Shown here piece after piece: positions 1 through 64,000 of a stretch of 64,000 nt of DNA (the first letter of the stretch is position 1; the number at the start of each line of letters is the position of its first letter). Source of the DNA: Acidimicrobiales bacterium (lineage in GTDB: Bacteria; Actinomycetota; Acidimicrobiia; Acidimicrobiales; Bog-793); assembly GCA_035294085.1 (NCBI GenBank), contig DATGLP010000023.1, positions 1-64,000 of the forward strand, in the 5' to 3' direction. Below the pieces are notes generated by a model. That model made no database searches. It saw only the letters and a list, made by a program, of their open reading frames with translations, and was not told the origin of the DNA. The position numbers were made by a program, and so were the translations under genes.

Positions 1-141
1 GCGGGGAATTCCGATGGCCGCGCGCGGGGAATTCACATGGCCGTCCGCGGGAAGCGAGGTGGCCGCGCGCGGGGAATTCTCGTGGCCACGCGCGGGGAGA
101 AGTCATGGCCGCCTGTGGGGAGATCCTCGTGACCGTTGACA
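1..141. mobile_element. Tandem ~23-bp repeats, probable end of an insertion sequence (IS21-like)
   Basis: About six imperfect units follow one another with a spacing of 22-24 bases. Each has the form GCGCGGGGAnnTCnnnTGGCCGC, and four begin at about 22, 66, 90 and 113. The array stops at about 141 with TGTCAACGGTC read on the minus strand. IS21-family elements are known to carry several internal repeats at their ends and to begin with TG, so this is probably one end of such an element whose body lies left of the window. No transposase of that family is visible, so the family is inferred. The boundary at 141 is supported because a recognisable IS1380-type coding remnant begins immediately to the right. 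Confidence 0.5.
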
Positions 142-293
142 TCCGGAAAGGCGAGCAGTCGGCGGCGGACGGCCGTTGCGACGACCGGACCGGCCATCCT
201 CATCCCGAGGGCAGCAAGCCAGCGCACCAGGTTGTGGGCGATGCTCGCGAGCACGGCCCGCGCGCCGTTCGCCCCCCTTTCCGCGGATGGTCA
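142..293 (-). pseudogene. Remnant of an IS1380-type transposase (C-terminal part)
   Basis: Read on the minus strand from about 290 the frame gives a stretch containing PSAERGANGARAVLASIAHN followed by LVRWLAALG and later TAVRRRLLAFP. This matches the well-known C-terminal pattern of IS1380-family transposases (P-S-G-x-x-A-A-N-x-A, then A-H-N-L-x-R-W, then R-R-R). A TGA at 291-293 interrupts the frame upstream. Downstream the expected R-L-T-R-S-rich end is replaced at about 141 by the repeat array. The gene is therefore broken on both sides and is a relic. The assignment rests on motif recognition only. Confidence 0.6.
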
Positions 294-415
294 GCGGCCC
301 AGGGACCTATCGGGACGGTGGAATCAGGCCAAGTGGGCCATCGGCACTCGCATCAGAACCTGCCCGCTCTGCGCCTGCCGCTCGTGTCGCTGTGCAGTGC
401 TTCGAGCACTCGGGG

Positions 416-679
416 TCAGCGCGGGTCGGTTGTGTAGGCGACGGACCGATGACGGACAGCGAAGACACGGACGACGCGTCGGTCATCGTCGAGGTGGTAG
501 ATGATCCGGTAGGTACCGACCCGAAGCGATCGCAGCCCCCGAAGACGCCCTCGAAGGATGTGACCTGCGTCGGGATCGCGTTCCAGAAGGCCAAGGGCCT
601 CGACGACGGCGTCGGACACCGGCCAGTCGAGATCGACAATCTCTCTGCGAGCCCGTCGGACGAGCTCAACCCGGCTCAC
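416..679 (-). CDS. RelE/ParE-type toxin
   Basis: A protein of 87 residues with the compact RelE/ParE fold pattern: an N-terminal helix pair with V-R-R-A-R-R-E-I, a central R-G-L-R-S-L-R-V-G-T-Y-R-I-I-Y-H strand segment, and a final strand R-V-V-R-V-F-A-V-R-H-R. Family members either cleave mRNA on the ribosome or poison gyrase; which activity applies here cannot be read from the sequence. The GTG start directly abuts the TAG stop of the antitoxin gene with no spacer, so the two are co-transcribed and translationally coupled. The pair sits in the accessory segment next to transposon debris. Length is normal and no key segment is missing. Confidence 0.82.
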   Translation of the reverse strand: MSRVELVRRARREIVDLDWPVSDAVVEALGLLERDPDAGHILRGRLRGLRSLRVGTYRIIYHLDDDRRVVRVFAVRHRSVAYTTDPR

Positions 680-958
680 CTATCGACGTCGATGGCCGAG
701 CTCCCGGCGCAGCTCGTCGAGCGTCACGGTCTCCCCACGCTCGGCCTCGCGGCGCCCTTCCTCGATCGCGGCAAGCGTGTCCGGGTCGGACAGGATCTCA
801 GCGGTTTCCTCCAAGGCTTCGTACTCGTCGACCGGAACGAGCACGGCAGCGGGACGACCACGTCGGGTGATGACCACGTGCTCCCGGAGGTCGGCGACCT
901 GGTCTATGACCTGGCTGAGCTCGCTACGAAGCTCCCGGACTGGGACCGTCTTGCTCAC
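680..958 (-). CDS. Phd/YefM-type antitoxin
   Basis: A protein of 92 residues when started at the GTG reading V-S-K-T-V-P-V-R-E-L. Its N-terminal half has the Phd/YefM DNA-binding pattern: V-R-E-L-R-S-E-L-S-Q-V-I-D, then V-V-I-T-R-R-G-R-P-A-A-V-L-V-P-V-D-E-Y. The acidic C-terminal tail is the part that in this family wraps and neutralises the toxin. It is the first gene of the pair. The chosen start is preferred over one nine codons upstream because a TACACT box ends six bases before it and there is no Shine-Dalgarno sequence, which fits leaderless translation. Family members repress their own operon by binding the upstream palindrome. Confidence 0.85.
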   Translation of the reverse strand: MSKTVPVRELRSELSQVIDQVADLREHVVITRRGRPAAVLVPVDEYEALEETAEILSDPDTLAAIEEGRREAERGETVTLDELRRELGHRRR

Positions 959-985
959 GACGAAAGTGTACCCTGTCGCGTACAC
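959..985 (-). promoter_or_regulatory. Operator palindrome and -10 box of the toxin-antitoxin operon
   Basis: GTGTAC (966-971) and GTACAC (980-985) form a perfect 6-bp inverted repeat with an 8-base spacer. The minus-strand -10 candidate TACACT (970-965) lies within one arm and is followed by six bases and the antitoxin GTG. Overlap of the palindrome with the -10 box is what autorepression by a Phd-type antitoxin would require. Binding is inferred. Confidence 0.6.
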
Positions 986-1485
986 AGTCGCGCCGTCGCT
1001 GCTGGTACACGCTCCTCAGCCGCACCCCGCTCGCCCTGGTCTGGTCGCCGCCTGCGCCTGCGTGGTCGTGAACTTCGGGCGTCGTTCGGGCGTCGTCGAC
1101 GCCTTCGAGATCCACGCACTCGGGAAGGCTCGCCGCGCCAGTCCACCGCGGCCGACACCGCGAAAGCGTCGCCGCCGGACCCTTGCCGACCTCGCCAGGG
1201 TGACCGCCGACCCACCGCCGTCGTGGCGCCCCTGCTCGGAGCTCACCTGCTCCGCCTGGGACGCGCTGCGCCCCGGAACGGGCCCGGAACGCGACGAACG
1301 GCGGGCCGCGGGGTCGTCCGCTCGGTGAGTCACACCCAAACGTGAGATGGTGGACGTCCAGCTTGACGACCTCATGGTGGGCCGCGGTCGCTCTTTTTCG
1401 AACGTCCCTGACGTGCGGAAACGACTAGAGGTGTTCGAATCGTGCCGACGGCCGTCGGTGGACGCCGGGGGACTTTGGGCGGTGG
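986..1485. other. 500-base stretch with no recognisable gene
   Basis: Several overlapping open frames cross this stretch on both strands, as expected at this GC content. None has a convincing start, a Shine-Dalgarno sequence or a recognisable family pattern. Around 1395-1440 the composition drops locally, with a TTTTTCGAA motif and a second TTCGAA about 35 bases later, but no function can be assigned. It may be decayed mobile-element DNA, given the IS remnants to its left. Confidence 0.4.
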
Positions 1486-1644
1486 CTATCGCTTCTCGGA
1501 CGGCGAAGCCGGCCGAACAGGCGGCTTCTGGCCCTTCTCGATGTAGCCGATGAGATCCTTGTTCGGCCGGAAAGGAGGTGGCTCAGGCCGGCTCTTCACC
1601 GGCAGCGAGGCTGGCGCGCTCTGAGGCGCCTTCTCCTCAGCCAT
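1486..1644 (-). CDS. Small 52-aa Lys/Pro-rich protein
   Basis: An ATG preceded by GGGAGGT at suitable spacing opens a frame for 52 residues, beginning M-A-E-E-K-A-P and ending in S-E-K-R. The protein is rich in Pro, Lys and Ser and contains a short less-biased core, F-R-P-N-K-D-L-I-G-Y-I-E-K-G. It has no membrane segment, signal peptide or cysteine. Its start overlaps the last eight bases of the upstream membrane-protein gene (ATGGCTGA), which indicates coupled translation and is the strongest argument that both genes are real. No family is recognised. A partner or regulator role with the membrane protein is a guess. Confidence 0.6.
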   Translation of the reverse strand: MAEEKAPQSAPASLPVKSRPEPPPFRPNKDLIGYIEKGQKPPVRPASPSEKR

Positions 1645-2116
1645 GCAACCGACCTCCCATCGCCGTCAGTCTACCGGTGACGACCAGGGCAGCAGCGGTG
1701 GCCAGGCAGCCGACGGCCGCCCGAACTCGCCATCCCTTCTGCCTCACGAGCGTCGCGGCCTCCTTCACCATCTCGATCTGGGTGTCCAGCAACTCCAGGC
1801 GCGTCTCCGCCTCAGACGCGGTGAGGTTGGCCTGCCGGAGTCGCTCGACCTCCAGCACGGGATAGCGACGCGGGAGGAACGCCCACGCCGCGAGGACAGC
1901 GGCGACAACGGCGACGGCGAGTCCAACCTCGAAGACCACCTTGCCCGCCACGGCAACCTGCGCCGTAGCACCGAGACCAACCAGCACACCAGCGAACCCC
2001 AGGACGACGCCAGCCTTGCCATCGAGACTCTCGGCGTGCGCGTTCATCGTCTCTCGCTCTGCAGCAACCTGCGCGAGAACGATGACCAGCGAGGGGAGCT
2101 GCTGATCGTCGTCCAC
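1637..2116 (-). CDS. Small membrane protein of unknown function
   Basis: About 159 residues. An amphipathic N-terminal helix (near Q-V-A-A-E-R-E-T-M-N-A-H-A-E-S-L-D-G-K-A-G) leads into two hydrophobic helices (V-V-L-G-F-A-G-V-L-V-G-L-G and V-G-L-A-V-A-V-V-A-A-V-L-A-A-W-A-F). A soluble helical stretch of about 50 residues follows, then a third hydrophobic helix near the C-terminus. The L-D-x-K-A-G entry to the first helix recalls small two-helix membrane proteins seen in bacterial conflict systems, but no specific family is claimed. The start is uncertain: the GTG at 2116 has TACCCT seven bases upstream, suggesting a leaderless transcript, and an internal ATG at 2047 is the alternative. It overlaps the next small gene. 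Confidence 0.55.
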   Translation of the reverse strand: MDDDQQLPSLVIVLAQVAAERETMNAHAESLDGKAGVVLGFAGVLVGLGATAQVAVAGKVVFEVGLAVAVVAAVLAAWAFLPRRYPVLEVERLRQANLTASEAETRLELLDTQIEMVKEAATLVRQKGWRVRAAVGCLATAAALVVTGRLTAMGGRLHG

Positions 2117-2261
2117 CCCGACGAGGGTACGAGGTCGCTGTATCAGCCCTGGAGGGACGCCAGGAAGTCCAGTGTCGATCTGCCTGGGAATTTCGAATCC
2201 GCTACGGCTGACCGAACACGCACGGCGATGACCAGCGGAAAGACGTGCGGATTCGTTGGTC

Positions 2262-2338
2262 TGGTGGGCGCTAGAGGACTCGAACCTCTGACCTGCTCGT
2301 TGTAAGCGAGCTGCTCTGACCACCTGAGCTAAGCGCCC
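2262..2338 (-). tRNA. tRNA-Val (anticodon TAC), CCA encoded
   Basis: The minus strand folds as a complete cloverleaf. The acceptor stem is GGGCGCT/AGCGCCC, the anticodon stem is GCTCG/CGAGC around the loop CTTACAA (anticodon TAC), and the T-loop is GTTCGAGTC. Discriminator A is followed by an encoded CCA. The accessory segment 1-2116 lies directly downstream of its 3' end, the usual position for integrated elements. Confidence 0.93.
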
Positions 2339-2392
2339 GCTGGGGCGTGAGCCGCTCATCTTCGCACCGGGCGGGCGGCTCCCCCTGCCTGG

Positions 2393-3010
2393 CTAGGGAC
2401 TCTCCGAGCCAGGCGGTGCGAAGGCGTAGACCTTCACTGCCGTGCCGCACGGCGCGAGGGACAGCGGAGCTGAGAGCGCCTCGCTGCTCCCCGGCGGCGT
2501 GACCGCCACCGAGGCGACGGTTGCACACCCTGCGCCGTTGACCGGCACATCCGGCGCGACGAGGAGGAACTCCGCGCGACCGTTCGGCGCGAGCGTCACG
2601 AGCTGCGGCGGCGGCCCCGCGTCCTCCGTGCCGATCGGCAGCTTTGGACCCGCGCCGGCACCCGAGGCGCCTGAGGGTCCGAAGAGCGCGACCGACGGGT
2701 AGCCGTCGAGCGAGCAGGTCGTCGGGCCCTCGTTCGTCACGTCGAGGCGCACGTAGACGGTTCCCGCCGCCGCGCCGCCGGGCGCCACGGTGAGCGCGAG
2801 CACCCCCGTCGAGCACGATGGGTGGCTCGCGACGGTGGAGCCGGTCGATGAGGTGGGAGGCTGCGTCGACGGGGGCGGCTGCGTCGGCCGGGAGCTGGAC
2901 GGTGACGACGATCGAGCACCGGAACATGCCGCGAGCGCCACTCCGCTCGCGGCGAGCGCCGCGAGAAGGACGAGCGCCCCCCGCGGACGGAACCCACGCG
3001 CCGCGACCAT
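2393..3010 (-). CDS. DUF4232-type secreted lipoprotein
   Basis: A protein of 205 residues with a lipoprotein signal: a hydrophobic segment L-V-L-L-A-A-L-A-A-S-G-V-A followed by the lipobox L-A-A-C. A Ser/Thr/Pro-rich linker of about 35 residues follows, then a beta-rich domain with the DUF4232 pattern (C-S-T-G at its start, R-L-D-V-T-N-E-G-P-T-T-C-S-L-D-G-Y-P). Conserved cysteines are present. The role of DUF4232 is unknown; members are exported actinobacterial proteins. An ATG with GGAGGGG just upstream is the start. The gene begins ten bases after the glutamate dehydrogenase stop, so they probably share a transcript. Confidence 0.8.
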   Translation of the reverse strand: MVAARGFRPRGALVLLAALAASGVALAACSGARSSSPSSSRPTQPPPSTQPPTSSTGSTVASHPSCSTGVLALTVAPGGAAAGTVYVRLDVTNEGPTTCSLDGYPSVALFGPSGASGAGAGPKLPIGTEDAGPPPQLVTLAPNGRAEFLLVAPDVPVNGAGCATVASVAVTPPGSSEALSAPLSLAPCGTAVKVYAFAPPGSESP

Positions 3011-3019
3011 CCACCCCTC

Positions 3020-4300
3020 CTACGGGAACAGCCCGCGCAGGCGCGTCGCTTCCGCGACGCGCTCCAAGCCGAGAGCCACGGCCGCTCGGCGCAGGGACAC
3101 CTTCAGGGCTTCCGCCTTCTCCTGGGTGGCGCGGAAGGCCTGCTCCATCGTCGCGTGCAGGCGCGCCGAGATCACGCCTGGCTCCCACGGGTAGCCGGCG
3201 CGATCCTGGGCCCACTCGAAGTACGAGACGACGACGCCACCTGCGTTGGCGAGCACGTCGGGGACGACGACGATTCCGCGGCGTTCGAGCACAGCATCTG
3301 CCGCTGGCGTCGTCGGGCCGTTCGCCGCCTCCACGACCACGCGCGCGCCGAGGCGCTCGGCGACCTCGGCGTTGATCACGCCGCCGAGCGCGGCCGGCAC
3401 GACGAGCTCGCACTCGAGGTCGAAGATCTCGTCCCGGCCGAGCGGGTCGGCCTTCGGAAACCCGACGACGGTGCCGGTCCGGGCGACGTGCTCGGACAGT
3501 CCGGCCGGGTCGATGCCGGCGGGGTTGTACACCGCCCCGGCGACGTCGGCCACCGCGACGACACGCATCCCGAGCGAGGCGAGCAGGTAGGCGAGCGGCG
3601 CGCCGACCTTGCCGTAGCCCTGGAGGACGCAGCGAGCGCCCGCCAGCTTGAGGCCCAGCGCGTCGAACAGCGCCCGCGTGCAGATCGTCACGCCCTGCGA
3701 TGTCGCCCCGGCACGCCCGTGGCTCCCCCCGATCGCGATCGGCTTGCCGGTGACGACGCCCGGCTGCGCCCGTCCGGACAGGACCGAGATCGTGTCCATC
3801 ACCCACGACATCACCCGCTCGTCGGTGTTGACGTCCGGGGCGGGGACATCTCGGTCGGGGCCGAGGAGCGAGACGATGTCGAAGGTGTAGCGCCGGGTCA
3901 GGCGCTCGAGCTCGCCGAGCGAGAGCGACGACGGGTCGAACGCCACGCCGCCCTTGGCACCCCCGAAGGGGATGTCGACGACGGCGCACTTGATCGTCAT
4001 CTCCGCCGCGAGCGCGCTGATCTCGTGGGCAGTGACCGAGGGATGGAAGCGGATCCCGCCCTTGCCAGGCCCCCGGGCCGTGTTGTGGTGCACGCGCCAA
4101 CCGGTGAAGACGTCGATCCGGCCGTCGTCGCGGCGGACTGGCACGGCGACCTCGAGGACCTTCTCAGGGGTCGTGAGCAGGCGCGTCATGGACTCGTCGA
4201 GCCCGACGAGCGAAGCCCCGTCCGCGATCCGCTCGCAGACGGCGACCCACGCGTCGTAGCCGTCGGACGCCGGCGGCGGCCCCTCCTCGCTCGTCGGCAC
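3020..4300 (-). CDS. gdhA: Glutamate dehydrogenase (Glu/Leu/Phe/Val dehydrogenase family)
   Basis: A protein of 426 residues, the usual length for the hexameric enzyme that interconverts glutamate with 2-oxoglutarate and ammonia. The N-terminal domain carries the substrate-site segments G-P-G-K-G-G-I-R-F-H-P (about 77-87), M-T-I-K-C-A (Lys104) and the active-site P-F-G-G-A-K-G-G (Lys116). The NAD(P) domain shows Q-G-Y-G-K-V-G near 230. The GTG start has TAGCAT six bases upstream and no Shine-Dalgarno sequence, so translation is probably leaderless. A branched-chain amino acid dehydrogenase is possible, but the length and motifs favour glutamate dehydrogenase. Confidence 0.9.
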   Translation of the reverse strand: MPTSEEGPPPASDGYDAWVAVCERIADGASLVGLDESMTRLLTTPEKVLEVAVPVRRDDGRIDVFTGWRVHHNTARGPGKGGIRFHPSVTAHEISALAAEMTIKCAVVDIPFGGAKGGVAFDPSSLSLGELERLTRRYTFDIVSLLGPDRDVPAPDVNTDERVMSWVMDTISVLSGRAQPGVVTGKPIAIGGSHGRAGATSQGVTICTRALFDALGLKLAGARCVLQGYGKVGAPLAYLLASLGMRVVAVADVAGAVYNPAGIDPAGLSEHVARTGTVVGFPKADPLGRDEIFDLECELVVPAALGGVINAEVAERLGARVVVEAANGPTTPAADAVLERRGIVVVPDVLANAGGVVVSYFEWAQDRAGYPWEPGVISARLHATMEQAFRATQEKAEALKVSLRRAAVALGLERVAEATRLRGLFP

Positions 4301-4306
4301 GCCCGA

Positions 4307-4312
4307 ATGCTA
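4307..4312 (-). promoter_or_regulatory. -10 box (TAGCAT) of the glutamate dehydrogenase gene
   Basis: TAGCAT on the minus strand ends exactly six bases before the GTG start. This spacing places transcription initiation at or next to the start codon. Confidence 0.55.
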
Positions 4313-4329
4313 CTGCTCGCCTCGAGGGC

Positions 4330-5232
4330 TCAGGTGGGGCTGCTCGTGACCACGCGCTCGTAGGGCCGCTGCTCGGTGAGGCGCTCCTCGGCACCGGTCG
4401 CGACGAGCGGGGAGCCGGAGAGCACGAAGAGGGCCGTGAACATGACGAACAAGGCTGCCCCCTCGAGGCCCGCGCGCGCGCCGAACGCGTGCAGGTGGTC
4501 GCCGAAGAGCCAGACCCCGATCACGATGCTCGAGAGCGGGTTGACGATGAGCAGCGCCGACTGCGACGCCGCGACCGGCCCCGCCTCGAGCGCGTGCTGG
4601 CTCAGGACGAGACCCGCGAGGCCGCTCACCGCGACCCCGTAGGCCTCGAAGTGCACGAGGAGCGTGAGGGGCCCGTGCTGCCACTGGTCCGCCGCGCTCT
4701 TCACGAACGCTGCGGTGAGCGCGAAGCAGATCCCGGCAGCGACCCCGTAGGCGGCGGCACGCCACCAGCGGGGGCCGCGTCGCGCCGCACCGGCCGCGAG
4801 GGCCACCGCACCGCCGCAGGCGAGGAGCAGGAGCGCCCAGTCGAGGTGCGAGGGGCGACCGTGCCCGCCGCGCGCCGCCGACAGAGCCAGGAAGACGCCG
4901 AGGCCAGCGGCAGTCCCGGTCGCACCGACCAGCTCGCGCCACCCGAGCGTGCGCCGGAACCAGCTGCCGAGCACGAGGACGAGGAAGACGATCTCCGTGA
5001 CCATCACGGGCTGGACCGTCGAGAGGTCGCCGAGCGACAGCGCGATGGCCTGGAGGAAGAAGCTGGCGGTCGTGAGGCCGAGCCCCGCGAACCAGATCGG
5101 GCGGCGAAGCACGCTCGCCATGAGCGACCGAGTCGAGCCGGGGGCCGGCGACGCCTCCTCGACACCGATTCGTTGCAGAATCGTCGCAAGAGCATTGGCG
5201 GCCGCGGCGAGCAGCGCGAGCAGGATCGCCAT
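4330..5232 (-). CDS. DMT-family (EamA-like) membrane transporter
   Basis: A 300-residue, strongly hydrophobic protein with about ten predicted helices in two halves, as in the drug/metabolite transporter superfamily. Helix 1 is M-A-I-L-L-A-L-L-A-A-A-A-N-A-L-A-T, and the typical pairs G-D-L-S-T-V-Q-P-V and A-S-Q-S-A-L-L-I-V-N-P-L-S-S-I occur in the two halves. The substrate cannot be told from the sequence. The ATG start has TATAAC seven bases upstream, which overlaps the rnhB stop codon. It follows rnhB on the same strand but appears to have its own promoter. Confidence 0.8.
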   Translation of the reverse strand: MAILLALLAAAANALATILQRIGVEEASPAPGSTRSLMASVLRRPIWFAGLGLTTASFFLQAIALSLGDLSTVQPVMVTEIVFLVLVLGSWFRRTLGWRELVGATGTAAGLGVFLALSAARGGHGRPSHLDWALLLLACGGAVALAAGAARRGPRWWRAAAYGVAAGICFALTAAFVKSAADQWQHGPLTLLVHFEAYGVAVSGLAGLVLSQHALEAGPVAASQSALLIVNPLSSIVIGVWLFGDHLHAFGARAGLEGAALFVMFTALFVLSGSPLVATGAEERLTEQRPYERVVTSSPT

Positions 5233-5240
5233 CGATCCCG

Positions 5241-5948
5241 TTATACCGCGCCTGCCTCCGAGGCGATAGGTGCGGCCCGCCGATCCAACGGCCGCGCACC
5301 CCCGTCCTGGTCCGCTTCGAGCAGGCTGCGCCCGGTCACGCCGACCGACCACGTGCGCCGGTGCAGCGAGGTGAGCCCGAGGCGGGCCACCGCGCGCCGG
5401 TGCTCCGCCGACGGGTAGCCCTTGTTGCGCTCGAACCCGTACCCGGGGTGCCGCTCGGCTGCGGCTGCCATGAGCCGGTCGCGCGTCACCTTCGCGAGGA
5501 CCGAGGCCGCGGCGACGACGAGCGAGCGTCGGTCCGCGCCGACGAGCGGGAGCGCTCCGCGCCCCGTGTAGTCGTGACAGCCGTCCACGATCAGCGCCGC
5601 CGGAACCTGCCCGAGGGAGTCGAGCGCCCGGTCGGCCGCCAGCCGCTGGGCCGCGGTGAGCCCGAGAGCGTCGCACTCCTGCGCGCTCGCGTGACCGACG
5701 GCGTAGGCGGTCAGCGCCGCTGCGAGCGGGGCGAAGAGCGCCTCGCGTGCACGCTCGGTGAGCAGCTTCGAGTCGCGCACGCCCTCCGGCAGGCACGACA
5801 GGGTCTCGAGCGTGACGACCGCCACCCCGACGCTGACCGGCCCCGCCCAGGCGCCCCGGCCCACCTCGTCGATCCCCGCGACGGTCGCGCACCCTCCGGC
5901 GAGGAGCGCCCGCTCGGTACCCGTGCCGGGCAGGCACGCGCTCGTCAC
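5241..5948 (-). CDS. rnhB: Ribonuclease HII
   Basis: A protein of 235 residues. The catalytic motif G-I-D-E-V-G-R-G-A-W-A-G-P near residue 24 supplies the Asp-Glu pair; R-D-S-K-L-L-T and V-D-G are further conserved elements. The C-terminal half has H-P-G-Y-G-F-E-R-N-K-G-Y-P, diagnostic for RNase HII, which removes RNA from RNA-DNA hybrids and initiates ribonucleotide excision. The GTG start overlaps the rpiB stop by four bases (GTGA). It is the last gene of gpsA-rpiB-rnhB. Confidence 0.93.
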   Translation of the reverse strand: MTSACLPGTGTERALLAGGCATVAGIDEVGRGAWAGPVSVGVAVVTLETLSCLPEGVRDSKLLTERAREALFAPLAAALTAYAVGHASAQECDALGLTAAQRLAADRALDSLGQVPAALIVDGCHDYTGRGALPLVGADRRSLVVAAASVLAKVTRDRLMAAAAERHPGYGFERNKGYPSAEHRRAVARLGLTSLHRRTWSVGVTGRSLLEADQDGGARPLDRRAAPIASEAGAV

Positions 5949-6361
5949 TGCGCCGGCTCGACGCGGGCGATGGCCTCGGCCTCGGCCGGGTCTGGCTCGC
6001 CCTCGAGGAAGGCGTCGACGACCTCGCTGGCGAGCGCCTCGCTCGTCAGCCGGAGCGAGAGCGCGAGCACGTTGGCGTCGTTCCACCGGCGAGCGCCGAG
6101 CGCGGTCGCCGCGTCGCCGCAGAGCGCGGCACGCGCCCCGGGGACCTTGTTCGCCGCAATGGCGACGCCCGTCCCCGTGTAGCAGCACACGATGCCCCGG
6201 TCCGCGTCGCCGCGCACAACCGCCCGAGCGACGGTGCGCCCGACCTCGGGCCAGGCCGCGCCCGGGGCGAGCCGCTCGACGCTGTGGCCGGCAGCGCGGA
6301 GGTGCCGAGCGATGTGCTCGACGAGCGGGGTCTCCTCGTCGCTCCCGAGCGCGATGCGCAC
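5945..6361 (-). CDS. rpiB: RpiB/LacA/LacB-family sugar-phosphate isomerase
   Basis: A protein of 138 residues matching ribose-5-phosphate isomerase B in length. The catalytic segment C-Y-T-G-T-G-V-A-I-A-A-N-K-V-P-G keeps the nucleophile-position Cys and the Thr of the family, and W-N-D-A-N-V-L-A-L-S is the second conserved block. The usual N-terminal G-S-D-H-A-G is G-S-D-E-E-T, so the His normally next to the Asp is Glu, which makes the exact substrate less certain. The start is GTG at 6361; a nearby ATG is out of frame. It starts 13 bases after the gpsA stop. Confidence 0.8.
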   Translation of the reverse strand: MRIALGSDEETPLVEHIARHLRAAGHSVERLAPGAAWPEVGRTVARAVVRGDADRGIVCCYTGTGVAIAANKVPGARAALCGDAATALGARRWNDANVLALSLRLTSEALASEVVDAFLEGEPDPAEAEAIARVEPAQ

Positions 6362-6374
6362 CGGCGCATGGTAC

Positions 6375-7388
6375 CTAGCGCGAGAGCACGCCCTCGAACT
6401 CGGACTTGGCCGCCCGGTGCATGAGGAGGGGGAGGGAGTCCCTCGGCGAGCGGCCGCCGTGGCACACGGCGACGACCTGCTCCGCGACGGGGACCTCGAC
6501 GCCGTGGCGCCGAGCGAGCTCGACGAGGGGGCGGCAGGTGCGCACCCCCTCCGCCACGGTGCGCGCGCCGGCGAGGACCTCGGCGAGGCGACGACCTTCG
6601 CCGAGTGCCACCCCGACGGCGAAGTTGCGGCTCCTCCTGCTCGTGCAGGTGGCGACGAGGTCGCCGAGCCCGGCAAGGCCGGAGAAGGTGAGCGGCTCGC
6701 CGCCCAGCGCCACGCCGAGGCGCGCCATCTCGGCGAGGGCACGGGTCACGAGCGCGCCACGGGTATTGTCCCCGAGTCCGAGGCCGACCGCCATGCCGCA
6801 GGCGATCGCCATGACGTTCTTCGCGGCGCCGGCGACCTCGCAGCCGACGACGTCGTGGTTCGTGTAGACGCGCAGGGATCTCGAGCCGAACAGTCGCTGG
6901 AGCTCGCGCGCCAGCGCTGCGTCGACCGAGGCGACGACCGACGCGGCCGGCTGGCCGGCCAGGATCTCGCCCGCGAGGTTCGGGCCGGTGAGGACCCCCA
7001 CGGACCTGCCAGGCCAGCACTCGGCGACGATCTCCGTCATCCGAGCGAGCGTCGTCTCCTCGAGGCCCTTGGTAAGGCTGACGACGACGGCGCCTTCGCC
7101 GACAGCCACGGCGCCCGCCTTCAGCACCTCGCGCAGACCGTGGCTCGGGACGGCGAGCACGACGAGCGAGCGCCCCTCGAGCGCCTCCTCGAGCGAGGCC
7201 GTCGCCTCGAGCGAGCGCGAGAGCCGGTGGTCGCCGAGGTAGGCGCGATTGGTGCGCGAACGCCGCACCTCGTCGGCAACCTCCTCCGAGCGTGCCCACA
7301 GCACCGTCGGCAGACGGCGCGCGAGCAGGTCCGCGACCGTGGTTCCCCACGACCCGGCGCCGAGCACGGCGGCATTCCTCAGCTGCAC
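6375..7388 (-). CDS. gpsA: Glycerol-3-phosphate dehydrogenase [NAD(P)+]
   Basis: A protein of 337 residues, typical length. It starts with the nucleotide-binding motif V-L-G-A-G-S-W-G-T-T and carries V-V-S-L-T-K-G-L-E, the catalytic lysine region C-E-V-A-G-A-A-K-N-V-M-A-I-A and G-L-A-G-L-G-D-L-V-A-T-C-T-S-R-R-S-R-N. The enzyme makes sn-glycerol 3-phosphate from dihydroxyacetone phosphate for phospholipids. GTG at 7388 is chosen because the Rossmann motif begins a few residues later; longer GTG starts exist upstream. It is divergent from cofC. Confidence 0.93.
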   Translation of the reverse strand: MQLRNAAVLGAGSWGTTVADLLARRLPTVLWARSEEVADEVRRSRTNRAYLGDHRLSRSLEATASLEEALEGRSLVVLAVPSHGLREVLKAGAVAVGEGAVVVSLTKGLEETTLARMTEIVAECWPGRSVGVLTGPNLAGEILAGQPAASVVASVDAALARELQRLFGSRSLRVYTNHDVVGCEVAGAAKNVMAIACGMAVGLGLGDNTRGALVTRALAEMARLGVALGGEPLTFSGLAGLGDLVATCTSRRSRNFAVGVALGEGRRLAEVLAGARTVAEGVRTCRPLVELARRHGVEVPVAEQVVAVCHGGRSPRDSLPLLMHRAAKSEFEGVLSR

Positions 7389-7482
7389 CTGCGCCGACCA
7401 CACGCCCGAGGGGCCGACCAGCTCGACACCGTGCCCCACGGTAGTGGGCCTGACGCCGGGACGCTCGATGCGCGGCCGCCCG

Positions 7483-7488
7483 TAGACT
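7483..7488 (+). promoter_or_regulatory. -10 box (TAGACT) of cofC
   Basis: TAGACT ends six bases before the GTG start of cofC and no Shine-Dalgarno sequence is present. The pattern indicates a leaderless transcript. Confidence 0.55.
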
Positions 7489-7494
7489 CCGGCC

Positions 7495-8124
7495 GTGCGT
7501 GCGCTCCTCGTGCCGGTCAAGGCCTTCTCGAGGGCCAAGGAGCGGCTCGCGGGCGTCCTCGACGACGCCGAGCGTGCGTCGCTCGCGCGCCGCCTCGCGG
7601 CTGGCGTCCTCGCGGCCAGCGGCTCGATGCCGCGCTTCGTCGTCTGCGACGACGACGACGTCGCGAGCTGGGCAACCTCGTCGGGGGCAACGGTGATCTG
7701 GACGCCCGGACTCGGCCTCTCCGGCGCGGTGCGCCACGGCGTCGAGCGACTCGCGGCGCGCGGCTTCCGCCTCGTCGTCGTGGCGCACGCCGACCTCCCC
7801 TTCGCCGCGGCGCTCGACGCCTTCGGCGAACCGGGCCTGGTGACGCTCGCGCCCGATCGCCGGCTCGACGGAACGAACGTCGCCGCCGTTCCCGCCGGCT
7901 CCGGCTTCGCCTTCGCGTACGGCCCGGGCTCGTTCCGGCGCCACCGCGCCGCGGCGCGCCGCGCCGGCCTGCCCTGCCGCCTCGTCTACGACTGGAACCT
8001 CGCGTGCGACGTCGACGTCGCCGAGGACCTCGGCCTGCTCTCGCAGGATCCACTCGTCGACGGCCCGCCCGGAGTGCCCGGACGAGGGCGCGCGGACACC
8101 GCCACGGTGAGGCGGTCGCCGTGA
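7495..8124 (+). CDS. cofC: 2-phospho-L-lactate guanylyltransferase (F420 biosynthesis)
   Basis: A protein of 209 residues with the CofC pattern. The N-terminus is P-V-K-A-F-S-R-A-K-E-R-L-A (nucleotide-binding lysines), the central G-L-S-G-A-V-R-H-G-V-E is characteristic, and V-V-V-A-H-A-D-L-P-F provides the metal-binding Asp. The enzyme activates phospholactate or phosphoenolpyruvate with GTP for coenzyme F420 assembly. The other F420 genes are not in this window. Its stop overlaps the start of the deacetylase gene by GTGA, so the two are coupled, although no pathway link is known to me. Confidence 0.9.
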   Translation: MRALLVPVKAFSRAKERLAGVLDDAERASLARRLAAGVLAASGSMPRFVVCDDDDVASWATSSGATVIWTPGLGLSGAVRHGVERLAARGFRLVVVAHADLPFAAALDAFGEPGLVTLAPDRRLDGTNVAAVPAGSGFAFAYGPGSFRRHRAAARRAGLPCRLVYDWNLACDVDVAEDLGLLSQDPLVDGPPGVPGRGRADTATVRRSP

Positions 8125-8861
8125 CGACCACTGACCTCGACACGCCGGCGCGCGCCCTCGCGATCGGAGCCCATCCCGACGACATCGAGTTCGGCTGCGG
8201 CGGCACCCTCGCCAAGTGGGCCCTCCAGGGCTGCGAGATCTTCCACCTCGTCCTCACCGACGGCTCGAAGGGCAGCTGGGACGCGGCCAGCGACGCGGCC
8301 GCCCTCGTCCAGTGCCGCCACGAGGAGCAGCGCGCGGCCCAGCGCGCCCTCGGCGGGCACGGCGGCGTCACCTTCCTCGACTGGCCTGATGGCGAGCTCG
8401 AGGCGGGGCTCTACCAACGGCTCCAGGTCGCTGCCTGCATCCGACGGTGCGCACCCGACGTGGTGCTCGGGCACGACCCCTGGAAGCGCTACCGGATCCA
8501 TCCGGACCACCGCAACGCGGGCTGGCTCACGACCGACGGCGTCGTCGCGGCGCGCGACCCGCTCTTCTTCCCCGAACTCGGCCTGCCGCCGCACCGACCG
8601 CGCACGATCCTGCTCTTCGAGGCGGACGACGCCGACCACCTCGAGGACATCTCCGCCACCTTCGACACCAAGCTCGCCGCGCTCTTGTGCCACCGCAGCC
8701 AGCTCCGCTCGACGATGGGCATCGACGCAGCGACGGGTTCGCCTCGCTACGAGGAACAGCTCGGCGCCTTCGAGGCGCGCCTGCGACAGGAGGCCGTCGA
8801 TGCTGCCGGCACGAGCGGCATCCTGCTCGCCGAGTCCTTCAAGCGGATCGACGACCGCTGA
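8121..8861 (+). CDS. PIG-L/LmbE-family deacetylase
   Basis: A protein of 246 residues. A-H-P-D-D-I-E-F-G-C-G-G-T near residue 17 is the zinc-binding signature of N-acetylglucosaminyl deacetylases of the PIG-L/MshB type; I-H-P-D-H further on gives the third zinc ligand. D-G-S-K-G-S-W and H-D-P-W-K-R-Y-R are also family features. Substrates in this family include GlcNAc-Ins (mycothiol) and bacillithiol precursors, but this member cannot be placed in a subgroup with confidence. The GTG start overlaps the cofC stop. Confidence 0.85.
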   Translation: MTTTDLDTPARALAIGAHPDDIEFGCGGTLAKWALQGCEIFHLVLTDGSKGSWDAASDAAALVQCRHEEQRAAQRALGGHGGVTFLDWPDGELEAGLYQRLQVAACIRRCAPDVVLGHDPWKRYRIHPDHRNAGWLTTDGVVAARDPLFFPELGLPPHRPRTILLFEADDADHLEDISATFDTKLAALLCHRSQLRSTMGIDAATGSPRYEEQLGAFEARLRQEAVDAAGTSGILLAESFKRIDDR

Positions 8862-8872
8862 CCGTTCGCGCC

Positions 8873-8919
8873 GCGAGCGGCCCCGCCGCGCAGTACCACG
8901 GCACGGCGGGACCGCTCGC
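8873..8919. terminator. Bidirectional stem-loop terminator
   Basis: GCGAGCGG pairs with CCGCTCGC, followed after one mismatch by CCCGCCG pairing with CGGCGGG, giving a stem of 15 pairs and a 15-base loop. It lies exactly between the convergent deacetylase and HU genes. There is no U tract, as is common in high-GC actinobacteria. Confidence 0.75.
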
Positions 8920-8926
8920 AGCTCGC

Positions 8927-9442
8927 TCAGGCGCGCCGAGCGCCGCGCTTTGCCGGTGCCTTATTCGCAGCCTGCTTGGCCGGCGTGCGCCTCGTGCCAG
9001 CGTTCCTCGCCGGGACACGCGCGGCCACGGCCTTCGGGGCCGTCCTGCGCGCGGTTGGCTTGCTCGCAGCGGTCTTGCTCCCGGCGGCCTTCGCACCCGC
9101 CTTGCGCGCCGTCGCCGACGCCTTGGTCGCAGGAGCAGCGAGCGGCTTCGGCTTGGCGAGCGTGCCTCGCGAGTTGAGGTCGGCCTTCAGCTGGACCCCA
9201 GGGGTGAACCCGATGCCCTTCGATGCCTTGATCCGCACGGGGGCGCCCGTCTGCGGGTTCCGGCCACGGCGGGCCTGGCGCTCGCGCAGCTTGAACGTCC
9301 CGAATCCGGTGATGCGCACCGGCGTGCCTGCACGTACTCCGTTGGTGATCTCGTAGACGAGGGCGTCGAGTGCCGCTGCTGCCTGCACACGGGTCAGACC
9401 CGTATCGCCGCTGATCGCCTCGACCAATTCGGTTCTGTTCAC
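8927..9442 (-). CDS. hup: HU-family DNA-binding protein with basic C-terminal tail
   Basis: A protein of 171 residues. Residues 1-90 are a complete HU domain, with N-R-T-E-L-V-E-A-I at the start, the beta-arm core V-R-I-T-G-F-G-T-F, and R-x-G-R-N-P-Q-T-G, which binds the DNA minor groove. Residues 91-171 form a low-complexity Ala/Lys/Pro/Arg tail like eukaryotic H1, as in mycobacterial HupB. The nucleoid protein compacts and protects DNA. The GTG start has a very strong AAGGAGG five bases upstream, in contrast with the leaderless neighbours. Confidence 0.93.
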   Translation of the reverse strand: MNRTELVEAISGDTGLTRVQAAAALDALVYEITNGVRAGTPVRITGFGTFKLRERQARRGRNPQTGAPVRIKASKGIGFTPGVQLKADLNSRGTLAKPKPLAAPATKASATARKAGAKAAGSKTAASKPTARRTAPKAVAARVPARNAGTRRTPAKQAANKAPAKRGARRA

Positions 9443-9730
9443 TCCTACCTCCTTGAAGATGCTGCGAAGTCCACGCAATACAAGAGGATCTACGGCGCAA
9501 ATGCAAGCAATGTCGCTTCCGAGGTCTCGAGCACGCCGTGTCAGCGGGTTCGAGCGCACGCTTGCCGCAACGGAACGCGAGGAGTTCTTCCAAGGTTTTC
9601 CTCCCTCTTCACCGTCCAGCAGCTGTCGGGCGGCGGTAGGCCGAGCGGTACGGCAACGCGCGACGACAGCGGTACGGACCCGCCCGGCAGGCACCCAGAT
9701 CGCAGCGCGAACGACGCCCTCGCGCTCGTC
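9443..9730. other. Divergent intergenic region between HU and the coupling-protein gene
   Basis: This stretch holds the HU Shine-Dalgarno sequence and presumably its promoter. A candidate -35 TTGCAT and -10 TTGTAT are seen on the minus strand around 9480-9515, but they are weak. The coupling-protein frame stays open leftward without a usual start codon, so part of the stretch could encode an N-terminus. Confidence 0.35.
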
Positions 9731-11092
9731 GTGGCTGCCTCGCGCGCCCATCGCGACGGCCTGTATCTCGGCGAGGGAGCGGGCGGCCCCGTCTTCGCCC
9801 CGCCCGAGCACGGCCTCCTCGTCCTCGGTCCGCCGCGCTCGGGGAAGACCGCGGCGGTCGTCGTCCCGAACGTCCTCAAGGCCGCGGGGAGCGTCCTCGC
9901 GGTCTCGACCAAGCGCGACGTCCTCGACACGACGGCGAGCGCCCGGGCGCGCCTCGGCCCCGTCCTCTGCTTCGACCCGAGCGGGACCCTCGACCCGCCG
10001 CCGCCGGTACGGCGGATCGGCTGGTCTCCGGTCGCAGCGGCCCGGCGGTGGGACCACGCGGTCCTCCTCGCGGAGTCGATGGTCGGCGCGAGCCGCCCCA
10101 GTGATCATGCAGATGCCGTGCACTGGAACGAACGGGCGGGGGCCCTGCTCGCCACGCTGCTCCACGCCGCCGCCCTCGCCGGGACGTCGATGTACGACGT
10201 CGTCGCCGCCGTGAACCGACGCCGGCCCGAGCGGTTCCTCGACGTGCTGGCGCGCCACGGCGCCGCGCTGGCGCTCGACCTGCTCACCGGGATCGTCGAG
10301 ACGGACGAGCGGGAGCAGAGCGGGATCTGGTCCACGGCGTCCGGCATCCTCGCCGCCTACCGGACGCACGAGGCACTCGACGCGACGCGCCTCGAGCCCT
10401 TCGATGCGCGCCGCTTCGTCGCAGAACGGGCGACCCTCTACGTCGCCGTGTCCGGAGAGCACCAGCGGCACCTCGCTCCGCTCGTCGCGGGCATCGTCCG
10501 TGACGTCAGGAGCGCCGCCTACGCGGCGCGCGCTCGAGACGAGACGGCCCCGGTGCCACGACCGCCCGTGCTGCTCGTGCTCGACGAGCTCGCCAACATC
10601 GCGCCGCTCCACGATCTCCCGGCGCTCGTCGCGGAAGGCGCCAGCCAGGGCCTGGTCACGCTCGCCTGCCTGCAGGATCTCTCCCAGGCCCGGGGCCGCT
10701 TCGGCGCGCTCGCTGACGGCTTCCTCTCCCTGTTCGGCGCCAAGCTCGTCCTCGGTGGCATCGGCGACGTCCGGACGCTCGACACGCTCGCACGGCTCGC
10801 CGGAGAGCTCGACGTCCCGAGCGCCTCGGTCACCTTCGGCGCCGGCGGGACGTTCCTTCGCCGCCGCTCGACGACCGTCGCGCCTCGCCGAGTGCCGCGG
10901 CTGCCCGCGGACCGCATCGCGCGACCCCCTGGTCGCCACGCGACCGCGGTGCTCGGCGCGCGCCCGGCGCGCGTCGCGCTCACGCCCTGGTACGCGTCGT
11001 CCCCCTGGCGAGAGGCAGCCGGCCTGGACGGCCCGAGGCACGCGCCAGGTCGCGACGCGGGACGCGAGGGCCCCGCGACACTCCGGCGCTGA
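9731..11092 (+). CDS. VirD4/TraG-like type IV coupling ATPase without membrane anchor
   Basis: A protein of about 453 residues. Walker A is G-P-P-R-S-G-K-T (33-40), followed by A-A-V-V-V-P-N as in TraG/VirD4; Walker B is L-L-V-L-D-E-L-A-N-I-A-P (about 280). The segments L-V-T-L-A-C-L-Q-D-L-S-Q and F-G-A-K-L-V-L-G-G-I-G-D fit the conserved motor core of conjugative coupling proteins. Members normally have two N-terminal membrane helices; none is present here. The first in-frame usual start codon is the GTG at 9731, without a Shine-Dalgarno sequence, so the 5' end is uncertain. It faces a MobF relaxase gene six bases away; no secretion-channel gene is in the window. Confidence 0.78.
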   Translation: MAASRAHRDGLYLGEGAGGPVFAPPEHGLLVLGPPRSGKTAAVVVPNVLKAAGSVLAVSTKRDVLDTTASARARLGPVLCFDPSGTLDPPPPVRRIGWSPVAAARRWDHAVLLAESMVGASRPSDHADAVHWNERAGALLATLLHAAALAGTSMYDVVAAVNRRRPERFLDVLARHGAALALDLLTGIVETDEREQSGIWSTASGILAAYRTHEALDATRLEPFDARRFVAERATLYVAVSGEHQRHLAPLVAGIVRDVRSAAYAARARDETAPVPRPPVLLVLDELANIAPLHDLPALVAEGASQGLVTLACLQDLSQARGRFGALADGFLSLFGAKLVLGGIGDVRTLDTLARLAGELDVPSASVTFGAGGTFLRRRSTTVAPRRVPRLPADRIARPPGRHATAVLGARPARVALTPWYASSPWREAAGLDGPRHAPGRDAGREGPATLRR

Positions 11093-11098
11093 GCCCGG

Positions 11099-13120
11099 TC
11101 ATCGCGCCAGCTGGGCCGGCACCCCGAGCTCGAGCCCGGCGTCGCGCCGGCGCGTGCGGCCGGCCGACGGCCAGGCGCGCACGTCGCGGGCGAGCACGGC
11201 CGACGCGGGGCGCGCGAGGGCGCGGGCCCGCCGCTCGGCGCCGACTCGCCGCAGCGGCGCGACCGCGAGGTGGACGCGGCGCACGCTGGGATCTTCGAGG
11301 AGCGCTCGCGGCAGCGACGTGGCACCTCCGAGCACGACGAGCTCGGTCGGCGGCCGACCGCCGAGGCGTGCAGCGTCACCGCTCACGCGCCCCGCCGCGA
11401 GGACCAGGCGGGCGTCACGGCCGTCTCGGCGCGCTGCGGCGAGGAGCTCCTGCGCCCGGGCCATGAGCCCGGCGGGTCGCTCGACGAGCTCCACCCGGTG
11501 GCATCCTTCCTCGAGCACCCCGAGCGGACCCCTCGCCCCCGCGGGCGCGCCGGTGAGGTCGAGCCGCTCGACGCGCGGCACGAGCACGACCGTCCCCGCC
11601 AGCTCTCGGGCGCGCCCGACGAGACGGTCCAGCGTCGCCGCGCCGAGCGCACCGTCCTCCACGAGCACCATCCCGCCGGCGGCGAGAGCGTCGGCGCGCG
11701 CCGGGGGCTGCGCCGCCACCCCGACGACCGCCTCGAGGTAGGCCGCTCGGGCGCCGTCTGCGGCGATCGCCGCCGCCGGTCTGCCCGCGAGCGTCGCGGC
11801 TCTCGCGAGGTCGAAGAGCACCTCGGCCGCGACGCGCTGGCCGGGGTGGTGCTCGCAGACGAGGAGCGGCTCGCTCGGTGCACCGGGCGACCGCGTCACC
11901 CCCGGAGCGGCCGCACGCGCAACGGCCACGCGGCGCTCGGCCGCGGCGAGCGCCGCAGGGACGAAGAGCGGCTCGCGTCCGCCGGCCGGCAGGCGACGGC
12001 CACGGCCGAGGCGACGGGCCACGGTGCGCGCCGCCACCAGGCGGCCCGAGGCGAGCGCCGCGTCGACGGCGGCCTCCACGACGCGCACCGGCGCGCCGCC
12101 GGGCAGCACGCCGGCGACGTGGCGGACGAGCTCGTCGCGCCGGCAAGCTCGTTCCAGCCCTTCGAGCAGGCGCAGCGCCTCGACCACCTCCCCGGGCTCG
12201 GGCGGCGTCCGCTCGCCCGGCCGACGCGCCGGGGCCAGCTCGGCGAGGCGCGTCTGCGAGAGCCCGAGGGCGCGCGCACGCCCCCACCACGCCTCGACGA
12301 GCGCCTCGTAGGGCGTCTCGAGGTCCTTCGCCGGGCGCGTCCGCAGCGCGGCGGCGCGCGCCGCGCCGACGCCGTGCCGGCCGGAGGCCGCCAGCTCCTC
12401 GAGGATGGCCTCCTGACGGCGCGAGAAGGCGAGGAGCACCGATCGCGGCACGTCGACGAGGTCCGCGAACCCTCCCCGTCGCAGCTCCCAGCGGACGTCG
12501 AGGCGGGCGGCCACCTCGAAGCGCAGCTGGGCGCGATAGAGCGCGCCGGCGGTCCGCAGCTGCGCGTACAGCGCGCGCGCGTCGAGGGCTGACGCTCGCC
12601 CCGCCGCGTCGCAGGCCACGTTCGCCACGAGGACGTGGGTGTGCAGGTGCGGGTCCGGCGCCCGGCTCGTCCGGTGGACGAAGGCGGCCGCGGCGAAGCC
12701 GTCAGCCGGCACGGCGACTCGCTCGCCGCCGACCTCCCGCCGCACGCGCGCCGCGCGCCGCTCGAGGTAGGCGAGGGTCGCGGCGACGCTCGCGTCGTGG
12801 GCCTCGCGCAGGGCGGCCGCCGTCTCGGGGGCGCCGAGGGCGAAGAGGACGCTTGCGGACTTCGGCGCGGAGAAGGTGCAGTCGAAGGCGACGATGCGGC
12901 GCCGATGGAGCGCCGTGCCACGCACCTCCCCCGTCACGGCGTCGACGCCCTCGAGGAGCGCGCCGAGCGTCGACCGGTCGACCGCGGCAGGGCCAAGGTC
13001 GCGCGCCCGCGTCCCGAGCCAGTAGCCCGCGGGCTCGAGCAGGGGGCCGGCTCCCTGCGGCGGCGCCGTCGCGAGGTAGTAGGCCTCGCCGCCGCGGGCG
13101 ACCTTCGCCACGGTGAGCAC
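11099..13120 (-). CDS. MobF (TrwC/TraI-like) relaxase with degenerate helicase domain
   Basis: A protein of 673 residues. The relaxase domain (about 1-250) has Tyr14-Tyr15, A-F-D-C-T-F-S-A-P-K-S-A-S (79-90) and the metal-binding D-P-H-L-H-T-H-V-L-V-A-N with His158, His160 and His162, as in TrwC enzymes that nick plasmid DNA. The C-terminal part aligns in outline with the RecD-like helicase half: M-V-L-V-E-D-G-A-L-G (about 484-493) sits where V-D-E-A-G-x-x is expected. However, there is no G-K-[ST] anywhere in the protein, so Walker A is gone. It is shorter than usual (TrwC about 970). Nicking may persist without unwinding; that is inference. Confidence 0.8.
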   Translation of the reverse strand: MLTVAKVARGGEAYYLATAPPQGAGPLLEPAGYWLGTRARDLGPAAVDRSTLGALLEGVDAVTGEVRGTALHRRRIVAFDCTFSAPKSASVLFALGAPETAAALREAHDASVAATLAYLERRAARVRREVGGERVAVPADGFAAAAFVHRTSRAPDPHLHTHVLVANVACDAAGRASALDARALYAQLRTAGALYRAQLRFEVAARLDVRWELRRGGFADLVDVPRSVLLAFSRRQEAILEELAASGRHGVGAARAAALRTRPAKDLETPYEALVEAWWGRARALGLSQTRLAELAPARRPGERTPPEPGEVVEALRLLEGLERACRRDELVRHVAGVLPGGAPVRVVEAAVDAALASGRLVAARTVARRLGRGRRLPAGGREPLFVPAALAAAERRVAVARAAAPGVTRSPGAPSEPLLVCEHHPGQRVAAEVLFDLARAATLAGRPAAAIAADGARAAYLEAVVGVAAQPPARADALAAGGMVLVEDGALGAATLDRLVGRARELAGTVVLVPRVERLDLTGAPAGARGPLGVLEEGCHRVELVERPAGLMARAQELLAAARRDGRDARLVLAAGRVSGDAARLGGRPPTELVVLGGATSLPRALLEDPSVRRVHLAVAPLRRVGAERRARALARPASAVLARDVRAWPSAGRTRRRDAGLELGVPAQLAR

Positions 13121-13154
13121 CGGGCGAAGCTCGCGTCTCGATGTATCTCGTTAC

Positions 13155-13170
13155 CTACCGTTCACGGTAG
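13155..13170. promoter_or_regulatory. Inverted repeat at the pafC stop / upstream of the relaxase gene
   Basis: CTACCG-TTCA-CGGTAG is a perfect 6-bp inverted repeat. On the minus strand it covers the last codons and stop of pafC and lies 35 bases before the relaxase start. It could be a short transcript hairpin or an operator. The sequence does not distinguish these. Confidence 0.3.
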
Positions 13171-14102
13171 CGGGCCAGGGCGAGACGAGCGACCTCGGCC
13201 GCCGCTCCGGCGAGATCGGCGGGCTCCACGACGGCTGCCTCCGGTCCGAGCATCAGGAGGAGCCGCCCGAGGAAGTGCGCATCGCCGACGGCGACGGGCA
13301 CGACGGCGCGCCCGTCCGGCGACTCGCTGACCGGTCCGGCCGCGAGCCGGTCGAGGAGGACCCGGCGCGCGCTCGGCAGGGAGATCTTCACGAGCCGGGT
13401 CGTGGCACCGCCGGCGAAGGCCCGCGCGCCCGTGAACTCCGCAGGCGGCGTCCGCGCCGGCACACGGTCGGGCACCGGCCGCACCGCCGCCACCCGCGAG
13501 ACCCGGAACCGCCGCCAGTCGCCGGCCAGGCGGCAGAAGGCGTCCAGGTAGAAGTGGCCCTCTCGTGCCACGACGGCGTACGGCTCGACGACGCGCGTCG
13601 TCTCGTCGCCGCGCCTCGCACCGAGGTAGTCGATCTCGACGCAACGCCCCGCGACCGCTGCCTGCCGCAGCTCCTCGAGGTGCTCGGGGACCTCGAGCTC
13701 GACATCGAGGCGGTCCGCACCCAGGGCGGCCTCGAGCTTCGCCAGCGCGCTCGCGAGCGGTCCGTCCTGCTCCGCGCCGTGCACGGCGAGCAGCGCGCGG
13801 GCGGCCGCGGCCACGGCGAAGCCCTCGTCGGGCGTGAGCCGAGGGGGGCGGCGCAGCGCCTCGAGGCCGCGGGCCACCACCCGCGAGCCGTCGACGATGA
13901 GCTCGAGCAGCTGGTCGGGGGTGTAGGGCGGCAGGCCGCAGCACGCCGCGAGCTCGAGCTCCGCCACGAGGGTCGCCTCGTCCATGGCGAAGCGGCGGGC
14001 GAGCTGCGCGATCGACGCCTCGCCGACGCGCGCCAGGTAGGCGAGCACGGCGAGCAGCCGCCGCAGCCGCTCGCCCGCGTCCTTCGTGCCGGCGTCGCTC
14101 AG
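13155..14102 (-). CDS. pafC: WYL-domain transcriptional regulator, PafC-like
   Basis: A protein of about 315 residues. A winged-helix N-terminal part (E-R-L-R-R-L-L-A-V-L-A-Y-L, then I-A-Q-L-A-R-R-F-A-M) precedes a WYL domain with V-E-I-D-Y-L-G-A-R-R-G-D-E-T and H-F-Y-L-D-A-F-C-R-L-A-G-D-W-R-R-F-R-V-S-R. With PafB it is known in mycobacteria to activate a LexA-independent DNA-damage response. The start is unclear: the end of pafB reads CCC-TGA and a CTG overlaps it (CTGA), giving the family's usual N-terminus; the next standard start lies at 14171, inside pafB. Confidence 0.8.
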   Translation of the reverse strand: MSDAGTKDAGERLRRLLAVLAYLARVGEASIAQLARRFAMDEATLVAELELAACCGLPPYTPDQLLELIVDGSRVVARGLEALRRPPRLTPDEGFAVAAAARALLAVHGAEQDGPLASALAKLEAALGADRLDVELEVPEHLEELRQAAVAGRCVEIDYLGARRGDETTRVVEPYAVVAREGHFYLDAFCRLAGDWRRFRVSRVAAVRPVPDRVPARTPPAEFTGARAFAGGATTRLVKISLPSARRVLLDRLAAGPVSESPDGRAVVPVAVGDAHFLGRLLLMLGPEAAVVEPADLAGAAAEVARLALARYRER

Positions 14103-15037
14103 GGCGGGCCCCCTGACGCGGCCGACTCGAGGCGCTCGACGACCCGGGCCCGGAGCGCCTCGGGAGCGCACACCTCGACGGAGTCGCCCAGCCCGAGGAC
14201 CCAGGCGACGAAGGCCTCCTCGTCGCCGACACGAAAGGCGAGGCGCACCGAGCCGTCGGGGTGGCGGGCCACGACGGCGTCCTCGCCGACGAGCGCCACG
14301 ACGTCGCGCGCCTCGCGCACGTCGACCTCGACGACGACCTGCGACGCCCCCTCGCCATCGGAGAGCCGGAAGGGCGACAGCCGGAGCTCGGCCTCGAGGT
14401 CGAAGCCGTCCGGGCGCTCGAAGGCACCGGGCTCGCCGAGCGTCGGCTCGTCCTCGATCCGGTCCACGCGGAAGGTGCGCAGCCCCCGGCCCTCGGCCGA
14501 GGCGTCCCGGCCGATCAGGTACCAGCTGCCGGACCGGAAGGCGAGCCCGTAGCCGGCGACGGTCCGTCGCCGGCCGCGGTAGGAGAAGGAGGCGTACGCC
14601 CGCGTGCGCAGGGCCTCCTGGAGGGGACCGAGCGCCGGGAGGGACGGCAGGACGGCGATCGGAGCGAGGTCGGGCAACGGCGAGCCGAGCTTCGCCTGCA
14701 CCCCGCGTCCGACACCGCCCTCGAGGCGCACGGCGGCGAGCGCGAAGGCGAGCGCCTCCTCCTCCGCCGCGTCGAGCCCGAGCTCGGGGAGGTAGTACTG
14801 CTCGGGCGGGATCCGGTAGCCGACCTGGTCGTCGGCGTCGATCCGCTCGACGACCACGGGGATGCCGTTATCCCGAAGCGTCCGCTTGTCGCGCTCGAAG
14901 GCCTGGCGCAGCGCTCCGGGCTGCGCCGGGTAGCCGGCGACCTGGTCGCCGATCTCGCGCAGCGACAGCGGACGAGGCGTCTCGAGCAGCACGAGCACGA
15001 GGTTCGTGATGCGTTCCAGCCTGCTGAGGCGCGCCAC
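14099..15037 (-). CDS. pafB: WYL-domain transcriptional regulator, PafB-like
   Basis: A protein of 312 residues with an N-terminal winged helix (R-L-S-R-L-E-R-I-T-N-L-V, then S-L-R-E-I-G-D-Q-V) and a WYL core that includes A-S-F-S-Y-R-G-R-R-R-T-V and S-G-S-W-Y-L-I-G-R-D, followed by R-T-F-R-V-D-R-I. The WYL domain is a ligand or nucleic-acid sensor. It overlaps pafC by four bases, matching the conserved pafBC pair. The GTG start has TAGCAT eight bases before it, so it is probably leaderless. The proteasome ligase gene pafA, often nearby in relatives, is not here. Confidence 0.88.
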   Translation of the reverse strand: MARLSRLERITNLVLVLLETPRPLSLREIGDQVAGYPAQPGALRQAFERDKRTLRDNGIPVVVERIDADDQVGYRIPPEQYYLPELGLDAAEEEALAFALAAVRLEGGVGRGVQAKLGSPLPDLAPIAVLPSLPALGPLQEALRTRAYASFSYRGRRRTVAGYGLAFRSGSWYLIGRDASAEGRGLRTFRVDRIEDEPTLGEPGAFERPDGFDLEAELRLSPFRLSDGEGASQVVVEVDVREARDVVALVGEDAVVARHPDGSVRLAFRVGDEEAFVAWVLGLGDSVEVCAPEALRARVVERLESAASGGPP

Positions 15038-15132
15038 GGCAGGCCATGCTACGGGCGCGACGGCGTCGCCCGGAAGGAACGCCGGCGCGAAGGTGGCCGC
15101 CGCCGGCTGCGCGCCGCGGCTCGCGCGGACCG

Positions 15133-15600
15133 TCAGTGGGTCGGGAACACCCGCGTGAGGCGCCACGGGACGCGCCGGACGAGCAGGGTGACGAGGACCC
15201 GCACGTCGTGGAGCCGCACCACGACGAGGGCGTAGCGGTGCGGACCGGGACGCTCGGCGCGCGCCAGCTCCACCTCCCCCGGACGGAAGTCGTCCTGGTA
15301 GGCGACGACGCACAGCCCGACGCGAGGCGGGCCCGCGATGCTCGTACCGCGGATGGGCGGGCGCGCCTCGACGAGCAGCCGGGCGAGGTCGTGGGCGCTG
15401 AAGTAGCGGACCCCGGCGAAGCGCCCGCGGTCGTGCACCGCATCCCTGGCGACTGCGAGCGCTCGGAAGCACGGGCTCGTGCTCGTACCGAGGGTGTTGC
15501 GCGGCGAGGTGCACGCCGCGAGCGAGCAGGACGCCAGCACGACCGCGCTGGCGAGGGCGAGGCGGCGCGCCGCACGCGGCACCCCGTGCACGGCGCTCAC
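15133..15600 (-). CDS. Small lipoprotein of unknown function
   Basis: A protein of 155 residues with a lipoprotein signal: L-A-L-A-S-A-V-V-L-A-S-C-S-L-A-A-C, with the lipidated Cys near 30. The mature part has a mixed alpha/beta look with V-R-Y-F-S-A-H-D-L-A-R-L-L and a strand-rich end R-Y-A-L-V-V-V-R-L-H-D-V-R-V-L-V-T-L-L. I do not recognise the family. The GTG start overlaps the stop of the YbhN-type gene by GTGA, so it belongs to that operon and probably acts at the same membrane. Confidence 0.7.
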   Translation of the reverse strand: MSAVHGVPRAARRLALASAVVLASCSLAACTSPRNTLGTSTSPCFRALAVARDAVHDRGRFAGVRYFSAHDLARLLVEARPPIRGTSIAGPPRVGLCVVAYQDDFRPGEVELARAERPGPHRYALVVVRLHDVRVLVTLLVRRVPWRLTRVFPTH

Positions 15601-16757
15601 GGCGCGATCCTCCCGCCGCGCACCGGCGTGCTCGGGGCAGCCGGAGCAGCGACGCCCCCGGCGATGCGGCGAGCCGCCGACTCGCCGCCGACCGCCGGCG
15701 GCGGCCGCTCGGCGACGAGGGCGCGCTGGGCGCGATCGTCCTGACGCCGCTGGACGAGGGCGAGGCCGAGCCAGGTGAGCCAGCCGACGGGCAGGTAGCC
15801 CCAGAAGCTGACGATCCGGTAGCACACGACCGCGGCGACCGTCGACGGCTCGGAGCCGCCGAGGGCGACGAGGGCGATGGTGAGGCTCCCCTCGACGAGG
15901 CCGAGGCCGCCGGGGGTGATCGGCAGGTTCGCCGCCAGCTGGCCGGCTCCGTAGGCGAGCAGCAGGCCCCGCCACGGCACGCCGGCCCCCACGGCGAGGA
16001 AGCTCGCGACGAGCGCGCCGCAGTCGAAGAGCCAGTTCCCAAGGGCGTAGCCGATCGTCGCCACGAGGTCGCGCCAGCCGAGCCGGACCGCGTTGAGGCG
16101 AGCGAGGACCTCGTCGACGATGTCGACCCCGCGTCGCTTCGGTCGCCCGGTGAGCCGACGGGACACCTGCAGGAGGCCCACGGCGAGGCGAGCGAGCCAG
16201 GCGCGCTGCCAGACGACGGCGTCGGCGACGACGGAGAACGCGAGCACGCCGACCACGACGCCGATGAGGTTGTAGCTCGCGCCCTCGCGCTCGGCGAGGA
16301 GCACGCCGAGGACGGCCATGAGCGCGAGGGCGAGCGCCGCGCACACGAGCGTGGCGAGCAGCGTCCAGCCGGCCAGGACGTCGTCGGCGCCGCGACGCCG
16401 GTAGCGGCGGAAGGCGTAGATGCTCGCCACGGCCGGACCGCCGGGGACGGAGTTGGCGATCGCACCGGCGGCCAGGCTCAGCGCGGTCGCGTAGCCGAGC
16501 CCGATCCCGACCCCACCCGCCGCGAGGAGCCGCCGCTGCAGCAGCCCGAAGGAGGTGAAGGAGGCGACCTCGAGCCCGATGGCGAGCAGTAGCCACCCGA
16601 CGTGGAGGCGACCGAGCGCGCTCGACGCGCCGACGAGCTCGCCCTTCTGGCCGTTCAGGGCCCACAGCGCGAGCGCGGCCAGACCGAGACCGACGAGGTA
16701 GCGGCCGATACGCCAGGCCGCGAGCAGGCGGGCGGATCGCGCGCGGCCCTGCGACAC
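15597..16757 (-). CDS. YbhN/UPF0104 (LPG-synthase-like) integral membrane protein
   Basis: A protein of 386 residues with about eight hydrophobic helices. The UPF0104 landmarks are present: A-N-S-V-P-G-G-P-A-V-A-S (about 110) and L-P-I-T-P-G-G-L-G-L-V-E-G (about 300). These correspond to the flippase-like fold of lysylphosphatidylglycerol synthases, without the soluble synthase domain. Relatives are often found with glycosyltransferases and lipid-modifying enzymes. A TACGCT box lies five bases before the GTG start. It is divergent from the cyclopropane fatty acid synthase, consistent with a membrane-lipid context. Confidence 0.78.
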   Translation of the reverse strand: MSQGRARSARLLAAWRIGRYLVGLGLAALALWALNGQKGELVGASSALGRLHVGWLLLAIGLEVASFTSFGLLQRRLLAAGGVGIGLGYATALSLAAGAIANSVPGGPAVASIYAFRRYRRRGADDVLAGWTLLATLVCAALALALMAVLGVLLAEREGASYNLIGVVVGVLAFSVVADAVVWQRAWLARLAVGLLQVSRRLTGRPKRRGVDIVDEVLARLNAVRLGWRDLVATIGYALGNWLFDCGALVASFLAVGAGVPWRGLLLAYGAGQLAANLPITPGGLGLVEGSLTIALVALGGSEPSTVAAVVCYRIVSFWGYLPVGWLTWLGLALVQRRQDDRAQRALVAERPPPAVGGESAARRIAGGVAAPAAPSTPVRGGRIAP

Positions 16758-16846
16758 GGCGCAGCGTAGCGAACCGCCGCCGCGCCGAGGTGCACCTCCC
16801 TCGCTACCATGCCTGCGCGCCGGCATCGGCGCGAGGGGGTACGACC

Positions 16847-18169
16847 TTGTCCAGGCGGAGGAGGGCGACGATCGCCGAGGCCGTCGCGCCAGCGATCGAG
16901 GCGCTGATCGGTCCGGACCTGCCCGTTGGGGTGCGCTTCTGGGACGGCAGCGCCCTCGGAGCCGCGGACGCCCCAGCCGCGATCGAGGTCCGCTCGCCCC
17001 TCGCCCTGCGCTACCTCCTGTGGTCGCCGGGCGAGCTCGGCCTGGCCCGCGCCTACGTCAGCGGCTCGATCGACGCCCGCGGTGACCTCTACGAGATCCT
17101 CGCGCTGCGCGACCGCGTCGCGGCGGCGCAGCGACCTCGCAGGCCGCTGCGCGCCGCCGCGGCCGCGCTGCACGCCGCGAGCCGTCTCTCTGCGCTCGGC
17201 CCGCCCCCGCCGGTCCCCCGCGAGGAGGCGCGCCTCTCGGGGCGCCGCCACTCCAAGCGGCGCGACGCCGCGGCCATCGCGCACCACTACGACATCTCGA
17301 ACGACTTCTACCGCATCGTCCTCGGCGAGACGATGACCTACTCCTGCGCGTACTTCGCCCACGAGGACCTCGGCCTCGACGACGCGCAGCACGCGAAGCA
17401 CGACCTCATCTGCCGCAAGCTGGGGCTGCGCCCAGGCATGCGGCTGCTCGACGTCGGCTGCGGCTGGGGCTCGATGGCGATGCACGCGGCTCGCCACTAC
17501 GGCGTCGAGGCGGTTGGCATCACGATCTCGCGCGAGCAGGCAGAAGAGGCCCGCCGGCGCGTCGCGCAGGCGGGCCTCCAGGGCCGCGTCGAGATCCGCC
17601 TCCAGGACTACCGCGAGGTCTCCGACGGCCCCTACGAGGCGATCTCGTCGATCGGGATGTTCGAGCACGTGGGGCTGAAGCGGCTGAGGGAGTACTTCGA
17701 CGCCCTCGCGGCGCTCCTGCCCGCGGGCGGCCGCCTGCTCAACCACGGCATCTCCCGGCCGAGCGCGACCCGACGCGCTCGCTTCGCTCGGCGCTCGTTC
17801 ATCGACCGCTACGTGTTCCCCGACGGGGAGCTGCACGAGGTGGGCAGTGTCGTCTCGGTCATGCAGCGCTGCGGGCTCGAGGTGCGCGACGTCGAGTCGC
17901 TGCGCGAGCACTACGCGCGCACGCTTCGTTCCTGGGTGGCGAACCTCGAGGCGAGCTGGGATGCCGCGAGCACCCTCGTCGGCGAAGGCCGCGCCCGGGT
18001 GTGGCGTCTGTACATGGCCGCCTCGGCCCTCAACTTCGCGGCCAACCGGACGAGCGTGCACCAGGTCCTCGCCGTGCGCCCGGACGCCACCGGGCGCTCG
18101 GGGATGCCGCGGACGCGCGTCGAGCTCCTCGGCTGGGATCGGGCCGACGAGGTCGCGCCGACGACCTAG
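16847..18169 (+). CDS. cfa: Cyclopropane-fatty-acyl-phospholipid synthase family methyltransferase
   Basis: A protein of 440 residues. The N-terminal domain is followed by A-A-A-I-A-H-H-Y-D-I-S-N-D-F-Y and the SAM motif L-L-D-V-G-C-G-W-G-S-M-A. G-I-T-I-S-R-E-Q and S-I-G-M-F-E-H-V-G are active-site signatures, and F-I-D-R-Y-V-F-P-D-G-E-L is the family's C-terminal landmark. The enzyme adds a methylene across double bonds of membrane phospholipid acyl chains. The start is assigned to TTG at 16847, with GAGGGGG eight bases upstream; a longer frame to 16790 has no such site. Confidence 0.9.
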   Translation: MSRRRRATIAEAVAPAIEALIGPDLPVGVRFWDGSALGAADAPAAIEVRSPLALRYLLWSPGELGLARAYVSGSIDARGDLYEILALRDRVAAAQRPRRPLRAAAAALHAASRLSALGPPPPVPREEARLSGRRHSKRRDAAAIAHHYDISNDFYRIVLGETMTYSCAYFAHEDLGLDDAQHAKHDLICRKLGLRPGMRLLDVGCGWGSMAMHAARHYGVEAVGITISREQAEEARRRVAQAGLQGRVEIRLQDYREVSDGPYEAISSIGMFEHVGLKRLREYFDALAALLPAGGRLLNHGISRPSATRRARFARRSFIDRYVFPDGELHEVGSVVSVMQRCGLEVRDVESLREHYARTLRSWVANLEASWDAASTLVGEGRARVWRLYMAASALNFAANRTSVHQVLAVRPDATGRSGMPRTRVELLGWDRADEVAPTT

Positions 18170-18220
18170 AGGACGCTCCGCCCCACGAGGCGAGAGCACC
18201 GGTGCGCACGACGACGTCCG

Positions 18221-19825
18221 TCAGCTCGCGGGGGGCGCCGTGCGCGCCGAGGCAGACGGCGCGGCGCCCGGCGGCGCGGGCGCGCCGGCGCGGATTGCGC
18301 CCGCCACGGCGAACCAGTCCGAGCGCAGGCCGAGGACGCCAGCGAAGCGCGACCCGGTGGTCTCGACCGTCCGGCGCGAGCCCCGCAGCACGACGCGCAG
18401 CACCCGACCCCCGAAGGCGCCTCGGCCGTTGCGTGCCGCGACGGCGATCTGCACGAGCCGACCGACGCGAAAGCGTCGGGCCACCACGCTCGCCGAGAGC
18501 ACGGCGCGCCAGGTGTGGACGGGATTGCACTCGAGGGGGTCGCCGGCCACGACGCATCGGTCGCCCGCGTCCGGGACCGCTGGGAAGGCGCCTGGCGCCG
18601 TCCAGCCTCCCGAGGAGGCCGAGTAGCGGGTGGCGACGATGCGTGAGGTGCCGCGCGCCACGCGCACCTCGCCGACCGTGTCGCGCACCGCGAGGTTCGA
18701 GACGGGGCTCTCGTAGTCGGCACCGACGTAGGCCTGGCAGAACGTCGAGTCGCAGATGTCGGCGTAGCCGTTCCAGCCACCCCCCTCGGCGTACGCGAGG
18801 ACGTACGAGCGCGCCGCGACCGCCTGCGCCTCGAGGGCCTGGAAGCCCCACGGCTCGCCCTGGGGCGCCCCGTCGCTCCCGCCGGCGCGCCCCCAGGCCG
18901 GCGACTCCTCGGCGGGGACCACGCCGTCGAGGTAGGACTCGAGGGGGACGACGTTGATCGTCCGCTCGTAGCCGTCGCGATCGTAGGCCTGGATGCGGCC
19001 GCGCAGCGCCTCGTCGAGGCCGTCGTGGCGGCAGAGGGTGAGCAGCTCGGCACGGGGGGCGCTCGGCGCCTCGCTCGCTGGGATGGCGACCGGGTCGACG
19101 AGCCCGGTCGCCACCGGCGCGCGCGTGCCGACGGCTCGCCGCGCTGCCGAGCAGGAGGGCCCCTCGAAGGCGCTCCAGGTCCCGTCAGGCTCGAGGCGCA
19201 GGTCGACGGCCTCCCCAGCCGGGACGCTGAGGGTGCTCGCGGGCACGAGGGGGCCGGTCGCAGACGGCGCCCCCGTCGTCGAGGAGGTGGCCGTGCTGGT
19301 CGTCGACGGCACGGTCGTGGTCGAGGACGAGCTCGTCGTCGACGAGAGGGCGGTGGTGGTCGACGGCGCGGTCGTGATCGAGGACGAGCTCGTCGTCGAC
19401 GAGGGGGCGGTGGTGGTCGACGGTTGGCTCGAGCTGGCCGAGACGACCACGAAGCCCGCCGCCGAGGTGATCACCGGGTCGAAGCCGACGTTCGTCGCGA
19501 GGTCGAGGTTCTCGAGGATGAGCACGCGCAGCGAGGGGTCCGGGCTGCGGCCGAGCGCCGCCAGGGTGCTCGGTGCCGTCCCGCCGTAGAAGTGGGTGAG
19601 GATCCGCTCGTAGCTCCAGTGGTAGCGAACGGCGTAGCCGAAGTCTCCCCACTGGCCCATGCCGATGCCGGGACCCCAGCCGTGCCCCACGAGGAGCAGA
19701 CGCGCGAGCGGCCTCGGCACGGCAGCGACGGGCAGAGCCGGGACGAACGAGGCGAGCAGCACCACGCCGCACAGCACCCCCATCGAGGCGCGCCGGCGCC
19801 CTCGGACCAGGATCCTCCTGTGCAC
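18221..19825 (-). CDS. Secreted SpoIID/LytB-domain protein with Ser/Thr linker
   Basis: A protein of 534 residues. An N-terminal hydrophobic segment (about 15-33) acts as signal or anchor. G-H-G-W-G-P-G-I-G-M-G-Q-W-G (48-61) and the following Y-E-R-I-L-T-H-F-Y-G-G-T are the usual SpoIID-family glycan-contact motif. Residues 130-190 are a Ser/Thr/Pro linker encoded by a duplicated 57-base unit. The SpoIID core follows, with V-V-P-L-E-S-Y-L-D-G-V-V-P-A-E and A-L-E-A-Q-A-V-A-A-R-S-Y. SpoIID proteins are lytic transglycosylases acting on denuded peptidoglycan. It starts at GTG 19825, next to the glycosyltransferase operon on the same strand. Confidence 0.85.
   Translation of the reverse strand: MHRRILVRGRRRASMGVLCGVVLLASFVPALPVAAVPRPLARLLLVGHGWGPGIGMGQWGDFGYAVRYHWSYERILTHFYGGTAPSTLAALGRSPDPSLRVLILENLDLATNVGFDPVITSAAGFVVVSASSSQPSTTTAPSSTTSSSSITTAPSTTTALSSTTSSSSTTTVPSTTSTATSSTTGAPSATGPLVPASTLSVPAGEAVDLRLEPDGTWSAFEGPSCSAARRAVGTRAPVATGLVDPVAIPASEAPSAPRAELLTLCRHDGLDEALRGRIQAYDRDGYERTINVVPLESYLDGVVPAEESPAWGRAGGSDGAPQGEPWGFQALEAQAVAARSYVLAYAEGGGWNGYADICDSTFCQAYVGADYESPVSNLAVRDTVGEVRVARGTSRIVATRYSASSGGWTAPGAFPAVPDAGDRCVVAGDPLECNPVHTWRAVLSASVVARRFRVGRLVQIAVAARNGRGAFGGRVLRVVLRGSRRTVETTGSRFAGVLGLRSDWFAVAGAIRAGAPAPPGAAPSASARTAPPAS
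19302..19415. repeat. Two 57-base direct repeats in the Ser/Thr linker of the SpoIID-like gene
   Basis: Copies at 19302-19358 and 19359-19415 differ at only a few positions and each begins GTCGACGGC; a third partial copy begins at 19416. The unit is a whole number of codons (19), so copy-number change lengthens the linker without a frameshift. Confidence 0.8.
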
Positions 19826-19838
19826 GGTGCATCAGATG

Positions 19839-20981
19839 TTACGCCTGAGGCTGGAGTGAATCGCCATCTCGGGAGGTGACGAGCGTGACGGCCTCGGCGA
19901 TCGCCGCGGCGAAGGCTGCCTCGGCCCGGTCGCGGCTGAACAGCGCCGCTCGGGCGCGTCCCCGCTGGACGAGCGCGGCCCGCAGGCCTGGATCGGTGAG
20001 GACGCGGCGGGCCGCAGCGGCGACGTGGGCCGGGTCCTTGCGCTCGAGCAGCACCCCGGCATCCCCGAGCGTGCCGGGAACCGCGGCGGCGGCGAAGGCG
20101 ACCACGGGAAGGCCTCGTGCCATCGCCTCGACCAGCGGGGCGCAGAACCCCTCGTGGTCGGAGCAGCACACGAAGACGTCGGCCGCCTCGTAGTAGGCCG
20201 CGAGCGCAGCGGTCGGCACCGAGCCCGGGAGGTCGACCGCGTCCTCGAGCCCGAGCGCGGCGACGAAGCGCTCAAGCGCGTCGCGGTAGGCGCTGCCCAT
20301 CTCCCGCCCGACGAGGTGCAGCCGGGCCCGTTCGTCGTAGACCTCCCGGTAGCAGGCGAAGGCGGCCACGACGTCGTGCTGAGCCTTGTGCGGGGCGAGC
20401 TGACCGACGAAGAGCCAGTCGCTCCCGCCCTCGGCGCGGCGTGCGGCGAGGCGCGCCCGCACCTGCGGGTCGGCGGGGGCGGCGACGTTGCCCGGCTCGA
20501 CGAGGACGGGCACCACGCGGGCGATGGCGAAGCCCGCCGCCTCGAGCTCGGCCGCGTTGTAGGGCGAGTCGGCGAACGCGAAGTCGACGATCGGCGCCAG
20601 CTCCCGCAGCTGCGCCCGCCCGAGTCGGGCCTCGTCGGCGAGCGGCGGGAGCCACCGCTCGACGAGGTGTGCCGGGGTGACGTTGTGGTAGTCGAGCAGC
20701 TTCCGTCCTGGGTGACGGGCGAACACCTCCGCCGCGGGACTGCCGATCGAGTGCTGGTAGCACAGCCAGTGCCGGTCGGGATCGGTGACCTCCAGCTCCT
20801 CGAGGGGGCGGACCCTGCCTGCGCAGCCGGGCCCGATGATCCGGGCGAACACGTCGGAGGCGTAGCCGAGGGAGCGCAGCAGCCGCTGGGCGGCGAAGGT
20901 GTGGTTGCTCACCGCGTCGTGCTCGACGATGGCCGGGATGACCTGGTCGATGCGGACCGGCGAGGGCGGACCCGAGCTCAT
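19839..20981 (-). CDS. Glycosyltransferase family 4
   Basis: A protein of 380 residues with the GT-B fold. The acceptor half has H-D-A-V-S-N-H-T and L-L-D-Y-H-N-V-T-P-A; the donor half has L-F-V-G-Q-L-A-P-H-K-A-Q-H-D, then C-S-D-H-E-G-F-C-A-P-L-V-E-A-M-A-R-G, the E-x7-E motif for nucleotide-sugar binding. It lies at the end of the wzm-wzt operon and starts inside the stop of the small 115-aa gene (overlap of four bases). The sugar transferred is not predictable. It probably acts on the polysaccharide exported by the adjacent ABC transporter. Confidence 0.88.
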   Translation of the reverse strand: MSSGPPSPVRIDQVIPAIVEHDAVSNHTFAAQRLLRSLGYASDVFARIIGPGCAGRVRPLEELEVTDPDRHWLCYQHSIGSPAAEVFARHPGRKLLDYHNVTPAHLVERWLPPLADEARLGRAQLRELAPIVDFAFADSPYNAAELEAAGFAIARVVPVLVEPGNVAAPADPQVRARLAARRAEGGSDWLFVGQLAPHKAQHDVVAAFACYREVYDERARLHLVGREMGSAYRDALERFVAALGLEDAVDLPGSVPTAALAAYYEAADVFVCCSDHEGFCAPLVEAMARGLPVVAFAAAAVPGTLGDAGVLLERKDPAHVAAAARRVLTDPGLRAALVQRGRARAALFSRDRAEAAFAAAIAEAVTLVTSRDGDSLQPQA

Positions 20982-21325
20982 CGGTCGCGGCGCGACCGCC
21001 ACCGCGCGATCCGTGCGGCGGCTCCTTCGACGCGTGCCAGCCCAGCGCGCAGGACGGGGCGGGCCGGTGCCGGCACGAGCAGCCGTGCGACGCGGCGGAG
21101 CGCGCGGGACCGCTCGGCGAGACGCGGGACTCGAAGCGCTGCGGCGGCGGCGAGCTCGAAGCGCTCGGCGAGGTCGGCGTCGCGCGACGCGTCCCAGTGC
21201 CCCTCGGCGGCGAGGCGAGCCACCTCTGCCTCGATCTCCGCCGCCAGCGTGCCGAGGTCGCACGCGGCGCGCCCGACCTCCTCGGTGGCAGGCGGCCGCG
21301 CCCGGCTCTCGCCGGCCGAGCTCAC
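20978..21325 (-). CDS. Small helical protein (115 aa) in the polysaccharide operon
   Basis: A protein with no recognised family. The first 65 residues are acidic and helical (L-A-A-E-I-E-A-E-V-A-R-L-A-A-E-G-H-W-D, then R-D-A-D-L-A-E-R-F-E-L-A); the last 50 are strongly basic (R-S-R-A-L-R-R-V-A-R-L-L, ending R-W-R-S-R-R-D-R). It has no signal or membrane helix. Four-base overlaps on both sides lock it between wzt and the glycosyltransferase, so it should be made at the same time as them. It may be a scaffold for the enzyme complex at the membrane; this is inference. Confidence 0.65.
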   Translation of the reverse strand: MSSAGESRARPPATEEVGRAACDLGTLAAEIEAEVARLAAEGHWDASRDADLAERFELAAAAALRVPRLAERSRALRRVARLLVPAPARPVLRAGLARVEGAAARIARWRSRRDR

Positions 21326-22566
21326 GGCAGCGTGCGGCTCGCGAGCGAGGGGCGGGCGTCGCCCGGCGCCACGAGCTCGACGCGCAGCGGCAGTGCCACG
21401 ATCCCCGTCGCCCTGCCAGGGTTCATCACCTCGAACTTGGCGGCGTTCTCGGCGACGTCGAGCACGGCGCCGCGCTCGTCGCGCACGTCGAGGCTCACCG
21501 TGAAGCTCCCGTCGAGGAGCGGCAGCGAGTCGAAGACGAACGAGAGGCTGCCGGCCCCCGGCGCCAGCGCGATCGGCTGCCCGAGCGCCCCGGTGGCGCT
21601 CGAGTAGACGACCTCGTTGCGCGCCGACAGGACGGTGATGCTGAAGCTCGCCGCCGCCACCGCCTCGGCGACCTCGAAGTCGACGTGGAGCGCGAGCGGC
21701 TCGCCGCTCACGACGTAGCTGCGCTCGGCCTGGCCGGGGTGCTCGACGCGCGTCCCGAGGATGCGCACCTGGCGGTGCCCGAGGCCCGGCGCGGAGCCGG
21801 CGACGCCCGGCTCGCCCTCCGGCCCGACCGCCCCGGCGTCGATCAGGATCCCCCGGAAGGCCTGGATCGCCTCGCCGGGGCTCGACATCGTGACGAGCTC
21901 CCCGCGGTCGAGCACCATGATCTCGTCGCACACCTGGCGCAGCAGGTCGGGAGAGTGGGCCACGACGACGATCGTGCGGCCCTCGCGCTGGAAGGCGCGG
22001 ACGCGCTCGAGGCACTTCTGCTGGAACCGCTCGTCGCCGACGGCCAGCACCTCGTCGACGAGCAGGACGTCGGGCTCGACGTTCACAGCGACCGCGAAGC
22101 CGAGGCGGACGTACATCCCCGAGGAGTAGTACTTGACCTGGTTGTCGATGAACTGGTCGAGCTCGGCGAACTCGACGATGGCATCGAAGCGGCGATCGAT
22201 CTCCCTCCGGGAGAGGCCGAGCAGCGAGCCGTTGAGGTAGATGTTGTCCCGGCCCGACAGCTCCGGCTGGAACCCCGCGCCGAGCTCGAGCATCGCGGCG
22301 AGCTGACCGCGCACGACGACCTGCCCGGACGTCGGCTGGAGGATGCCGGCGATGCACTTCAGCAGCGTCGACTTCCCCGAGCCGTTGCGGCCGAGGATCC
22401 CGACCGTCTTTCCCGCCTCGATCTGCGCCTCGACGTCCCGCAGCGCCCAGAAGTCCTCGTAGGGGATGTGACCGGCGTGGAGGACCCGCTCCTTGAGCGA
22501 CGTGTACTTCTCGTGGTACAGGCGGAAGCGCTTCGAGACCCGCTGGATGTCGATCGCGAGGGCCAC
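21322..22566 (-). CDS. wzt: Polysaccharide ABC exporter, ATP-binding subunit (Wzt-like)
   Basis: A protein of 414 residues. The nucleotide-binding domain (1-240) has Walker A G-R-N-G-S-G-K-S-T (59-67), signature Y-S-S-G-M-Y-V-R-L-G-F and Walker B V-L-L-V-D-E-V-L-A-V-G-D. After residue 265 comes a beta-rich extension typical of Wzt C-terminal domains, which in O9a-type O-antigen export bind the modified glycan end; that suggests recognition of a capped polymer here. It partners the permease encoded seven bases upstream. TagH-type teichoic acid export is the alternative. Confidence 0.88.
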   Translation of the reverse strand: MALAIDIQRVSKRFRLYHEKYTSLKERVLHAGHIPYEDFWALRDVEAQIEAGKTVGILGRNGSGKSTLLKCIAGILQPTSGQVVVRGQLAAMLELGAGFQPELSGRDNIYLNGSLLGLSRREIDRRFDAIVEFAELDQFIDNQVKYYSSGMYVRLGFAVAVNVEPDVLLVDEVLAVGDERFQQKCLERVRAFQREGRTIVVVAHSPDLLRQVCDEIMVLDRGELVTMSSPGEAIQAFRGILIDAGAVGPEGEPGVAGSAPGLGHRQVRILGTRVEHPGQAERSYVVSGEPLALHVDFEVAEAVAAASFSITVLSARNEVVYSSATGALGQPIALAPGAGSLSFVFDSLPLLDGSFTVSLDVRDERGAVLDVAENAAKFEVMNPGRATGIVALPLRVELVAPGDARPSLASRTLP

Positions 22567-22572
22567 GCCGGC

Positions 22573-23565
22573 TCACAGCTCCTCGGCGAAGTTCCCCTCG
22601 ATGCGCCCGAAGACCACCAGCGCACCGAGCAGGAGAACCACGCCGATCCCGAGCACCCACGCCAGCATCACGAGGTAGAAGTGGTACGGGTAGTTGGCGA
22701 GCTGGTAGCTCACGACCCGCCCAAGGTGGTGGACCGGGTCGGCGTAGGTCACGTAGGAGACCTTGCCGTAGAACGCCCGCTGGAAGGCGAGCACGATCGG
22801 GGTGATCGGGTCGGCGAGGTACAGGTAGCCGAGCCAGCGGTGCGACGGGGTGTAGACCTTGTTGAAGCTGTAGATGATCGGCACTCCCCAGAACCATGCC
22901 TGCAGGAGCACCGCGATCAGGTGCTCGATGTCCCGCAGGTAGACGTTCACCGCGGACAGGAAGATCGCGATCGCCGCGGTGAGCACGACGAGGTCGACGA
23001 GCGCGAACGGCACGAGCGGCAGCCAGCTCCACGCCGGTGCGACCTGGAACCCCGCGAGGAAGACGGCCATCACGACGAGCTGGAAGCCGAAGAACACCAC
23101 CGCTGCCCCGACCTGCGACATGGCCAGGATCTCGCGGGGGAACGCCACCTTCTTCACGATCCCCGCGGCCGCGACGATCGACGTCGACGAGCCCATGAGC
23201 GCGTTGTTGAAGAGGTTCCACACGAGCAGGCCCGAGAAGAGGAACAGGGCGTAGTCCGGGACGTTCGCCTTCAGGAAGTACGTGAAGACCACGTAGTAGA
23301 CGACGAGGACCACCGCCGGGTTCAGCATCGACCAGAGGAAGCCGAGGATGCTCCCCTTGTACTTGACCTTGAGCTCCTTGCGGACGAGGAAGAGGAAGAG
23401 CTCGCGCGACCGCCACAGGTCCTTCAGCCGCACCGGCAGGCTGACGCGCGCGGCGACCACGCGAGCCGGGAGCTCGCGCGCCGGTGCCGGTGCGAGCTCG
23501 AGGGGCGCTACCTCGTCGAGGAGCTCATGGGCGGGCGGCACACCGGCCTCGCTCACCGTCCCCAT
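22573..23565 (-). CDS. wzm: Polysaccharide ABC exporter, permease subunit (Wzm-like)
   Basis: A protein of 330 residues of the ABC-2 type. A cytoplasmic N-terminus of about 65 residues precedes six hydrophobic helices. The start of the membrane region, L-V-R-K-E-L-K-V-K-Y-K-G-S-I-L-G-F-L-W-S, and later F-L-S-A-V-N-V-Y-L-R-D-I-E-H-L are hallmarks of Wzm/TagG. It is the first gene of a minus-strand operon wzm-wzt-small protein-glycosyltransferase, divergent from the fused glycosyltransferase pair at 23769-26444. Confidence 0.9.
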   Translation of the reverse strand: MGTVSEAGVPPAHELLDEVAPLELAPAPARELPARVVAARVSLPVRLKDLWRSRELFLFLVRKELKVKYKGSILGFLWSMLNPAVVLVVYYVVFTYFLKANVPDYALFLFSGLLVWNLFNNALMGSSTSIVAAAGIVKKVAFPREILAMSQVGAAVVFFGFQLVVMAVFLAGFQVAPAWSWLPLVPFALVDLVVLTAAIAIFLSAVNVYLRDIEHLIAVLLQAWFWGVPIIYSFNKVYTPSHRWLGYLYLADPITPIVLAFQRAFYGKVSYVTYADPVHHLGRVVSYQLANYPYHFYLVMLAWVLGIGVVLLLGALVVFGRIEGNFAEEL

Positions 23566-23768
23566 CTCGATCTATCCCTTCCGCGTTCGCGCCGTCGGTC
23601 ACAACACCGCTCGAGGCGCCCGACGACCCGGTCGAGGACTCGGTCGCGTCACTGGGAGCACACCAGCCGGCTCGCAGCCGTGCGACGATCCTAGCGGCGC
23701 GTCCCAAGCGTAGATGCCGCGACCGGGCCGGTAGCATGGCCCGCCGTGGTCGAGAGGGAGGACCCGCC

Positions 23769-24062
23769 GTGACGGGCGTACCAGGACGGCGGCGCCTCCT
23801 GCGGCGAGCCCGCACCGCCGCCTCGCTACCGGGGCGCGTGGTCGCCTGCGAAGACCGCGTCAGCGCCCTCGAGGCGCGAGTCGCGGCCCGTCTCGACGAG
23901 ATCCGCGCCGAGCTCGCCGAGGTCCGGTCGCTCCTCACCGGGGTCCTCGACGCCGAGGCGGACGCCACCGAGCTCGTCGGGAGGCTCCTGCGAGCCTCGA
24001 CGGACCGCCTCGAGGCGCTCGAGGCAGCCCTCGGCGGTCGCGTCGGGCCGCCCGACGCCTGA
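23769..24062 (+). CDS. Small coiled-coil protein (97 aa)
   Basis: A basic N-terminal stretch is followed by a long predicted coiled coil, R-V-S-A-L-E-A-R-V-A-A-R-L-D-E-I, then A-E-L-A-E-V-R-S-L-L and a final L-E-A-L-E-A-A-L. GTG at 23769 has GAGGGAGGA at good spacing, which fixes the start better than the in-frame ATG upstream. It ends three bases before the double glycosyltransferase gene, so it is co-translated with it. No family is recognised; an oligomerisation or adaptor role is a guess. Confidence 0.65.
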   Translation: MTGVPGRRRLLRRARTAASLPGRVVACEDRVSALEARVAARLDEIRAELAEVRSLLTGVLDAEADATELVGRLLRASTDRLEALEAALGGRVGPPDA

Positions 24063-24065
24063 ACG

Positions 24066-26444
24066 ATGGGAAGGGTCGACCACCCCGGCCCCCTCGCCGT
24101 CGACCTCCAGGCCCTGCAGAGCCCCATGACGCGGACGCGCGGCATCGGCCGGTACGCGGCTGACTTCGCGCTCGCCCTCGAGGAGCACCGACCCGACCTC
24201 GTCGGTCGCTACCTGCTCAACCCGCGGCTCCCCCCACCTGCCCCGCTCGAGCCGCTCCTGGCCACCGGCAAGCTCGCCTACGTCGGCGACGCGGACGCCA
24301 TCGGCCCGTGGACTCGCGTCCTCCACCTGCTCTCCCCGCTCGACACCTCGAGCCCGACCGCCGCGCTGTGGCCGGCGCAGGCCGCACGCGCCGGGGTGCG
24401 CCTGAGCGTGACCGTGTACGACCTCATCCCGGCGGCGGAACCGACCACGCACCTCGCCGACCCCCTCGAGCGGCGCCGGTACCGGACGCACCTCGAGCTC
24501 GTGCGCGCCGCGGAGCGCCTGCTCGTGCTGTCGCGCGCCGCCGCGAGCGACCTCGAGCGCCTCCTCGGCTGCGAGAGCCGGCGCATCGTCGAGGTCGGCG
24601 CGGCACCGAGCCGGGAGTTCCTCGACCCGCCGCGGCCGCACGAGGACGGACCGGTCCGGCCGCCCTACGTCCTCTACCCGAGCGGACACCACCCCAGGAA
24701 GAACAACGAGCGCCTCGTGGAGGCGTTCGCCCTCCTCCCCGAGGCGCTGCGCGGCCGCTACCGCCTCGTCGTCTCCGGCGACTTCCCCGCACCCGCGGCC
24801 CACCACCTCCAGCACCTCGCCGCCGGTCGTTTCGAGCTCTGCCTGCCGGGCCGCCTGCCCAGCTGGCAGTTCGCCGCGCTCGTCGCCAACGCGGCCCTCG
24901 TCTGCTTCCCGAGCCTCGCGGAAGGCTTCGGGCTGCCGGTCGCGGAGGCGCTCGCCTGCGGGACGCCGGTGATCGCCTCCGACCGCCCTCCCCTCGACGA
25001 GCTCGTCGAACGCGAGGGGCGCTTCGATCCCGAGTCCGCCGTCGCGATCGCTCGGGCCATCGCCGCGGCCCTCGGCGACGACGCGCTGCGCCGCCGCCTC
25101 GCCGTCGGGCGGCCAGGCGCCGTGCGCACCTGGCGGACGGTCGCCGAGCGCGCCGGCGAGGCCTTCGACGAGCTCCTCGCTGCGCCGAGGCGGCCGAGCC
25201 GTCGCCGACGACGGCGTCTCGCCGTCGTGACCCCGCTCCCTCCCTCCCCGACCGGCGTCGCCGCGTACAGCTTCCGCCTGCTCGAGCAGCTCAGCGGGCG
25301 GCGCCACCTCGAGGTCGAGGCGTTCGCGGACGGCCCGACGCCCGGCCAGGTCGCGCCGGACGGCGTCGCTCGCTACAAGGCGGCGAGCCTCCGGCGCGTC
25401 GAGGCGCTCACGGGCGGCTACGACGCAGTGCTCTACGTGCTCGGCAACAGCCACCACCACCTCGGCGCGCTCCGCCTGCTGCGCGAGCGCCGCGGGAGCA
25501 TCCTCAGCCACGACGTGCGGCTCACGAACCTCTACCGGCACGAGCACGGCGACCCCGGGCTGCGACGGGGCGGCCTGGCACGAGCCATCGCCGCGATGTA
25601 CGGCGACGCGATCCCGGCCGGGCTCGGCGACAACGAGGAGCTCTCGCCCGCCGACCTCGAGAGCTACGGCCTGTACCTCGCGCGCGAGGCGGTGACGCTG
25701 GCGGAGCGCTTCCTCGTCACGTCGCGGGCGGCCGTCCAGCTCGCGCGCCTCGACGCCGGGGGTCGCGGCACGATCCTCCCCCTCCCCTTCGCCATCGCCG
25801 CGCCCGACCCCCGCCCGCTCCTCTTCACGGGCGCCGCGTCGCGCGCACCGGACGGCCTCGCCCAGGCCGGTCGCTGGTGGGGGCAGCACCCCGAGGGATT
25901 CGACGGCCCCCTCATCGCCCACTTCGGGATCGTCGACCCGATCAAGCGGCCCGAGCTGCTCGTCGAGGCGGCGGCGTGCTGCCGCGGGTCCCATCCGAAG
26001 CTGCGCCTCGCCTTCGTCGGACCGGTCGCCGACGAGCTCGCGCGCGACCTCGCCCGCCAGGCCGAGCAGGCCGGGCTCGGCGACGCGCTCGTGCTCACGG
26101 GAGCGCTCCCGCCAGCGGCGTACCGCGCCTGGCTCGACCGCTGCCTCGTCGCCATCCAGCTGCGTGCGGGGTTCAACGGCGAGGCGTCGGCCGCCGTCGG
26201 CGAGTGCCTGGCCTGCGGCGTCGCCACGGTCGTCACCGAGCTCGGCTGGATGCGCGAGCTGCCCGACGACGCGGTGGAGAAGGTAGCGCCGACGCTCGAG
26301 GCAGGCGAGCTCGCGGCGGTGGTCTCGCGCCTCCTCGTCGACGAGGCGCGGCGCGCCCGCCTCGGCCGGCGCGGCCGCGACCTCGCCGCCCACCAGGGCT
26401 TCGATGCCGTGGCCGACGCCGTGCTCGACGCGCTCGCGCTCTAG
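24066..26444 (+). CDS. Tandem two-domain glycosyltransferase (GT4-GT4)
   Basis: A protein of 792 residues made of two complete GT-B units. Unit 1 (about 1-375) has G-I-G-R-Y-A near the N-terminus, Y-P-S-G-H-H-P-R-K-N-N-E-R-L and F-P-S-L-A-E-G-F-G-L-P-V-A-E-A-L-A-C-G. Unit 2 (about 385-792) restarts with L-A-V-V-T-P-L-P-P-S-P-T-G-V-A-A-Y-S and has A-H-F-G-I-V-D-P-I-K-R-P-E-L and R-A-G-F-N-G-E-A-S-A-A-V-G-E-C-L. Such fusions often add two sugars in sequence to a polymer. The gene is divergent from wzm and belongs to the same surface-glycan cluster. Confidence 0.87.
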   Translation: MGRVDHPGPLAVDLQALQSPMTRTRGIGRYAADFALALEEHRPDLVGRYLLNPRLPPPAPLEPLLATGKLAYVGDADAIGPWTRVLHLLSPLDTSSPTAALWPAQAARAGVRLSVTVYDLIPAAEPTTHLADPLERRRYRTHLELVRAAERLLVLSRAAASDLERLLGCESRRIVEVGAAPSREFLDPPRPHEDGPVRPPYVLYPSGHHPRKNNERLVEAFALLPEALRGRYRLVVSGDFPAPAAHHLQHLAAGRFELCLPGRLPSWQFAALVANAALVCFPSLAEGFGLPVAEALACGTPVIASDRPPLDELVEREGRFDPESAVAIARAIAAALGDDALRRRLAVGRPGAVRTWRTVAERAGEAFDELLAAPRRPSRRRRRRLAVVTPLPPSPTGVAAYSFRLLEQLSGRRHLEVEAFADGPTPGQVAPDGVARYKAASLRRVEALTGGYDAVLYVLGNSHHHLGALRLLRERRGSILSHDVRLTNLYRHEHGDPGLRRGGLARAIAAMYGDAIPAGLGDNEELSPADLESYGLYLAREAVTLAERFLVTSRAAVQLARLDAGGRGTILPLPFAIAAPDPRPLLFTGAASRAPDGLAQAGRWWGQHPEGFDGPLIAHFGIVDPIKRPELLVEAAACCRGSHPKLRLAFVGPVADELARDLARQAEQAGLGDALVLTGALPPAAYRAWLDRCLVAIQLRAGFNGEASAAVGECLACGVATVVTELGWMRELPDDAVEKVAPTLEAGELAAVVSRLLVDEARRARLGRRGRDLAAHQGFDAVADAVLDALAL

Positions 26445-26853
26445 GGGCGCTGACGGCGACCAGCACGCGAGACCAGGCCCGCGACAAGTCGACCTCGGCG
26501 CCGGAGCGAACCCCCTGGCGCGCCGGCGCGAGGCCGCCGGATCGATCGAGGACGAGGCGACCGCCTGCCCGGGTCGCGGCGATGCCGACCGGCTCGTGCC
26601 GACGGTCAGGTCCTCGCCCGCGCCTCTCGCCCCGAGGTCGGGCTGGCGTGGCCGAGGCCGAGCTGGCGCGGCACGAGGTCTGCCGACCGACGAGCCGGCG
26701 AGCGACAAGCGGGGACCAGGCGGAACGGGGTCGTGCCAGACCGAGCTCGGCGTCGCTGCGCCGCCAGCGACCGCAGGAAGCGGCCCGTCGCCGTCGACGC
26801 CGGTCGCGCCGCCCCGCAGGCGGGCGCCCGGCTCGCCGCTCGTGCTGGTGCCG
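26445..26853. other. 409-base convergent gap without a recognisable gene
   Basis: Two genes end towards this stretch. Open frames exist on both strands but give Arg/Ala/Gly-rich translations without a convincing start or family. No strong stem-loop was seen by eye. It may contain terminators or a decayed gene. Confidence 0.4.
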
Positions 26854-27600
26854 TTACCGGCGCAGGGCGCGACGCCCTACCTCCACGAGCACGAGGCGTG
26901 CCAGCCTCGGGCTGGCGAGCCCACGGCGTGGCGGCGTGGCGAACACGCTCTCGGAGAACGGCCCGGCGGAGGCGGCACCGAGCGCCGCTCGGGCGTCGTT
27001 GCAGCCCCGGCCGCTCGCAGCACGGATCCGGACGAGCGCCAGCACCTCCTCCTGCAGGTCCTCCTCGGTCGGCGCCGGCCAGCCGTCTCGCCCGCCGGCG
27101 TGCTCGGACCGGCCTGGTGGCTCGACCGCGATACGCCCTCGCTCGACTCCCGGCGCCGCTGCCAGCTGGGCGGCATCCTCCTCGCAGCCGACGACGATCC
27201 GCCGGGCCGACGCCCACACCCCCCGAGCGGCCCGGCCCCCGAAGCCCCCCGGGATGGGCGCCGGGCTGTCGACGCGGATCGTCACGTCCCGCCACAGGCG
27301 CAGGGCGGCGCCGAGCGCGACGAGCGCGAGCGCGCGCCCCAGCCGGCCGGTGGTCGGTCGACACGGCACGCCCGGTTCGAGCCGCAGCACGAGCGCATCG
27401 AAGCGCGCCGCGCCCAGCGCGACCTCGAGCGCGAGCCACAGCCCGTCGAGGCGGGCAGTCCGGTGCGCCGCGGCGCGCGCGTCGGGCGAGCACACCTCGA
27501 CGGTGTGGCCCTGCTCGGCGAGGTCAGCCGCGACCTCGCCGAGCAACTGGGCGAAGCTCCCGCCGGAGGGGGGAACGGTGCCGACGACGAGGACCCTCAC
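26854..27600 (-). CDS. Glycosyltransferase-like protein (short)
   Basis: A protein of 248 residues. It begins V-R-V-L-V-V-G-T-V-P-P-S-G-G-S-F-A-Q-L and continues with V-A-A-D-L-A-E-Q-G-H-T-V-E-V, the usual opening of GT-B glycosyltransferases. A middle strand V-T-I-R-V-D-S-P-A-P-I-P-G-G-F fits the acceptor domain. The second (nucleotide-sugar) domain with its E-x7-E motif is not evident, so the protein is about 100-150 residues short of a full enzyme. It could be truncated or a specialised single-domain protein. The GTG start overlaps the preceding stop by four bases. Confidence 0.6.
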   Translation of the reverse strand: MRVLVVGTVPPSGGSFAQLLGEVAADLAEQGHTVEVCSPDARAAAHRTARLDGLWLALEVALGAARFDALVLRLEPGVPCRPTTGRLGRALALVALGAALRLWRDVTIRVDSPAPIPGGFGGRAARGVWASARRIVVGCEEDAAQLAAAPGVERGRIAVEPPGRSEHAGGRDGWPAPTEEDLQEEVLALVRIRAASGRGCNDARAALGAASAGPFSESVFATPPRRGLASPRLARLVLVEVGRRALRR

Positions 27601-28811
27601 CGTCGGACCCGCCTGGCGAATGCCCGCAGCGAGCGTTCCATCGCATCGAGGACGACGTCCCAGGTGTAGTTGGCGAGCACGTACGCCCGCCCACGCGCCG
27701 CCAGAGCGGCGGCGGCCTTCGGCGCCTGCGCCACGAAGCGGAGGCACTCGGCGAGCTCGAGGTCGTCGCGGTACGTGAGGCCCCCGCCCGAGCGCTCGAC
27801 GTGCCAGGTCACCACCTCGCCGGCCGCGCTCGCGATGACCGGCGTGCCGGCGAGCCAGGCCTCCATGACCGTGCGCGAGAAGCTCTCGTTCGCGCTCGGC
27901 TGCACGAGGGCGTCGGCGGCCGCGAAGGCATGCGGGAGCTGCGCCCGGTCGAGGTAGCCGAGGTCGACGACCCGGTCGGCCAGGCCGTCGGGCACCTCGG
28001 CCGCACCGACACCGACCGTCACGAGGTCGAAGGGGAGGTCGCCGGTGGCGAGCGCTGCCGCGAAGCCGGCGAGCAGATCGCGCCAGCCCTTGCCCGCCTC
28101 GCGCCGACCTGCGTAGAGGAGGAAGGGCCGGTCGATGCCGTGCCGGCGCCGGAAGCCCGCCGGGTCGTAGCCGGACGGCACCTCGACGGCGCCGCCGACG
28201 ACCCGGTGGTGGGGCGGCAGTCCGGGCGCGAGCCGGTGCGCGAGCTGGTGCTCGGGCTCGGAGAGGAACCACACGCCGCCCACCGACGACAGCGTCTGGC
28301 GCACGACGGCGAGCCGAGCGTACGGCTCGTCGTGGAGGCAGGGCATCACGATGCTGCGATCGGGCACGACCTGCGCGCCGTAGATCGTCGACCAGAAGAG
28401 GTAGGGGGACAGGACCACGGCGTCGAGATCGCGCGCCGCGCCGAGCAGGTGGAGGTAGAGGTCCGGCACGCGAAAGCGCGCGTTCACCCAGGCCACCTCC
28501 TCGGCCGCGTCGAGGCGCTCGCCTCGCTGCACGCGTCGCTCGAGCTCGGCGGCGAGGAGGCGCCGACGCGACCGGACCGTCCTGAACCGGCGGATCGTCA
28601 CCCCCGCCTCGACGAACGTGCCGGCCTCGAACTCGTTCGCCCAGCTGAAGTGGCTGCGGGCGCACGTCGTGAGGAGCTCGACCACGTGGCCGCGCGCCGC
28701 GAGCCCGCGCGCCGCTTCGGCCACCACCGCCTCCGAGCCGCCGACGACACCCTCGCCGTAGCGGGGCGTGACGAAGGCGACGCGCAGCGGTCGCTCGCTC
28801 GTGCCTGCCAC
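27597..28811 (-). CDS. Glycosyltransferase family 4
   Basis: A protein of 404 residues with both GT-B halves. It opens V-A-F-V-T-P-R-Y-G-E-G-V-V-G-G-S-E; the donor half has L-L-Y-A-G-R-R-E-A-G-K-G-W-R-D-L and V-Q-P-S-A-N-E-S-F-S-R-T-V-M-E-A-W-L-A-G-T-P-V-I. GTG at 28811 is chosen because GGGAGAGG lies eight bases upstream; a longer frame to 28913 would run into the divergent promoter region. It heads an operon with the short glycosyltransferase-like gene. Confidence 0.87.
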   Translation of the reverse strand: MAGTSERPLRVAFVTPRYGEGVVGGSEAVVAEAARGLAARGHVVELLTTCARSHFSWANEFEAGTFVEAGVTIRRFRTVRSRRRLLAAELERRVQRGERLDAAEEVAWVNARFRVPDLYLHLLGAARDLDAVVLSPYLFWSTIYGAQVVPDRSIVMPCLHDEPYARLAVVRQTLSSVGGVWFLSEPEHQLAHRLAPGLPPHHRVVGGAVEVPSGYDPAGFRRRHGIDRPFLLYAGRREAGKGWRDLLAGFAAALATGDLPFDLVTVGVGAAEVPDGLADRVVDLGYLDRAQLPHAFAAADALVQPSANESFSRTVMEAWLAGTPVIASAAGEVVTWHVERSGGGLTYRDDLELAECLRFVAQAPKAAAALAARGRAYVLANYTWDVVLDAMERSLRAFARRVRR

Positions 28812-28917
28812 TCCAGCCGCCTCTCCCGCCGGCACGCCCCGGCGTGAGCCACGATCGTACGTCCGCGGCGGAGCACGCGATGTCCGGGCGGGTCCGGCTC
28901 GCAGCTGGCTCATTCGC

Positions 28918-28923
28918 TAAGAT
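28918..28923 (+). promoter_or_regulatory. -10 box (TAAGAT) of the first propeller-protein gene
   Basis: TAAGAT ends eight bases before the GTG start and no Shine-Dalgarno sequence intervenes. It fits the TAnnnT pattern seen before many genes in this window. Confidence 0.45.
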
Positions 28924-28931
28924 CGCCCGGC

Positions 28932-30554
28932 GTGGCACAGCTCGGCTCGGGCCGGTTGTGGCGCGCCGTTGCGGCAACCTGGTCCGCGCCGGTCGTCGCC
29001 GGCACGATGCTGCTCGGCGCCACTGCCCTCCCCCTTGGCGCCAGCGCGAGCCAAAGTGGCGCTGGCGCGCGAGAACGTGGTTCGGTTCCCTGCCCGGCCA
29101 CGGTCCACGTCGCCCCGACGGTCAGCTGGCCGGCGCCGGCCTGGAAGGCCTGCTTCCCCGGGACCATCACGGAGAGCTCGCCCACGTTCGCGACCTTCCG
29201 GGAGGAGGCCATCGTTGCGGTGGGCGACGAGCGCGGCTACGTCCACGTGCTCGATGCCGCGACCGGCGCCGAGCTGCCCGGCTGGCCGAGAGCCATGGCC
29301 GCGCCCCGCGGCCAGCACGCCGCCATCGAAGGAAGCCCGACGATCGCCTTCCTCGACGGGCCGAACCGGCCGCCCTCGATCATCGTCGGCTCCGCCTCCA
29401 CCTGGGTGCACGACACCGTCGGCGAGCTCGAGGCGTTCCGCCTCGACGGGGCTCGCCGCTTCGTCTTCCGCGTCGGCGCGGCGACGGGCACGGCGGTCGG
29501 GGTCTTCTCGAGCCCTGCCGTCGGGGACCTCGCCGGCAACGGCCAGGTGGACATCGTCTTCGGCTCCTGGGACCACAACCTCTACGCGCTGGACCGGGCT
29601 GGCCACCTCCTGCCAGGGTTTCCCGTCAACAACGCCGACACGATCTGGTCCTCGCCGAGCCTCTACCACCTCCCCGGCGTCCGCGGGGAGGACATCTACC
29701 TCGGCAGCGACGCCTCCGGGCTCGACGGCTGCGTCGGAGGCTGGGTGAGCGACTACCGCTACGTGCGCGGCGCGCCACGGCTCGTCTGGCGCCACTGCGA
29801 GCGCCAGTCGATCTGGTCGAGCCCCGCCGTCGGCGTGATCAACGGCACGCACCAGCCGGTCGTCGTCGTCGGGACGAGCTTCTACGAGCAGCCCTTCCCG
29901 CAGGCGACGTACCGCCTCTACGCCTTCTACGCGCGAAGCGGCCGACCGGTGCGCGGCTGGCCCGTCACGACCTCGGGGCCCACCCTCGGGTCGCCGGCGA
30001 TCGGCAACGTCGACGGCGGCACCACGGCGTCCGTCGTCGACACGTCCTTCGTCTGCGCCGGATCGACCGACACGAGCTGCGTGTCGACGAACGTCTCGCG
30101 AGTGAGCGCCTGGAGCGGCTCGGGCCGACTGCGGTGGTCCCAGACACTGCGCGGGCCGACGGATTTCGCCTCCCCGGTCCTCGTACCGCTGCTCGACCAC
30201 GCCCAGCAGGACGTGCTCGTCGGCTCCCCCGACGGCCTCTACCCGCTCGACGGCGCGACGGGTGCCTACCTGTACGGGACTGGCTTCTCGAACCAGTGGG
30301 CGGCGATCAACCCGGGCTGCCGCGTCTTCTCGAGCGTCGCCGTCGGTGCGGTGCCCGGACGAGGCGAGTACGTCTTCGAGTCCTGCGGCGGTCCACCCGG
30401 CTTCGGCGTCCCCGGCGAGGTCGCGGCCTACCGCCTCCCGCTCCAGAGCGCGACGCCGCCGGCGTGGCCGATGTTCCGCGCCGATGCGGCGCACGACGGG
30501 ACGGTGCCCCCGACGGCGCCCCCGGGCACACAGTCCGCCTCCCGTGCTGGCTGA
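28932..30554 (+). CDS. Secreted FG-GAP/VCBS-like beta-propeller protein (copy 1)
   Basis: A protein of 540 residues. A signal peptide (hydrophobic to about residue 40, A-S-A-S) is followed by repeats with the pattern S-S-P[20 protein letters not shown] and L-Y-A-L-D, typical of seven-bladed FG-GAP or PQQ-like propellers that bind calcium or glycans outside the cell. Several cysteines (C-F-P-G, R-H-C-E, C-A-G-S, E-S-C-G-G) could form disulfides. The neighbour starting seven bases downstream is a close paralogue. Likely a cell-surface or secreted binding protein; the ligand is unknown. Confidence 0.75.
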   Translation: MAQLGSGRLWRAVAATWSAPVVAGTMLLGATALPLGASASQSGAGARERGSVPCPATVHVAPTVSWPAPAWKACFPGTITESSPTFATFREEAIVAVGDERGYVHVLDAATGAELPGWPRAMAAPRGQHAAIEGSPTIAFLDGPNRPPSIIVGSASTWVHDTVGELEAFRLDGARRFVFRVGAATGTAVGVFSSPAVGDLAGNGQVDIVFGSWDHNLYALDRAGHLLPGFPVNNADTIWSSPSLYHLPGVRGEDIYLGSDASGLDGCVGGWVSDYRYVRGAPRLVWRHCERQSIWSSPAVGVINGTHQPVVVVGTSFYEQPFPQATYRLYAFYARSGRPVRGWPVTTSGPTLGSPAIGNVDGGTTASVVDTSFVCAGSTDTSCVSTNVSRVSAWSGSGRLRWSQTLRGPTDFASPVLVPLLDHAQQDVLVGSPDGLYPLDGATGAYLYGTGFSNQWAAINPGCRVFSSVAVGAVPGRGEYVFESCGGPPGFGVPGEVAAYRLPLQSATPPAWPMFRADAAHDGTVPPTAPPGTQSASRAG

Positions 30555-30560
30555 GCAGCC

Positions 30561-32279
30561 ATGGCGAGCCGTCTCGGCGTCAGCGAGTCGCCAGGGCAGC
30601 GGCACCGTCCAGCGCAGCTCGCCGCGCTGATCCGCCCTCGGCTCGCGAGCGGGGCGCGCCGACTGCTCGGCACCGTGGCGCTCGCCAGGGGGTGGCGCGC
30701 CGCACCGTGCCTCGCCGCCGCGGCGGCTCTCGCCCTCGCTGGCGTCCCCCCGGCGGCGGCAGCCGCGGGCCACGACGCCCCCCTCGCCGCCCAGCCGTTC
30801 CCCGCTCCCACGTGGGTGGACACCGCCGGCCCCGTCGCCCTCAGCTCGCCGACCGTCGCCACCTTGGACGGCGTCGAGGCCGTCGTGTTCGGCACCGAGT
30901 CCGGCTACCTCTACGCGGTCGACGCGGCGACGGGCCAGAGCCTGCCGGGCTGGCCCGTCGCCGTGAGCCTCGGGCCAGGCGTCCCGACCGCGATCGAATC
31001 GAGCCCCACCGTCGCCTACCTCGACGGACCGTCCAAGCCGCCCACGATCATCGTCGGCGCCGGTTCGACGTACGTCGCGCACCAGCAGGGCGGACTCATG
31101 GCCTTCCGGGAGAACGGGTCGGTGCGCTTCGTCTTCCACACCCTCGACGTGTTCAACGAGTGGGACGGGTCGAGCACGCCGGGACCGACCGGCTACGACA
31201 ACGCCGTCTTCTCGACGCCTGCGGTCGGCGACATCACGGGCAACGGCCAGCAGGACATCGTCTTCGGCTCCTGGGACCACCGCCTGTACGCGCTGACCCC
31301 GAGCGGCCGCCTCGTGCACGGCTTCCCGATCGACACCGAGGACACGATCTGGTCCTCGCCAGCGCTGTTCCACGTGCGCGGCAGGGGACGCGCCGAGGAC
31401 ATCTTCATCGGGGGGGACGCGTCGGGGCACGATGGCTGCTACGGGGGCTTCGTCTCCGACTACACCTACCGGCGTGGCGCCCCGCGCCTCGTCTGGCAGC
31501 ACTGCGAGAACCAGACGATCTGGTCGAGCCCCGCCGTCGGCGTGATCAACGCGACCGGGCGCCCGGCAGTCGTCGTCGGAACGGGCTTCGGCGAGCCGCC
31601 CCCGTACAGGTCGGCGTCCTACCGGCTCTTCGCCTTCTACGCCGACAACGGTCGCCGCGTGCCCGGCTGGCCGGTCCGCACGCTCGGCCCGTCCTTCGGC
31701 TCGCCGGCGATCGGCACCCTCCCGGGCAGCAACCTCCCGTCGGTCGTCGACACGTCGTGGTGCGTACGCTGCGACCGGTCGCGCCCGGGCGCCTCCGAGG
31801 TGTACGCGTGGTCGGGGTCGGGCACGCTCGAGTGGAGCCAGACGCTCGAGGGACCGAACGACTTCTCCTCGCCCGTCCTCGCCGACCTGACGGGCACGGG
31901 CGTGAACGACGTCCTCGTCGGCTCGTCAGCCGGGCTCTACGCGCTCGACGGCGCCACCGGCGCCTTCCTGTTCGGAACGAGCGAGACGGCTGCGATCAAC
32001 ACGTGCTCGATGCAGAACGCCGTCGCCGTCGCCGACGTCCCGGGCAGCGGACCGGGTGCCGGCTGGCACCTGTTCGAGGCCTGCGGCGGCCCGAAGGAGC
32101 TCATCGCGACCGGCCGGCTGTTCTCCTACCCGCTGCCGGCTGCCCCGGCGAGCCCGCCGCCGTGGCCGATGTGGCGGGCCGATCCGACCCACGATGGCGT
32201 CGCGGCATCGACCCTGCCACTCGAGCGGCGCGCCCTCGCGCGCGTGCGCTCGCGCCTCAGGAGGACGCGGGCGCCTTGA
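30561..32279 (+). CDS. Secreted FG-GAP/VCBS-like beta-propeller protein (copy 2)
   Basis: A protein of 572 residues, paralogous to the upstream gene along its whole mature part. Shared blocks include [10 protein letters not shown][13 protein letters not shown], R-L-F-A-F-Y-A and a C-terminal [12 protein letters not shown]. The N-terminus is longer, with a basic region before a signal helix ending near A-A-A-A. The two are probably co-transcribed after a tandem duplication. The last 23 bases overlap the convergent clpP gene on the other strand. Confidence 0.75.
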
Positions 32280-32877
32280 ACGTGGACCGCTCGATGACCC
32301 GGTCGATGAAGCCGTACTCCCGCGCCTCCTCGGCGGTGAACCACCGGTCGCGATCGGAGTCCGCCTCGATGCGCTCGACGGTCTGCCCGGTGTGGAAGGC
32401 GATCCGCTCGGCCATCATCCGCTTCAGGTAGATGATCTGCTCGGCCTGGATGGCGATGTCGGCTGCCTGGCCGTGCATCTGCCCGGACGGCTGGTGCATC
32501 AGGATCCGCGAGTGCGGCAGCGCGAAGCGCTTGCCCGGCGCGCCCGCGCAGAGCAGGAACTGCCCCATCGAGGCGGCCAGGCCGAGGCAGACGGTCGAGA
32601 CGTCGCAGCGCACGTACTGCATCGTGTCGTAGATCGCGAGGCCATCGGTGACCGACCCGCCCGGAGAGTTGATGTACAAGCTGATGTCGCGCTCGGGGTC
32701 CTCGGCGTCGAGCAGGAGGAGCTGGGCGCAGATCAGGTTCGCGGACCGCTGGTCGACCTCGGTGCCGAGGAAGATGATCCGCTCCTTGAGCAGGCGCTGG
32801 TAGACGTCGTTCGAGCTGTCGCTGGGGCTCGCGGCCATCGTCGAGCCGGACCCGGGGACGATGAGTGGTGCGGTCAT
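32257..32877 (-). CDS. clpP: ATP-dependent Clp protease proteolytic subunit
   Basis: A protein of 206 residues. The catalytic serine lies in G-L-A-A-S-M-G-Q (Ser103) and the histidine in L-M-H-Q-P-S-G (His128); [11 protein letters not shown] is the oxyanion strand and [11 protein letters not shown] the C-terminal handle. It forms barrel complexes with ClpX or ClpC for regulated proteolysis. The annotated N-terminus is about 15 residues longer than usual; Met14 is an alternative start, but a TAGCCT box six bases before the first ATG supports the longer form. Confidence 0.93.
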
Positions 32878-32883
32878 GCGAAG

Positions 32884-32889
32884 AGGCTA
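32884..32889 (-). promoter_or_regulatory. -10 box (TAGCCT) of clpP
   Basis: TAGCCT on the minus strand ends six bases before the ATG of clpP. The short distance implies a leaderless transcript. Confidence 0.5.
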
Positions 32890-32937
32890 GCGGCCCCACC
32901 ACCTGCCGGCGCCTCGCCGGTAGGCTGGGCCGCCGCG

Positions 32938-33019
32938 GCGGGCGTGGCGAAACTGGCAGACGCGCCGGGTTTAGGTCCCGGTCCCTTCGGGGATGGAGGT
33001 TCGAGTCCTCTCGCCCGCA
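32938..33019 (+). tRNA. tRNA-Leu (anticodon TAG)
   Basis: The acceptor stem is GCGGGCG/CGCCCGC and the anticodon stem CCGGG/CCCGG encloses TTTAGGT with anticodon TAG. A class II variable arm (GGTCCCTTCGGGGAT) and the T-loop GTTCGAGTC are present. Discriminator A is followed by CGA, so CCA is not encoded. TAGGCT at 32921-32926 is a suitable -10 box. Confidence 0.94.
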
Positions 33020-33089
33020 CGACCTCGGCCGCGACGCGACGTGCGGCGAGAGGGGCCGCCTGGGCGGCGCCTCGCAGCCTCGGCGCCCG

Positions 33090-33854
33090 TCAGGCGCGCC
33101 GTGCGACGATGTTGAGACGCACGTAGTCGATGACCGGCTCGCCGAGCGCGCTGGCGACCTGCTCGACGAAGGCACGCCGATCCGCGGGAGCCAGGGTCGC
33201 GACGTGCTCGCGCAGGCACACCGCCTCGAGGAAGTCGAGGAGCGGCTCCCCTGCCTCGAAGGCCGTCGGCTCGGGGTGGGACCACACCGACACGTCGACG
33301 AAGCCAGCGCGAGCCAGCCGCTCCGCCGTCTCCGCGGGCGACGCGTACAGCCAGGTCCCCGCCCGCTCCACGCCGAGCGAGCGCACGGCGCGCACGACCG
33401 ACTCGATGTTGCCCTCGCCGCCGCACTGGGCGACGAGCCAGCCACCGGGGCGCAGCACGCTCGCGAGGTTGGCGAAGAGCCGATCGTGGTCGGTGATCCA
33501 GTGGAACGTTGCGTTCGAGAAGACAGCGTCGAGCGGGGCGTCGCTGCCGAGCAGGGCGGGCTCGAGGGCGAGGAGGTCGGCGTGGACGAACCGCACCCGG
33601 TTGCCCGCCGGCGCGAGCCGACGGCGCGCCGCAGCGAGCATGGACGCCGAGGCGTCGAGCGCCACGACGCGCCCGGCGGGCAGGCGACGCACGAGCTCCT
33701 CGGTGACGCGCCCGCTGCCACACCCGGCGTCGAGCACCACCTCGCGCCCTTCGAGCTCGAGCCGATCGAGGACGGTGCGACCCCAGCGCGCCTGGGGATC
33801 GGCGAGGCGGTCGTAGCGGGCGCCGTCCCACGGCGCGTGCGTGGCGTCGAGCAC
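33090..33854 (-). CDS. Class I SAM-dependent methyltransferase (trans-aconitate methyltransferase-like)
   Basis: A protein of 254 residues. Motif I is V-V-L-D-A-G-C-G-S-G-R-V-T, motif II V-V-A-L-D-A-S-A-S-M-L, and the later A-V-F-S-N-A-T-F-H-W-I-T-D-H resembles trans-aconitate 2-methyltransferases, as do the N-terminal W-D-G-A-R-Y-D-R-L and L-R-P-G-G-W-L-V-A-Q. The substrate is uncertain. The GTG start has TAGGTT (33866-33861) six bases upstream, so it is probably leaderless. It is a single gene between tRNA-Leu and the sigma-factor operon. Confidence 0.8.
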   Translation of the reverse strand: MLDATHAPWDGARYDRLADPQARWGRTVLDRLELEGREVVLDAGCGSGRVTEELVRRLPAGRVVALDASASMLAAARRRLAPAGNRVRFVHADLLALEPALLGSDAPLDAVFSNATFHWITDHDRLFANLASVLRPGGWLVAQCGGEGNIESVVRAVRSLGVERAGTWLYASPAETAERLARAGFVDVSVWSHPEPTAFEAGEPLLDFLEAVCLREHVATLAPADRRAFVEQVASALGEPVIDYVRLNIVARRA

Positions 33855-34008
33855 GTGCCCAACCTAGCGGCGCCGCGAGCTGCCTACGGGTCCGGCGCCG
33901 GCGTGCGGCCGCTCGTCGAGGCGCGCTCGGCGGCTGACCGGCGCGCGGTCGCGACGCCCGCCCGCCGCCGCTCGGCCTTGGCGACCAGCGAGCTCGTCCT
34001 CGCGCCCC

Positions 34009-34620
34009 TCACGGCCCCGACGCCCGGCCCACCCCCTCGCCCGAGTCCGCCCCGAGCGACGAGCGCAGGTCGAGACGGGCTCGCTGGACCTGCTTGCGCA
34101 CGGTGGACGCCGCGATGCCGAGGGCTCGGCCCGCCTCCTCCGGCGTCATCCCGAGGACCAGGCACAAGACCGCGCAGCCTCGGCGGCCCGCGGGCATCGC
34201 CGCGAGGGTCTCGCGCAGCGCCACGCGCAGCGTGGCCTCGCCCGCCACGTCGGGGGCGGACGAGTCAGTCCCGGTCCACCACGCGTCGCGGCGGCGCCGC
34301 GACAGGCGGAAGGCGACCCGGAAGACGTAGCCGGGAGGGTTGGTCCCCCGACGTACGCGCGCCCAGCGGGCGAGCGTGCGCGCGAACGCCTCCTGTGCGA
34401 CGTCCTCGGCAGTCGCCGAGGACAGGCCGGCGAGCTCGAGGGCCCGCACGAGCCGCCGGTAGTGCGCGAGGTAGAGGGCGGCGAAGTCGTCCTCGACGCC
34501 CACGAGCGCGGCGAGACGAGCCGCCTCCGCCCCTGCGCGCCCTTGACTCGGCCATCGCTCCTTCGACCGTTCCGTGCTGAACCGCTCGCCGTCGCCGCGC
34601 GCGTGGCGCGCCCCGGTCAC
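34009..34620 (-). CDS. ECF-type RNA polymerase sigma factor
   Basis: A protein of 203 residues. Region 2 is visible as Y-L-A-H-Y-R-R-L-V-R-A-L with A-E-D-V-A-Q-E-A-F-A-R-T-L-A-R-W; region 4 as G-M-T-P-E-E-A-G-R-A-L-G-I-A-A-S-T-V-R-K-Q-V-Q-R-A-R. It is a SigE/SigM-like extracytoplasmic-function factor. GTG at 34620 overlaps the stop of the upstream membrane-protein gene (GTGA); a longer start at 34659 would overlap by 43 bases. It is the last gene of a three-gene operon. Confidence 0.83.
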   Translation of the reverse strand: MTGARHARGDGERFSTERSKERWPSQGRAGAEAARLAALVGVEDDFAALYLAHYRRLVRALELAGLSSATAEDVAQEAFARTLARWARVRRGTNPPGYVFRVAFRLSRRRRDAWWTGTDSSAPDVAGEATLRVALRETLAAMPAGRRGCAVLCLVLGMTPEEAGRALGIAASTVRKQVQRARLDLRSSLGADSGEGVGRASGP

Positions 34621-35525
34621 GGCCGCGCCGATCGCACGATCCCTCCGTGGGAGACGCACGACGACGCCAGCGCGAGAGCCCGGGGCACGGCGACCGTCGC
34701 GCTTCCGAGGAGCCTCCCGGTGCGGTCGTAGGCCGTGACGGTCACCGGGAGCGGCTCTGCACCGTCGTCGGCGAAGGCTGCCCAGCCATCGTGCGCGCGC
34801 TCTGCCTCGAGCCGTCCGTCCGCGAAGCGGGCGACGACTCGGCTCGCTCGAGGCCGCAGCCGGAGGGCGACGACCTCGATCGGACGGCGTGTGGACGCGC
34901 CGACCGCCGTGCTCTCGAGCGCGACGAACGCTGGCGGGCTCGGCTCGGCAGCGGGCGGCTCGGCGAGGCGCGCCAGCAGCTCGCCGTGCACCACCGGGCT
35001 GGAGACCGCGACCGCCAGCTCAGTCGTCGCGATGCACGCCCGCCGGCCGCCGGCCGCTGTCGCCGGCGCGCTCTCCGGCGCAGCACGCGCGCGAAGGCGC
35101 AGCTCGAAGGCCCGCAGTCGGACGTCGCCGACCGTGCGCCGCGCGAGGGGCGCCGGCGACGGCGAGCACTGCGGGACGGCGCAGAAGAGGTTCACCGGGC
35201 CCCCCGAAGCCTCCGGGGCGACCTGCGGACCTGCCTTGCGCACCCAGCGCAGGCCGTCGGGGGGCGCGCCGAGCGACCTGCGGAGCGAGACCCACGGGCG
35301 GCGCTGCAAGGCGGCCAATGAGCCAGCCGCCCGCAGCCCGGGCTGGAGGTGCCCGGTGCTCTCGATCGCGGCGACGGTGCCCGCCCCCGCGACGAGGACG
35401 CCGAGCGCCGCCAGCTCGACGCGCCGACGGCGACGTCGCCGGGCGCGCGCGACGATCGCGCGCAGCGTGTCTGCGTCGGGTGTTTCTCCTGGCACGACGC
35501 CGAGTGCGTGCTCGAGCTCCGGCAC
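34617..35525 (-). CDS. Single-pass membrane protein, possible anti-sigma factor
   Basis: A protein of 302 residues. About 35 cytoplasmic residues end in a run of seven arginines, then one hydrophobic helix (V-E-L-A-A-L-G-V-L-V-A-G-A-G-T-V-A-A), then a long extracellular part rich in beta-strands with a few cysteines (C-A-V-P-Q-C). The topology resembles membrane anti-sigma factors, but no zinc-binding H-x3-C-x2-C is present. Translational coupling with the ECF sigma gene suggests control of it. The order, membrane protein before sigma, is the reverse of the usual one. Confidence 0.6.
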   Translation of the reverse strand: MPELEHALGVVPGETPDADTLRAIVARARRRRRRRVELAALGVLVAGAGTVAAIESTGHLQPGLRAAGSLAALQRRPWVSLRRSLGAPPDGLRWVRKAGPQVAPEASGGPVNLFCAVPQCSPSPAPLARRTVGDVRLRAFELRLRARAAPESAPATAAGGRRACIATTELAVAVSSPVVHGELLARLAEPPAAEPSPPAFVALESTAVGASTRRPIEVVALRLRPRASRVVARFADGRLEAERAHDGWAAFADDGAEPLPVTVTAYDRTGRLLGSATVAVPRALALASSCVSHGGIVRSARP

Positions 35526-35528
35526 CGC

Positions 35529-36275
35529 TCAGCTGCCGAGCGCGTAGACGACGTCGACCCGGACGGTCACCACGTCAGTGCCGGGCTGGAGCGGGAGCCC
35601 CTGCGCCGCCGCGTTCGGTCCAAAGGCGTACACCGGCGGGCTCGGCGCCACCGGCTCGTCGACGATGCGTCGGATCGGCCCGAGCGACCTGCCCGCGCCG
35701 GCGGCGAGCTGCGCCGCCTTGGCCTCGGCGTCCTCCATTGCCTGCACCCTCGCCCTCCTGCGCAGCGCCAGCGCGTCGGACACGGAGAACGAGATGTCAC
35801 GCAGCTGGACGTCGTTGCCAGCGGCGTGCACGGCCGCGTCGATCACCTGGCCCGCACGGGCGACGTCGTGCAGGACGACTGCGAGGTCGTGCTCGGCCGC
35901 GAAGCCGTCCGGCACCCCGTTCGGTCCGACGCTCGGGGCGAGGCTGAGGCCCGTCGACTGCAGGTCGGCGGCGGGGACCCCTGCGCCGGCGAAGACCGCC
36001 TGCAGCGCCGACATCGCGGCGTCGTTCTCGTCGAGGGCGGCCGAGGCACTCGGCGCATTGGTGACGACGGCGAGGTCGAGCGTGGCAGTGTCGGGCGTCC
36101 CGGTCGCCTCGCCCTGGCCGGTCACCTCGACGGTCGCCGGCGCGCCCGGCGCCGTAGCGCTCGCGCGGGCCGTGCCACCGGCTGCGAGCAGGCCTGCAGT
36201 GGCCCCGCCGACGGCGAGGAGCACCGCCGAGAGCGCAGCGGCGGTCCAGCGGACGGGGTTCGACATCGTGCGCAT
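35529..36275 (-). CDS. SIMPL-domain secreted protein
   Basis: A protein of 248 residues. A signal helix (A-A-L-S-A-V-L-L-A-V-G-G-A-T-A-G) is followed by the SIMPL domain: V-E-V-T-G-Q-G-E-A-T-G-T-P-D at the start, A-L-Q-A-V-F-A-G-A-G-V-P-A-A-D-L-Q-S-T and I-S-F-S-V-S-D at mid-domain. SIMPL proteins are periplasmic or cell-envelope proteins with roles in oxidative or envelope stress. It ends three bases before the membrane protein gene and is the first of the sigma-factor operon. Confidence 0.8.
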   Translation of the reverse strand: MRTMSNPVRWTAAALSAVLLAVGGATAGLLAAGGTARASATAPGAPATVEVTGQGEATGTPDTATLDLAVVTNAPSASAALDENDAAMSALQAVFAGAGVPAADLQSTGLSLAPSVGPNGVPDGFAAEHDLAVVLHDVARAGQVIDAAVHAAGNDVQLRDISFSVSDALALRRRARVQAMEDAEAKAAQLAAGAGRSLGPIRRIVDEPVAPSPPVYAFGPNAAAQGLPLQPGTDVVTVRVDVVYALGS

Positions 36276-36384
36276 GGGCCGTCGCGCTCCTCGCTCGGGA
36301 TTCAGGGGCTCTCCGCACTACAAAGCCCCGTGCGCGCCCAATCGCGTACGCGCCCCTGCAGCGCCGCCGGCGGCGGCGTGCCGC

Positions 36385-36705
36385 TCAGCTCCCCGGCGGG
36401 CGGTACTCCGGAGACAGATCGCGCGCCGCGTCGATCTGCTCGGGCTCGAGGAGCACCGTCGTCGAGACCGTCGCCGCGCCGCTCGCCCCGACCATCATCG
36501 CGAGCGCGGCCGCGGCCTCCTGGCTCGGCAGGTCGGCGATGAGGTAGACGTCGCTGGTGCCGAACGCGAAGTAGTAGGCGTCCAGCGAGCCCCGGAGGCT
36601 CACCGCGAGGGCGCGGGTCGCCTCGCGGCGGGCCGACCCGCCCTCCTTCATGAGGCCCCGCAGACCCGCCTCGGTGTAGCTGCACGAGAAGAGGAACTTC
36701 GGCAT
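36385..36705 (-). CDS. GYD-domain protein
   Basis: A protein of 106 residues. K-F-L-F-S-C-S-Y-T-E-A-G-L-R-G-L-M-K-E-G-G opens the domain, and S-L-D-A-Y-Y-F-A-F-G-T-S-D-V-Y-L-I-A-D-L-P is the core strand pair (here F-A-F-G-T-S-D instead of G-Y-D). GYD proteins form a small ferredoxin-like fold of unknown function. An ATG with AGGAGGG seven bases before it fixes the start. Transcribed alone. Confidence 0.8.
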   Translation of the reverse strand: MPKFLFSCSYTEAGLRGLMKEGGSARREATRALAVSLRGSLDAYYFAFGTSDVYLIADLPSQEAAAALAMMVGASGAATVSTTVLLEPEQIDAARDLSPEYRPPGS

Positions 36706-36865
36706 CGCGACCCTCCTGCGTCCCGGCGTCACGATCGCGCCGCGCGCTGCGCCGGTCAACCGTCACCGGCCAGCGGTCGGGGCGGCCCGCGGCCGCGGTG
36801 CCGACCCCGACGCGTCGGCTGCCCGCGTGCGATCCTCGACACGGCACAGCCTGGAGGTGGGGCCG

Positions 36866-37330
36866 ATGGGCAGGCGCAGCGCAGGCATCCTCGTCTACCG
36901 ACGCACGGGTCGGTCGCTCGAGCTCCTCCTCGTCCACCCCGGCGGTCCGCTCTGGTCGCGCCGAGACGACGGCGCCTGGTCGATCCCCAAGGGTGAGCAC
37001 GAGGGAAACGAGGCGCCGCTCGCGGCGGCGCGACGCGAGTTTCGCGAGGAGCTCGGGCAGGACGCCCCGGGGGGGCCGGTGATCGACCTCGGCGAGGTGC
37101 GCCAGCGTGGCGGAAAGGTCGTGCGTGCCTTCGGGATCGAGGGAGACCTCGACGTGGCCTCGATCACGAGCTCGGCCTTCCACCTCGAGTGGCCCCCCGG
37201 CTCCGGCGTCGTGCGTGACTTCCCGGAGGTGGACCGGGCCGCGTGGTTCCCGCCGGAGGAGGCGCGGCGCAAGCTCGTCGCGGCGCAGGTCCCCCTCGTC
37301 GACCGCCTCCTCGAGGCGACCGACGCCTGA
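36866..37330 (+). CDS. NUDIX hydrolase
   Basis: A protein of 154 residues. The Nudix box is intact: G-E-H-E-G-N-E-A-P-L-A-A-A-R-R-E-F-R-E-E directly followed by L-G, matching G-x5-E-x7-R-E-x2-E-E-x-G. The N-terminus S-A-G-I-L-V-Y-R-R-T and the W-S-I-P-K-G before the box resemble MutT/Ap4A-type members that process nucleotides or act on diphosphate linkages. The ATG start has GGAGGTGG upstream. It converges on the lipoprotein hydrolase homologue. Confidence 0.87.
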   Translation: MGRRSAGILVYRRTGRSLELLLVHPGGPLWSRRDDGAWSIPKGEHEGNEAPLAAARREFREELGQDAPGGPVIDLGEVRQRGGKVVRAFGIEGDLDVASITSSAFHLEWPPGSGVVRDFPEVDRAAWFPPEEARRKLVAAQVPLVDRLLEATDA

Positions 37331-37332
37331 GC

Positions 37333-37361
37333 CGCCGAGCGGTGCAGCTCAGGGCTCGGCG
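37333..37361. terminator. Stem-loop between convergent genes
   Basis: CGCCGAGC (37333-37340) pairs with GCTCGGCG (37354-37361), giving an 8-bp perfect stem and a 13-base loop. It lies just after the NUDIX stop and overlaps the last codons of the facing gene. No U tract. Confidence 0.5.
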
Positions 37362-38368
37362 AAGGCGACGAGCTCGCGCACGAACGCCGGCTCGTCCTGT
37401 GCCAGCGCAGCGTAGCCGGCGTCACGGTAGACGACGAGGTGGGCGCCGGGAATGGCGCCCGCGAGCCCCCGGCAGTCCGCCGAGGGAACCACCTCGTCGA
37501 GGGCGCCGCAGACGACGAGGACCGGGAGAGTGAGCGTCCCGAGGCGTCGAGCGATCGCGTCGCTCCCGAACGCGGTGCGCGCGAGCGCGGCCTCGGCCGT
37601 GACGGCCTGCGCGACGACGTCGTCGGGCGGGAGCTCGCCGAGCCGGCCGAGCCAGGCGAGGCGGGCTCCGTCCGCGCCCGGCGGGAAGAAGAGCCGGGAG
37701 AGGGCCGTCGTCGTCGCGGTCGGCGAGGCGAGCCAGGCCGTGACCCGTGGCGAGGGCGGGACGTCACCGGGCCCTCCGGCGAACGCGTCGGCGAGCACGA
37801 GGCGCGACACGAGGGCCCGATGGCGCAGCGCGAGGGCGAGCGCGATCGTGCCGCCGAGGCCCCAGCCGAGCACGACCGGTCGCGTGAGGCCGAGGGCGTC
37901 GATCAGGCCCGCGGTCACGTCGGCCTCGCGGGCGACGTCGAGGGGACGCCCGCCCGCCGACGAGTAGCCGACGCCGGGCAGGTCGAAGAGCGTGACCGTG
38001 AAGTGGGACGCCAGGTCGGCGACGAGCTTGGGGTCCCACCAGGTCATCGACCCGTGCTCGCCCATCACGAGGACGAGGTCGGGGCCCGAGCCGACCTGAC
38101 GGAAGCCGATCTTCACCACGTCGGTTGCGAGCGCGCCGGGAGGGAGCTCGGGCGGCAGCGCTCGCCCACCGGGGACCGGCCGGACCCGCACGCGCTCGAT
38201 CGGGCCGAGCGCGGCCGCCGCCGCGAGCGACGGCGGGCCGGCCACCTGGACCGGCTTGGGAAGGGTCGTCGTCGTGGTCGTCGAGGGCAGCGCGCCCGAG
38301 GCCGCGCACCCGCCGAGGGCCGTGCACAGGCCGAGAGCGACGAGCGCGCGCGCCGACCGTCGGTCCAC
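37349..38368 (-). CDS. Alpha/beta-hydrolase-fold lipoprotein lacking catalytic residues
   Basis: A protein of 339 residues. A lipobox L-G-G-C (Cys21) precedes a short poly-Thr linker and an alpha/beta-hydrolase domain. The nucleophile elbow reads G-W-G-L-G (168-172), so Gly170 replaces the catalytic Ser. The usual G-H near the end is G-Y (Tyr319). The acidic position in G-A-L-D-E-V-V-P (Asp291) remains. The fold is otherwise complete, including F-D-L-P-G-V-G-Y-S-S and R-L-V-L-A-D. It is therefore probably a non-enzymatic binding protein exposed on the membrane. Confidence 0.82.
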   Translation of the reverse strand: MDRRSARALVALGLCTALGGCAASGALPSTTTTTTLPKPVQVAGPPSLAAAAALGPIERVRVRPVPGGRALPPELPPGALATDVVKIGFRQVGSGPDLVLVMGEHGSMTWWDPKLVADLASHFTVTLFDLPGVGYSSAGGRPLDVAREADVTAGLIDALGLTRPVVLGWGLGGTIALALALRHRALVSRLVLADAFAGGPGDVPPSPRVTAWLASPTATTTALSRLFFPPGADGARLAWLGRLGELPPDDVVAQAVTAEAALARTAFGSDAIARRLGTLTLPVLVVCGALDEVVPSADCRGLAGAIPGAHLVVYRDAGYAALAQDEPAFVRELVAFAEP

Positions 38369-38381
38369 GCCGGTCGGCCGC

Positions 38382-39767
38382 TCAGCGGTCCCGCCTGAGC
38401 GAGCCCCTGGCCAGGGTGCGGGCGAATTCGAACACGAGCGAGGAGTTCCGGTGTGCGTCTCGCAGGACGTCGTCGAGGGCCTCCGTGAACGCGTCCACCT
38501 CCTCCTGGCCGATCGTGAGCGGCGGCAGCAGCTTCACGACGTTCATGGCATCGCCCGCCACCTGGGTCAAGATGCCGTGCCGCTGGAAGAGCGGGCCGAC
38601 GATGAGCTGCGAGAACAGGCCCTTGCGCGCCGCCTCGAGCACCTTGAAGCGCGCCCTGAGGGCACGCGTGCGCGGCTCGCCGAACTCGAGCCCGATCATG
38701 AGCCCCCGCCCGCGCACGCCGTGGAACAGCTCGTAGCGCTCGACGAGGGGCTCGAGCGCCTTCACGAACGCCTCGCCGGTGACCCGGGCGCGGTCCACGA
38801 GCTCCTCGTCGTCGATCACCTGCAGCGTCGCGAGGCCTGCCACCATGGCGAGCTGGTTGTTCTTGAAGGTCGAGGAGTGCACGAAGGCGCGCTCCATCGA
38901 GGAGAAGACCCGGTTCGAGACCTCGGGCGAGCAGATCATCGCCCCGACTGGCACGAAGCCGCCCGAGAGCGCCTTGGAGACGGTCATCATGTCGGGGACG
39001 ACGCCCCAGTGCTCGTGGGCCCACAGCTTGCCCGTGCGCCCGAGGCCGGTCTGCACCTCGTCGACGATGAGCAGCGTCCCGTGGCGCCGACAGCTCGCCT
39101 GCACCGCGTCCCAGTAGGCGGCGTTCGCCACGTGGACGCCCTTGCCCTGGATCGGCTCCACGATGAAGGCCGCGACGTCGCGGCGCGCCAGCTCGCGCTC
39201 GAGCGCGTCGGCGTCCCCGAAGGGCACCTTCACGAACCCCGGGAGGAGCGGGCCGAAGCCGTGGCGGAACTCGTCGCCGCCGTTGACCGACAGCGCCCCG
39301 TAGGTGAGGCCGTGGAAGGCGTGGTCGCAGAAGGCGACCCGCGGCCTCCCCGTCGCGAGGCGCGCGAACTTGAGCGCGGCCTCGACCGCCTCGGCCCCCG
39401 AGTTCGCGAAGCAGACGCGGCCCATGCCCGGCGGACACCGCTTCAACAGCTCCTCGGCGAGCAGGCCGGGCAGGAGCGCCGCGTCGAGCTGGACGAGGTT
39501 CGGCAGGTCCCGGTCGATCGCGGCGTGCAGGGCCGCCTTGAGGACGGGGTGGGCCCGCCCGAGCGCGAAGACGCCGAAGCCGGACAGGAAGTCGAGGTAG
39601 CGACGACCGGCCGAGTCGTAGAGGTAGGCGCCCTCGGCCCGCTCGTAGAAGCGGTCGAAGCCGATCGAGCGCAGCACCCGGACGAGCTGGGGATTGATGT
39701 GGCGGCTGTAGAGCTGGAAGTTCTCTCCTTGCCTGCTCGCCAGCAGCGCAGCGAGATCGAATCCCAT
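38382..39767 (-). CDS. Class III (PLP-dependent) aminotransferase
   Basis: A protein of 461 residues. The pyridoxal-phosphate lysine lies in M-T-V-S-K-A-L-S-G-G; I-V-D-E-V-Q-T-G-L-G-R-T-G and F-A-N-S-G-A-E-A-V-E-A-A are the cofactor-phosphate and substrate motifs. Class III members act on omega-amino groups of ornithine, putrescine, GABA or similar. The length and Y-L-D-F-L-S-G-F-G-V-F resemble putrescine/ornithine aminotransferase-like proteins, but the substrate is open. The ATG has CGGGAGGG upstream and a TACGCT box about 30 bases earlier. It is 13 bases upstream of the lipoprotein gene. Confidence 0.86.
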   Translation of the reverse strand: MGFDLAALLASRQGENFQLYSRHINPQLVRVLRSIGFDRFYERAEGAYLYDSAGRRYLDFLSGFGVFALGRAHPVLKAALHAAIDRDLPNLVQLDAALLPGLLAEELLKRCPPGMGRVCFANSGAEAVEAALKFARLATGRPRVAFCDHAFHGLTYGALSVNGGDEFRHGFGPLLPGFVKVPFGDADALERELARRDVAAFIVEPIQGKGVHVANAAYWDAVQASCRRHGTLLIVDEVQTGLGRTGKLWAHEHWGVVPDMMTVSKALSGGFVPVGAMICSPEVSNRVFSSMERAFVHSSTFKNNQLAMVAGLATLQVIDDEELVDRARVTGEAFVKALEPLVERYELFHGVRGRGLMIGLEFGEPRTRALRARFKVLEAARKGLFSQLIVGPLFQRHGILTQVAGDAMNVVKLLPPLTIGQEEVDAFTEALDDVLRDAHRNSSLVFEFARTLARGSLRRDR

Positions 39768-39870
39768 AGCCCTCCCGCGACGTTCCCTCTCAGCGTAGTT
39801 GGGCCCGAGGCCGAAGGCCGGGCAGCCCCCGGACGGCGTGCCGGGGACGCCAGGCTCCCCGCAGGCGCGC

Positions 39871-41598
39871 TCAGTGCCTGGGGAGCGGGCCGACGTGGTA
39901 GGCCGCGAGCATCGGCGCCGGATCGAAGCGTCGCTCCACCAGCACGGCCAGGAACGCGTGCAGCGGCAGCACCCGGTAGGCGATGCGGTGGGCGGTGAGC
40001 CACGCCTCGAGCTCGCCTGGCTCCAGGCAGCGGTCCGTCTTCGCCGCGCACCCGGGGTCGACGAGGGAGAGGCCGGTCGCCACCGCCGCGGCGTGGGCAG
40101 CCGACGGGTTGGCGAACAGCCACGCCGGTCGCGCCGCCGCGCGTACGGCCGCGAGGTAGGGGGCGTAGCGGACGTAGGCAGGCAGCGCATCGGAGGCGAC
40201 GACCGCGCCCTTCGACTCGAAGGTCAGCGTGTACGCGAGCCAGTAGCCCGTGTACACGCGGCGCGCGCCGCGCGCCTCGAGCGCCCTCGCGACGGGGAGG
40301 AGGAACGCAAGCGGGTCGGCGTGCCAGGTGGTCCAGGTGGCACGAGCCGGGTCGGCGCGCGCCGGGGTGAAGGGCGCCACCTGCGCCACCGCCGCGAGCG
40401 TGAGGCCCAGGCCCGCGAGCACGGCAAGCACCGCCGCGCCGGCCCGCCGGTCGGCCGGCGAGCGGCGCCCCGGCAGCGCCCGGAGCCGCTCCGCGAGGGC
40501 GCAGGCGCCGGACGTCGCGAGGAGGGCCGCGACGGGCGCGAAGAACACGCCGTAGCGGCCGTCCTGCCAGTACCAGGTAACCGGCGAGAGGGCGTAGAGG
40601 AACGGGAACGCGACGGTGAAGACGACGAGCACGAGCGCCTGCCGCCGCCGGACGAGGGTTACCAGCCAGACCACGCCGGCGAGCACCGCTGCGTACTCGA
40701 GCGCCATGCCGGCATCGGTGCCGACGAGGAAGCGCCCCGAGACGGGCAGCTGGAGCCCGAGCATCATCGGGAGCACGTGGAGGCGCAGGATGTTGCCGTG
40801 CGACGCGACGCTCGGGTCCGGCTGCACGCCGAGGTGGAGGGAGGCGAACCCCGGCACGTTGTCCCACAGCCACGGCAGCGCGCCGAGCACCGCCCCGGCG
40901 GCGGCGAGGGCCACGTCCACGGGGCGTGCGCGCACACGACGCCGGACGAGCTCGACGAGGACGACGACGGCCGCGGGCAGGAGGTAGTAGACGACCTCGG
41001 GGGTGGCCCACCACCCGAGCCCCGCGAGCACGCCGAGCGCGAGCCACTCGCTCCGGGCGAGCGCGCCTGGACGGGGACGGGGGTCGACCACCCGGAGGGC
41101 GACGAGGAGGGCCGCGAGGCACAGCACGAGCGCCGCCCAGCGGAACCCGTACTCGAGGGTCGACTGCCAGACGTAGACCTCCGGCCACACCCAGAACAGG
41201 AGCGCCGCGCCGACGCCGACTTCGGGGCCGAACAGGCGGCGTCCGATGCGCCACACGAGGAGCGCCGCCACGGCGTCGAGCACGACCGGAACGATGCCGA
41301 GGGTGAAGCTCGACTGGCCGAAGAGCGCGAAGAAGGCGGCGACGACGTAGGGCTCGACGCCGCCGTAGTGCTGGCCCCAGTAGAAGGCGTACGTGTGGCC
41401 GTGCAGGATCTGGCGCGCCATGAGACCGACGACGGCCTCGTCAGAGTTGACCGGCTGGCGCCCGAGCGCCCACAGGCGCAGGACGAGGCCCACGCTGGCG
41501 AGCGTGGCGACCCCGACGCCTGCCAGCCGTCGCACCACGCGGCGCGACGCGCCCTCGACCGTGAGCGGCTGGTCCGCGAGCAGCGCGTCGGCCGTCAA
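39871..41598 (-). CDS. GT-C glycosyltransferase, membrane protein (GT39/mannosyltransferase-like)
   Basis: A protein of 575 residues with about ten hydrophobic helices. The first extracellular loop has N-S-D-E-A-V-V-G (Asp53-Glu54), the catalytic acidic pair of GT-C enzymes that use polyprenyl-phosphate sugars, followed by W-G-Q-H-Y-G-G-V-E-P-Y. A soluble C-terminal part of about 150 residues is outside the membrane. The TTG at 41598 is chosen because GAGGAG lies eight bases upstream. A TACCAT box near 41780 suggests a leader of about 170 bases. It probably glycosylates lipid or protein acceptors at the cell surface. Confidence 0.8.
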   Translation of the reverse strand: MTADALLADQPLTVEGASRRVVRRLAGVGVATLASVGLVLRLWALGRQPVNSDEAVVGLMARQILHGHTYAFYWGQHYGGVEPYVVAAFFALFGQSSFTLGIVPVVLDAVAALLVWRIGRRLFGPEVGVGAALLFWVWPEVYVWQSTLEYGFRWAALVLCLAALLVALRVVDPRPRPGALARSEWLALGVLAGLGWWATPEVVYYLLPAAVVVLVELVRRRVRARPVDVALAAAGAVLGALPWLWDNVPGFASLHLGVQPDPSVASHGNILRLHVLPMMLGLQLPVSGRFLVGTDAGMALEYAAVLAGVVWLVTLVRRRQALVLVVFTVAFPFLYALSPVTWYWQDGRYGVFFAPVAALLATSGACALAERLRALPGRRSPADRRAGAAVLAVLAGLGLTLAAVAQVAPFTPARADPARATWTTWHADPLAFLLPVARALEARGARRVYTGYWLAYTLTFESKGAVVASDALPAYVRYAPYLAAVRAAARPAWLFANPSAAHAAAVATGLSLVDPGCAAKTDRCLEPGELEAWLTAHRIAYRVLPLHAFLAVLVERRFDPAPMLAAYHVGPLPRH

Positions 41599-41852
41599 CG
41601 CGCGGCTCCTCGGCGGGTCGGGCAGCCGAGCGCGACGGTCACGGCGCCGACGTCGGCGCGCGGACGGGACCAGCGAGCGTCCCTCCTCCGTCGGGGTGCT
41701 GCCACCGGATGCGCCCTCCCGGCACCCAGGTCTCCCGTCGCCGAGCACCGGACGGGCCGAGTCGAGGGGCCGATGGTAGCCGAGCGCGCCCGACGTCACC
41801 GGTACGCGGGTCACCGCCGCGCCGATGCAGCGACTCGGTAGTGTGCGCTGCC

Positions 41853-43145
41853 GTGGCCGAGGCACCGCCGTCGTTCGTTTTCGTCCACGCAGCGGACCTC
41901 CACCTCGACACGCCCTTCGAGGGGATCGGCGCCGTCGCGCCCGAGGTCGCCGCGGCGCTGCGGGACGCGTCGCTCGACGCCTTCGACGCCCTCGTCGACC
42001 TCACGCTCTCTCGGGAGGCCGCGTTCCTGCTCGTCGCCGGCGACGTCTACGACGGCGCGAGGCGCGGGCTGCGAGCCCAGCTGCGCTTTCGCGACGGCCT
42101 CAAGCGGCTCGCGGCCGCGGGCATCCAGAGCTTCGTCGTGCACGGCAACCACGACCCGCTCGACGAGGGCTGGTCGGCCGTCTCCCGCTGGCCCGAAGGC
42201 GTCACGATCTTCGGGTCCGACGCCGTGCGCGTCGTGCCCGTCGAGCGCGGCGGAACGCAGATCGCCACGGTCCAGGGGATCAGCTACGCGACGGCGGCGA
42301 CGACCGAGAACCTGGCGCGACGACTCTCGCGGCCCGACGGGCCGGGCGTGCACGTCGGGCTGCTGCACTGCAACGTGGGCGGCGCCGGCGGTCACGCCAA
42401 CTACAGCCCCTGCTCGCTCGACGACCTCGCCGCGACCGGGCTCGACTACCTCGCCCTCGGGCACGTCCACGAGCGGTCCGTCCTCGCTCGCGGCAGGGGC
42501 CCTGGCGAAGCGTGGATCGCCTACCCCGGCAACCTCCAGGCCCGCAGCCCCAAGCCGAGCGAGGCCGGCGCCAAGGGCGCGCTCGTCGTGCACGTCGAGC
42601 ACGGCGTCATCGCCGAGGTCGAGTTCGTCCCCTGCGACCTCGTGCGCTTCGCCGAGGTGCGCGTACCGCTCGACGCGGCGGACGACCTCGCCGACCTGCG
42701 TGACCGCCTCGTCGAGGCCGGACGCGCCGAGCTAGCGGGCGCGCAGGGCCGCTCGATCGTGCTGCGCGCCCGCCTCGTCGGCTCCGGGACGCTCCACGAG
42801 GACCTGGCGAGACCGGGCAGCCGCGAGGCGCTCCTCGACGACCTGCGGGCGCTCGCACCGACGGCGACGCCGTTCGTGTGGTGGGACGCGCTCGTCGACG
42901 AGACGCGCCCGGCGCTCGACCTCGACGAGGTGAGGCGGCGCAACGACTTCTCCGCCGACCTCCTCGCGATCGCCCAGCGCCTGGCGGACGATCGCTCGCC
43001 GTTGGCCGCGAGCACCGGGCTCGCCGCCTCGCTCCCCCGGGCGCTCGCCCGACGGGTCGAGGCCATCCTCGAGGGTGCCACGCGACGCGAGCTCGTCGAG
43101 GAGGCCACCCTCGTCGCCCTCGAGGCCATCGAGCGCGAGCCGTGA
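41853..43145 (+). CDS. SbcD/YhaO-like metallophosphoesterase (DNA repair exonuclease)
   Basis: A protein of 430 residues. The five metal motifs are in order: A-D-L-H-L-D-T-P-F, A-G-D-V-Y-D-G-A, V-V-H-G-N-H-D-P, H-C-N-V-G and L-G-H-V-H-E-R-S. This is the Mre11-like core, as in SbcD and Bacillus YhaO. The C-terminal third is helical, like the capping domain that binds its ATPase partner. The GTG start has a TAGTGT box eight bases before it. It ends ten bases before the YhaN-like gene; the two form a nuclease complex by analogy. Confidence 0.88.
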   Translation: MAEAPPSFVFVHAADLHLDTPFEGIGAVAPEVAAALRDASLDAFDALVDLTLSREAAFLLVAGDVYDGARRGLRAQLRFRDGLKRLAAAGIQSFVVHGNHDPLDEGWSAVSRWPEGVTIFGSDAVRVVPVERGGTQIATVQGISYATAATTENLARRLSRPDGPGVHVGLLHCNVGGAGGHANYSPCSLDDLAATGLDYLALGHVHERSVLARGRGPGEAWIAYPGNLQARSPKPSEAGAKGALVVHVEHGVIAEVEFVPCDLVRFAEVRVPLDAADDLADLRDRLVEAGRAELAGAQGRSIVLRARLVGSGTLHEDLARPGSREALLDDLRALAPTATPFVWWDALVDETRPALDLDEVRRRNDFSADLLAIAQRLADDRSPLAASTGLAASLPRALARRVEAILEGATRRELVEEATLVALEAIEREP

Positions 43146-43155
43146 GGCGCCTGCC

Positions 43156-45945
43156 GTGAGGATCGCCAGGCTTCGCATCGACGGCTACGGCCTGTTCAGC
43201 AGCTTCGAGCTCGCCGACCTCGATGCGTCCTTCACGGTGGTCCTCGGGCCGAACGAGGCGGGCAAGTCCACGCTCCTCGACTTCCTGCGCGGCGTGCTCT
43301 TCGGCTTCCCGGACCGACGCCGCTCCCTCCCCTACCACGCCCCGCTGCGCGGCGGGCGCCACGGCGGCGCCATCCACCTGCTCGACGAGGAGGGCCAGCG
43401 CTGGACCGTCGAGCGCTACGTCGACGCCCGCCAAGCCACCATCACCGCGCCCGACGGCAGCCTCGCCACCGAGGAGGCGCTGAAGCGCCTGCTCGGTGGC
43501 GCGGACGACGCGCTCTTCCGCTCGGTGTTCGCCTTCGGCCTGAGCGAGCTCGCCTCCTTCGAGACGCTCGACCAGGACGAGGTACGCGACCTCGTCTTCT
43601 CGGCCGGCGTCCTCGGCGCCGGGCGCTCGGCGACCCGGGCCGTCCGGGAGCTCGAGCGTCAGCAGGCGGCGCTGGCGCGCCCGCGCAAGGACGACGCCCG
43701 GGCGAACGAGCTCGGGCGCCGCCTCGCCGAGGTCGAGCGCGCCCTCGCGGCCGCCCGAGCCGCCGCCATGCGCTACCAGGTCGAGGCCGCGGCGCTGCGC
43801 CGCACGAGCGAGGAGGTCGCGCGTGCGAGGGACGAGCTCTCGCGCCTTCGACGGCGCGAGAGCGAGCTCCAGCGGCTGCTCGCCTGCGCCCCGATGCTCG
43901 AGCGCCAGCGCACGCTGCGCGCCGAGCTCGCCGGGCTCGAAGCCGGGAGCGCCGCCGACGCCCGCCTGCTCGAGCGCTCCGGCGAGGTCCGCGCCCTCGC
44001 GAGCGAGCGCTCCGGGCACGGCGAGCGCCTCGCCAAGCGCCGAGAGCTGCAGGCGAGCCTGGACGGTATCGAGCGCGAGCGAGCCGAGGTGCTGGAGCAG
44101 CTCGGTCCGGCGGTCGACGCGTCTCGCGCCGCGACGGCGGCGGTCGGCGCCGCCGAGCGCAGCGCCGCCGAGGAGCTCGCGCGGCGCGCGCGCGAGGAAC
44201 GCGCCGCGCTCGGCGCCTGCCGGGAAGCGCTCGAGCGCGCCCGCGAGCGCCGGGTCCGAGCCGCCGTCGAGGCCGGGCCCGAGCCGCCGCGCGAGGCGCG
44301 CGCGATCGAAGACGCCCGGATCGTCCTCGAGGAGCTCCGCTCCCTCACCACCGAGCGCGAGCGCCTCGCCGCCCAGCGCGCCCAGGCCAGCGCGCTCAGC
44401 CGCCTGGCCGCAGACCGGGCGCGCGCCCCGGCACGCCGTCACGCCGCGGCCGCGGCGTGCCTCGCCCTCCTCGGCGCCGTCCTCGTCGGGCTCGCGGCGA
44501 GCGCCCCCGCGCGCGAAGGCCCCCTCGCCAGGCTCGTCGTGGTGCTCGGGGTCCTCGTGGCGCTCGTCGCGGCGGCGCTCGCCCTCCTCGAGGCACGGCG
44601 GCGGCCGGACCCCGGCGAGCCGGCGCCCGCCGCCGGCGCGATCGATCCCGATCGCCTCGCCACCGAGATCGAGCGGCGCGCGCGCAGCCTCGGCCTCCCG
44701 GCGGCGCCCGCCGCCGCTGAGCTCGAGGGCGCCGCCCGCCGCCTCGACGCCGAACGCCGGGCCCGCGAGCAGCTCGACGAGCGCCTGAGCCAGGCGGCCG
44801 AGGCGCAGCGAGCCGAGCGAGCGGCGGCCGACGCCGTTGCGGCGCGCGAGGAGGCGCTGCAGGCGCTCCGCGAACGCGCCGCGGAGCTCGCCGAGCGCAG
44901 CGGGCTTGGGCGCGAGCTCGAACCGGAGGGCCTCGAGCGAGCCCTCGAGCTCCTCCACAACCTCCGGCGGCTCGACGGCGCGCGCGAGCGGGTCGCCGAC
45001 GCCCTCGCGAGGCTCGACGCGGAGATCGCCGACTTCGAGGGGCGCGTCGAGGCGCTCGCGAGCGCCTTCGGCGTCGACGGCCGTCTCGGCCAGGACGAGC
45101 GTCTCGCCGAGCTCACGGGGCAGGTCGAGAACGCCGCGGGGCGCGCCGCCCGGCGGGCCGAGGTGGGCCGGGAGCTCGAGGCGCTTGCGAGGACCCTCGA
45201 GGCGTCGCTCGGCGAGGGTGCCGCGGCGAGGCGCCTGCGCGACGAGCTCGAGCGCCGCGCGAGGGAGGACCTCGAGGACGAGCGCCGAACGCTCGACGCG
45301 CAGCTCGCCGAGGCGCAGGAGCGCTGGGAGCAGCTGCTCGCGAGGGAGCGGGACGCCCGGCGCGCGCTCGACGAGCTCCTCGGCTCCGACGAGGTGAGCC
45401 GGCTCGAGCTCGAGCGCGCCACGCTCGAGGCGGAGCTCGACGCCGCGCTGCGACGCTGGGCGGTGCTCTCGCTGGCGGGCCACCTGCTCGAGGAGACGCT
45501 CGCCCGCTACGAGCGCGAGCGCCAGCCGACGGTCATCCGCCGGGCGGCGGAGCTGTTCCGCGACGTGACCGCCGGCCGCTACGAGCAGGTCATCGCCCGC
45601 CAGGACCCCGATGGCCGCCGGCGCGGCATCGAGGTGCTCTCGGCCGCCGGACAGCGGATCGACGCCGCCGACCTGAGCCGGGGAACCGCCGAGCAGCTCT
45701 ACCTCTGCCTGCGGCTCGCGCTCGCAGACACCTTCGCGCACGACGCGGCAGCGCTCCCGCTCGTCCTGGACGACGTGCTCGTCAACTTCGACCCCGCGCG
45801 GGCGCGCGCGATGGCCGGCGCCATCGCGGCCACGGCGGCGACGCACCAGGTGCTCGCCTTCACGTGCCACCCGCACCTCGCCGAGCTGCTCGGCGAGGCG
45901 GCCCGCGGCGCACGCCTCGTCGCGCTCGACCCCGGCGGCTGCTAG
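43156..45945 (+). CDS. YhaN-like coiled-coil ATPase (SbcC-related)
   Basis: A protein of 929 residues. Walker A is G-P-N-E-A-G-K-S-T near residue 35, within an SMC/Rad50-type N-terminal half; the C-terminal L-S-R-G-T-A-E-Q-L-Y-L-C-L-R-L-A is the ABC signature and L-P-L-V-L-D-D-V-L-V-N-F-D the Walker B. The middle is a long Arg/Glu/Ala coiled coil broken at about 430-480 by two hydrophobic helices, as in Bacillus YhaN. No zinc-hook C-x2-C is present. The membrane hairpin implies that this repair complex is anchored at the membrane. Confidence 0.86.
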   Translation: MRIARLRIDGYGLFSSFELADLDASFTVVLGPNEAGKSTLLDFLRGVLFGFPDRRRSLPYHAPLRGGRHGGAIHLLDEEGQRWTVERYVDARQATITAPDGSLATEEALKRLLGGADDALFRSVFAFGLSELASFETLDQDEVRDLVFSAGVLGAGRSATRAVRELERQQAALARPRKDDARANELGRRLAEVERALAAARAAAMRYQVEAAALRRTSEEVARARDELSRLRRRESELQRLLACAPMLERQRTLRAELAGLEAGSAADARLLERSGEVRALASERSGHGERLAKRRELQASLDGIERERAEVLEQLGPAVDASRAATAAVGAAERSAAEELARRAREERAALGACREALERARERRVRAAVEAGPEPPREARAIEDARIVLEELRSLTTERERLAAQRAQASALSRLAADRARAPARRHAAAAACLALLGAVLVGLAASAPAREGPLARLVVVLGVLVALVAAALALLEARRRPDPGEPAPAAGAIDPDRLATEIERRARSLGLPAAPAAAELEGAARRLDAERRAREQLDERLSQAAEAQRAERAAADAVAAREEALQALRERAAELAERSGLGRELEPEGLERALELLHNLRRLDGARERVADALARLDAEIADFEGRVEALASAFGVDGRLGQDERLAELTGQVENAAGRAARRAEVGRELEALARTLEASLGEGAAARRLRDELERRAREDLEDERRTLDAQLAEAQERWEQLLARERDARRALDELLGSDEVSRLELERATLEAELDAALRRWAVLSLAGHLLEETLARYERERQPTVIRRAAELFRDVTAGRYEQVIARQDPDGRRRGIEVLSAAGQRIDAADLSRGTAEQLYLCLRLALADTFAHDAAALPLVLDDVLVNFDPARARAMAGAIAATAATHQVLAFTCHPHLAELLGEAARGARLVALDPGGC

Positions 45946-46541
45946 CGGGCCGGCGTGCCCGGATGCCGCTCGCGCGCCGCGACCGCCTCGTCCCAGCCGG
46001 TGACGACAGCGGCGAAGATGACGAACGTGAGCACGTGGACGCCCGTGCACCACAGGCAGATGGCCCTGATCGCGAAGAGCTCCGCGTCGATGAGGTAGGC
46101 GACGAAGCCCATCCCGACGACCGCGAGCACGAGTCGCGCCGGGGCGACGAGGGGATGCGCCGAGCGCCAGGCGCGCGGCAGCGACAGCGCGAGCATCGGC
46201 ACGAAGAAGGCGAGGCCGAGGACGGCGACGGGGATCCCGAAGACCGAGGACTGCGGGCTCGTCGTCACCTTCTCGCAGTTGAGCGTGGAGGTCGTCGGAC
46301 AGGCGAGGAGGGCGTTCGCCGTGTAGTGGGCGGCGGTGAGGTAGGCGGCGATGCCGAGGCCCACGGCTGCGGCCCCGGTCGTGACGAGCGCCCGCCACGG
46401 CCGGGGCCCCGCCGCCGCGGTGGGGTGCCGCCCGAGAGCGGCGCGGGCTCGCGGGGTGCCGAGGCGGCGCCGCGGGAGATGCGGCGCCGGCGGCGCGGAG
46501 CGAGGCGAGCGGCCCCGAGCGCCCGTCGGTGGCTTCGGCAC
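45942..46541 (-). CDS. Vitamin K epoxide reductase (VKOR) family protein
   Basis: A protein of 199 residues with four to five hydrophobic helices. The loop L-L-A-C-P-T-T-S-T-L-N-C-E-K-V carries the outer cysteine pair and I-C-L-W-C-T-G-V-H the inner C-x-x-C. VKORs re-oxidise thiol-disulfide partners with quinone to make disulfides in exported proteins. The GTG shares one base with the stop of the DUF929 gene, which suggests that VKOR and the thioredoxin-like protein work together. Its stop overlaps the stop of the convergent YhaN-like gene by four bases. Confidence 0.88.
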   Translation of the reverse strand: MPKPPTGARGRSPRSAPPAPHLPRRRLGTPRARAALGRHPTAAAGPRPWRALVTTGAAAVGLGIAAYLTAAHYTANALLACPTTSTLNCEKVTTSPQSSVFGIPVAVLGLAFFVPMLALSLPRAWRSAHPLVAPARLVLAVVGMGFVAYLIDAELFAIRAICLWCTGVHVLTFVIFAAVVTGWDEAVAARERHPGTPAR

Positions 46542-47533
46542 TACCCGGTCGGCTTCGTCGCGAGCAGGACCTTGCGTGCCGCCGTGACCCCGCTCGACCG
46601 GCACACGCTCGCGGGCTTCCCGCCGTCGAGGATGCAGATCGCCGCGCTCAGGTAGTTCGCCTGCGCGACGAAGACCGCGCCGCCGAGCGCCCGACCGGTC
46701 GCCGAGTTGGGCGAGCGGATCGCCGCGGCGATCTCGCTGCGCGCCGGGCCGCCGCCGGCGAGGGCCGGGAGCACCTGGGCGTCGAAGGCGGGCGCCACGC
46801 CCTCGGAGACGAAGCGGTTCCCGATGTCGATGAAGGGGATCGATCCCTCGTTCGCCACGCTCCCGTACGGCGGCGCCTCGTACTTCGCGTAGAGCCGGCT
46901 CACCTCCGGCGGCAGGGGGGTGAGCCGGTTGCGGTTGCGGTCCGACGCCTCGTAGGGCGTGAACGCCACGTAGGGACTCGAGTAGGAGGACTTGTAGAAG
47001 GAGAAGGTGGGGATGTTGTAGTCCGTCGCCGCCGAGCGCGTGAGCTTCACGCCCGAGAACGAGCCGAAGCGGCCGAGCGCGGCGAGCAGCGACCACCGGT
47101 ACATCGCGCAGTAGGGGCAGAACTCGCCGCCGACGTAGACGAGGCGCGGCTTGCCTCCCGAGCGCAGCGCCGGCTGGCCACGCGTGACGAGGAACGGGGA
47201 GCCCTCGCCGCTCGTGCCGACCGCGTCGAACGTCGAGGCCGGGACGCTCGTCACGGACCGCACGAGGGCGACCGGCGCGAGCGGCGGGTTCCGGTCGGCC
47301 GCGGTGTTCGGCGGCGGGCCCGACGACCCCGTCAGCCGGGCGACGACGAGGGCCACGACGGCGATGACGACCGCTGCGACGGCGATCCAGCCGAGGAGCG
47401 GGGCACGGTGCCGGCGCCGGCTGCGCTCGAGGCGGCGCTGGGCACCCGCCGACGCCGGCCGGGCCCCCGGCGCGCCGAGCCGCCGAGGCCCCGCCGCGCC
47501 GGGCGCGGGGCGCGGCCTGCTCTGACCTGCCAT
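46541..47533 (-). CDS. DUF929 thioredoxin-like membrane-anchored protein
   Basis: A protein of 330 residues. A Pro/Arg-rich N-terminal part of about 45 residues precedes one hydrophobic helix (L-L-G-W-I-A-V-A-A-V-V-I-A-V-V-A-L), then the domain with V-G-G-E-F-C-P-Y-C-A-M-Y-R-W, a C-P-Y-C redox motif. This is the DUF929 pattern and fits a disulfide oxidase partner of VKOR outside the membrane. A TAGACT box about 36 bases before the ATG and GGGGAGAA give a normal leader with a ribosome-binding site. Confidence 0.85.
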   Translation of the reverse strand: MAGQSRPRPAPGAAGPRRLGAPGARPASAGAQRRLERSRRRHRAPLLGWIAVAAVVIAVVALVVARLTGSSGPPPNTAADRNPPLAPVALVRSVTSVPASTFDAVGTSGEGSPFLVTRGQPALRSGGKPRLVYVGGEFCPYCAMYRWSLLAALGRFGSFSGVKLTRSAATDYNIPTFSFYKSSYSSPYVAFTPYEASDRNRNRLTPLPPEVSRLYAKYEAPPYGSVANEGSIPFIDIGNRFVSEGVAPAFDAQVLPALAGGGPARSEIAAAIRSPNSATGRALGGAVFVAQANYLSAAICILDGGKPASVCRSSGVTAARKVLLATKPTG

Positions 47534-47603
47534 GAAGCGTTCTCCCCTCAGCGAGTCGGCTCAGTCTACCGGCCGGCCTGCCCGACGAGCGGCCGGCACG
47601 ACC

Positions 47604-48821
47604 TCACGGCGCGCTGCTCGCGAAGGGCACCGCTTCGGCCGCGAAGAGCCGGCCCGCGCGGGTGAGCGCCCCGGGTGCGAGCTCGCGGACGCGCCCGGCG
47701 GCGGCGAGGCTCGCCGGCGAGGCGGCGCCGGCGAGCAGCGAGGCGAGCGCGCCGACGTCGAGCGCGAGCTGGGCGGGCGCGCCGGTCCGCTCGGCGTGGC
47801 CTCGGCCCTCCCAATCCGACTCGAGCACCCAGCGTCCCTCGTTCCAGCCGCAGCGCCCGTCGGCGACCTCGAAGGTGAGCGAGCCAGCGGCACCGTAGCG
47901 GCGGAGGGGGACGGCGGCGGCCACGTCGACGACGCGCAGCCAGGTGGCGTCGCGCACCGCGAGGACCTCGAGCGAGCGGGGATCGGCGAGCGCGTGGCGG
48001 AGCGGCTCGTCGAGCGGCCGCTGGGCGAGGCAGATCCCGCCGGGCGCGTCGAGCTCGGCGAGGACGCGCCACAGCCCGCCTGCAGCCGCCACCGAGCGGA
48101 CGCACAGGTCCTCGACGAGCGCCTCGCGCCCGGCGGGCGACGCGGCGAGCTCGTAGGCGAGGAAGCCGGCGACCTCGCCACCTTCGACCCAGGCCACCCA
48201 GCGGCGCGCCGCGCCGTCGGGGCCGGGAAGGTCCGCGAGCTCCTCCTCCCACCACGCCCGGGTGCGCGCCAGCTCGCCGAGGATCGACCGGCGTGCCGCG
48301 TCGAAGGCCGCCGGCAGGGTCTCGAGCGCCTCGGTCGCCGAGAGCGGCCGCGGGCCGCCGCGCGCCGGCTCGGCCGCGGCGAGGACGAGGCCGCCCGGCG
48401 CGAGCCGGTAGCGGGCCGACCAGCTCGCCGGGCCGAAGCCGAGGCGACGGTAGCGGGGGGCGGACGCGGCGTCGAGCACGAGGAGGGCCTCCCCGCTCCC
48501 GCGGGCGACCTCGAGCAGGCGCCCGAGCAGTGCGGAGAAGAGGCCCCTCCCCCGGTGCGAGGGCAGCACCGCGACGTCGGCGACGCCGGTCGCCGCCGAG
48601 ACGACCGGACCGGGCAGGGTCAGCTCGATCGCCACGCTCGACGCCGTGGCGACGAGGTCGGCGCCGTCGAAGCACGCGAGGGCGCGTCCCGGCTCGAGGG
48701 CGGCGAGCAGTCGCGCCCGCTGCGGCGCGGGGAGGCCGACGCCGAAAGCGGCGGCGAGGCAGTCGGCGAAGGCCTCGAGCTCGTGCGCCTCGGGCGGGCG
48801 GACGATCGCGCCGCCCGCCAC
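47604..48821 (-). CDS. Eis-like GNAT N-acetyltransferase
   Basis: A protein of 405 residues, the length of mycobacterial Eis. The N-terminal GNAT domain has V-L-P-S-H-R-G-R-G-L-F-S-A-L-L (acetyl-CoA loop), followed by Y-R-R-L-G-F-G-P-A and a second GNAT-like lobe; the last 110 residues resemble the sterol-carrier-like C-terminal domain. Family members acetylate amines, including aminoglycosides and protein lysines; the substrate here is unknown. GTG at 48821 follows the ispG stop by two bases, so it is co-transcribed with the isoprenoid genes. Confidence 0.8.
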   Translation of the reverse strand: MAGGAIVRPPEAHELEAFADCLAAAFGVGLPAPQRARLLAALEPGRALACFDGADLVATASSVAIELTLPGPVVSAATGVADVAVLPSHRGRGLFSALLGRLLEVARGSGEALLVLDAASAPRYRRLGFGPASWSARYRLAPGGLVLAAAEPARGGPRPLSATEALETLPAAFDAARRSILGELARTRAWWEEELADLPGPDGAARRWVAWVEGGEVAGFLAYELAASPAGREALVEDLCVRSVAAAGGLWRVLAELDAPGGICLAQRPLDEPLRHALADPRSLEVLAVRDATWLRVVDVAAAVPLRRYGAAGSLTFEVADGRCGWNEGRWVLESDWEGRGHAERTGAPAQLALDVGALASLLAGAASPASLAAAGRVRELAPGALTRAGRLFAAEAVPFASSAP

Positions 48822-48823
48822 GC

Positions 48824-50077
48824 TCAGCCGCCGGCGCCCGGCGCGGACGCCCCCTCGAGCCGACGGCGGATCCGTACCACGACGTCCTCGGAGCCGTTCG
48901 CGTCGGCGCCCTTCGCCTCGAGGAGGGCCTGGCGGTCCGCCGCGGCCTCCGCCTCGGCCGAGGCGTCCGCCTTGGCGAGGCGGCTCTCGACGCCCTCCGC
49001 GGCGATGAGCTCGGCCTCGGCGACGAGCGCCTCGACCATCTCGTCCTCGGGGACGACGCGCACGATCTTCCCCCGGATGAACAGGTGCCCCTTGTGCCGG
49101 CCCGCGGCGATGCCGAGGTCGGCCTCGCGCGCCTCGCCCGGACCGTTCACGACGCAGCCCATCACGGCGACCTGGATCGGCAGGTGCAGCGCCTCGAGCG
49201 CCGCCTGCGCCTTCTTCGCCACCTCGATGACGTCGATCTCGGCCCGGCCGCAGGAGGGGCAGGCGATGAGGTCGAGCCCCCGGCGCTCGCGCAGCCCGAG
49301 CGACTCGAGCAGCACGCGCCCGGCTCGGGCCTCCTCGACGGGGTCGGCCGTGAGCGAGTAGCGGATGGTGTCCCCGATCCCCTCGGCGAGCAGCGCCCCG
49401 ATCCCGGCGGTCGCCTTCACGAGCCCGGCGGGGGGCGGGCCGGCCTCGGTGACGCCGAGGTGGAGCGGGTAGTCGAAGGTCTCGGACGCCAGGCGGTAGG
49501 CGGCGATCATGAGCGGGACGTTCGAGGCCTTGACCGAGATCTTCACGTCCTCGAAGCCCACCTCCTGGAAGTAGGCGAGCTCCATCTTCGCCGACTCGAC
49601 GAGCGCCTCCGGGGTGGCCCCGCCGAAGCGCCGGTAGAGGTCGGGGTGCAGCGAGCCGGCGTTCACGCCGATGCGGATCGGCACGCCGCGGTCCTTGGCC
49701 TCGCGGGCCACGAGCTTGATCTCCTCGGGCTTGCGCAGGTTCCCGGGATTGAGCCGCAGGCCGTGCACGCCCGCCTCGAGCGCGGCGAGCGCCATCTCGA
49801 CGTGGAAGTGGACGTCGGCGACGATCGGCACCGGCGAGCGCGGCACGATCCGCGCGAGGCCCTCGGCGGCCTCGCGCTCGTTGCACGTGCAGCGCACGAT
49901 GTCCGCGCCCGCGCCGGCGAGCGCGTAGATCTGGCGCAGCGTTGCTTCGACATCCGCGGTCTTCGTCGTCGTCATCGACTGGACCGAGATGGGCGCGTCG
50001 CCACCGACAGCCACCTTGCCGACCATGATCTGTCGGGTCCGTCGGCGGTTCGCGACGGCGACGCTGGCTCTCGCCAT
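48824..50077 (-). CDS. ispG: 4-hydroxy-3-methylbut-2-enyl-diphosphate synthase
   Basis: A protein of 417 residues. It opens with R-R-x-T-R-Q-I-M-V-G and V-Q-S-M-T-T-T-K-T and carries the iron-sulfur cysteines in A-C-P-S-C-G-R and V-M-G-C-V-V-N-G-P-G-E-A. The enzyme performs the penultimate step of the MEP isoprenoid pathway. About 45 residues at the C-terminus (E-A-E-A-A-A-D-R-Q rich) extend beyond the usual end. A TAGGCT box near 50128 gives it its own promoter, though it follows the rseP-like gene on the same strand. Confidence 0.95.
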   Translation of the reverse strand: MARASVAVANRRRTRQIMVGKVAVGGDAPISVQSMTTTKTADVEATLRQIYALAGAGADIVRCTCNEREAAEGLARIVPRSPVPIVADVHFHVEMALAALEAGVHGLRLNPGNLRKPEEIKLVAREAKDRGVPIRIGVNAGSLHPDLYRRFGGATPEALVESAKMELAYFQEVGFEDVKISVKASNVPLMIAAYRLASETFDYPLHLGVTEAGPPPAGLVKATAGIGALLAEGIGDTIRYSLTADPVEEARAGRVLLESLGLRERRGLDLIACPSCGRAEIDVIEVAKKAQAALEALHLPIQVAVMGCVVNGPGEAREADLGIAAGRHKGHLFIRGKIVRVVPEDEMVEALVAEAELIAAEGVESRLAKADASAEAEAAADRQALLEAKGADANGSEDVVVRIRRRLEGASAPGAGG

Positions 50078-50156
50078 GGTCAGCTCCCTCCTCCGCCCGC
50101 CCGGACGCGGGCGCCTGCTCCCCAGCCTACCGGGGGTCCGCCGGCGGTTCCGGCCA

Positions 50157-51452
50157 CTAGCCTCCGCCGAGGGTGGGCGGCTGGACGATGTTCGCGTAGA
50201 GGGCGCTCAGGCCGAGGACGACCATCCCCGCCAGGAAGAGGTAGGCGGCGGGCATGAGCTTCGCGACGTCCGCGTGGTAGCGGCGGCCGCGGCGAGAGCG
50301 CAGACGCTCGTAGCAGGCGATGGCGACGTGGCCGCCGTCGAGGGGCAGCATCGGGAAGAGGTTGACGAGGGCCACGAAGATGTTGATGGCGACGAGGATG
50401 TAGAGGAGCTCGGACACGTCGCGCTGGGCGGCCTGGGCGCCGATCTGCACGGCGCCGACGATCGAGAGGATCTGGCCGCCCTGGCTCTGGGACCCGGCCT
50501 CGCCCGAAGGCGGCGGACTGGCGGCCGTGGCGACGTGGTGCGCGAACGAGCGCAGGCCCGAGGGCGAGAAGACCTGGGCGATCCCCGTCGCCGTCTGCCG
50601 CGTCACGCTCCCGAGCATCGACCCGGCCCGCCACAGCGCGACGAGGGGGTTGGCCGTCTCGTCTCGCGTCTCGACGCCGAGCTCGACGCCGATGAAGCCG
50701 GTGGGCCGTCGCGCGGCCGGAACGGCCGGCTCGGGCCCGCTGGCCGTGGGCAGCTCCACCCGACGCCCGTCGACCGGCGTCACCCACACGCTGAAGCGGC
50801 GCGCGCCGCGCTGGACCTCGAGGCGGACCGGCGTCCCGGGGTGCGACCGGATGAGGCGGACGAAGGCGGCGTCGCCGACGCGCCGGCCGTCGGCCGCGAC
50901 GATGACGTCGCCGGGCTCGAGCCCGGCGCGGCTCGCGGGGCTGCGGCCGTGCGCGAGGGGGATCATGGCCGAGACGACGGGGCGGCCCGTCGAACGGGGC
51001 ACGCCCGAGAACGCGACCATGCCCCACAGCAGGAGGAAGGCGAGGACGAAGTGCGTCGCCGACCCGGCCGACGCGACGAGGATGCGGCGGGGGAAGCTCG
51101 CCTGGCGGTAGGAACGGGGCTCGTCGGCCGGGTCGATGCGCTCGAGCGACGTCATGCCGACGATGCGCACGTAGCCGCCGGCGGGGATCGCCTTCACGCC
51201 GTAGTCGGTCTCCCCGCGCCGCACCGACCACAGCCGTGGCCCGAAGCCGAGGAAGTACTCGGTGACCTTCATGCCCGAGAGCTTCGCCGTGACGAGGTGG
51301 CCGGCCTCGTGCGCCATCACCATGACGACGAGCGCGAGGACGACGACGAGGACGGCGAGGCCGTGCAGCGCGAGCGCGAGCGCGACGACGAGCGCGACGC
51401 CGAGCGCGAGGCGGGCGAGCGCCCGCCGGTTCGCCGCGGACGCGCCGCTCAC
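50157..51452 (-). CDS. rseP: RseP-like site-2 membrane metalloprotease (M50)
   Basis: A protein of 431 residues. The zinc site is A-H-E-A-G-H-L-V in the first helices; K-A-I-P-A-G-G-Y-V-R-I follows, then a PDZ domain (G-L-E-P-G-D-V-I-V-A-A-D-G), and at the end N-L-F-P-M-L-P-L-D-G-G-H with the third zinc ligand. It cleaves membrane-anchored regulators (for example anti-sigma factors) after site-1 cutting. The GTG start overlaps dxr by four bases, the arrangement common to many bacteria. Confidence 0.92.
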   Translation of the reverse strand: MSGASAANRRALARLALGVALVVALALALHGLAVLVVVLALVVMVMAHEAGHLVTAKLSGMKVTEYFLGFGPRLWSVRRGETDYGVKAIPAGGYVRIVGMTSLERIDPADEPRSYRQASFPRRILVASAGSATHFVLAFLLLWGMVAFSGVPRSTGRPVVSAMIPLAHGRSPASRAGLEPGDVIVAADGRRVGDAAFVRLIRSHPGTPVRLEVQRGARRFSVWVTPVDGRRVELPTASGPEPAVPAARRPTGFIGVELGVETRDETANPLVALWRAGSMLGSVTRQTATGIAQVFSPSGLRSFAHHVATAASPPPSGEAGSQSQGGQILSIVGAVQIGAQAAQRDVSELLYILVAINIFVALVNLFPMLPLDGGHVAIACYERLRSRRGRRYHADVAKLMPAAYLFLAGMVVLGLSALYANIVQPPTLGGG

Positions 51453-52654
51453 TCGCGCCCCGACAGCGCGGCGCGCGCCGCGGCGCGCGCCGCGGCGTCG
51501 GCGGCGAGCACGTCGCCGACCTCGACGAGCTTCGTCTCCTCGTGGGCGGCGAGCGCCTCCTCGACCACCTCGGCGATGGCGAGCCAGCCGATCCGGCCCT
51601 CGAGGAAGGCCTCGACCGCGACCTCGTTCGCGGCGTTGAGCCACGCCGGCGCGCTGCCCCCCGCCCGGCCGGCAGCGTAGGCGAGGCTGAGGAGTCGGAA
51701 GGTCTCGACGTCGGGCGGCGCGAAGTCGAGGCGCGCGAGCCGGGCCCAGTCGATCCGGCCGAAGGGCTGCGAGCAGCGCTCGGGGTAGGTGAGGGCGTAG
51801 GCGATCGGCAGGCGCATGTCGGGCTGCGACAGCTGGGCGATCGTCGCGCCGTCGCAGAACTCGACCATCGAGTGCACCACCGACTGGGGGTGGACGACCA
51901 CCTCGATCCGGTCGTAGTCGATGCCGAACAGCTGGTGCGCCTCGATCACCTCGAGGCCCTTGTTCATGAGCGTCGAGGAGTCGACGGTGATCTTCGGGCC
52001 CATCTTCCAGGTCGGGTGGGCGAGCGCGTCTGCCGGCGCGACGTCGGCGAGGTCGGCGAGGCGCCGGCCACGAAACGGCCCGCCGCTCGCGGTGATGACG
52101 ATCCTCGCCACGTCGGCCGGCGCCTCGGGGCCGCCCGCCGGCCCGGGGAGAACGGCGCTCGTCACGTGCCGGCGCTCGCCGAGGCACTGGTGGATGGCGC
52201 AGTGCTCGGAGTCGACCGGGACGATCTCCGCCCCCGGAGTCGCCCTCGCCGCCTGGACGATCGGGGCACCCGCGACCAGCGACTCCTTGTTCGCGAGGGC
52301 CAGCCGGCGGCCCGACCGGAGCGCCTCGAGGGTGACGGGGAGCCCGGCGAAGCCGACCACGGCGTTGACCACCACGTCGCCGAGGGACCCGAGCGAGCCG
52401 AGCGCCCCCGGCCCGGCGCGCACCTCGACGCCTCGGGGGACGCGACGCTCGAGCTCGCGCGCGAGCGACTCGTCGTCGACGGCGACGACCTCCGGCCGGA
52501 ACTCCGCTGCCTGCGCGGCGAGGGCGTCGAGGGAGCGGCGCGCGCCGAGCGCCGCGACGGCGAGGCGCCCCTCGGAGCGCCGGATGACGTCGAGTGCCTG
52601 CGTCCCGATGGAGCCGGTCGAGCCGGCGATGCTGACGCGCCGCGCCGCGCTCAT
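51449..52654 (-). CDS. dxr: 1-deoxy-D-xylulose-5-phosphate reductoisomerase
   Basis: A protein of 401 residues. G-S-T-G-S-I-G-T-Q-A-L-D is the NADPH motif; A-L-A-N-K-E-S-L-V, then V-D-S-E-H-C-A-I and I-T-A-S-G-G-P-F form the active site, and W-K-M-G-P-K-I-T-V-D-S-S-T-L-M-N-K-G-L-E is a signature. It makes methylerythritol phosphate, an early MEP-pathway step, in the same operon as ispG. ATG overlaps the cdsA stop (ATGA). Confidence 0.96.
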   Translation of the reverse strand: MSAARRVSIAGSTGSIGTQALDVIRRSEGRLAVAALGARRSLDALAAQAAEFRPEVVAVDDESLARELERRVPRGVEVRAGPGALGSLGSLGDVVVNAVVGFAGLPVTLEALRSGRRLALANKESLVAGAPIVQAARATPGAEIVPVDSEHCAIHQCLGERRHVTSAVLPGPAGGPEAPADVARIVITASGGPFRGRRLADLADVAPADALAHPTWKMGPKITVDSSTLMNKGLEVIEAHQLFGIDYDRIEVVVHPQSVVHSMVEFCDGATIAQLSQPDMRLPIAYALTYPERCSQPFGRIDWARLARLDFAPPDVETFRLLSLAYAAGRAGGSAPAWLNAANEVAVEAFLEGRIGWLAIAEVVEEALAAHEETKLVEVGDVLAADAAARAAARAALSGRE

Positions 52655-54018
52655 CCGAGGTTGAGCAGCCGGACGGCGAAGTAGGCGGCCGGCATGACGA
52701 AGAGCAGCGCGTCGACACGGTCGAGGACGCCGCCGTGCGCGGGCAGGAGCCGTCCCATGTCCTTCACCTTGAGGTCGCGCTTCACGAGCGACTCCGTGAG
52801 GTCCCCGAGCGGCGCCACGACGCAGGTGAGCGCCCCGAACACGAGCGCGCTGCGCAGCGAGAGCGGGTGGAGCCGGCTCAGCGCGAGGGCGGCGACGGCG
52901 AGCGTGAGGACGGTCCCGCCGGCGAGGCCCTCGAGGCTCTTGCGGGGGCTGATCGCCGCCGCGAACCGGTGCCTGCCCAGCTTCGCCCCGACGGCGTACG
53001 AGCCGACGTCGTGCGACACGGTGAGCACGACCGCGGCGACGAAGTAGGCCAGCCCGTGGCGGTGCGGGAAGCTCGAGGGAGCGAGCAGCAGGCCGGCGAA
53101 GGAGCCGAGCACCCCGACCCAGCAGACGACGAAGACGGTGACGGCGAGGTTGACGAGCGGGCGGTCGTGGCCGCCGAGGAGGAACCACGCCCCCCCCAGC
53201 ACGACGGCGAGCGCGAGGACGAGCGCGATCGCCACGACCCCGCTCGCGTAGGCGCCGAGCACCACCGCCGGCACGGCGAGCAAGCCGATCAGCGTCGCCG
53301 GGGCGTACCCGGCGCGCCGGAGCGTGGCGAAGACCTCGCCGGCGGCGACGGTGACGACGAGGGCGGCCAGCACGGCGGTGGGGAGCGGTCCGGCGAGCAC
53401 GCACACGAGCGCGACCGCCCCGACGACGAGCCCCGTCGCCGTCGCCGCCGCCGCGCTGCGCCGGGCGGGCGCCTCCGGACGGGCACGGGCCCGACGGGAC
53501 GACGCGAGGTGGCGAGGGCGTGCCTCGCGCCGCGAGGCTGGCGGGTCGGGGAGGAGCTCGGCCCACGGGTGCTCGTCCTCGTCGCCGGCGCCGGAGATCG
53601 ACGTCGACGCGGACGCCCCGGGGCGCGCCGGGTCGTCGCCCGGCGCCTCGCGCTCGTCGAGGGTCGCCGCGTCGGCGAGGAAGGAGAGGTCGACCTCGTC
53701 GTCCCAGTCCTCGGCGTGCTCCCGCCACGTCGGCCGGCGCGGCCCCACGAGCGGCTCGTCCTCGCCCTCGCCGAGCAGGACGCGCGGCACCTGGCCCGTC
53801 GGCGGGTCGGTCCAGTCCGGCAGCTCGAAGGCCGGCGCCGAGCTGCTCGTCGACCGGGCCTCCGGCGGGCGCGGGGTGCTCGCCGCGCCGAGACCGGCCG
53901 CGACCGCCGCCTCCAGCGCGCTGATGCGCACCTCGCCGGTCGCCGGGCCCGGCTCGTGTCCGGCGCGAGGACCAGCGCTCTCGCCGCCGCCTGCCACGGG
54001 GTCCGCCTCGTGCTCCAA
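52651..54018 (-). CDS. cdsA: Phosphatidate cytidylyltransferase with long N-terminal extension
   Basis: A protein of about 455 residues. The catalytic C-terminal half is membrane-bound with about eight helices and ends with the CDS signature S-L-V-K-R-D-L-K-V-K-D-M-G-R-L-L-P-A-H-G-G-V-L-D-R. The first 188 residues are hydrophilic, acidic and low-complexity, absent from typical CdsA (about 270 residues). The start is uncertain: TTG at 54018 has GGGAGG five bases upstream; GTG at 54021 is close. It makes CDP-diacylglycerol for phospholipids. Confidence 0.9.
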   Translation of the reverse strand: MEHEADPVAGGGESAGPRAGHEPGPATGEVRISALEAAVAAGLGAASTPRPPEARSTSSSAPAFELPDWTDPPTGQVPRVLLGEGEDEPLVGPRRPTWREHAEDWDDEVDLSFLADAATLDEREAPGDDPARPGASASTSISGAGDEDEHPWAELLPDPPASRREARPRHLASSRRARARPEAPARRSAAAATATGLVVGAVALVCVLAGPLPTAVLAALVVTVAAGEVFATLRRAGYAPATLIGLLAVPAVVLGAYASGVVAIALVLALAVVLGGAWFLLGGHDRPLVNLAVTVFVVCWVGVLGSFAGLLLAPSSFPHRHGLAYFVAAVVLTVSHDVGSYAVGAKLGRHRFAAAISPRKSLEGLAGGTVLTLAVAALALSRLHPLSLRSALVFGALTCVVAPLGDLTESLVKRDLKVKDMGRLLPAHGGVLDRVDALLFVMPAAYFAVRLLNLG

Positions 54019-54065
54019 CACCGCCTCCCTCGGCACCGGCGCGCCGCGACGGCGGCGCGCCGGCT

Positions 54066-54638
54066 TCAGACCTCGAGCAGCTCCTGCTCCTTGTGGGCGA
54101 GCAGCCGGTCGATCTCGGCGACGAGCTCGTGCGTCATGCGCTCGAGCTCCCGCTCGGCGCGCTCGAGGTCGTCCGAGGAGATCTCCCCGTCGCGCTCGAG
54201 CGCCTCGAGCTCGTGGCGCACCGCGCGCCGCACGTTGCGCAGCGCGATCCGCCCCTCCTCGGCGCGCTGGCGAACGAGGCGGACGAGCTCCCGGCGCCGC
54301 TCCTCGGTGAGGGGCGGGAAGACGAGGCGGATGAGCTTGCCGTCGTTCGACGGGTTGACGCCGAGGTCCGACGCCTGGATCGCCTTCTCGATCGCCTTCA
54401 GGGCGCCGGCGTCGTAGGGGTGGACGACGAGGACGCGCGCCTCGGGCACCGAGAAGCTCGCCAGCTGCTGGAGCGGCACCTCGGCGCCGTAGTAGTCGAC
54501 CTTCAGCCGCTCGAGCACCGCCGGGCTCGCCCGGCCCGTCCGCACGCTCGCGAACTCGCTCTTCGCGTGCTCGATCGCGCCGTGCATGCGCGCCCGGCAC
54601 TCCTCGAGCGCCGCCGCGGTCAGCTCGTCCGCGCTCAC
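54066..54638 (-). CDS. frr: Ribosome recycling factor
   Basis: A protein of 190 residues, slightly longer than usual at the N-terminus. The three-helix bundle pattern is clear: [14 protein letters not shown] near 30, [12 protein letters not shown] and [18 protein letters not shown]. It splits post-termination ribosomes with EF-G. GTG overlaps the pyrH stop by four bases. Confidence 0.96.
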
Positions 54639-55390
54639 CGGATCAGCGTACCGATCCGCTCGCCGGCGAGGGCGCCGTGGATGTTCCCGGGGGTCATGAT
54701 GTCGAAGACGAGGATCGGGATGCCGTTGTCCTTGCAGAAGGTGATCGCCGTGAGATCCATCACGCGCAGGTCCTTCTCGATGACCTCGCCGAAGCTCACC
54801 TCCTCGAAGCGCTCGGCGCTCGGGTCGGTGCGCGGGTCGGCACTGTAGACGCCGTCGACGCCCGAGTGGGTGCCCTTCAGGATCACCTGCGCCTCGATCT
54901 CGGCAGCCCGCAGGGCGGCCGGGGTGTCCGTCGTGAAGAAGGGGTTGCCCATCCCCGCGGCGAAGATGACGACGCGCCCCTTCTCGAGGTGGCGGATCGC
55001 CCGCCGCCGGATGTAGGGCTCGCAGACCTGCTCCATCTGGATCGCGGAGAGGACCCGCGTCGGCAGCCCCTCGTTCTCGATGGCGTCCTGGAGGGCGAGG
55101 GCGTTGATCACGGTGCCGAGCATGCCCATCGTGTCGGAGGTGGCGCGGTCCATCCCCTGCCCGGCGCCGTGCTGGCCCCGCCAGATGTTGCCGCCGCCGA
55201 TCATGACCGCGAGCTCCACGCCGAGCTCGGCCTGGGAGAGCGCGATCTCCTTCGCGATGCGCCGCACCGTCGCGGCGTCGATCGTCTCGTCGCTCGCCGA
55301 GCTCGCCAGCGCCTCCCCGGACAGCTTGAGCACGGCGCGGCGCCAGCGGGGCTGGCGCCGTTCTCCCGAGGCGGGCGCCGGGACGGCCAC
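54635..55390 (-). CDS. pyrH: UMP kinase
   Basis: A protein of 251 residues. V-L-K-L-S-G-E-A-L, then [10 protein letters not shown] and [13 protein letters not shown] identify the amino-acid-kinase-fold bacterial UMP kinase, and later T-D-T-P-A-A-L-R-A and [11 protein letters not shown] match it. It phosphorylates UMP to UDP in pyrimidine synthesis. The N-terminus is about 13 residues longer than usual. Confidence 0.95.
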
Positions 55391-55405
55391 TAGCGCCTCG
55401 CGCGC

Positions 55406-56206
55406 TCAGGCACCGACGACGACCTGCGCGAAGCGGCGCACCTCGGCGGGGCCGAGGAGCTGCGCGATCGTCCGCTTCTCGTCCTTCGCGTACGGCTGCT
55501 CGAGCAGGACGCGCTCCTTGAACCACCCGTTGAGGCGCCCCTCGATGATCTTCGGCAGCTGCGCCTCCGGCTTCCCCTCGTTGCGCGCGATGGCCGTGAT
55601 GGTCTCCCGCTCGGCCGCGACGGCCTCCTCGGGGACGTCCTCGCGCCGGAGGTACTCGGGCCGGGCGAAGGCGATGTGCACCGCGACGTCGTGCGCCAGC
55701 TCGGCGCTGCCCCCGGCGAGCTCGACGAGGACGCCGTTCACGCCGCGCCCGTTCTGGACGTGCAGGTAGCTGTCGAGGACGGCGTCCTCGGAGGCGACGA
55801 AGCGCGCGTGCTCGCCGACGGCGATGTTCTCCTTGAGACGCACCTTGAGCTCGTCGACCGCCTCGGAGAACCGGCCGAGGGCCTCCTCGCCCTCGGTGGC
55901 GAGCGCCTCGGCGAGGTTGTCGACGAGGGCGACGAAGTCCGCGGACTTGGCGACGAAGTCGGTCTCGCACTCGAGCGCGACGACCGCGCCCCGCCGGCCC
56001 TGGTCGGTGACGACCACGGAGACCGCGCCCTCGGCGCGCTCGCGCCCCTCGCGCCGGGACGCGCCCGCCAGCCCCTGCTCGCGAAGCCAGCGCCGCGCCT
56101 TCTCGAAGTCGCCGTCGGCCTCCTGCAGGGCGCGCCGGACGTCGAGGATCCCCGCGCCGGTGGCCTGGCGGAGCGCCTGGATCTCCCTCGCGCTGATCGT
56201 GGCCAT
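55406..56206 (-). CDS. tsf: Elongation factor Ts
   Basis: A protein of 266 residues. The N-terminal UBA-like domain has Q-A-T-G-A-G-I-L-D-V-R-R-A-L and F-E-K-A-R-R-W-L-R-E-Q-G; the core has V-A-L-E-C-E-T-D-F-V-A-K, which contacts EF-Tu. It exchanges GDP for GTP on EF-Tu. It follows rpsB by four bases, the universal order. Confidence 0.96.
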   Translation of the reverse strand: MATISAREIQALRQATGAGILDVRRALQEADGDFEKARRWLREQGLAGASRREGRERAEGAVSVVVTDQGRRGAVVALECETDFVAKSADFVALVDNLAEALATEGEEALGRFSEAVDELKVRLKENIAVGEHARFVASEDAVLDSYLHVQNGRGVNGVLVELAGGSAELAHDVAVHIAFARPEYLRREDVPEEAVAAERETITAIARNEGKPEAQLPKIIEGRLNGWFKERVLLEQPYAKDEKRTIAQLLGPAEVRRFAQVVVGA

Positions 56207-56210
56207 CGCC

Positions 56211-56981
56211 TCAGGCCTCCTGGACCGCCGCGAGGGGGACCGGAGCCGGTGGCGGCGGTCCCGCGGCCGCCTGCAGGTTCTCGGCGGCGCGCCGCGAGGC
56301 GATGAAGCGCCCCTCGAGCACGGCGTCGGACATGATGCGGCACATCAGCCGGCCCGCCCGGATCGCGTCGTCGTTGCCCGGTATGACGTAGTCGACCACG
56401 TCGGGGTCGCAGTTCGTGTCGACCACCGCGACCACGGGGATGCGCAGCTTGTTCGCCTCGGTGACCGCGATGTGCTCCTTCTTCGTGTCGATGACGAAGA
56501 TCGCGTCCGGGAGCCGCTTCAGGTTGCGGATGCCGCCGAGGTTGCGCTCGAGCTTCGCCAGCTCACGAGCGAGCGCGAGCGCCTCCTTCTTCGGGAGGGT
56601 GTCGAACTCGCCGGCACGCCTGGCCGCCTCGAGCTCGACGAGCTTGCGCACCCTCGACGAGATGGTCTCGAAGTTCGTGAGCATCCCGCCCAGCCAGCGC
56701 TCGTTCACGTACGGCATGCCGCAGGCGGTGGCGAACTCGGCGATGGGGTCCTGGGTCTGCTTCTTCGTGCCGACGAACAGCAGCGTCCCGCCGTCGGCGA
56801 CGAGGTCGCGCACGAACGAGTAGGCCACCTCGAGGAGCGAGAGCGTCTGGCGCAGGTCGATGATGTAGATCCCGCTGCGCTCGCCGTAGAGGAAGCGCTT
56901 CATCTTCGGGTTCCACCGGCGGGTCTGGTGCCCGAAGTGGACCCCCGCTTCGAGCAGCTGCTTCATCGTGACGACCGCCAC
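56211..56981 (-). CDS. rpsB: 30S ribosomal protein S2
   Basis: A protein of 256 residues. [14 protein letters not shown], then [13 protein letters not shown] and [14 protein letters not shown] are diagnostic. The GTG at 56981 has AAGGAG at good spacing, so the protein starts V-A-V-V-T. The last 25 residues are a Pro/Ala tail. A leader of about 100 bases, with short palindromes such as CGTCCGGACG, precedes it and could hold S2 autoregulation; that is inference. Confidence 0.96.
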
Positions 56982-57084
56982 GCGTGCTCCTTCCCAACGG
57001 TTCTCGGATCCGGACGGCGCGCCCGCAGGCGACCGTGGGTGCGTCCGGACGTGTCGCTCACTCGCCCTCGACCGGGCAGCGAAG

Positions 57085-57090
57085 ATGGTA
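57085..57090 (-). promoter_or_regulatory. -10 box (TACCAT) of the rpsB operon
   Basis: TACCAT on the minus strand lies between the xerC stop and rpsB and is the only good TAnnnT box there. It predicts a 5' leader of about 95-100 bases, unlike the leaderless genes nearby. Confidence 0.45.
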
Positions 57091-57112
57091 GCCGCTGGCG
57101 GGGGCGCCCCGG

Positions 57113-57997
57113 TCAGGCGCGCGGGTGCGCCGAGCGGTACACGCCGAGCAGGCGCTCTCGCGAGACGTGCGTGTAGACCTGGGTGGTCCGCAGGCTCGCG
57201 TGGCCGAGGAGCTCCTGGACGACGCGCAGGTCGGCGCCGCCGTCGAGGAGGTGCGTCGCGAAGCTGTGCCGCAGCGCGTGCGGGTGGGTGGGCGAGAGCG
57301 CCCGGCGGTCGAGGATGCGGCGCACGTCGCGAGGTCCGAGCCGGTGCCCGACGCGGTTGACGAAGAGCGCGGCGGGCGGCGTCGCCTCGGTGACGAGGTG
57401 CGCCCGGCCCGACTCGAGGTAGGCGGCGAGCGCCTCCACGCACGGTCCCGACATCGGCACGCGCCGCTGCCGGCGCCCCTTTCCCCAGGCGGTCACGAAG
57501 CCGGCGTCGAGGTCGACGTCGCCGAGGTCCAGGCCGCAGCACTCGCTCACCCGCAGCCCCGAGCCGTAGAGGAGCTCGACGACCGCGTCGTCGCGCCGCT
57601 CGAAGGCTGCGGCGCGCGCGTCCGTCGCCGGGGCGCGCGGCGGCTCGAGGAGCGCGTCGAGCTCCTCGGGGCGCAGCACGCGTGGCAGGCGTGCCGGCCC
57701 GCTCACCGCCGAGAGGCGGCGCGCCGGGTCGCTCCCGCACAGGCCGCGGCGCGCCGCGAAGGCGAAGTAGCGGCGCAGGGAGGCGACCTTGCGGGCGATC
57801 GAGCGCCGCGCGTAGCCGCGCGTCGTGAGGTAGGCGAGGTAGCGACGCAGGAGGAGGCGGTCGACCTCCCCCGGCTCGGCGACCCCCCCGCGCGCCGCCC
57901 AGCTCGCGAAGGCCGCGACGTCGCTCGCGTACGCCCGCACCGTGGCGGGCGAGGAGGCCTGCAGCGAGCGGACGAACGCGTCGATCTCCCAGCTCAC
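57113..57997 (-). CDS. xerC: Tyrosine recombinase XerC/XerD
   Basis: A protein of 294 residues. The N-terminal SAM-like domain has T-V-R-A-Y-A-S-D-V; the catalytic domain has Y-G-S-G-L-R-V-S-E (Arg I), [11 protein letters not shown] (His-x-x-Arg) and the nucleophile in T-T-Q-V-Y-T-H-V. All catalytic residues are present. It resolves chromosome dimers at dif. The position beside rpsB is common in actinobacteria, so it is a housekeeping gene rather than a phage integrase. The GTG is preceded by TAGCAT six bases away. Confidence 0.92.
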
Positions 57998-58003
57998 GCC
58001 GGT

Positions 58004-58009
58004 ATGCTA
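58004..58009 (-). promoter_or_regulatory. -10 box (TAGCAT) of xerC
   Basis: TAGCAT on the minus strand ends six bases before the GTG of xerC, without a Shine-Dalgarno sequence. The same hexamer with the same spacing precedes the glutamate dehydrogenase gene. Confidence 0.55.
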
Positions 58010-58073
58010 CCGGCGGAGCCTCGCGCGGCTGGGGCGGCGCGCGCCACGGCCCGACGCGCGAGAACATAGGCGG

Positions 58074-58766
58074 ATGGCGAGCCACATCCTTCTCGTCGAG
58101 GACGACGAGCGAATCCGGACCTCGATGCGCCTCGCCCTCGAGGACGAGGGCTACGAGCTGAGCGAGGCCTCGAGCGGCGAGGAGGCGCTCGCCCTCTTCG
58201 CCCGGCTCCCCACCGGGCAGCCGTTCGACCTCCTCATCGTCGACATCATGCTCCCGGGCATGGACGGCTTCGCCTGCTGTCGCGAGCTGCGCCGCCAGAG
58301 CACGGTGCCGATCATCATGGTCACGGCGCGCACCGACACCCACGACGTCGTCGCCGGCCTCGAGGCGGGCGCCGACGACTACGTGACGAAGCCGTTCGAG
58401 CCGAAGGAGCTGGCGGCGCGCATCCGCGCGCTGCTGCGCCGGGCGCGCACGACCGACGGCCAGCCGTCGGTCCTCTCCTTCGGCCAGCTCGAGATCCTCC
58501 CCGAGGCCGGCGTCGTGCGCCTCGCGGGCGAGGAGGTCCACCTGACCCGCACCGAGTTCCTCCTCCTGTGCGAGCTCGCCGCCCACGCGGGCAAGGTGCT
58601 CTCGCGCGAGCAGCTCCTCGAGCGCGTCTGGAGCTACGACTACTTCGGCGACGGGCGTCTCGTCGATGTCCACATCCGCCGGCTGCGCACGAAGGTCGAG
58701 CTCGACCCGGCGAACCCGACGCACGTCCTCACCGTGCGCGGGCTCGGCTACAAGCTCGCCCCCTAG
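58074..58766 (+). CDS. mtrA: OmpR-family response regulator, MtrA-like
   Basis: A protein of 230 residues. The receiver has L-V-E-D-D-E (metal-binding acids), [11 protein letters not shown] with phospho-acceptor Asp57, and [10 protein letters not shown]. The winged-helix output has [12 protein letters not shown] and [13 protein letters not shown]. It pairs with the kinase starting five bases downstream; with the GerMN lipoprotein after it, this is the mtrA-mtrB-lpqB arrangement, known in actinobacteria to link cell-wall state to division and DNA replication. Confidence 0.88.
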
Positions 58767-58771
58767 CGCCG

Positions 58772-60343
58772 ATGCGCGCCCGGTTCCGACCGCTGCGCCG
58801 CCGGCGCCGGGCGCGCCGAGCCCGCATCGGGCTGCGGACGCGCATCTCGATCAGCTTCGCCCTCGGCGCGCTCGCCCTGTCGGTGGCCCTCGCCACCGCC
58901 ACCTACCTCACCGTCCGCTCGTCGATCCTCCACCAGGAGGAGAGCTCGATCGAGAGCACCGTGTTCGCCAACGCGCTGCGGGTGCGCAACGCGCTCGAGG
59001 GCAACCCCTCCCAGCTCGTCGCCATCCTCGCGCAGGTGGACGCCTCCTCCCGCCCACCCGGCGCGGCCTGCCTCGGGCCTCGGGCGACGCCGCAGTGCTC
59101 CTACTCGCTCCTCCTGCGCGGCGGCCAGTGGCACTCCACCCAGCTCAGTCCGATCGACCTGCCCACCTCGCTGCTCGACACGGCGATCGGCGGGACGCCG
59201 GCCGAGCAGATCTTCGCCCTGAACGGGGCCCCGGTGATCGCCGTCGGCGTCCCGATCCGGGCCATGCACGCCTACTTCGTCGAGGTCTTCTCCCTCGACG
59301 AGGTGGCGCGCACGCTGCGCATCCTGCTCGCCTCGCTCGTCGCCGCGGCGCTCGCCACCGCCCTCGCCGGCGCCGTCCTCGGCCGGTGGGCGGCGAAGCG
59401 CCTCATGCGCCCGCTGCGCGACGTCGCCCAGGCGGCCCGCGCGATCGCGAGCGGCCGGCTCGACACGCGCCTCGAGACGGCGGACGTGAGCGACCTCGCC
59501 GTGCTCGCGTCCTCCTTCAACCAGATGGTCGACCGCCTCCAGCAGCGCATCGAGCGGGACGCCCGCTTCACCTCCGACGTGAGCCACGAGCTGCGCTCGC
59601 CCCTCACGACGGTGACGGCCGCCCTGAGCGTCCTCGAGGCGAGGCGCGCCGGGCTGCCGGAGCGCTCGCGCCAAGCGCTCGACCTGCTCGCCGCCGAGCT
59701 GCGGCGCTTCCAGCGGATGGTCGTCGACCTGCTCGAGATCTCCCGGCTCGACGGCGGGGCCGAGGCGCTCGACCTGCGCCCCACGAGCGTCGCTCGCCTC
59801 CTCAGCCACGCCGTGGGAGCCGCCGACCCCGCCGTGCCGACGGCCGTCGCCCCCGAGCTCGCCGGGCGCGACGTCCTCGTCGACCGCCGGCGCTTCGAGC
59901 GCATCGTCGCCAACCTCGTCGAGAACGCGGCCCGCTACGCCGGGGGCGCGACGCGCGTCGCGGCGGAGGCGTGCGGCGAGACGGCGGTCCGCATCTGCGT
60001 CGAGGACGCCGGCCCGGGCGTGCCGCCCGAGGAGCGCGAGCGGATCTTCGAGCGCTTCGCCCGCGGCTCGCACGCCGCCGGGCGCCGCGGCGCGGGGGAC
60101 GGCACCGGGCTCGGCCTCGCGCTCGTCGCCGAGCACACGAGGCTCCTCGGCGGCCGGGTGTGGGTCGAGGACCGCCCGGGGGGCGGCGCGCGCTTCGTCG
60201 TCGAGCTCCCCCTCGCGCCCCGGGGTCTCGACGAGCTCGAGGACGGCGAGGAGTACGCCGAGGACGAGGCGACGGGCGGCGGCGCCCCGGCGCCGGTGCC
60301 GCTCGCCTCGGGGGACGGTTCGCCGGGGGTGGCGGCACGGTGA
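58772..60343 (+). CDS. mtrB: Sensor histidine kinase, MtrB-like
   Basis: A protein of 523 residues. Two membrane helices (about 31-52 and 185-205) flank an extracellular sensor of about 130 residues with one cysteine pair. A HAMP region is followed by the phospho-acceptor box [12 protein letters not shown] (His272). The ATPase domain has [17 protein letters not shown] and G-T-G-L-G-L-A-L-V. An acidic, low-complexity tail of about 40 residues ends it. Its stop overlaps the start of the lipoprotein gene by four bases. Confidence 0.88.
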
Positions 60344-60972
60344 CGCGGACCCGGATCGGGGCAGCGCTCGCCGCGCTGGCGCTCGGGCTGGCGCTCGGCG
60401 GCTGCGGCATCCCCATGGACGGCGCCGCGCACACGCTCTCGACGGACGCCATCCCCGCCGACCTGCTCGCGCCCTACGGCAGGTCCACCACGCCGACGAC
60501 GCTCCAGCGGGGCACCTACCACTTCCTCGTGTACTTCCTCTCCCCCGCCGGCTACCTCGTGCCCGAGCGGCGCTACGTCTCCCAGCCGCCGACCGCCGAC
60601 GACGCCCTCGACTTCCTCGACCTCGGACCGACCGCCTCCGAGGGTCGCGCCGGCGTGACGACGGCGCTCAGCCAGCCGCCCCACGAGCCCGCGCTCACGC
60701 CGATCGCCATCAACGCGAGGACCGGCGTGGCGACCGTCACCCTCGACCACACCTTCGACTCCATCTTCGGCGTGCAGCTCTACGAGGCGCTCGGCCAGAT
60801 CGTCTACACCCTCACCGAGCCGGGCTACGGCATCCGCAAGGTGACCTTCCTCTTCGACGGCGTGCCCGAGAACTACCTGCCGAACGGCACCTTCACGCTG
60901 CGTCCCGTGGACCGCGCCGACTACGCGGCGCTCGTCGCGCCCGCGAGCGGCCGCCGGGTCGGCGCCCGCTGA
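60340..60972 (+). CDS. GerMN-domain lipoprotein, short LpqB-like
   Basis: A protein of 210 residues. The signal ends at the lipobox L-G-G-C (Cys22), followed by G-I-P-M-D-G. The GerMN domain covers about 60-200 (Y-H-F-L-V-Y-F-L-S, N-A-R-T-G-V-A-T-V-T-L-D, A-L-G-Q-I-V-Y-T-L-T). LpqB of mycobacteria has a GerMN part and a long beta-propeller; here the propeller is absent and the protein ends after GerMN. It is known to modulate MtrB sensing, and the position next to mtrAB supports that role. Confidence 0.78.
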   Translation: MTRTRIGAALAALALGLALGGCGIPMDGAAHTLSTDAIPADLLAPYGRSTTPTTLQRGTYHFLVYFLSPAGYLVPERRYVSQPPTADDALDFLDLGPTASEGRAGVTTALSQPPHEPALTPIAINARTGVATVTLDHTFDSIFGVQLYEALGQIVYTLTEPGYGIRKVTFLFDGVPENYLPNGTFTLRPVDRADYAALVAPASGRRVGAR

Positions 60973-61005
60973 GCATCCTCGTCGGGATCGCGCTCCGCCG
61001 CGCTC

Positions 61006-61035
61006 GCGCGCCTCGCGGGCGCCAGCGAGGCGCGC
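61006..61035. terminator. Stem-loop terminator between convergent genes
   Basis: GCGCGCCTCGC (61006-61016) pairs perfectly with GCGAGGCGCGC (61025-61035), an 11-bp stem with an 8-base loop. It lies between the lpqB-like and rsfS genes, which converge. No U tract. Confidence 0.7.
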
Positions 61036-61089
61036 AGGAGACGGTGCCCAGCGCTCGGCGGGGTGCGAACCCGGGGCGGCGCTGCCCGG

Positions 61090-61512
61090 CTACGTGCTCG
61101 CCGCGCCGGCCGGCTCGGCGACCACGCCGTCGAAGGGCACCCGCCTCGCGTCGGACCACAGGCGCTCGAGGCCGTAGTACTCGCGCTCGTGCCGGTCGAA
61201 GACGTGCACGACGAAGTCCCCGTAGTCGAGGAGGACCCAGCGCGCCTCGCGCAGCCCCTCGGTCCGGCGCTCGGCGCCGCCCGCCTGGCGGACACGCCGT
61301 GAGACCTCGTCGACGATGGCACGCACCTGGCGGTCGTTGCGGCCGCTCGCGACGACGAAGTAGTCGGTGATGCCGATGAGCGGCCCGACGTCGAGGATCA
61401 CGGTCTCGTCGTGCGACTTCGCCGCGGCGGCGCGCGCCGCGGCGAGGACGTGCTCGAAGCTCAACGCGCCCCGCGCGGGCTCGCGAGGCGCCCCCCGCGC
61501 CCCGGTGGCCAC
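61090..61512 (-). CDS. rsfS: Ribosomal silencing factor RsfS
   Basis: A protein of about 140 residues. The DUF143 core is clear: V-I-L-D-V-G-P-L-I-G-I-T-D-Y-F-V-V-A-S-G-R-N-D-R-Q, and L-L-D-Y-G-D-F-V-V-H-V-F-D-R-H-E-R-E-Y-Y-G-L-E-R-L-W. It binds L14 and blocks subunit joining in starvation. The start is uncertain: GTG at 61512 or an internal TTG about 17 codons later (L-S-F-E-H-V). It follows nadD closely, a common pairing. Confidence 0.9.
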   Translation of the reverse strand: MATGARGAPREPARGALSFEHVLAAARAAAAKSHDETVILDVGPLIGITDYFVVASGRNDRQVRAIVDEVSRRVRQAGGAERRTEGLREARWVLLDYGDFVVHVFDRHEREYYGLERLWSDARRVPFDGVVAEPAGAAST

Positions 61513-61537
61513 CCTCGAGCGACGGCAAGCGACCGTG

Positions 61538-62188
61538 TCATTCCGCCCCAGCGTACAGCCGCCGCTCTCGGATGAGGCGGATGGCCTGCTCGGGCACGAG
61601 GAACTCGAGCGGGCGCCCCGTGGCCGCCCGCTCGCGCAGCTCGGTGCTCGACAGCTCGAGGCCCGGGATCTCGACCGTCGTGACGCGGAACCCGGCGAGC
61701 TCGCCGGCGGCGCGCTCCAGGCGCGCGCCAGGCCGGTTGACGACGGCGAGGGTGACGAGACGGCGCACCTCGTCGAGCCGCTCCCAGGTACCGAGCCCGG
61801 CGGCCACGTCGGCGCCGACGAGGAGGAACAGCTCGGCCCCGGGGTAACGACGGGCCAGCTCGGCGGCCGTGTCGGCGGTGTAGGAGGGCCCGCCCCGCTC
61901 GATCTCGATCGAGCTCGCCTCGAGGCCCTCCACGCCCGCGATGGCAGCCTCGACGAGCGCGAGGCGGTCCAGCGCCGGCGTGACGGCGCGCCCACCCACC
62001 TTCTGCCACGGCTCGTTCGCGACGACGAGCAGGACGCGGTCGAGGCGCAGGTCGTGGCGAGCGTTCACCGCGGCCACGAGGTGGCCGACGTGGATGGGGT
62101 CGAAGGTGCCCCCGAAGATGCCGAGGCGGGCGATGCCCGGGTGCGCCCTCGGCTCGCGGCGTCTCTCGGAATGCGTCGCTCGCGCCAC
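61538..62188 (-). CDS. nadD: Nicotinate-nucleotide adenylyltransferase
   Basis: A protein of 216 residues. G-I-F-G-G-T-F-D-P-I-H-V-G-H is the nucleotidyl-transferase motif near residue 23; E-L-S-S-T-E-L-R-E-R is the second ATP motif. It makes deamido-NAD in NAD synthesis. The GTG start has TAGTCT six bases upstream, so it is probably leaderless. Divergent from aroG, with about 90 bases between. Confidence 0.95.
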   Translation of the reverse strand: MARATHSERRREPRAHPGIARLGIFGGTFDPIHVGHLVAAVNARHDLRLDRVLLVVANEPWQKVGGRAVTPALDRLALVEAAIAGVEGLEASSIEIERGGPSYTADTAAELARRYPGAELFLLVGADVAAGLGTWERLDEVRRLVTLAVVNRPGARLERAAGELAGFRVTTVEIPGLELSSTELRERAATGRPLEFLVPEQAIRLIRERRLYAGAE

Positions 62189-62194
62189 TGCGGC

Positions 62195-62200
62195 AGACTA
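62195..62200 (-). promoter_or_regulatory. -10 box (TAGTCT) of nadD
   Basis: TAGTCT on the minus strand ends exactly six bases before the GTG of nadD. Confidence 0.5.
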
Positions 62201-62263
62201 GGCGACCGGTCGCAGCCGGCAGCGCCCACAGGCCCGTGCCCACCGCAGCCGCGGTAGGGCGCC

Positions 62264-62269
62264 TAGGCT
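62264..62269 (+). promoter_or_regulatory. -10 box (TAGGCT) of the DAHP synthase gene
   Basis: TAGGCT ends exactly six bases before the ATG at 62276, without a Shine-Dalgarno sequence. Back-to-back leaderless promoters therefore drive nadD and this gene. Confidence 0.55.
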
Positions 62270-62275
62270 TGCTGC

Positions 62276-63670
62276 ATGGCGACGACGCACCCCGAGTCCC
62301 ACGGGCGCGCCCGACCCGACGGCCGTCCGGCGGCGGCCTGGACGCCGCAGGCCTGGCGCGAGCGCCCGGCCGTGCAGCTGCCCGAGTGGCCCGACGCCGA
62401 CGCCCTCGAGGCGGCGCGGCGCGAGCTCGCCGCGCTCCCGCCGCTCGTGTTCGCCGGCGAGGCGCGGCGCCTCAAGCGGGCGCTCGGCGCGGTCGTGAAC
62501 GGCCGCGCCTTCCTCCTGCAGGCCGGGGACTGCGCCGAGTCGTTCAACGACCTGAGCGCCGACTCGATCCGCGACAAGCTGAAGGTCATCTTGCAGATGG
62601 CCGTCGTCCTCACCTACGGGGCCGGCGTGCCGGTCGTCAAGCTCGGCCGCATCGCCGGTCAGTTCGCGAAGCCGCGCTCGTCACCGGTGGAGCGGGTCGG
62701 CAACGTCGAGATGCCGGCGTTCCGCGGCCACATCGTGAACGACGACGCGCCCATCCCCGCGGCGCGCGTCCCCGACCCCTGGCGCATGGTCACCGCCTAC
62801 CACCACGCCGCGTCGACGCTCAACCTCCTGCGCGCCTTCACGAAGGGCGGCTTCGCCGATCTCTCGCAGGTGCACGCCTGGAACCAGGAGTTCGTCGCGA
62901 CGAGCGCCGAGGGCCGCCGCTACGAGGCGATCGCCGAGGAGATCGACCGGGCGCTCGCCTTCATGGCCGCGTGCGGGGTCGACCTCTCGCACGAGGCCCC
63001 GATCCAGCAGGTGGACCTCTACACGAGCCACGAGGCGCTCCTCCTCGACTACGAGGAGGCGCTGACGCGCGTCGACTCGCTCACCGGCGACTACTACGAC
63101 TGCTCGGCGCACATGCTCTGGATCGGCGAGCGCACCCGTCAGCTCGACGGCGCGCACGTCACCTTCCTCGCCGGCGTGCGGAATCCCGTCGGCGTCAAGC
63201 TCGGGCCCGCGGCCACCCCCGAGGAGGTGCTCGCCCTCTGCGAGGCGCTGAACCCCGAGCGCGAGCCGGGCCGGCTGACGCTCATCACGCGCCTCGGCGT
63301 CGACAAGGTGACCACGCTCCTGCCGCCGCTCGTGCGCGCCGTGGCGGACGCCGGGCACCCGGTCGTGTGGGCCTGCGACCCGATGCACGGCAACACCTTC
63401 ACCTCCGAGGGAGGTCGCAAGACGCGCCACTTCGACGACGTGCTCGGCGAGATCCGCGGCTTCTTCTCGGTCCATCGCGCCGAGGGGACCTGGCCGGGTG
63501 GGGTGCACGTCGAGCTCACCGGCGACGACGTCACCGAGTGCCTCGGGGGCGTGGAGGACATCCTCGAGGAGCACCTCCCGCTGCGCTACACGACCACCTG
63601 CGATCCCCGCCTCAACGCCCGCCAGTCGATCGACCTGGCGTTCCGAGTCGCCGAGCTGCTCCGGAGCTGA
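62276..63670 (+). CDS. aroG: 3-deoxy-7-phosphoheptulonate synthase, class II
   Basis: A protein of 464 residues, as in the class II (plant/mycobacterial) enzymes. L-L-Q-A-G-D-C-A-E-S-F gives a metal-binding cysteine; K-L-G-R-I-A-G-Q-F-A-K-P-R-S-S-P, R-N-P-V-G-V-K-L-G-P and W-A-C-D-P-M-H-G-N-T are further active-site blocks. It catalyses the first step of aromatic amino acid synthesis. The stop shares a base with the start of the next gene (TGATG). Confidence 0.95.
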   Translation: MATTHPESHGRARPDGRPAAAWTPQAWRERPAVQLPEWPDADALEAARRELAALPPLVFAGEARRLKRALGAVVNGRAFLLQAGDCAESFNDLSADSIRDKLKVILQMAVVLTYGAGVPVVKLGRIAGQFAKPRSSPVERVGNVEMPAFRGHIVNDDAPIPAARVPDPWRMVTAYHHAASTLNLLRAFTKGGFADLSQVHAWNQEFVATSAEGRRYEAIAEEIDRALAFMAACGVDLSHEAPIQQVDLYTSHEALLLDYEEALTRVDSLTGDYYDCSAHMLWIGERTRQLDGAHVTFLAGVRNPVGVKLGPAATPEEVLALCEALNPEREPGRLTLITRLGVDKVTTLLPPLVRAVADAGHPVVWACDPMHGNTFTSEGGRKTRHFDDVLGEIRGFFSVHRAEGTWPGGVHVELTGDDVTECLGGVEDILEEHLPLRYTTTCDPRLNARQSIDLAFRVAELLRS

Positions 63671-64000
63671 TGCGGCGCCCCTGCTGGCGCTCGAGGGCGC
63701 CGTCCCTCCTCGCGCCCGGGCTGCTCGCGCTCGCCTGCGCGGCGCTCGCCGCGCCGCGACCGGCCGCGGCCGCCGCGCCGACGACGTCCGAGGCGAGCGG
63801 CCCGGCGGGCTCGACGACCACGACGACGCCGCCGGCGCAATCGTCGTGCTTCCCGCCGACCCTGCCCACGACGACCACCACGACGAGCACCACCACGACG
63901 AGCACCACCACGACGAGCACGAGCACGACGAGCACCACCACGACGAGCACGAGCACGTCGACGACGAGCACCACGACGCCCTCGAGCACGACGAGCACCA
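63670..64000 (+). CDS. Secreted Ser/Thr-rich protein, cut by window edge
   Basis: An ATG overlaps the DAHP synthase stop (TGATG) and the frame stays open to the end of the window (110 codons visible). A signal peptide (A-P-G-L-L-A-L-A-C-A-A-L-A-A, cleavage near A-A-A-A) is followed by S-C-F-P-P-T-L-P and a growing Thr/Ser linker. Such linkers precede cell-wall or catalytic domains in secreted actinobacterial proteins, but the functional domain lies outside the window. No function can be named. Confidence 0.7.
   Translation, partial: MRRPCWRSRAPSLLAPGLLALACAALAAPRPAAAAAPTTSEASGPAGSTTTTTPPAQSSCFPPTLPTTTTTTSTTTTSTTTTSTSTTSTTTTSTSTSTTSTTTPSSTTST
63871..64000 (+). repeat. (ACGAGCACC)n-like low-complexity repeat coding for Thr/Ser
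   Basis: Short units of ACGACGAGCACC and ACGAGC alternate for at least 130 bases and run out of the window. Most units are multiples of three, so slippage would alter linker length in frame. Confidence 0.8.

Follow-up and report, generated by a model that had tools for sequence, protein, structure and literature searches.

A MOBF relaxase and a soluble coupling ATPase, encoded tail-to-tail between the genes for HU and PafC, are best explained from their sequences as the putative DNA-processing half of a conjugation-type machine that is chromosomal across a large part of the Acidimicrobiales. On balance, we judge it somewhat probable that this machine is domesticated and vertically inherited, that its genes are divided between two loci, and that the relaxase gene is coupled to the operon for the ssDNA sensor PafBC. 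Bacterial conjugation is normally a property of mobile elements. The pair occupies positions 9731–13120 of the window, the 64,000-nucleotide stretch of an Acidimicrobiales contig that was analyzed. In this lineage the MOBF nickase site is kept and the helicase ATPase is lost, and a soluble TrwB-like motor is retained either adjacent to the relaxase or elsewhere in the genome.

The coupling ATPase (paf-type TraG; 9731–11092, plus strand, 453 aa, GTG start) is a VirD4/TrwB-like protein, which in profile searches matches PF02534 at 9e-25 (87.9 bits), TraG-D_C (PF12696) at 8e-16 and TrwB_AAD_bind (PF10412) at 5e-11. Both Walker motifs are intact, Walker A reading GPPRSGKT and Walker B LLVLDELANIAP (LVLDELANIAP in the feature list). 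Among the aligned coupling ATPases, in which relatives share 39–63% identity with this protein, the Walker A lysine and the GPPR-x-GK pattern are invariant. Only 32 residues precede Walker A, the maximal 19-residue hydropathy is 0.48, and no membrane anchor is found either in the protein or in the open frame farther upstream; the initial annotation was thus right to describe a coupling ATPase with both Walker motifs and no anchor. Ahead of Walker A, this hydropathy maximum stays at or below 1.12 in the window copy and 16 relatives, as against 2.1–3.1 in the VirD4 of the second locus. The AlphaFold2 model (pLDDT 90) was matched by Foldseek to TrwB-deltaN70, which is TrwB minus its membrane part, with a TMt of about 0.7, and the predicted fold also resembles HerA-type DNA translocases. 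The protein therefore shares its ATPase domain and the TrwB-deltaN70 fold with the TrwB/VirD4 coupling proteins, but differs from them in having no anchor and in being accompanied by a second, anchored VirD4 that is encoded with the secretion system (T4SS).

The relaxase (TrwC-type; 11099–13120, minus strand, 673 aa) consists of a trans-esterase domain at residues 1–290, a degenerate RecD-like half and a C-terminal tail of conserved type. It matches the TrwC relaxase profile PF08751 at 1e-63 and the NCBIfam MobF profile NF041492 with 197 bits (cut-off 100). The Tyr pair and the three histidines seen earlier are borne out as Y14/Y15 and H158-x-H160-x-H162, the latter within the pattern HxxxSRxxDPHLHxH; D80 and H149 are also present. 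Y14 occurs in 50/51 aligned relaxases, the single exception depending on the chosen start, whereas H160 and H162 are found in 51/51 and H158 in 50/51, with a non-paf copy as the exception. The description of the relaxase as ATPase-dead likewise stands: G-x4-GK[ST] is absent throughout the protein, and the Walker B position reads VEDGA. None of the 50 aligned paf-linked relaxases has a Walker A, the loop being replaced or deleted, although AAA_30 is still detectable in the longest of them. Judged from this alignment, the ATPase-dead helicase half is a fixed trait of the relaxase lineage. Modeling of this half, which the initial annotation had proposed, gave a confident fold (pLDDT 85 for the relaxase overall) and only a weak match to RecD2, while the predicted relaxase structure matches TrwC with a Foldseek TMt of 0.88. 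The TrwC/TraI relaxases of R388 and F thus have the trans-esterase fold, nucleophile Tyr and three-His metal site in common with the present protein. It differs from them in its RecD-like half, which has no Walker A and in many relatives is shortened to about 150 aa, and in being encoded on the chromosome and linked to pafBC. A shared C-terminal motif was found in 21/58 relaxases and 13/82 coupling ATPases versus 1/249 flank proteins. These enriched tails are Arg-rich, and the short tail common to the relaxase and the soluble ATPase may serve as a signal for docking or translocation.

On the left, the HU gene (8927–9442, minus strand; PF00216 1.5e-27) diverges from that of the coupling ATPase and holds the same position in many relatives. 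The HU–TraG intergenic region (9443–9730) carries a conserved promoter-like element on the HU side, GCAATACAAGRGGAT...TGCAAGCA, which, by its sequence, looks like the HU promoter. On the right, pafC (13155–14171, minus strand; HTH_PafC, WYL and WCX; PF19187 4e-26) lies directly upstream of the relaxase gene with a 34-bp gap, and is itself preceded by pafB (14099–15043, minus strand; WYL and WCX; PF13280/PF25583), the first gene of an apparent pafB-pafC-rlx operon. The convergent layout and its HU and pafBC flanks (PafC/PafB together 13155–15043) agree with the initial annotation, as does the unremarkable base composition (GC 0.777, within the window range of 0.68–0.79). Profile searches revealed no channel or replication genes in 9731–13120, in keeping with the earlier claim that channel genes, an oriT-like region and plasmid-replication genes are missing around the pair. 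The oriT search proposed at that time returned few inverted repeats in this very GC-rich sequence and no convincing oriT in the intergenic regions or around the relaxase start; no conserved oriT-like repeat was recognized in the HU–TraG region either. A 12-nt hairpin spans the relaxase start (13098–13134).

The relaxase is present in 23/23 family relatives, and wherever contigs reach, it is linked to pafC and convergent with the coupling ATPase. The HU/pafC site is kept across genera; dozens of them share the arrangement, far more than expected by chance, with site and flanks fixed. The two stop codons lie no more than about 100 bp apart in 46/52 loci, and the pafC stop falls within 290 bp of the relaxase start in 43/48. 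The relaxase–pafBC linkage persists in about ten other, distant families, and in some families the ATPase gene has become separated from that of the relaxase. The proposed dN/dS check gave values of 0.12–0.38 (mostly ≤0.30) for the relaxase domain and 0.15–0.26 for the ATPase, similar to PafB/PafC (mostly 0.11–0.21); the relaxase domain and the ATPase are hence under purifying selection like their housekeeping flanks. The helicase half evolves faster (0.27–0.50). Furthermore, the dS of the pair is broadly like that of the flanks, and its distances track those of PafB/C (r 0.65–0.84). The pair shows none of the traits of a mobile element, namely a variable site, integrase or replication genes, or sporadic distribution. 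Fixed synteny, intact frames, dN/dS mostly of 0.12–0.30 and distances correlated with pafBC lend good support to the earlier idea that the nicking and pumping proteins have been kept by selection and domesticated.

The claim that the pair lacks a secretion system holds at the locus and fails genome-wide, since a conserved, co-retained T4SS lies elsewhere on the chromosome. This second locus comprises five genes, encoding pilin-like, TrbL/VirB6-like, SCO6880-like (276 bits, cut-off 60), VirB4-like and membrane-anchored VirD4 proteins, and lies divergently to the genes for a histidine kinase and a response regulator, which form a two-component system. The VirB4-like, TrbL/SCO6881-like and DUF6112 pilin-like genes share one operon, in which neither a VirB8-like gene nor a peptidoglycan hydrolase was recognized. 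In a search of 148 genomes of the order, the paf-type ATPase was found in 50 genomes of 19 families, nearly every one of which also has the second VirD4; this finding led to the T4SS locus and rules out an orphan pair without any channel. A VirB4-like gene occurs in 49/50 of these genomes versus 18/98 others (Fisher 9e-23, which ignores kinship, so that the co-occurrence is confounded by shared ancestry), and in 21/23 family relatives. A MOBF relaxase is likewise present in 49/50; one genome (G083, 85% complete) has the ATPase and T4SS and gave no relaxase hit. Relaxase, coupling protein and VirB4 occur together, spread over two to three loci, in G000, where a single MOBF relaxase and none of the PF03432 family was found, and in G053, a closed single-replicon genome without plasmids that holds the complete set. 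The G053 relaxase is diverged and was found only with a broader profile, its apparent absence being due to insufficient search sensitivity.

These findings enable us to propose a putative model. Initially, the relaxase would nick chromosomal DNA and remain attached to its 5' end. The soluble ATPase, as a hexamer, would then move or hand on the strand in place of the dead relaxase helicase. Finally, the anchored VirD4 and VirB4 would drive the strand through the envelope into a neighboring cell, and co-expression of the relaxase with PafBC would tie the process to DNA damage. Transfer of chromosomal ssDNA is what we infer from these genes. In a search with the mycobacterial PafBC promoter consensus, the window gave two matches with two mismatches, no more than expected by chance, and the whole genome two with a single mismatch, in both cases away from these genes; for this reason, the argument for damage induction is the operon linkage. 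In mycobacteria, ssDNA is the activating signal of PafBC (PMC11804915), and the linkage is at most suggestive of DNA transfer induced by damage. We regard as a tentative possibility the fuller version, a damage-linked chromosomal conjugation in which the relaxase would nick the cell's own chromosome, the TrwB-like motor would stand in for the inactive helicase and the SCO6880-type T4SS would deliver ssDNA to kin, where it would serve in recombinational repair. Such a system would be a bacterial counterpart of archaeal Ced with the relaxase kept.

Of the known systems, archaeal Ced/Ted, linked to DNA damage in Sulfolobales, are the closest analogues (PMC9905601). Their VirB4, VirB6 and VirB2 homologs likewise reside on the chromosome rather than on mobile elements. 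However, Ced/Ted have no recognizable relaxase, whereas the bacterial system keeps a MOBF relaxase, joined to pafBC, and two VirD4-type ATPases; DNA transfer has been demonstrated for Ced (PMC9905601) and is a proposal for the present system. The SCO6880-type T4SS, represented by the SLP2 transfer genes and, in S. coelicolor, by the chromosomal cmdABCDEF and by SCO6871–6884 (PMC2782261), shares the VirB4-like, SCO6880-family and SCO6881-like membrane proteins and, for cmd, the chromosomal location. In the present system, relaxase, coupling ATPases and two-component system are co-retained across the order, whereas descriptions of cmd mention neither a relaxase nor a coupling protein. The widespread chromosomal monoderm-type T4SS of Patescibacteria, with VirB2-like pilins, is also similar, but most Patescibacteria lack the relaxase (PMC12102498), which here is almost always present with a conserved active site. 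The literature searched contains no report linking a relaxase to PafC, and none of such a system in Acidimicrobiales.

It is less likely that the pair acts within the cell to repair or replicate DNA, with the relaxase nicking or re-joining at gaps or stalled forks, the TrwB-like motor translocating strands and the T4SS conserved for another reason. The damage-response operon is indeed the most conserved context, the ATPase has no anchor and a fold that also resembles HerA, and in families such as f31, f41 and f43 the pair genes lie away from the T4SS. Against this stand the T4SS co-retained in 49/50 genomes, a common tail of the kind readable by a secretion or docking system, and family f16, where a relaxase that clusters with the paf-linked copies adjoins the T4SS operon divergently; in the frame read, this relaxase has no recognizable N-terminal Tyr. 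Rather improbable is a host-encoded helper that mobilizes plasmids or integrated elements lacking their own machinery, or controls incoming ones: relatives in the order do possess further relaxases that are mobile and have intact helicases, but the system, vertical in its pattern, also occurs in genomes without another MOBF relaxase and in the plasmid-free single-replicon genome. Slightly more doubtful still is a T4SS that exports proteins (the relaxase, the soluble ATPase or other effectors) after loss of DNA transfer, as suggested for Patescibacteria. The Arg-rich tails would fit, as would the Streptomyces cmdABCDEF cluster of VirB4/SCO6880/SCO6881-like genes, which affects development (PMC2782261), yet export alone would not demand the essentially invariant relaxase active site. 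The decaying remnant of an old integrated plasmid or ICE, which the initial annotation had entertained and the degenerate, faster-evolving helicase half might recall, is scarcely credible and is ruled out by intact frames at the same locus in dozens of genera under selection like the housekeeping flanks.

In summary, a nicking enzyme and a DNA motor that are usually plasmid-borne have settled permanently in the chromosomes of a whole branch of actinobacteria from soil and acidic habitats. Their genes lie next to a damage-response regulator and are retained along with a separate secretion channel, which suggests that conjugation may serve these bacteria themselves. For the mobility typing of metagenomes, it matters that a contig with a relaxase and a coupling protein need not belong to a plasmid or ICE. 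If the domesticated conjugation-type machine is real, a full inherited toolkit of nickase, two coupling motors, channel and regulator, order-wide and tied to damage, would be a bacterial parallel to archaeal Ced/Ted. Host-owned chromosomal conjugation would then become testable in the cultured Acidimicrobium ferrooxidans, as its closed genome apparently encodes every component.

The coupling ATPase gene (9731-11092, forward strand; a VirD4/TrwB-type match) and the MOBF relaxase gene (11099-13120, reverse strand) were confirmed at the positions given in the initial annotation. As it had also stated, the ATPase retains intact Walker A and B motifs and has no membrane anchor; its AlphaFold2 model (pLDDT 90) matches TrwB minus the membrane part. 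The relaxase model displays a TrwC fold (AF2 pLDDT 85; Foldseek TMt up to 0.88). Alignment of 50 relaxases encoded beside pafB/pafC (paf-linked), ranging from 386 to 1063 aa, revealed that H149, R153, H158, H160 and H162 are invariant, whereas Walker A is found in none (0/50), which bears out the earlier reading of a helicase half without G-K-T/S. Y14 is kept in all save one sequence, whose start was mis-chosen. Compared with intact mobile relaxases, the Walker A loop is missing in the window relaxase and replaced in longer relatives, in which AAA_30 is still recognised; the helicase half is thus a genuine degenerate helicase and not a misread one. In the relaxase tree, all but one of the paf-linked copies cluster together, separately from the mobile relaxases, the majority of which retain Walker A, with low deep support (0.33). 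A 12-nt inverted repeat (92% complementary, 13-nt loop) covers the relaxase start codon at 13098-13134, and could be an mRNA hairpin or a chance occurrence in GC-rich DNA.

The pair recurs at the same place in relatives. The relaxase was found in 23/23 other genomes of the family and, where the contig extends, lies between pafC-pafB and the convergent ATPase, past which HU usually follows. The order GpsA, CofC, HU, ATPase, relaxase, PafC, PafB also recurs in the loci retrieved from named genomes, most of which are MAGs labelled "Acidimicrobiaceae bacterium" or "Acidimicrobiales bacterium". The ATPase and relaxase stop codons overlap or lie at most about 100 bp apart in 46/52 loci, and the pafC stop lies within 290 bp of the relaxase start in 43/48. 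In distant families (f9, f23, f28, f31, f32, f37, f41, f43, f47 and f59), the relaxase is on the same strand as PafB/PafC, adjoining or a few genes away, even where the ATPase has relocated. Several families have PafB and PafC predicted as a single fused protein of ~650-700 aa (L191, L194, L197, L198, L199, L202, L204). In one locus (L049 of genome G005, 4301-9282), ~5 kb of additional sequence separates the ATPase gene from the relaxase gene, so that the tail-to-tail arrangement is wider there. Upstream of HU (window 9443-9550), a promoter-like element (GCAATACAAGRGGATTT ... TGCAAGCAT) is very conserved across genera. An ARAGORN tRNA-Ala (anticodon AGC) at 21004-21106 on the forward strand overlaps a predicted reverse-strand gene and is probably a false positive.

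The initial annotation described the pair as lacking a secretion system, which does not hold for the genome as a whole. An order-wide search with the ATPase profile detected a second VirD4-like gene in most ATPase-positive genomes. In the window's genome it belongs to a conserved chromosomal T4SS operon on another contig (C21; L142:1-5561), which is the channel missing from the window and is co-retained with the ATPase. The operon encodes a 100-aa DUF6112 pilin-like protein, a 367-aa TrbL/SCO6881-like protein, a 473-aa SCO6880-family protein, a 422-aa VirB4-like ATPase (motifs GQIGRGKS and DEAW) and a VirD4 with membrane segments. Histidine kinase and OmpR-type regulator genes, a two-component system, are divergent from it, and beyond it come an ABC transporter pair, identified by eye, then CtaA and a gene of 115 aa assigned to ClpS by eye. 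The operon is complete in most of the 13 second loci fetched, from genomes of 0.41 to 0.76 GC, and 21/23 family relatives have the VirB4-like gene.

Across the order, the paf-type ATPase was found at E<1e-90 in 50/148 genomes from 19 families, two being partial or weaker matches from the same families counted by family context. A VirB4-like gene is present in 49/50 of these genomes versus 18/98 others (Fisher 9e-23, phylogeny not corrected for), and a MOBF relaxase likewise in 49/50. None of the families listed mixes ATPase-positive and -negative genomes, 64 negative genomes lying outside the listing. In the phylum outside the order, the strongest ATPase match had an E-value of 3e-94, with no hit at 1e-100 or below. 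The single-contig genome G053 carries the ATPase, the relaxase, the complete T4SS operon and the two-component system. In the window's genome there is a single MOBF relaxase and none of the PF03432 family. In family f16 (L184:277-9619, L208:2-8515), a relaxase that clusters with the paf-linked copies adjoins the T4SS operon divergently, a direct physical link of the two; it has the HLHTH motif and lacks the N-terminal Tyr in the frame read. In these operons, SCO6880 and VirB4 are separated by an additional gene of ~697 aa.

Pairwise distances of relaxase, ATPase, VirB4 and SCO6880 correlate with those of PafB/PafC (r 0.65-0.84, permutation p <= 0.028). For close pairs, the dN/dS check called for at the outset put the relaxase domain at 0.12-0.30 in most comparisons and at 0.35-0.38 in two, the ATPase at 0.15-0.26, and PafB/PafC largely at 0.11-0.21; the helicase half is looser (0.27-0.50), and dS broadly resembles that of the flanks. 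A C-terminal tail, ...[GS][LI][GS]R, ends 21/58 relaxases and 13/82 ATPases versus 1/249 neighbouring proteins, a significance inflated by choosing the pattern after viewing the tails. It persists where the remaining relaxase C-terminal half does not, and could be a shared docking or translocation signal.

The archaeal Ced/Ted systems are likewise chromosomal conjugation machines but without a relaxase, and their authors noted that such domestication for DNA transfer was not reported elsewhere (PMC9905601). Patescibacterial chromosomal T4SSs also mostly lack a relaxase (PMC12102498), in contrast to its near-constant presence here. The Streptomyces cmdABCDEF cluster, related to SLP2 transfer genes and affecting sporulation, is similarly chromosomal with VirB4/SCO6880-like genes (PMC2782261). 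T4SS-type ICEs in Actinobacteria have been surveyed by looking for an integrase gene together with relaxase, T4CP and VirB4 (PMC3218068), so the present system is not expected among the results of that survey.

The system combines a conserved nickase site, a dead helicase, a motor with intact Walker motifs, a co-retained T4SS, vertical inheritance and pafBC linkage. We propose a putative model in which DNA damage would induce the system, the substrate would be ssDNA from the cell's own chromosome, the soluble motor may have assumed the role of the lost helicase, and the DNA would be transferred into other cells. Mycobacterial PafBC is activated by ssDNA (PMC11804915), a property that would suit a system producing or receiving ssDNA.
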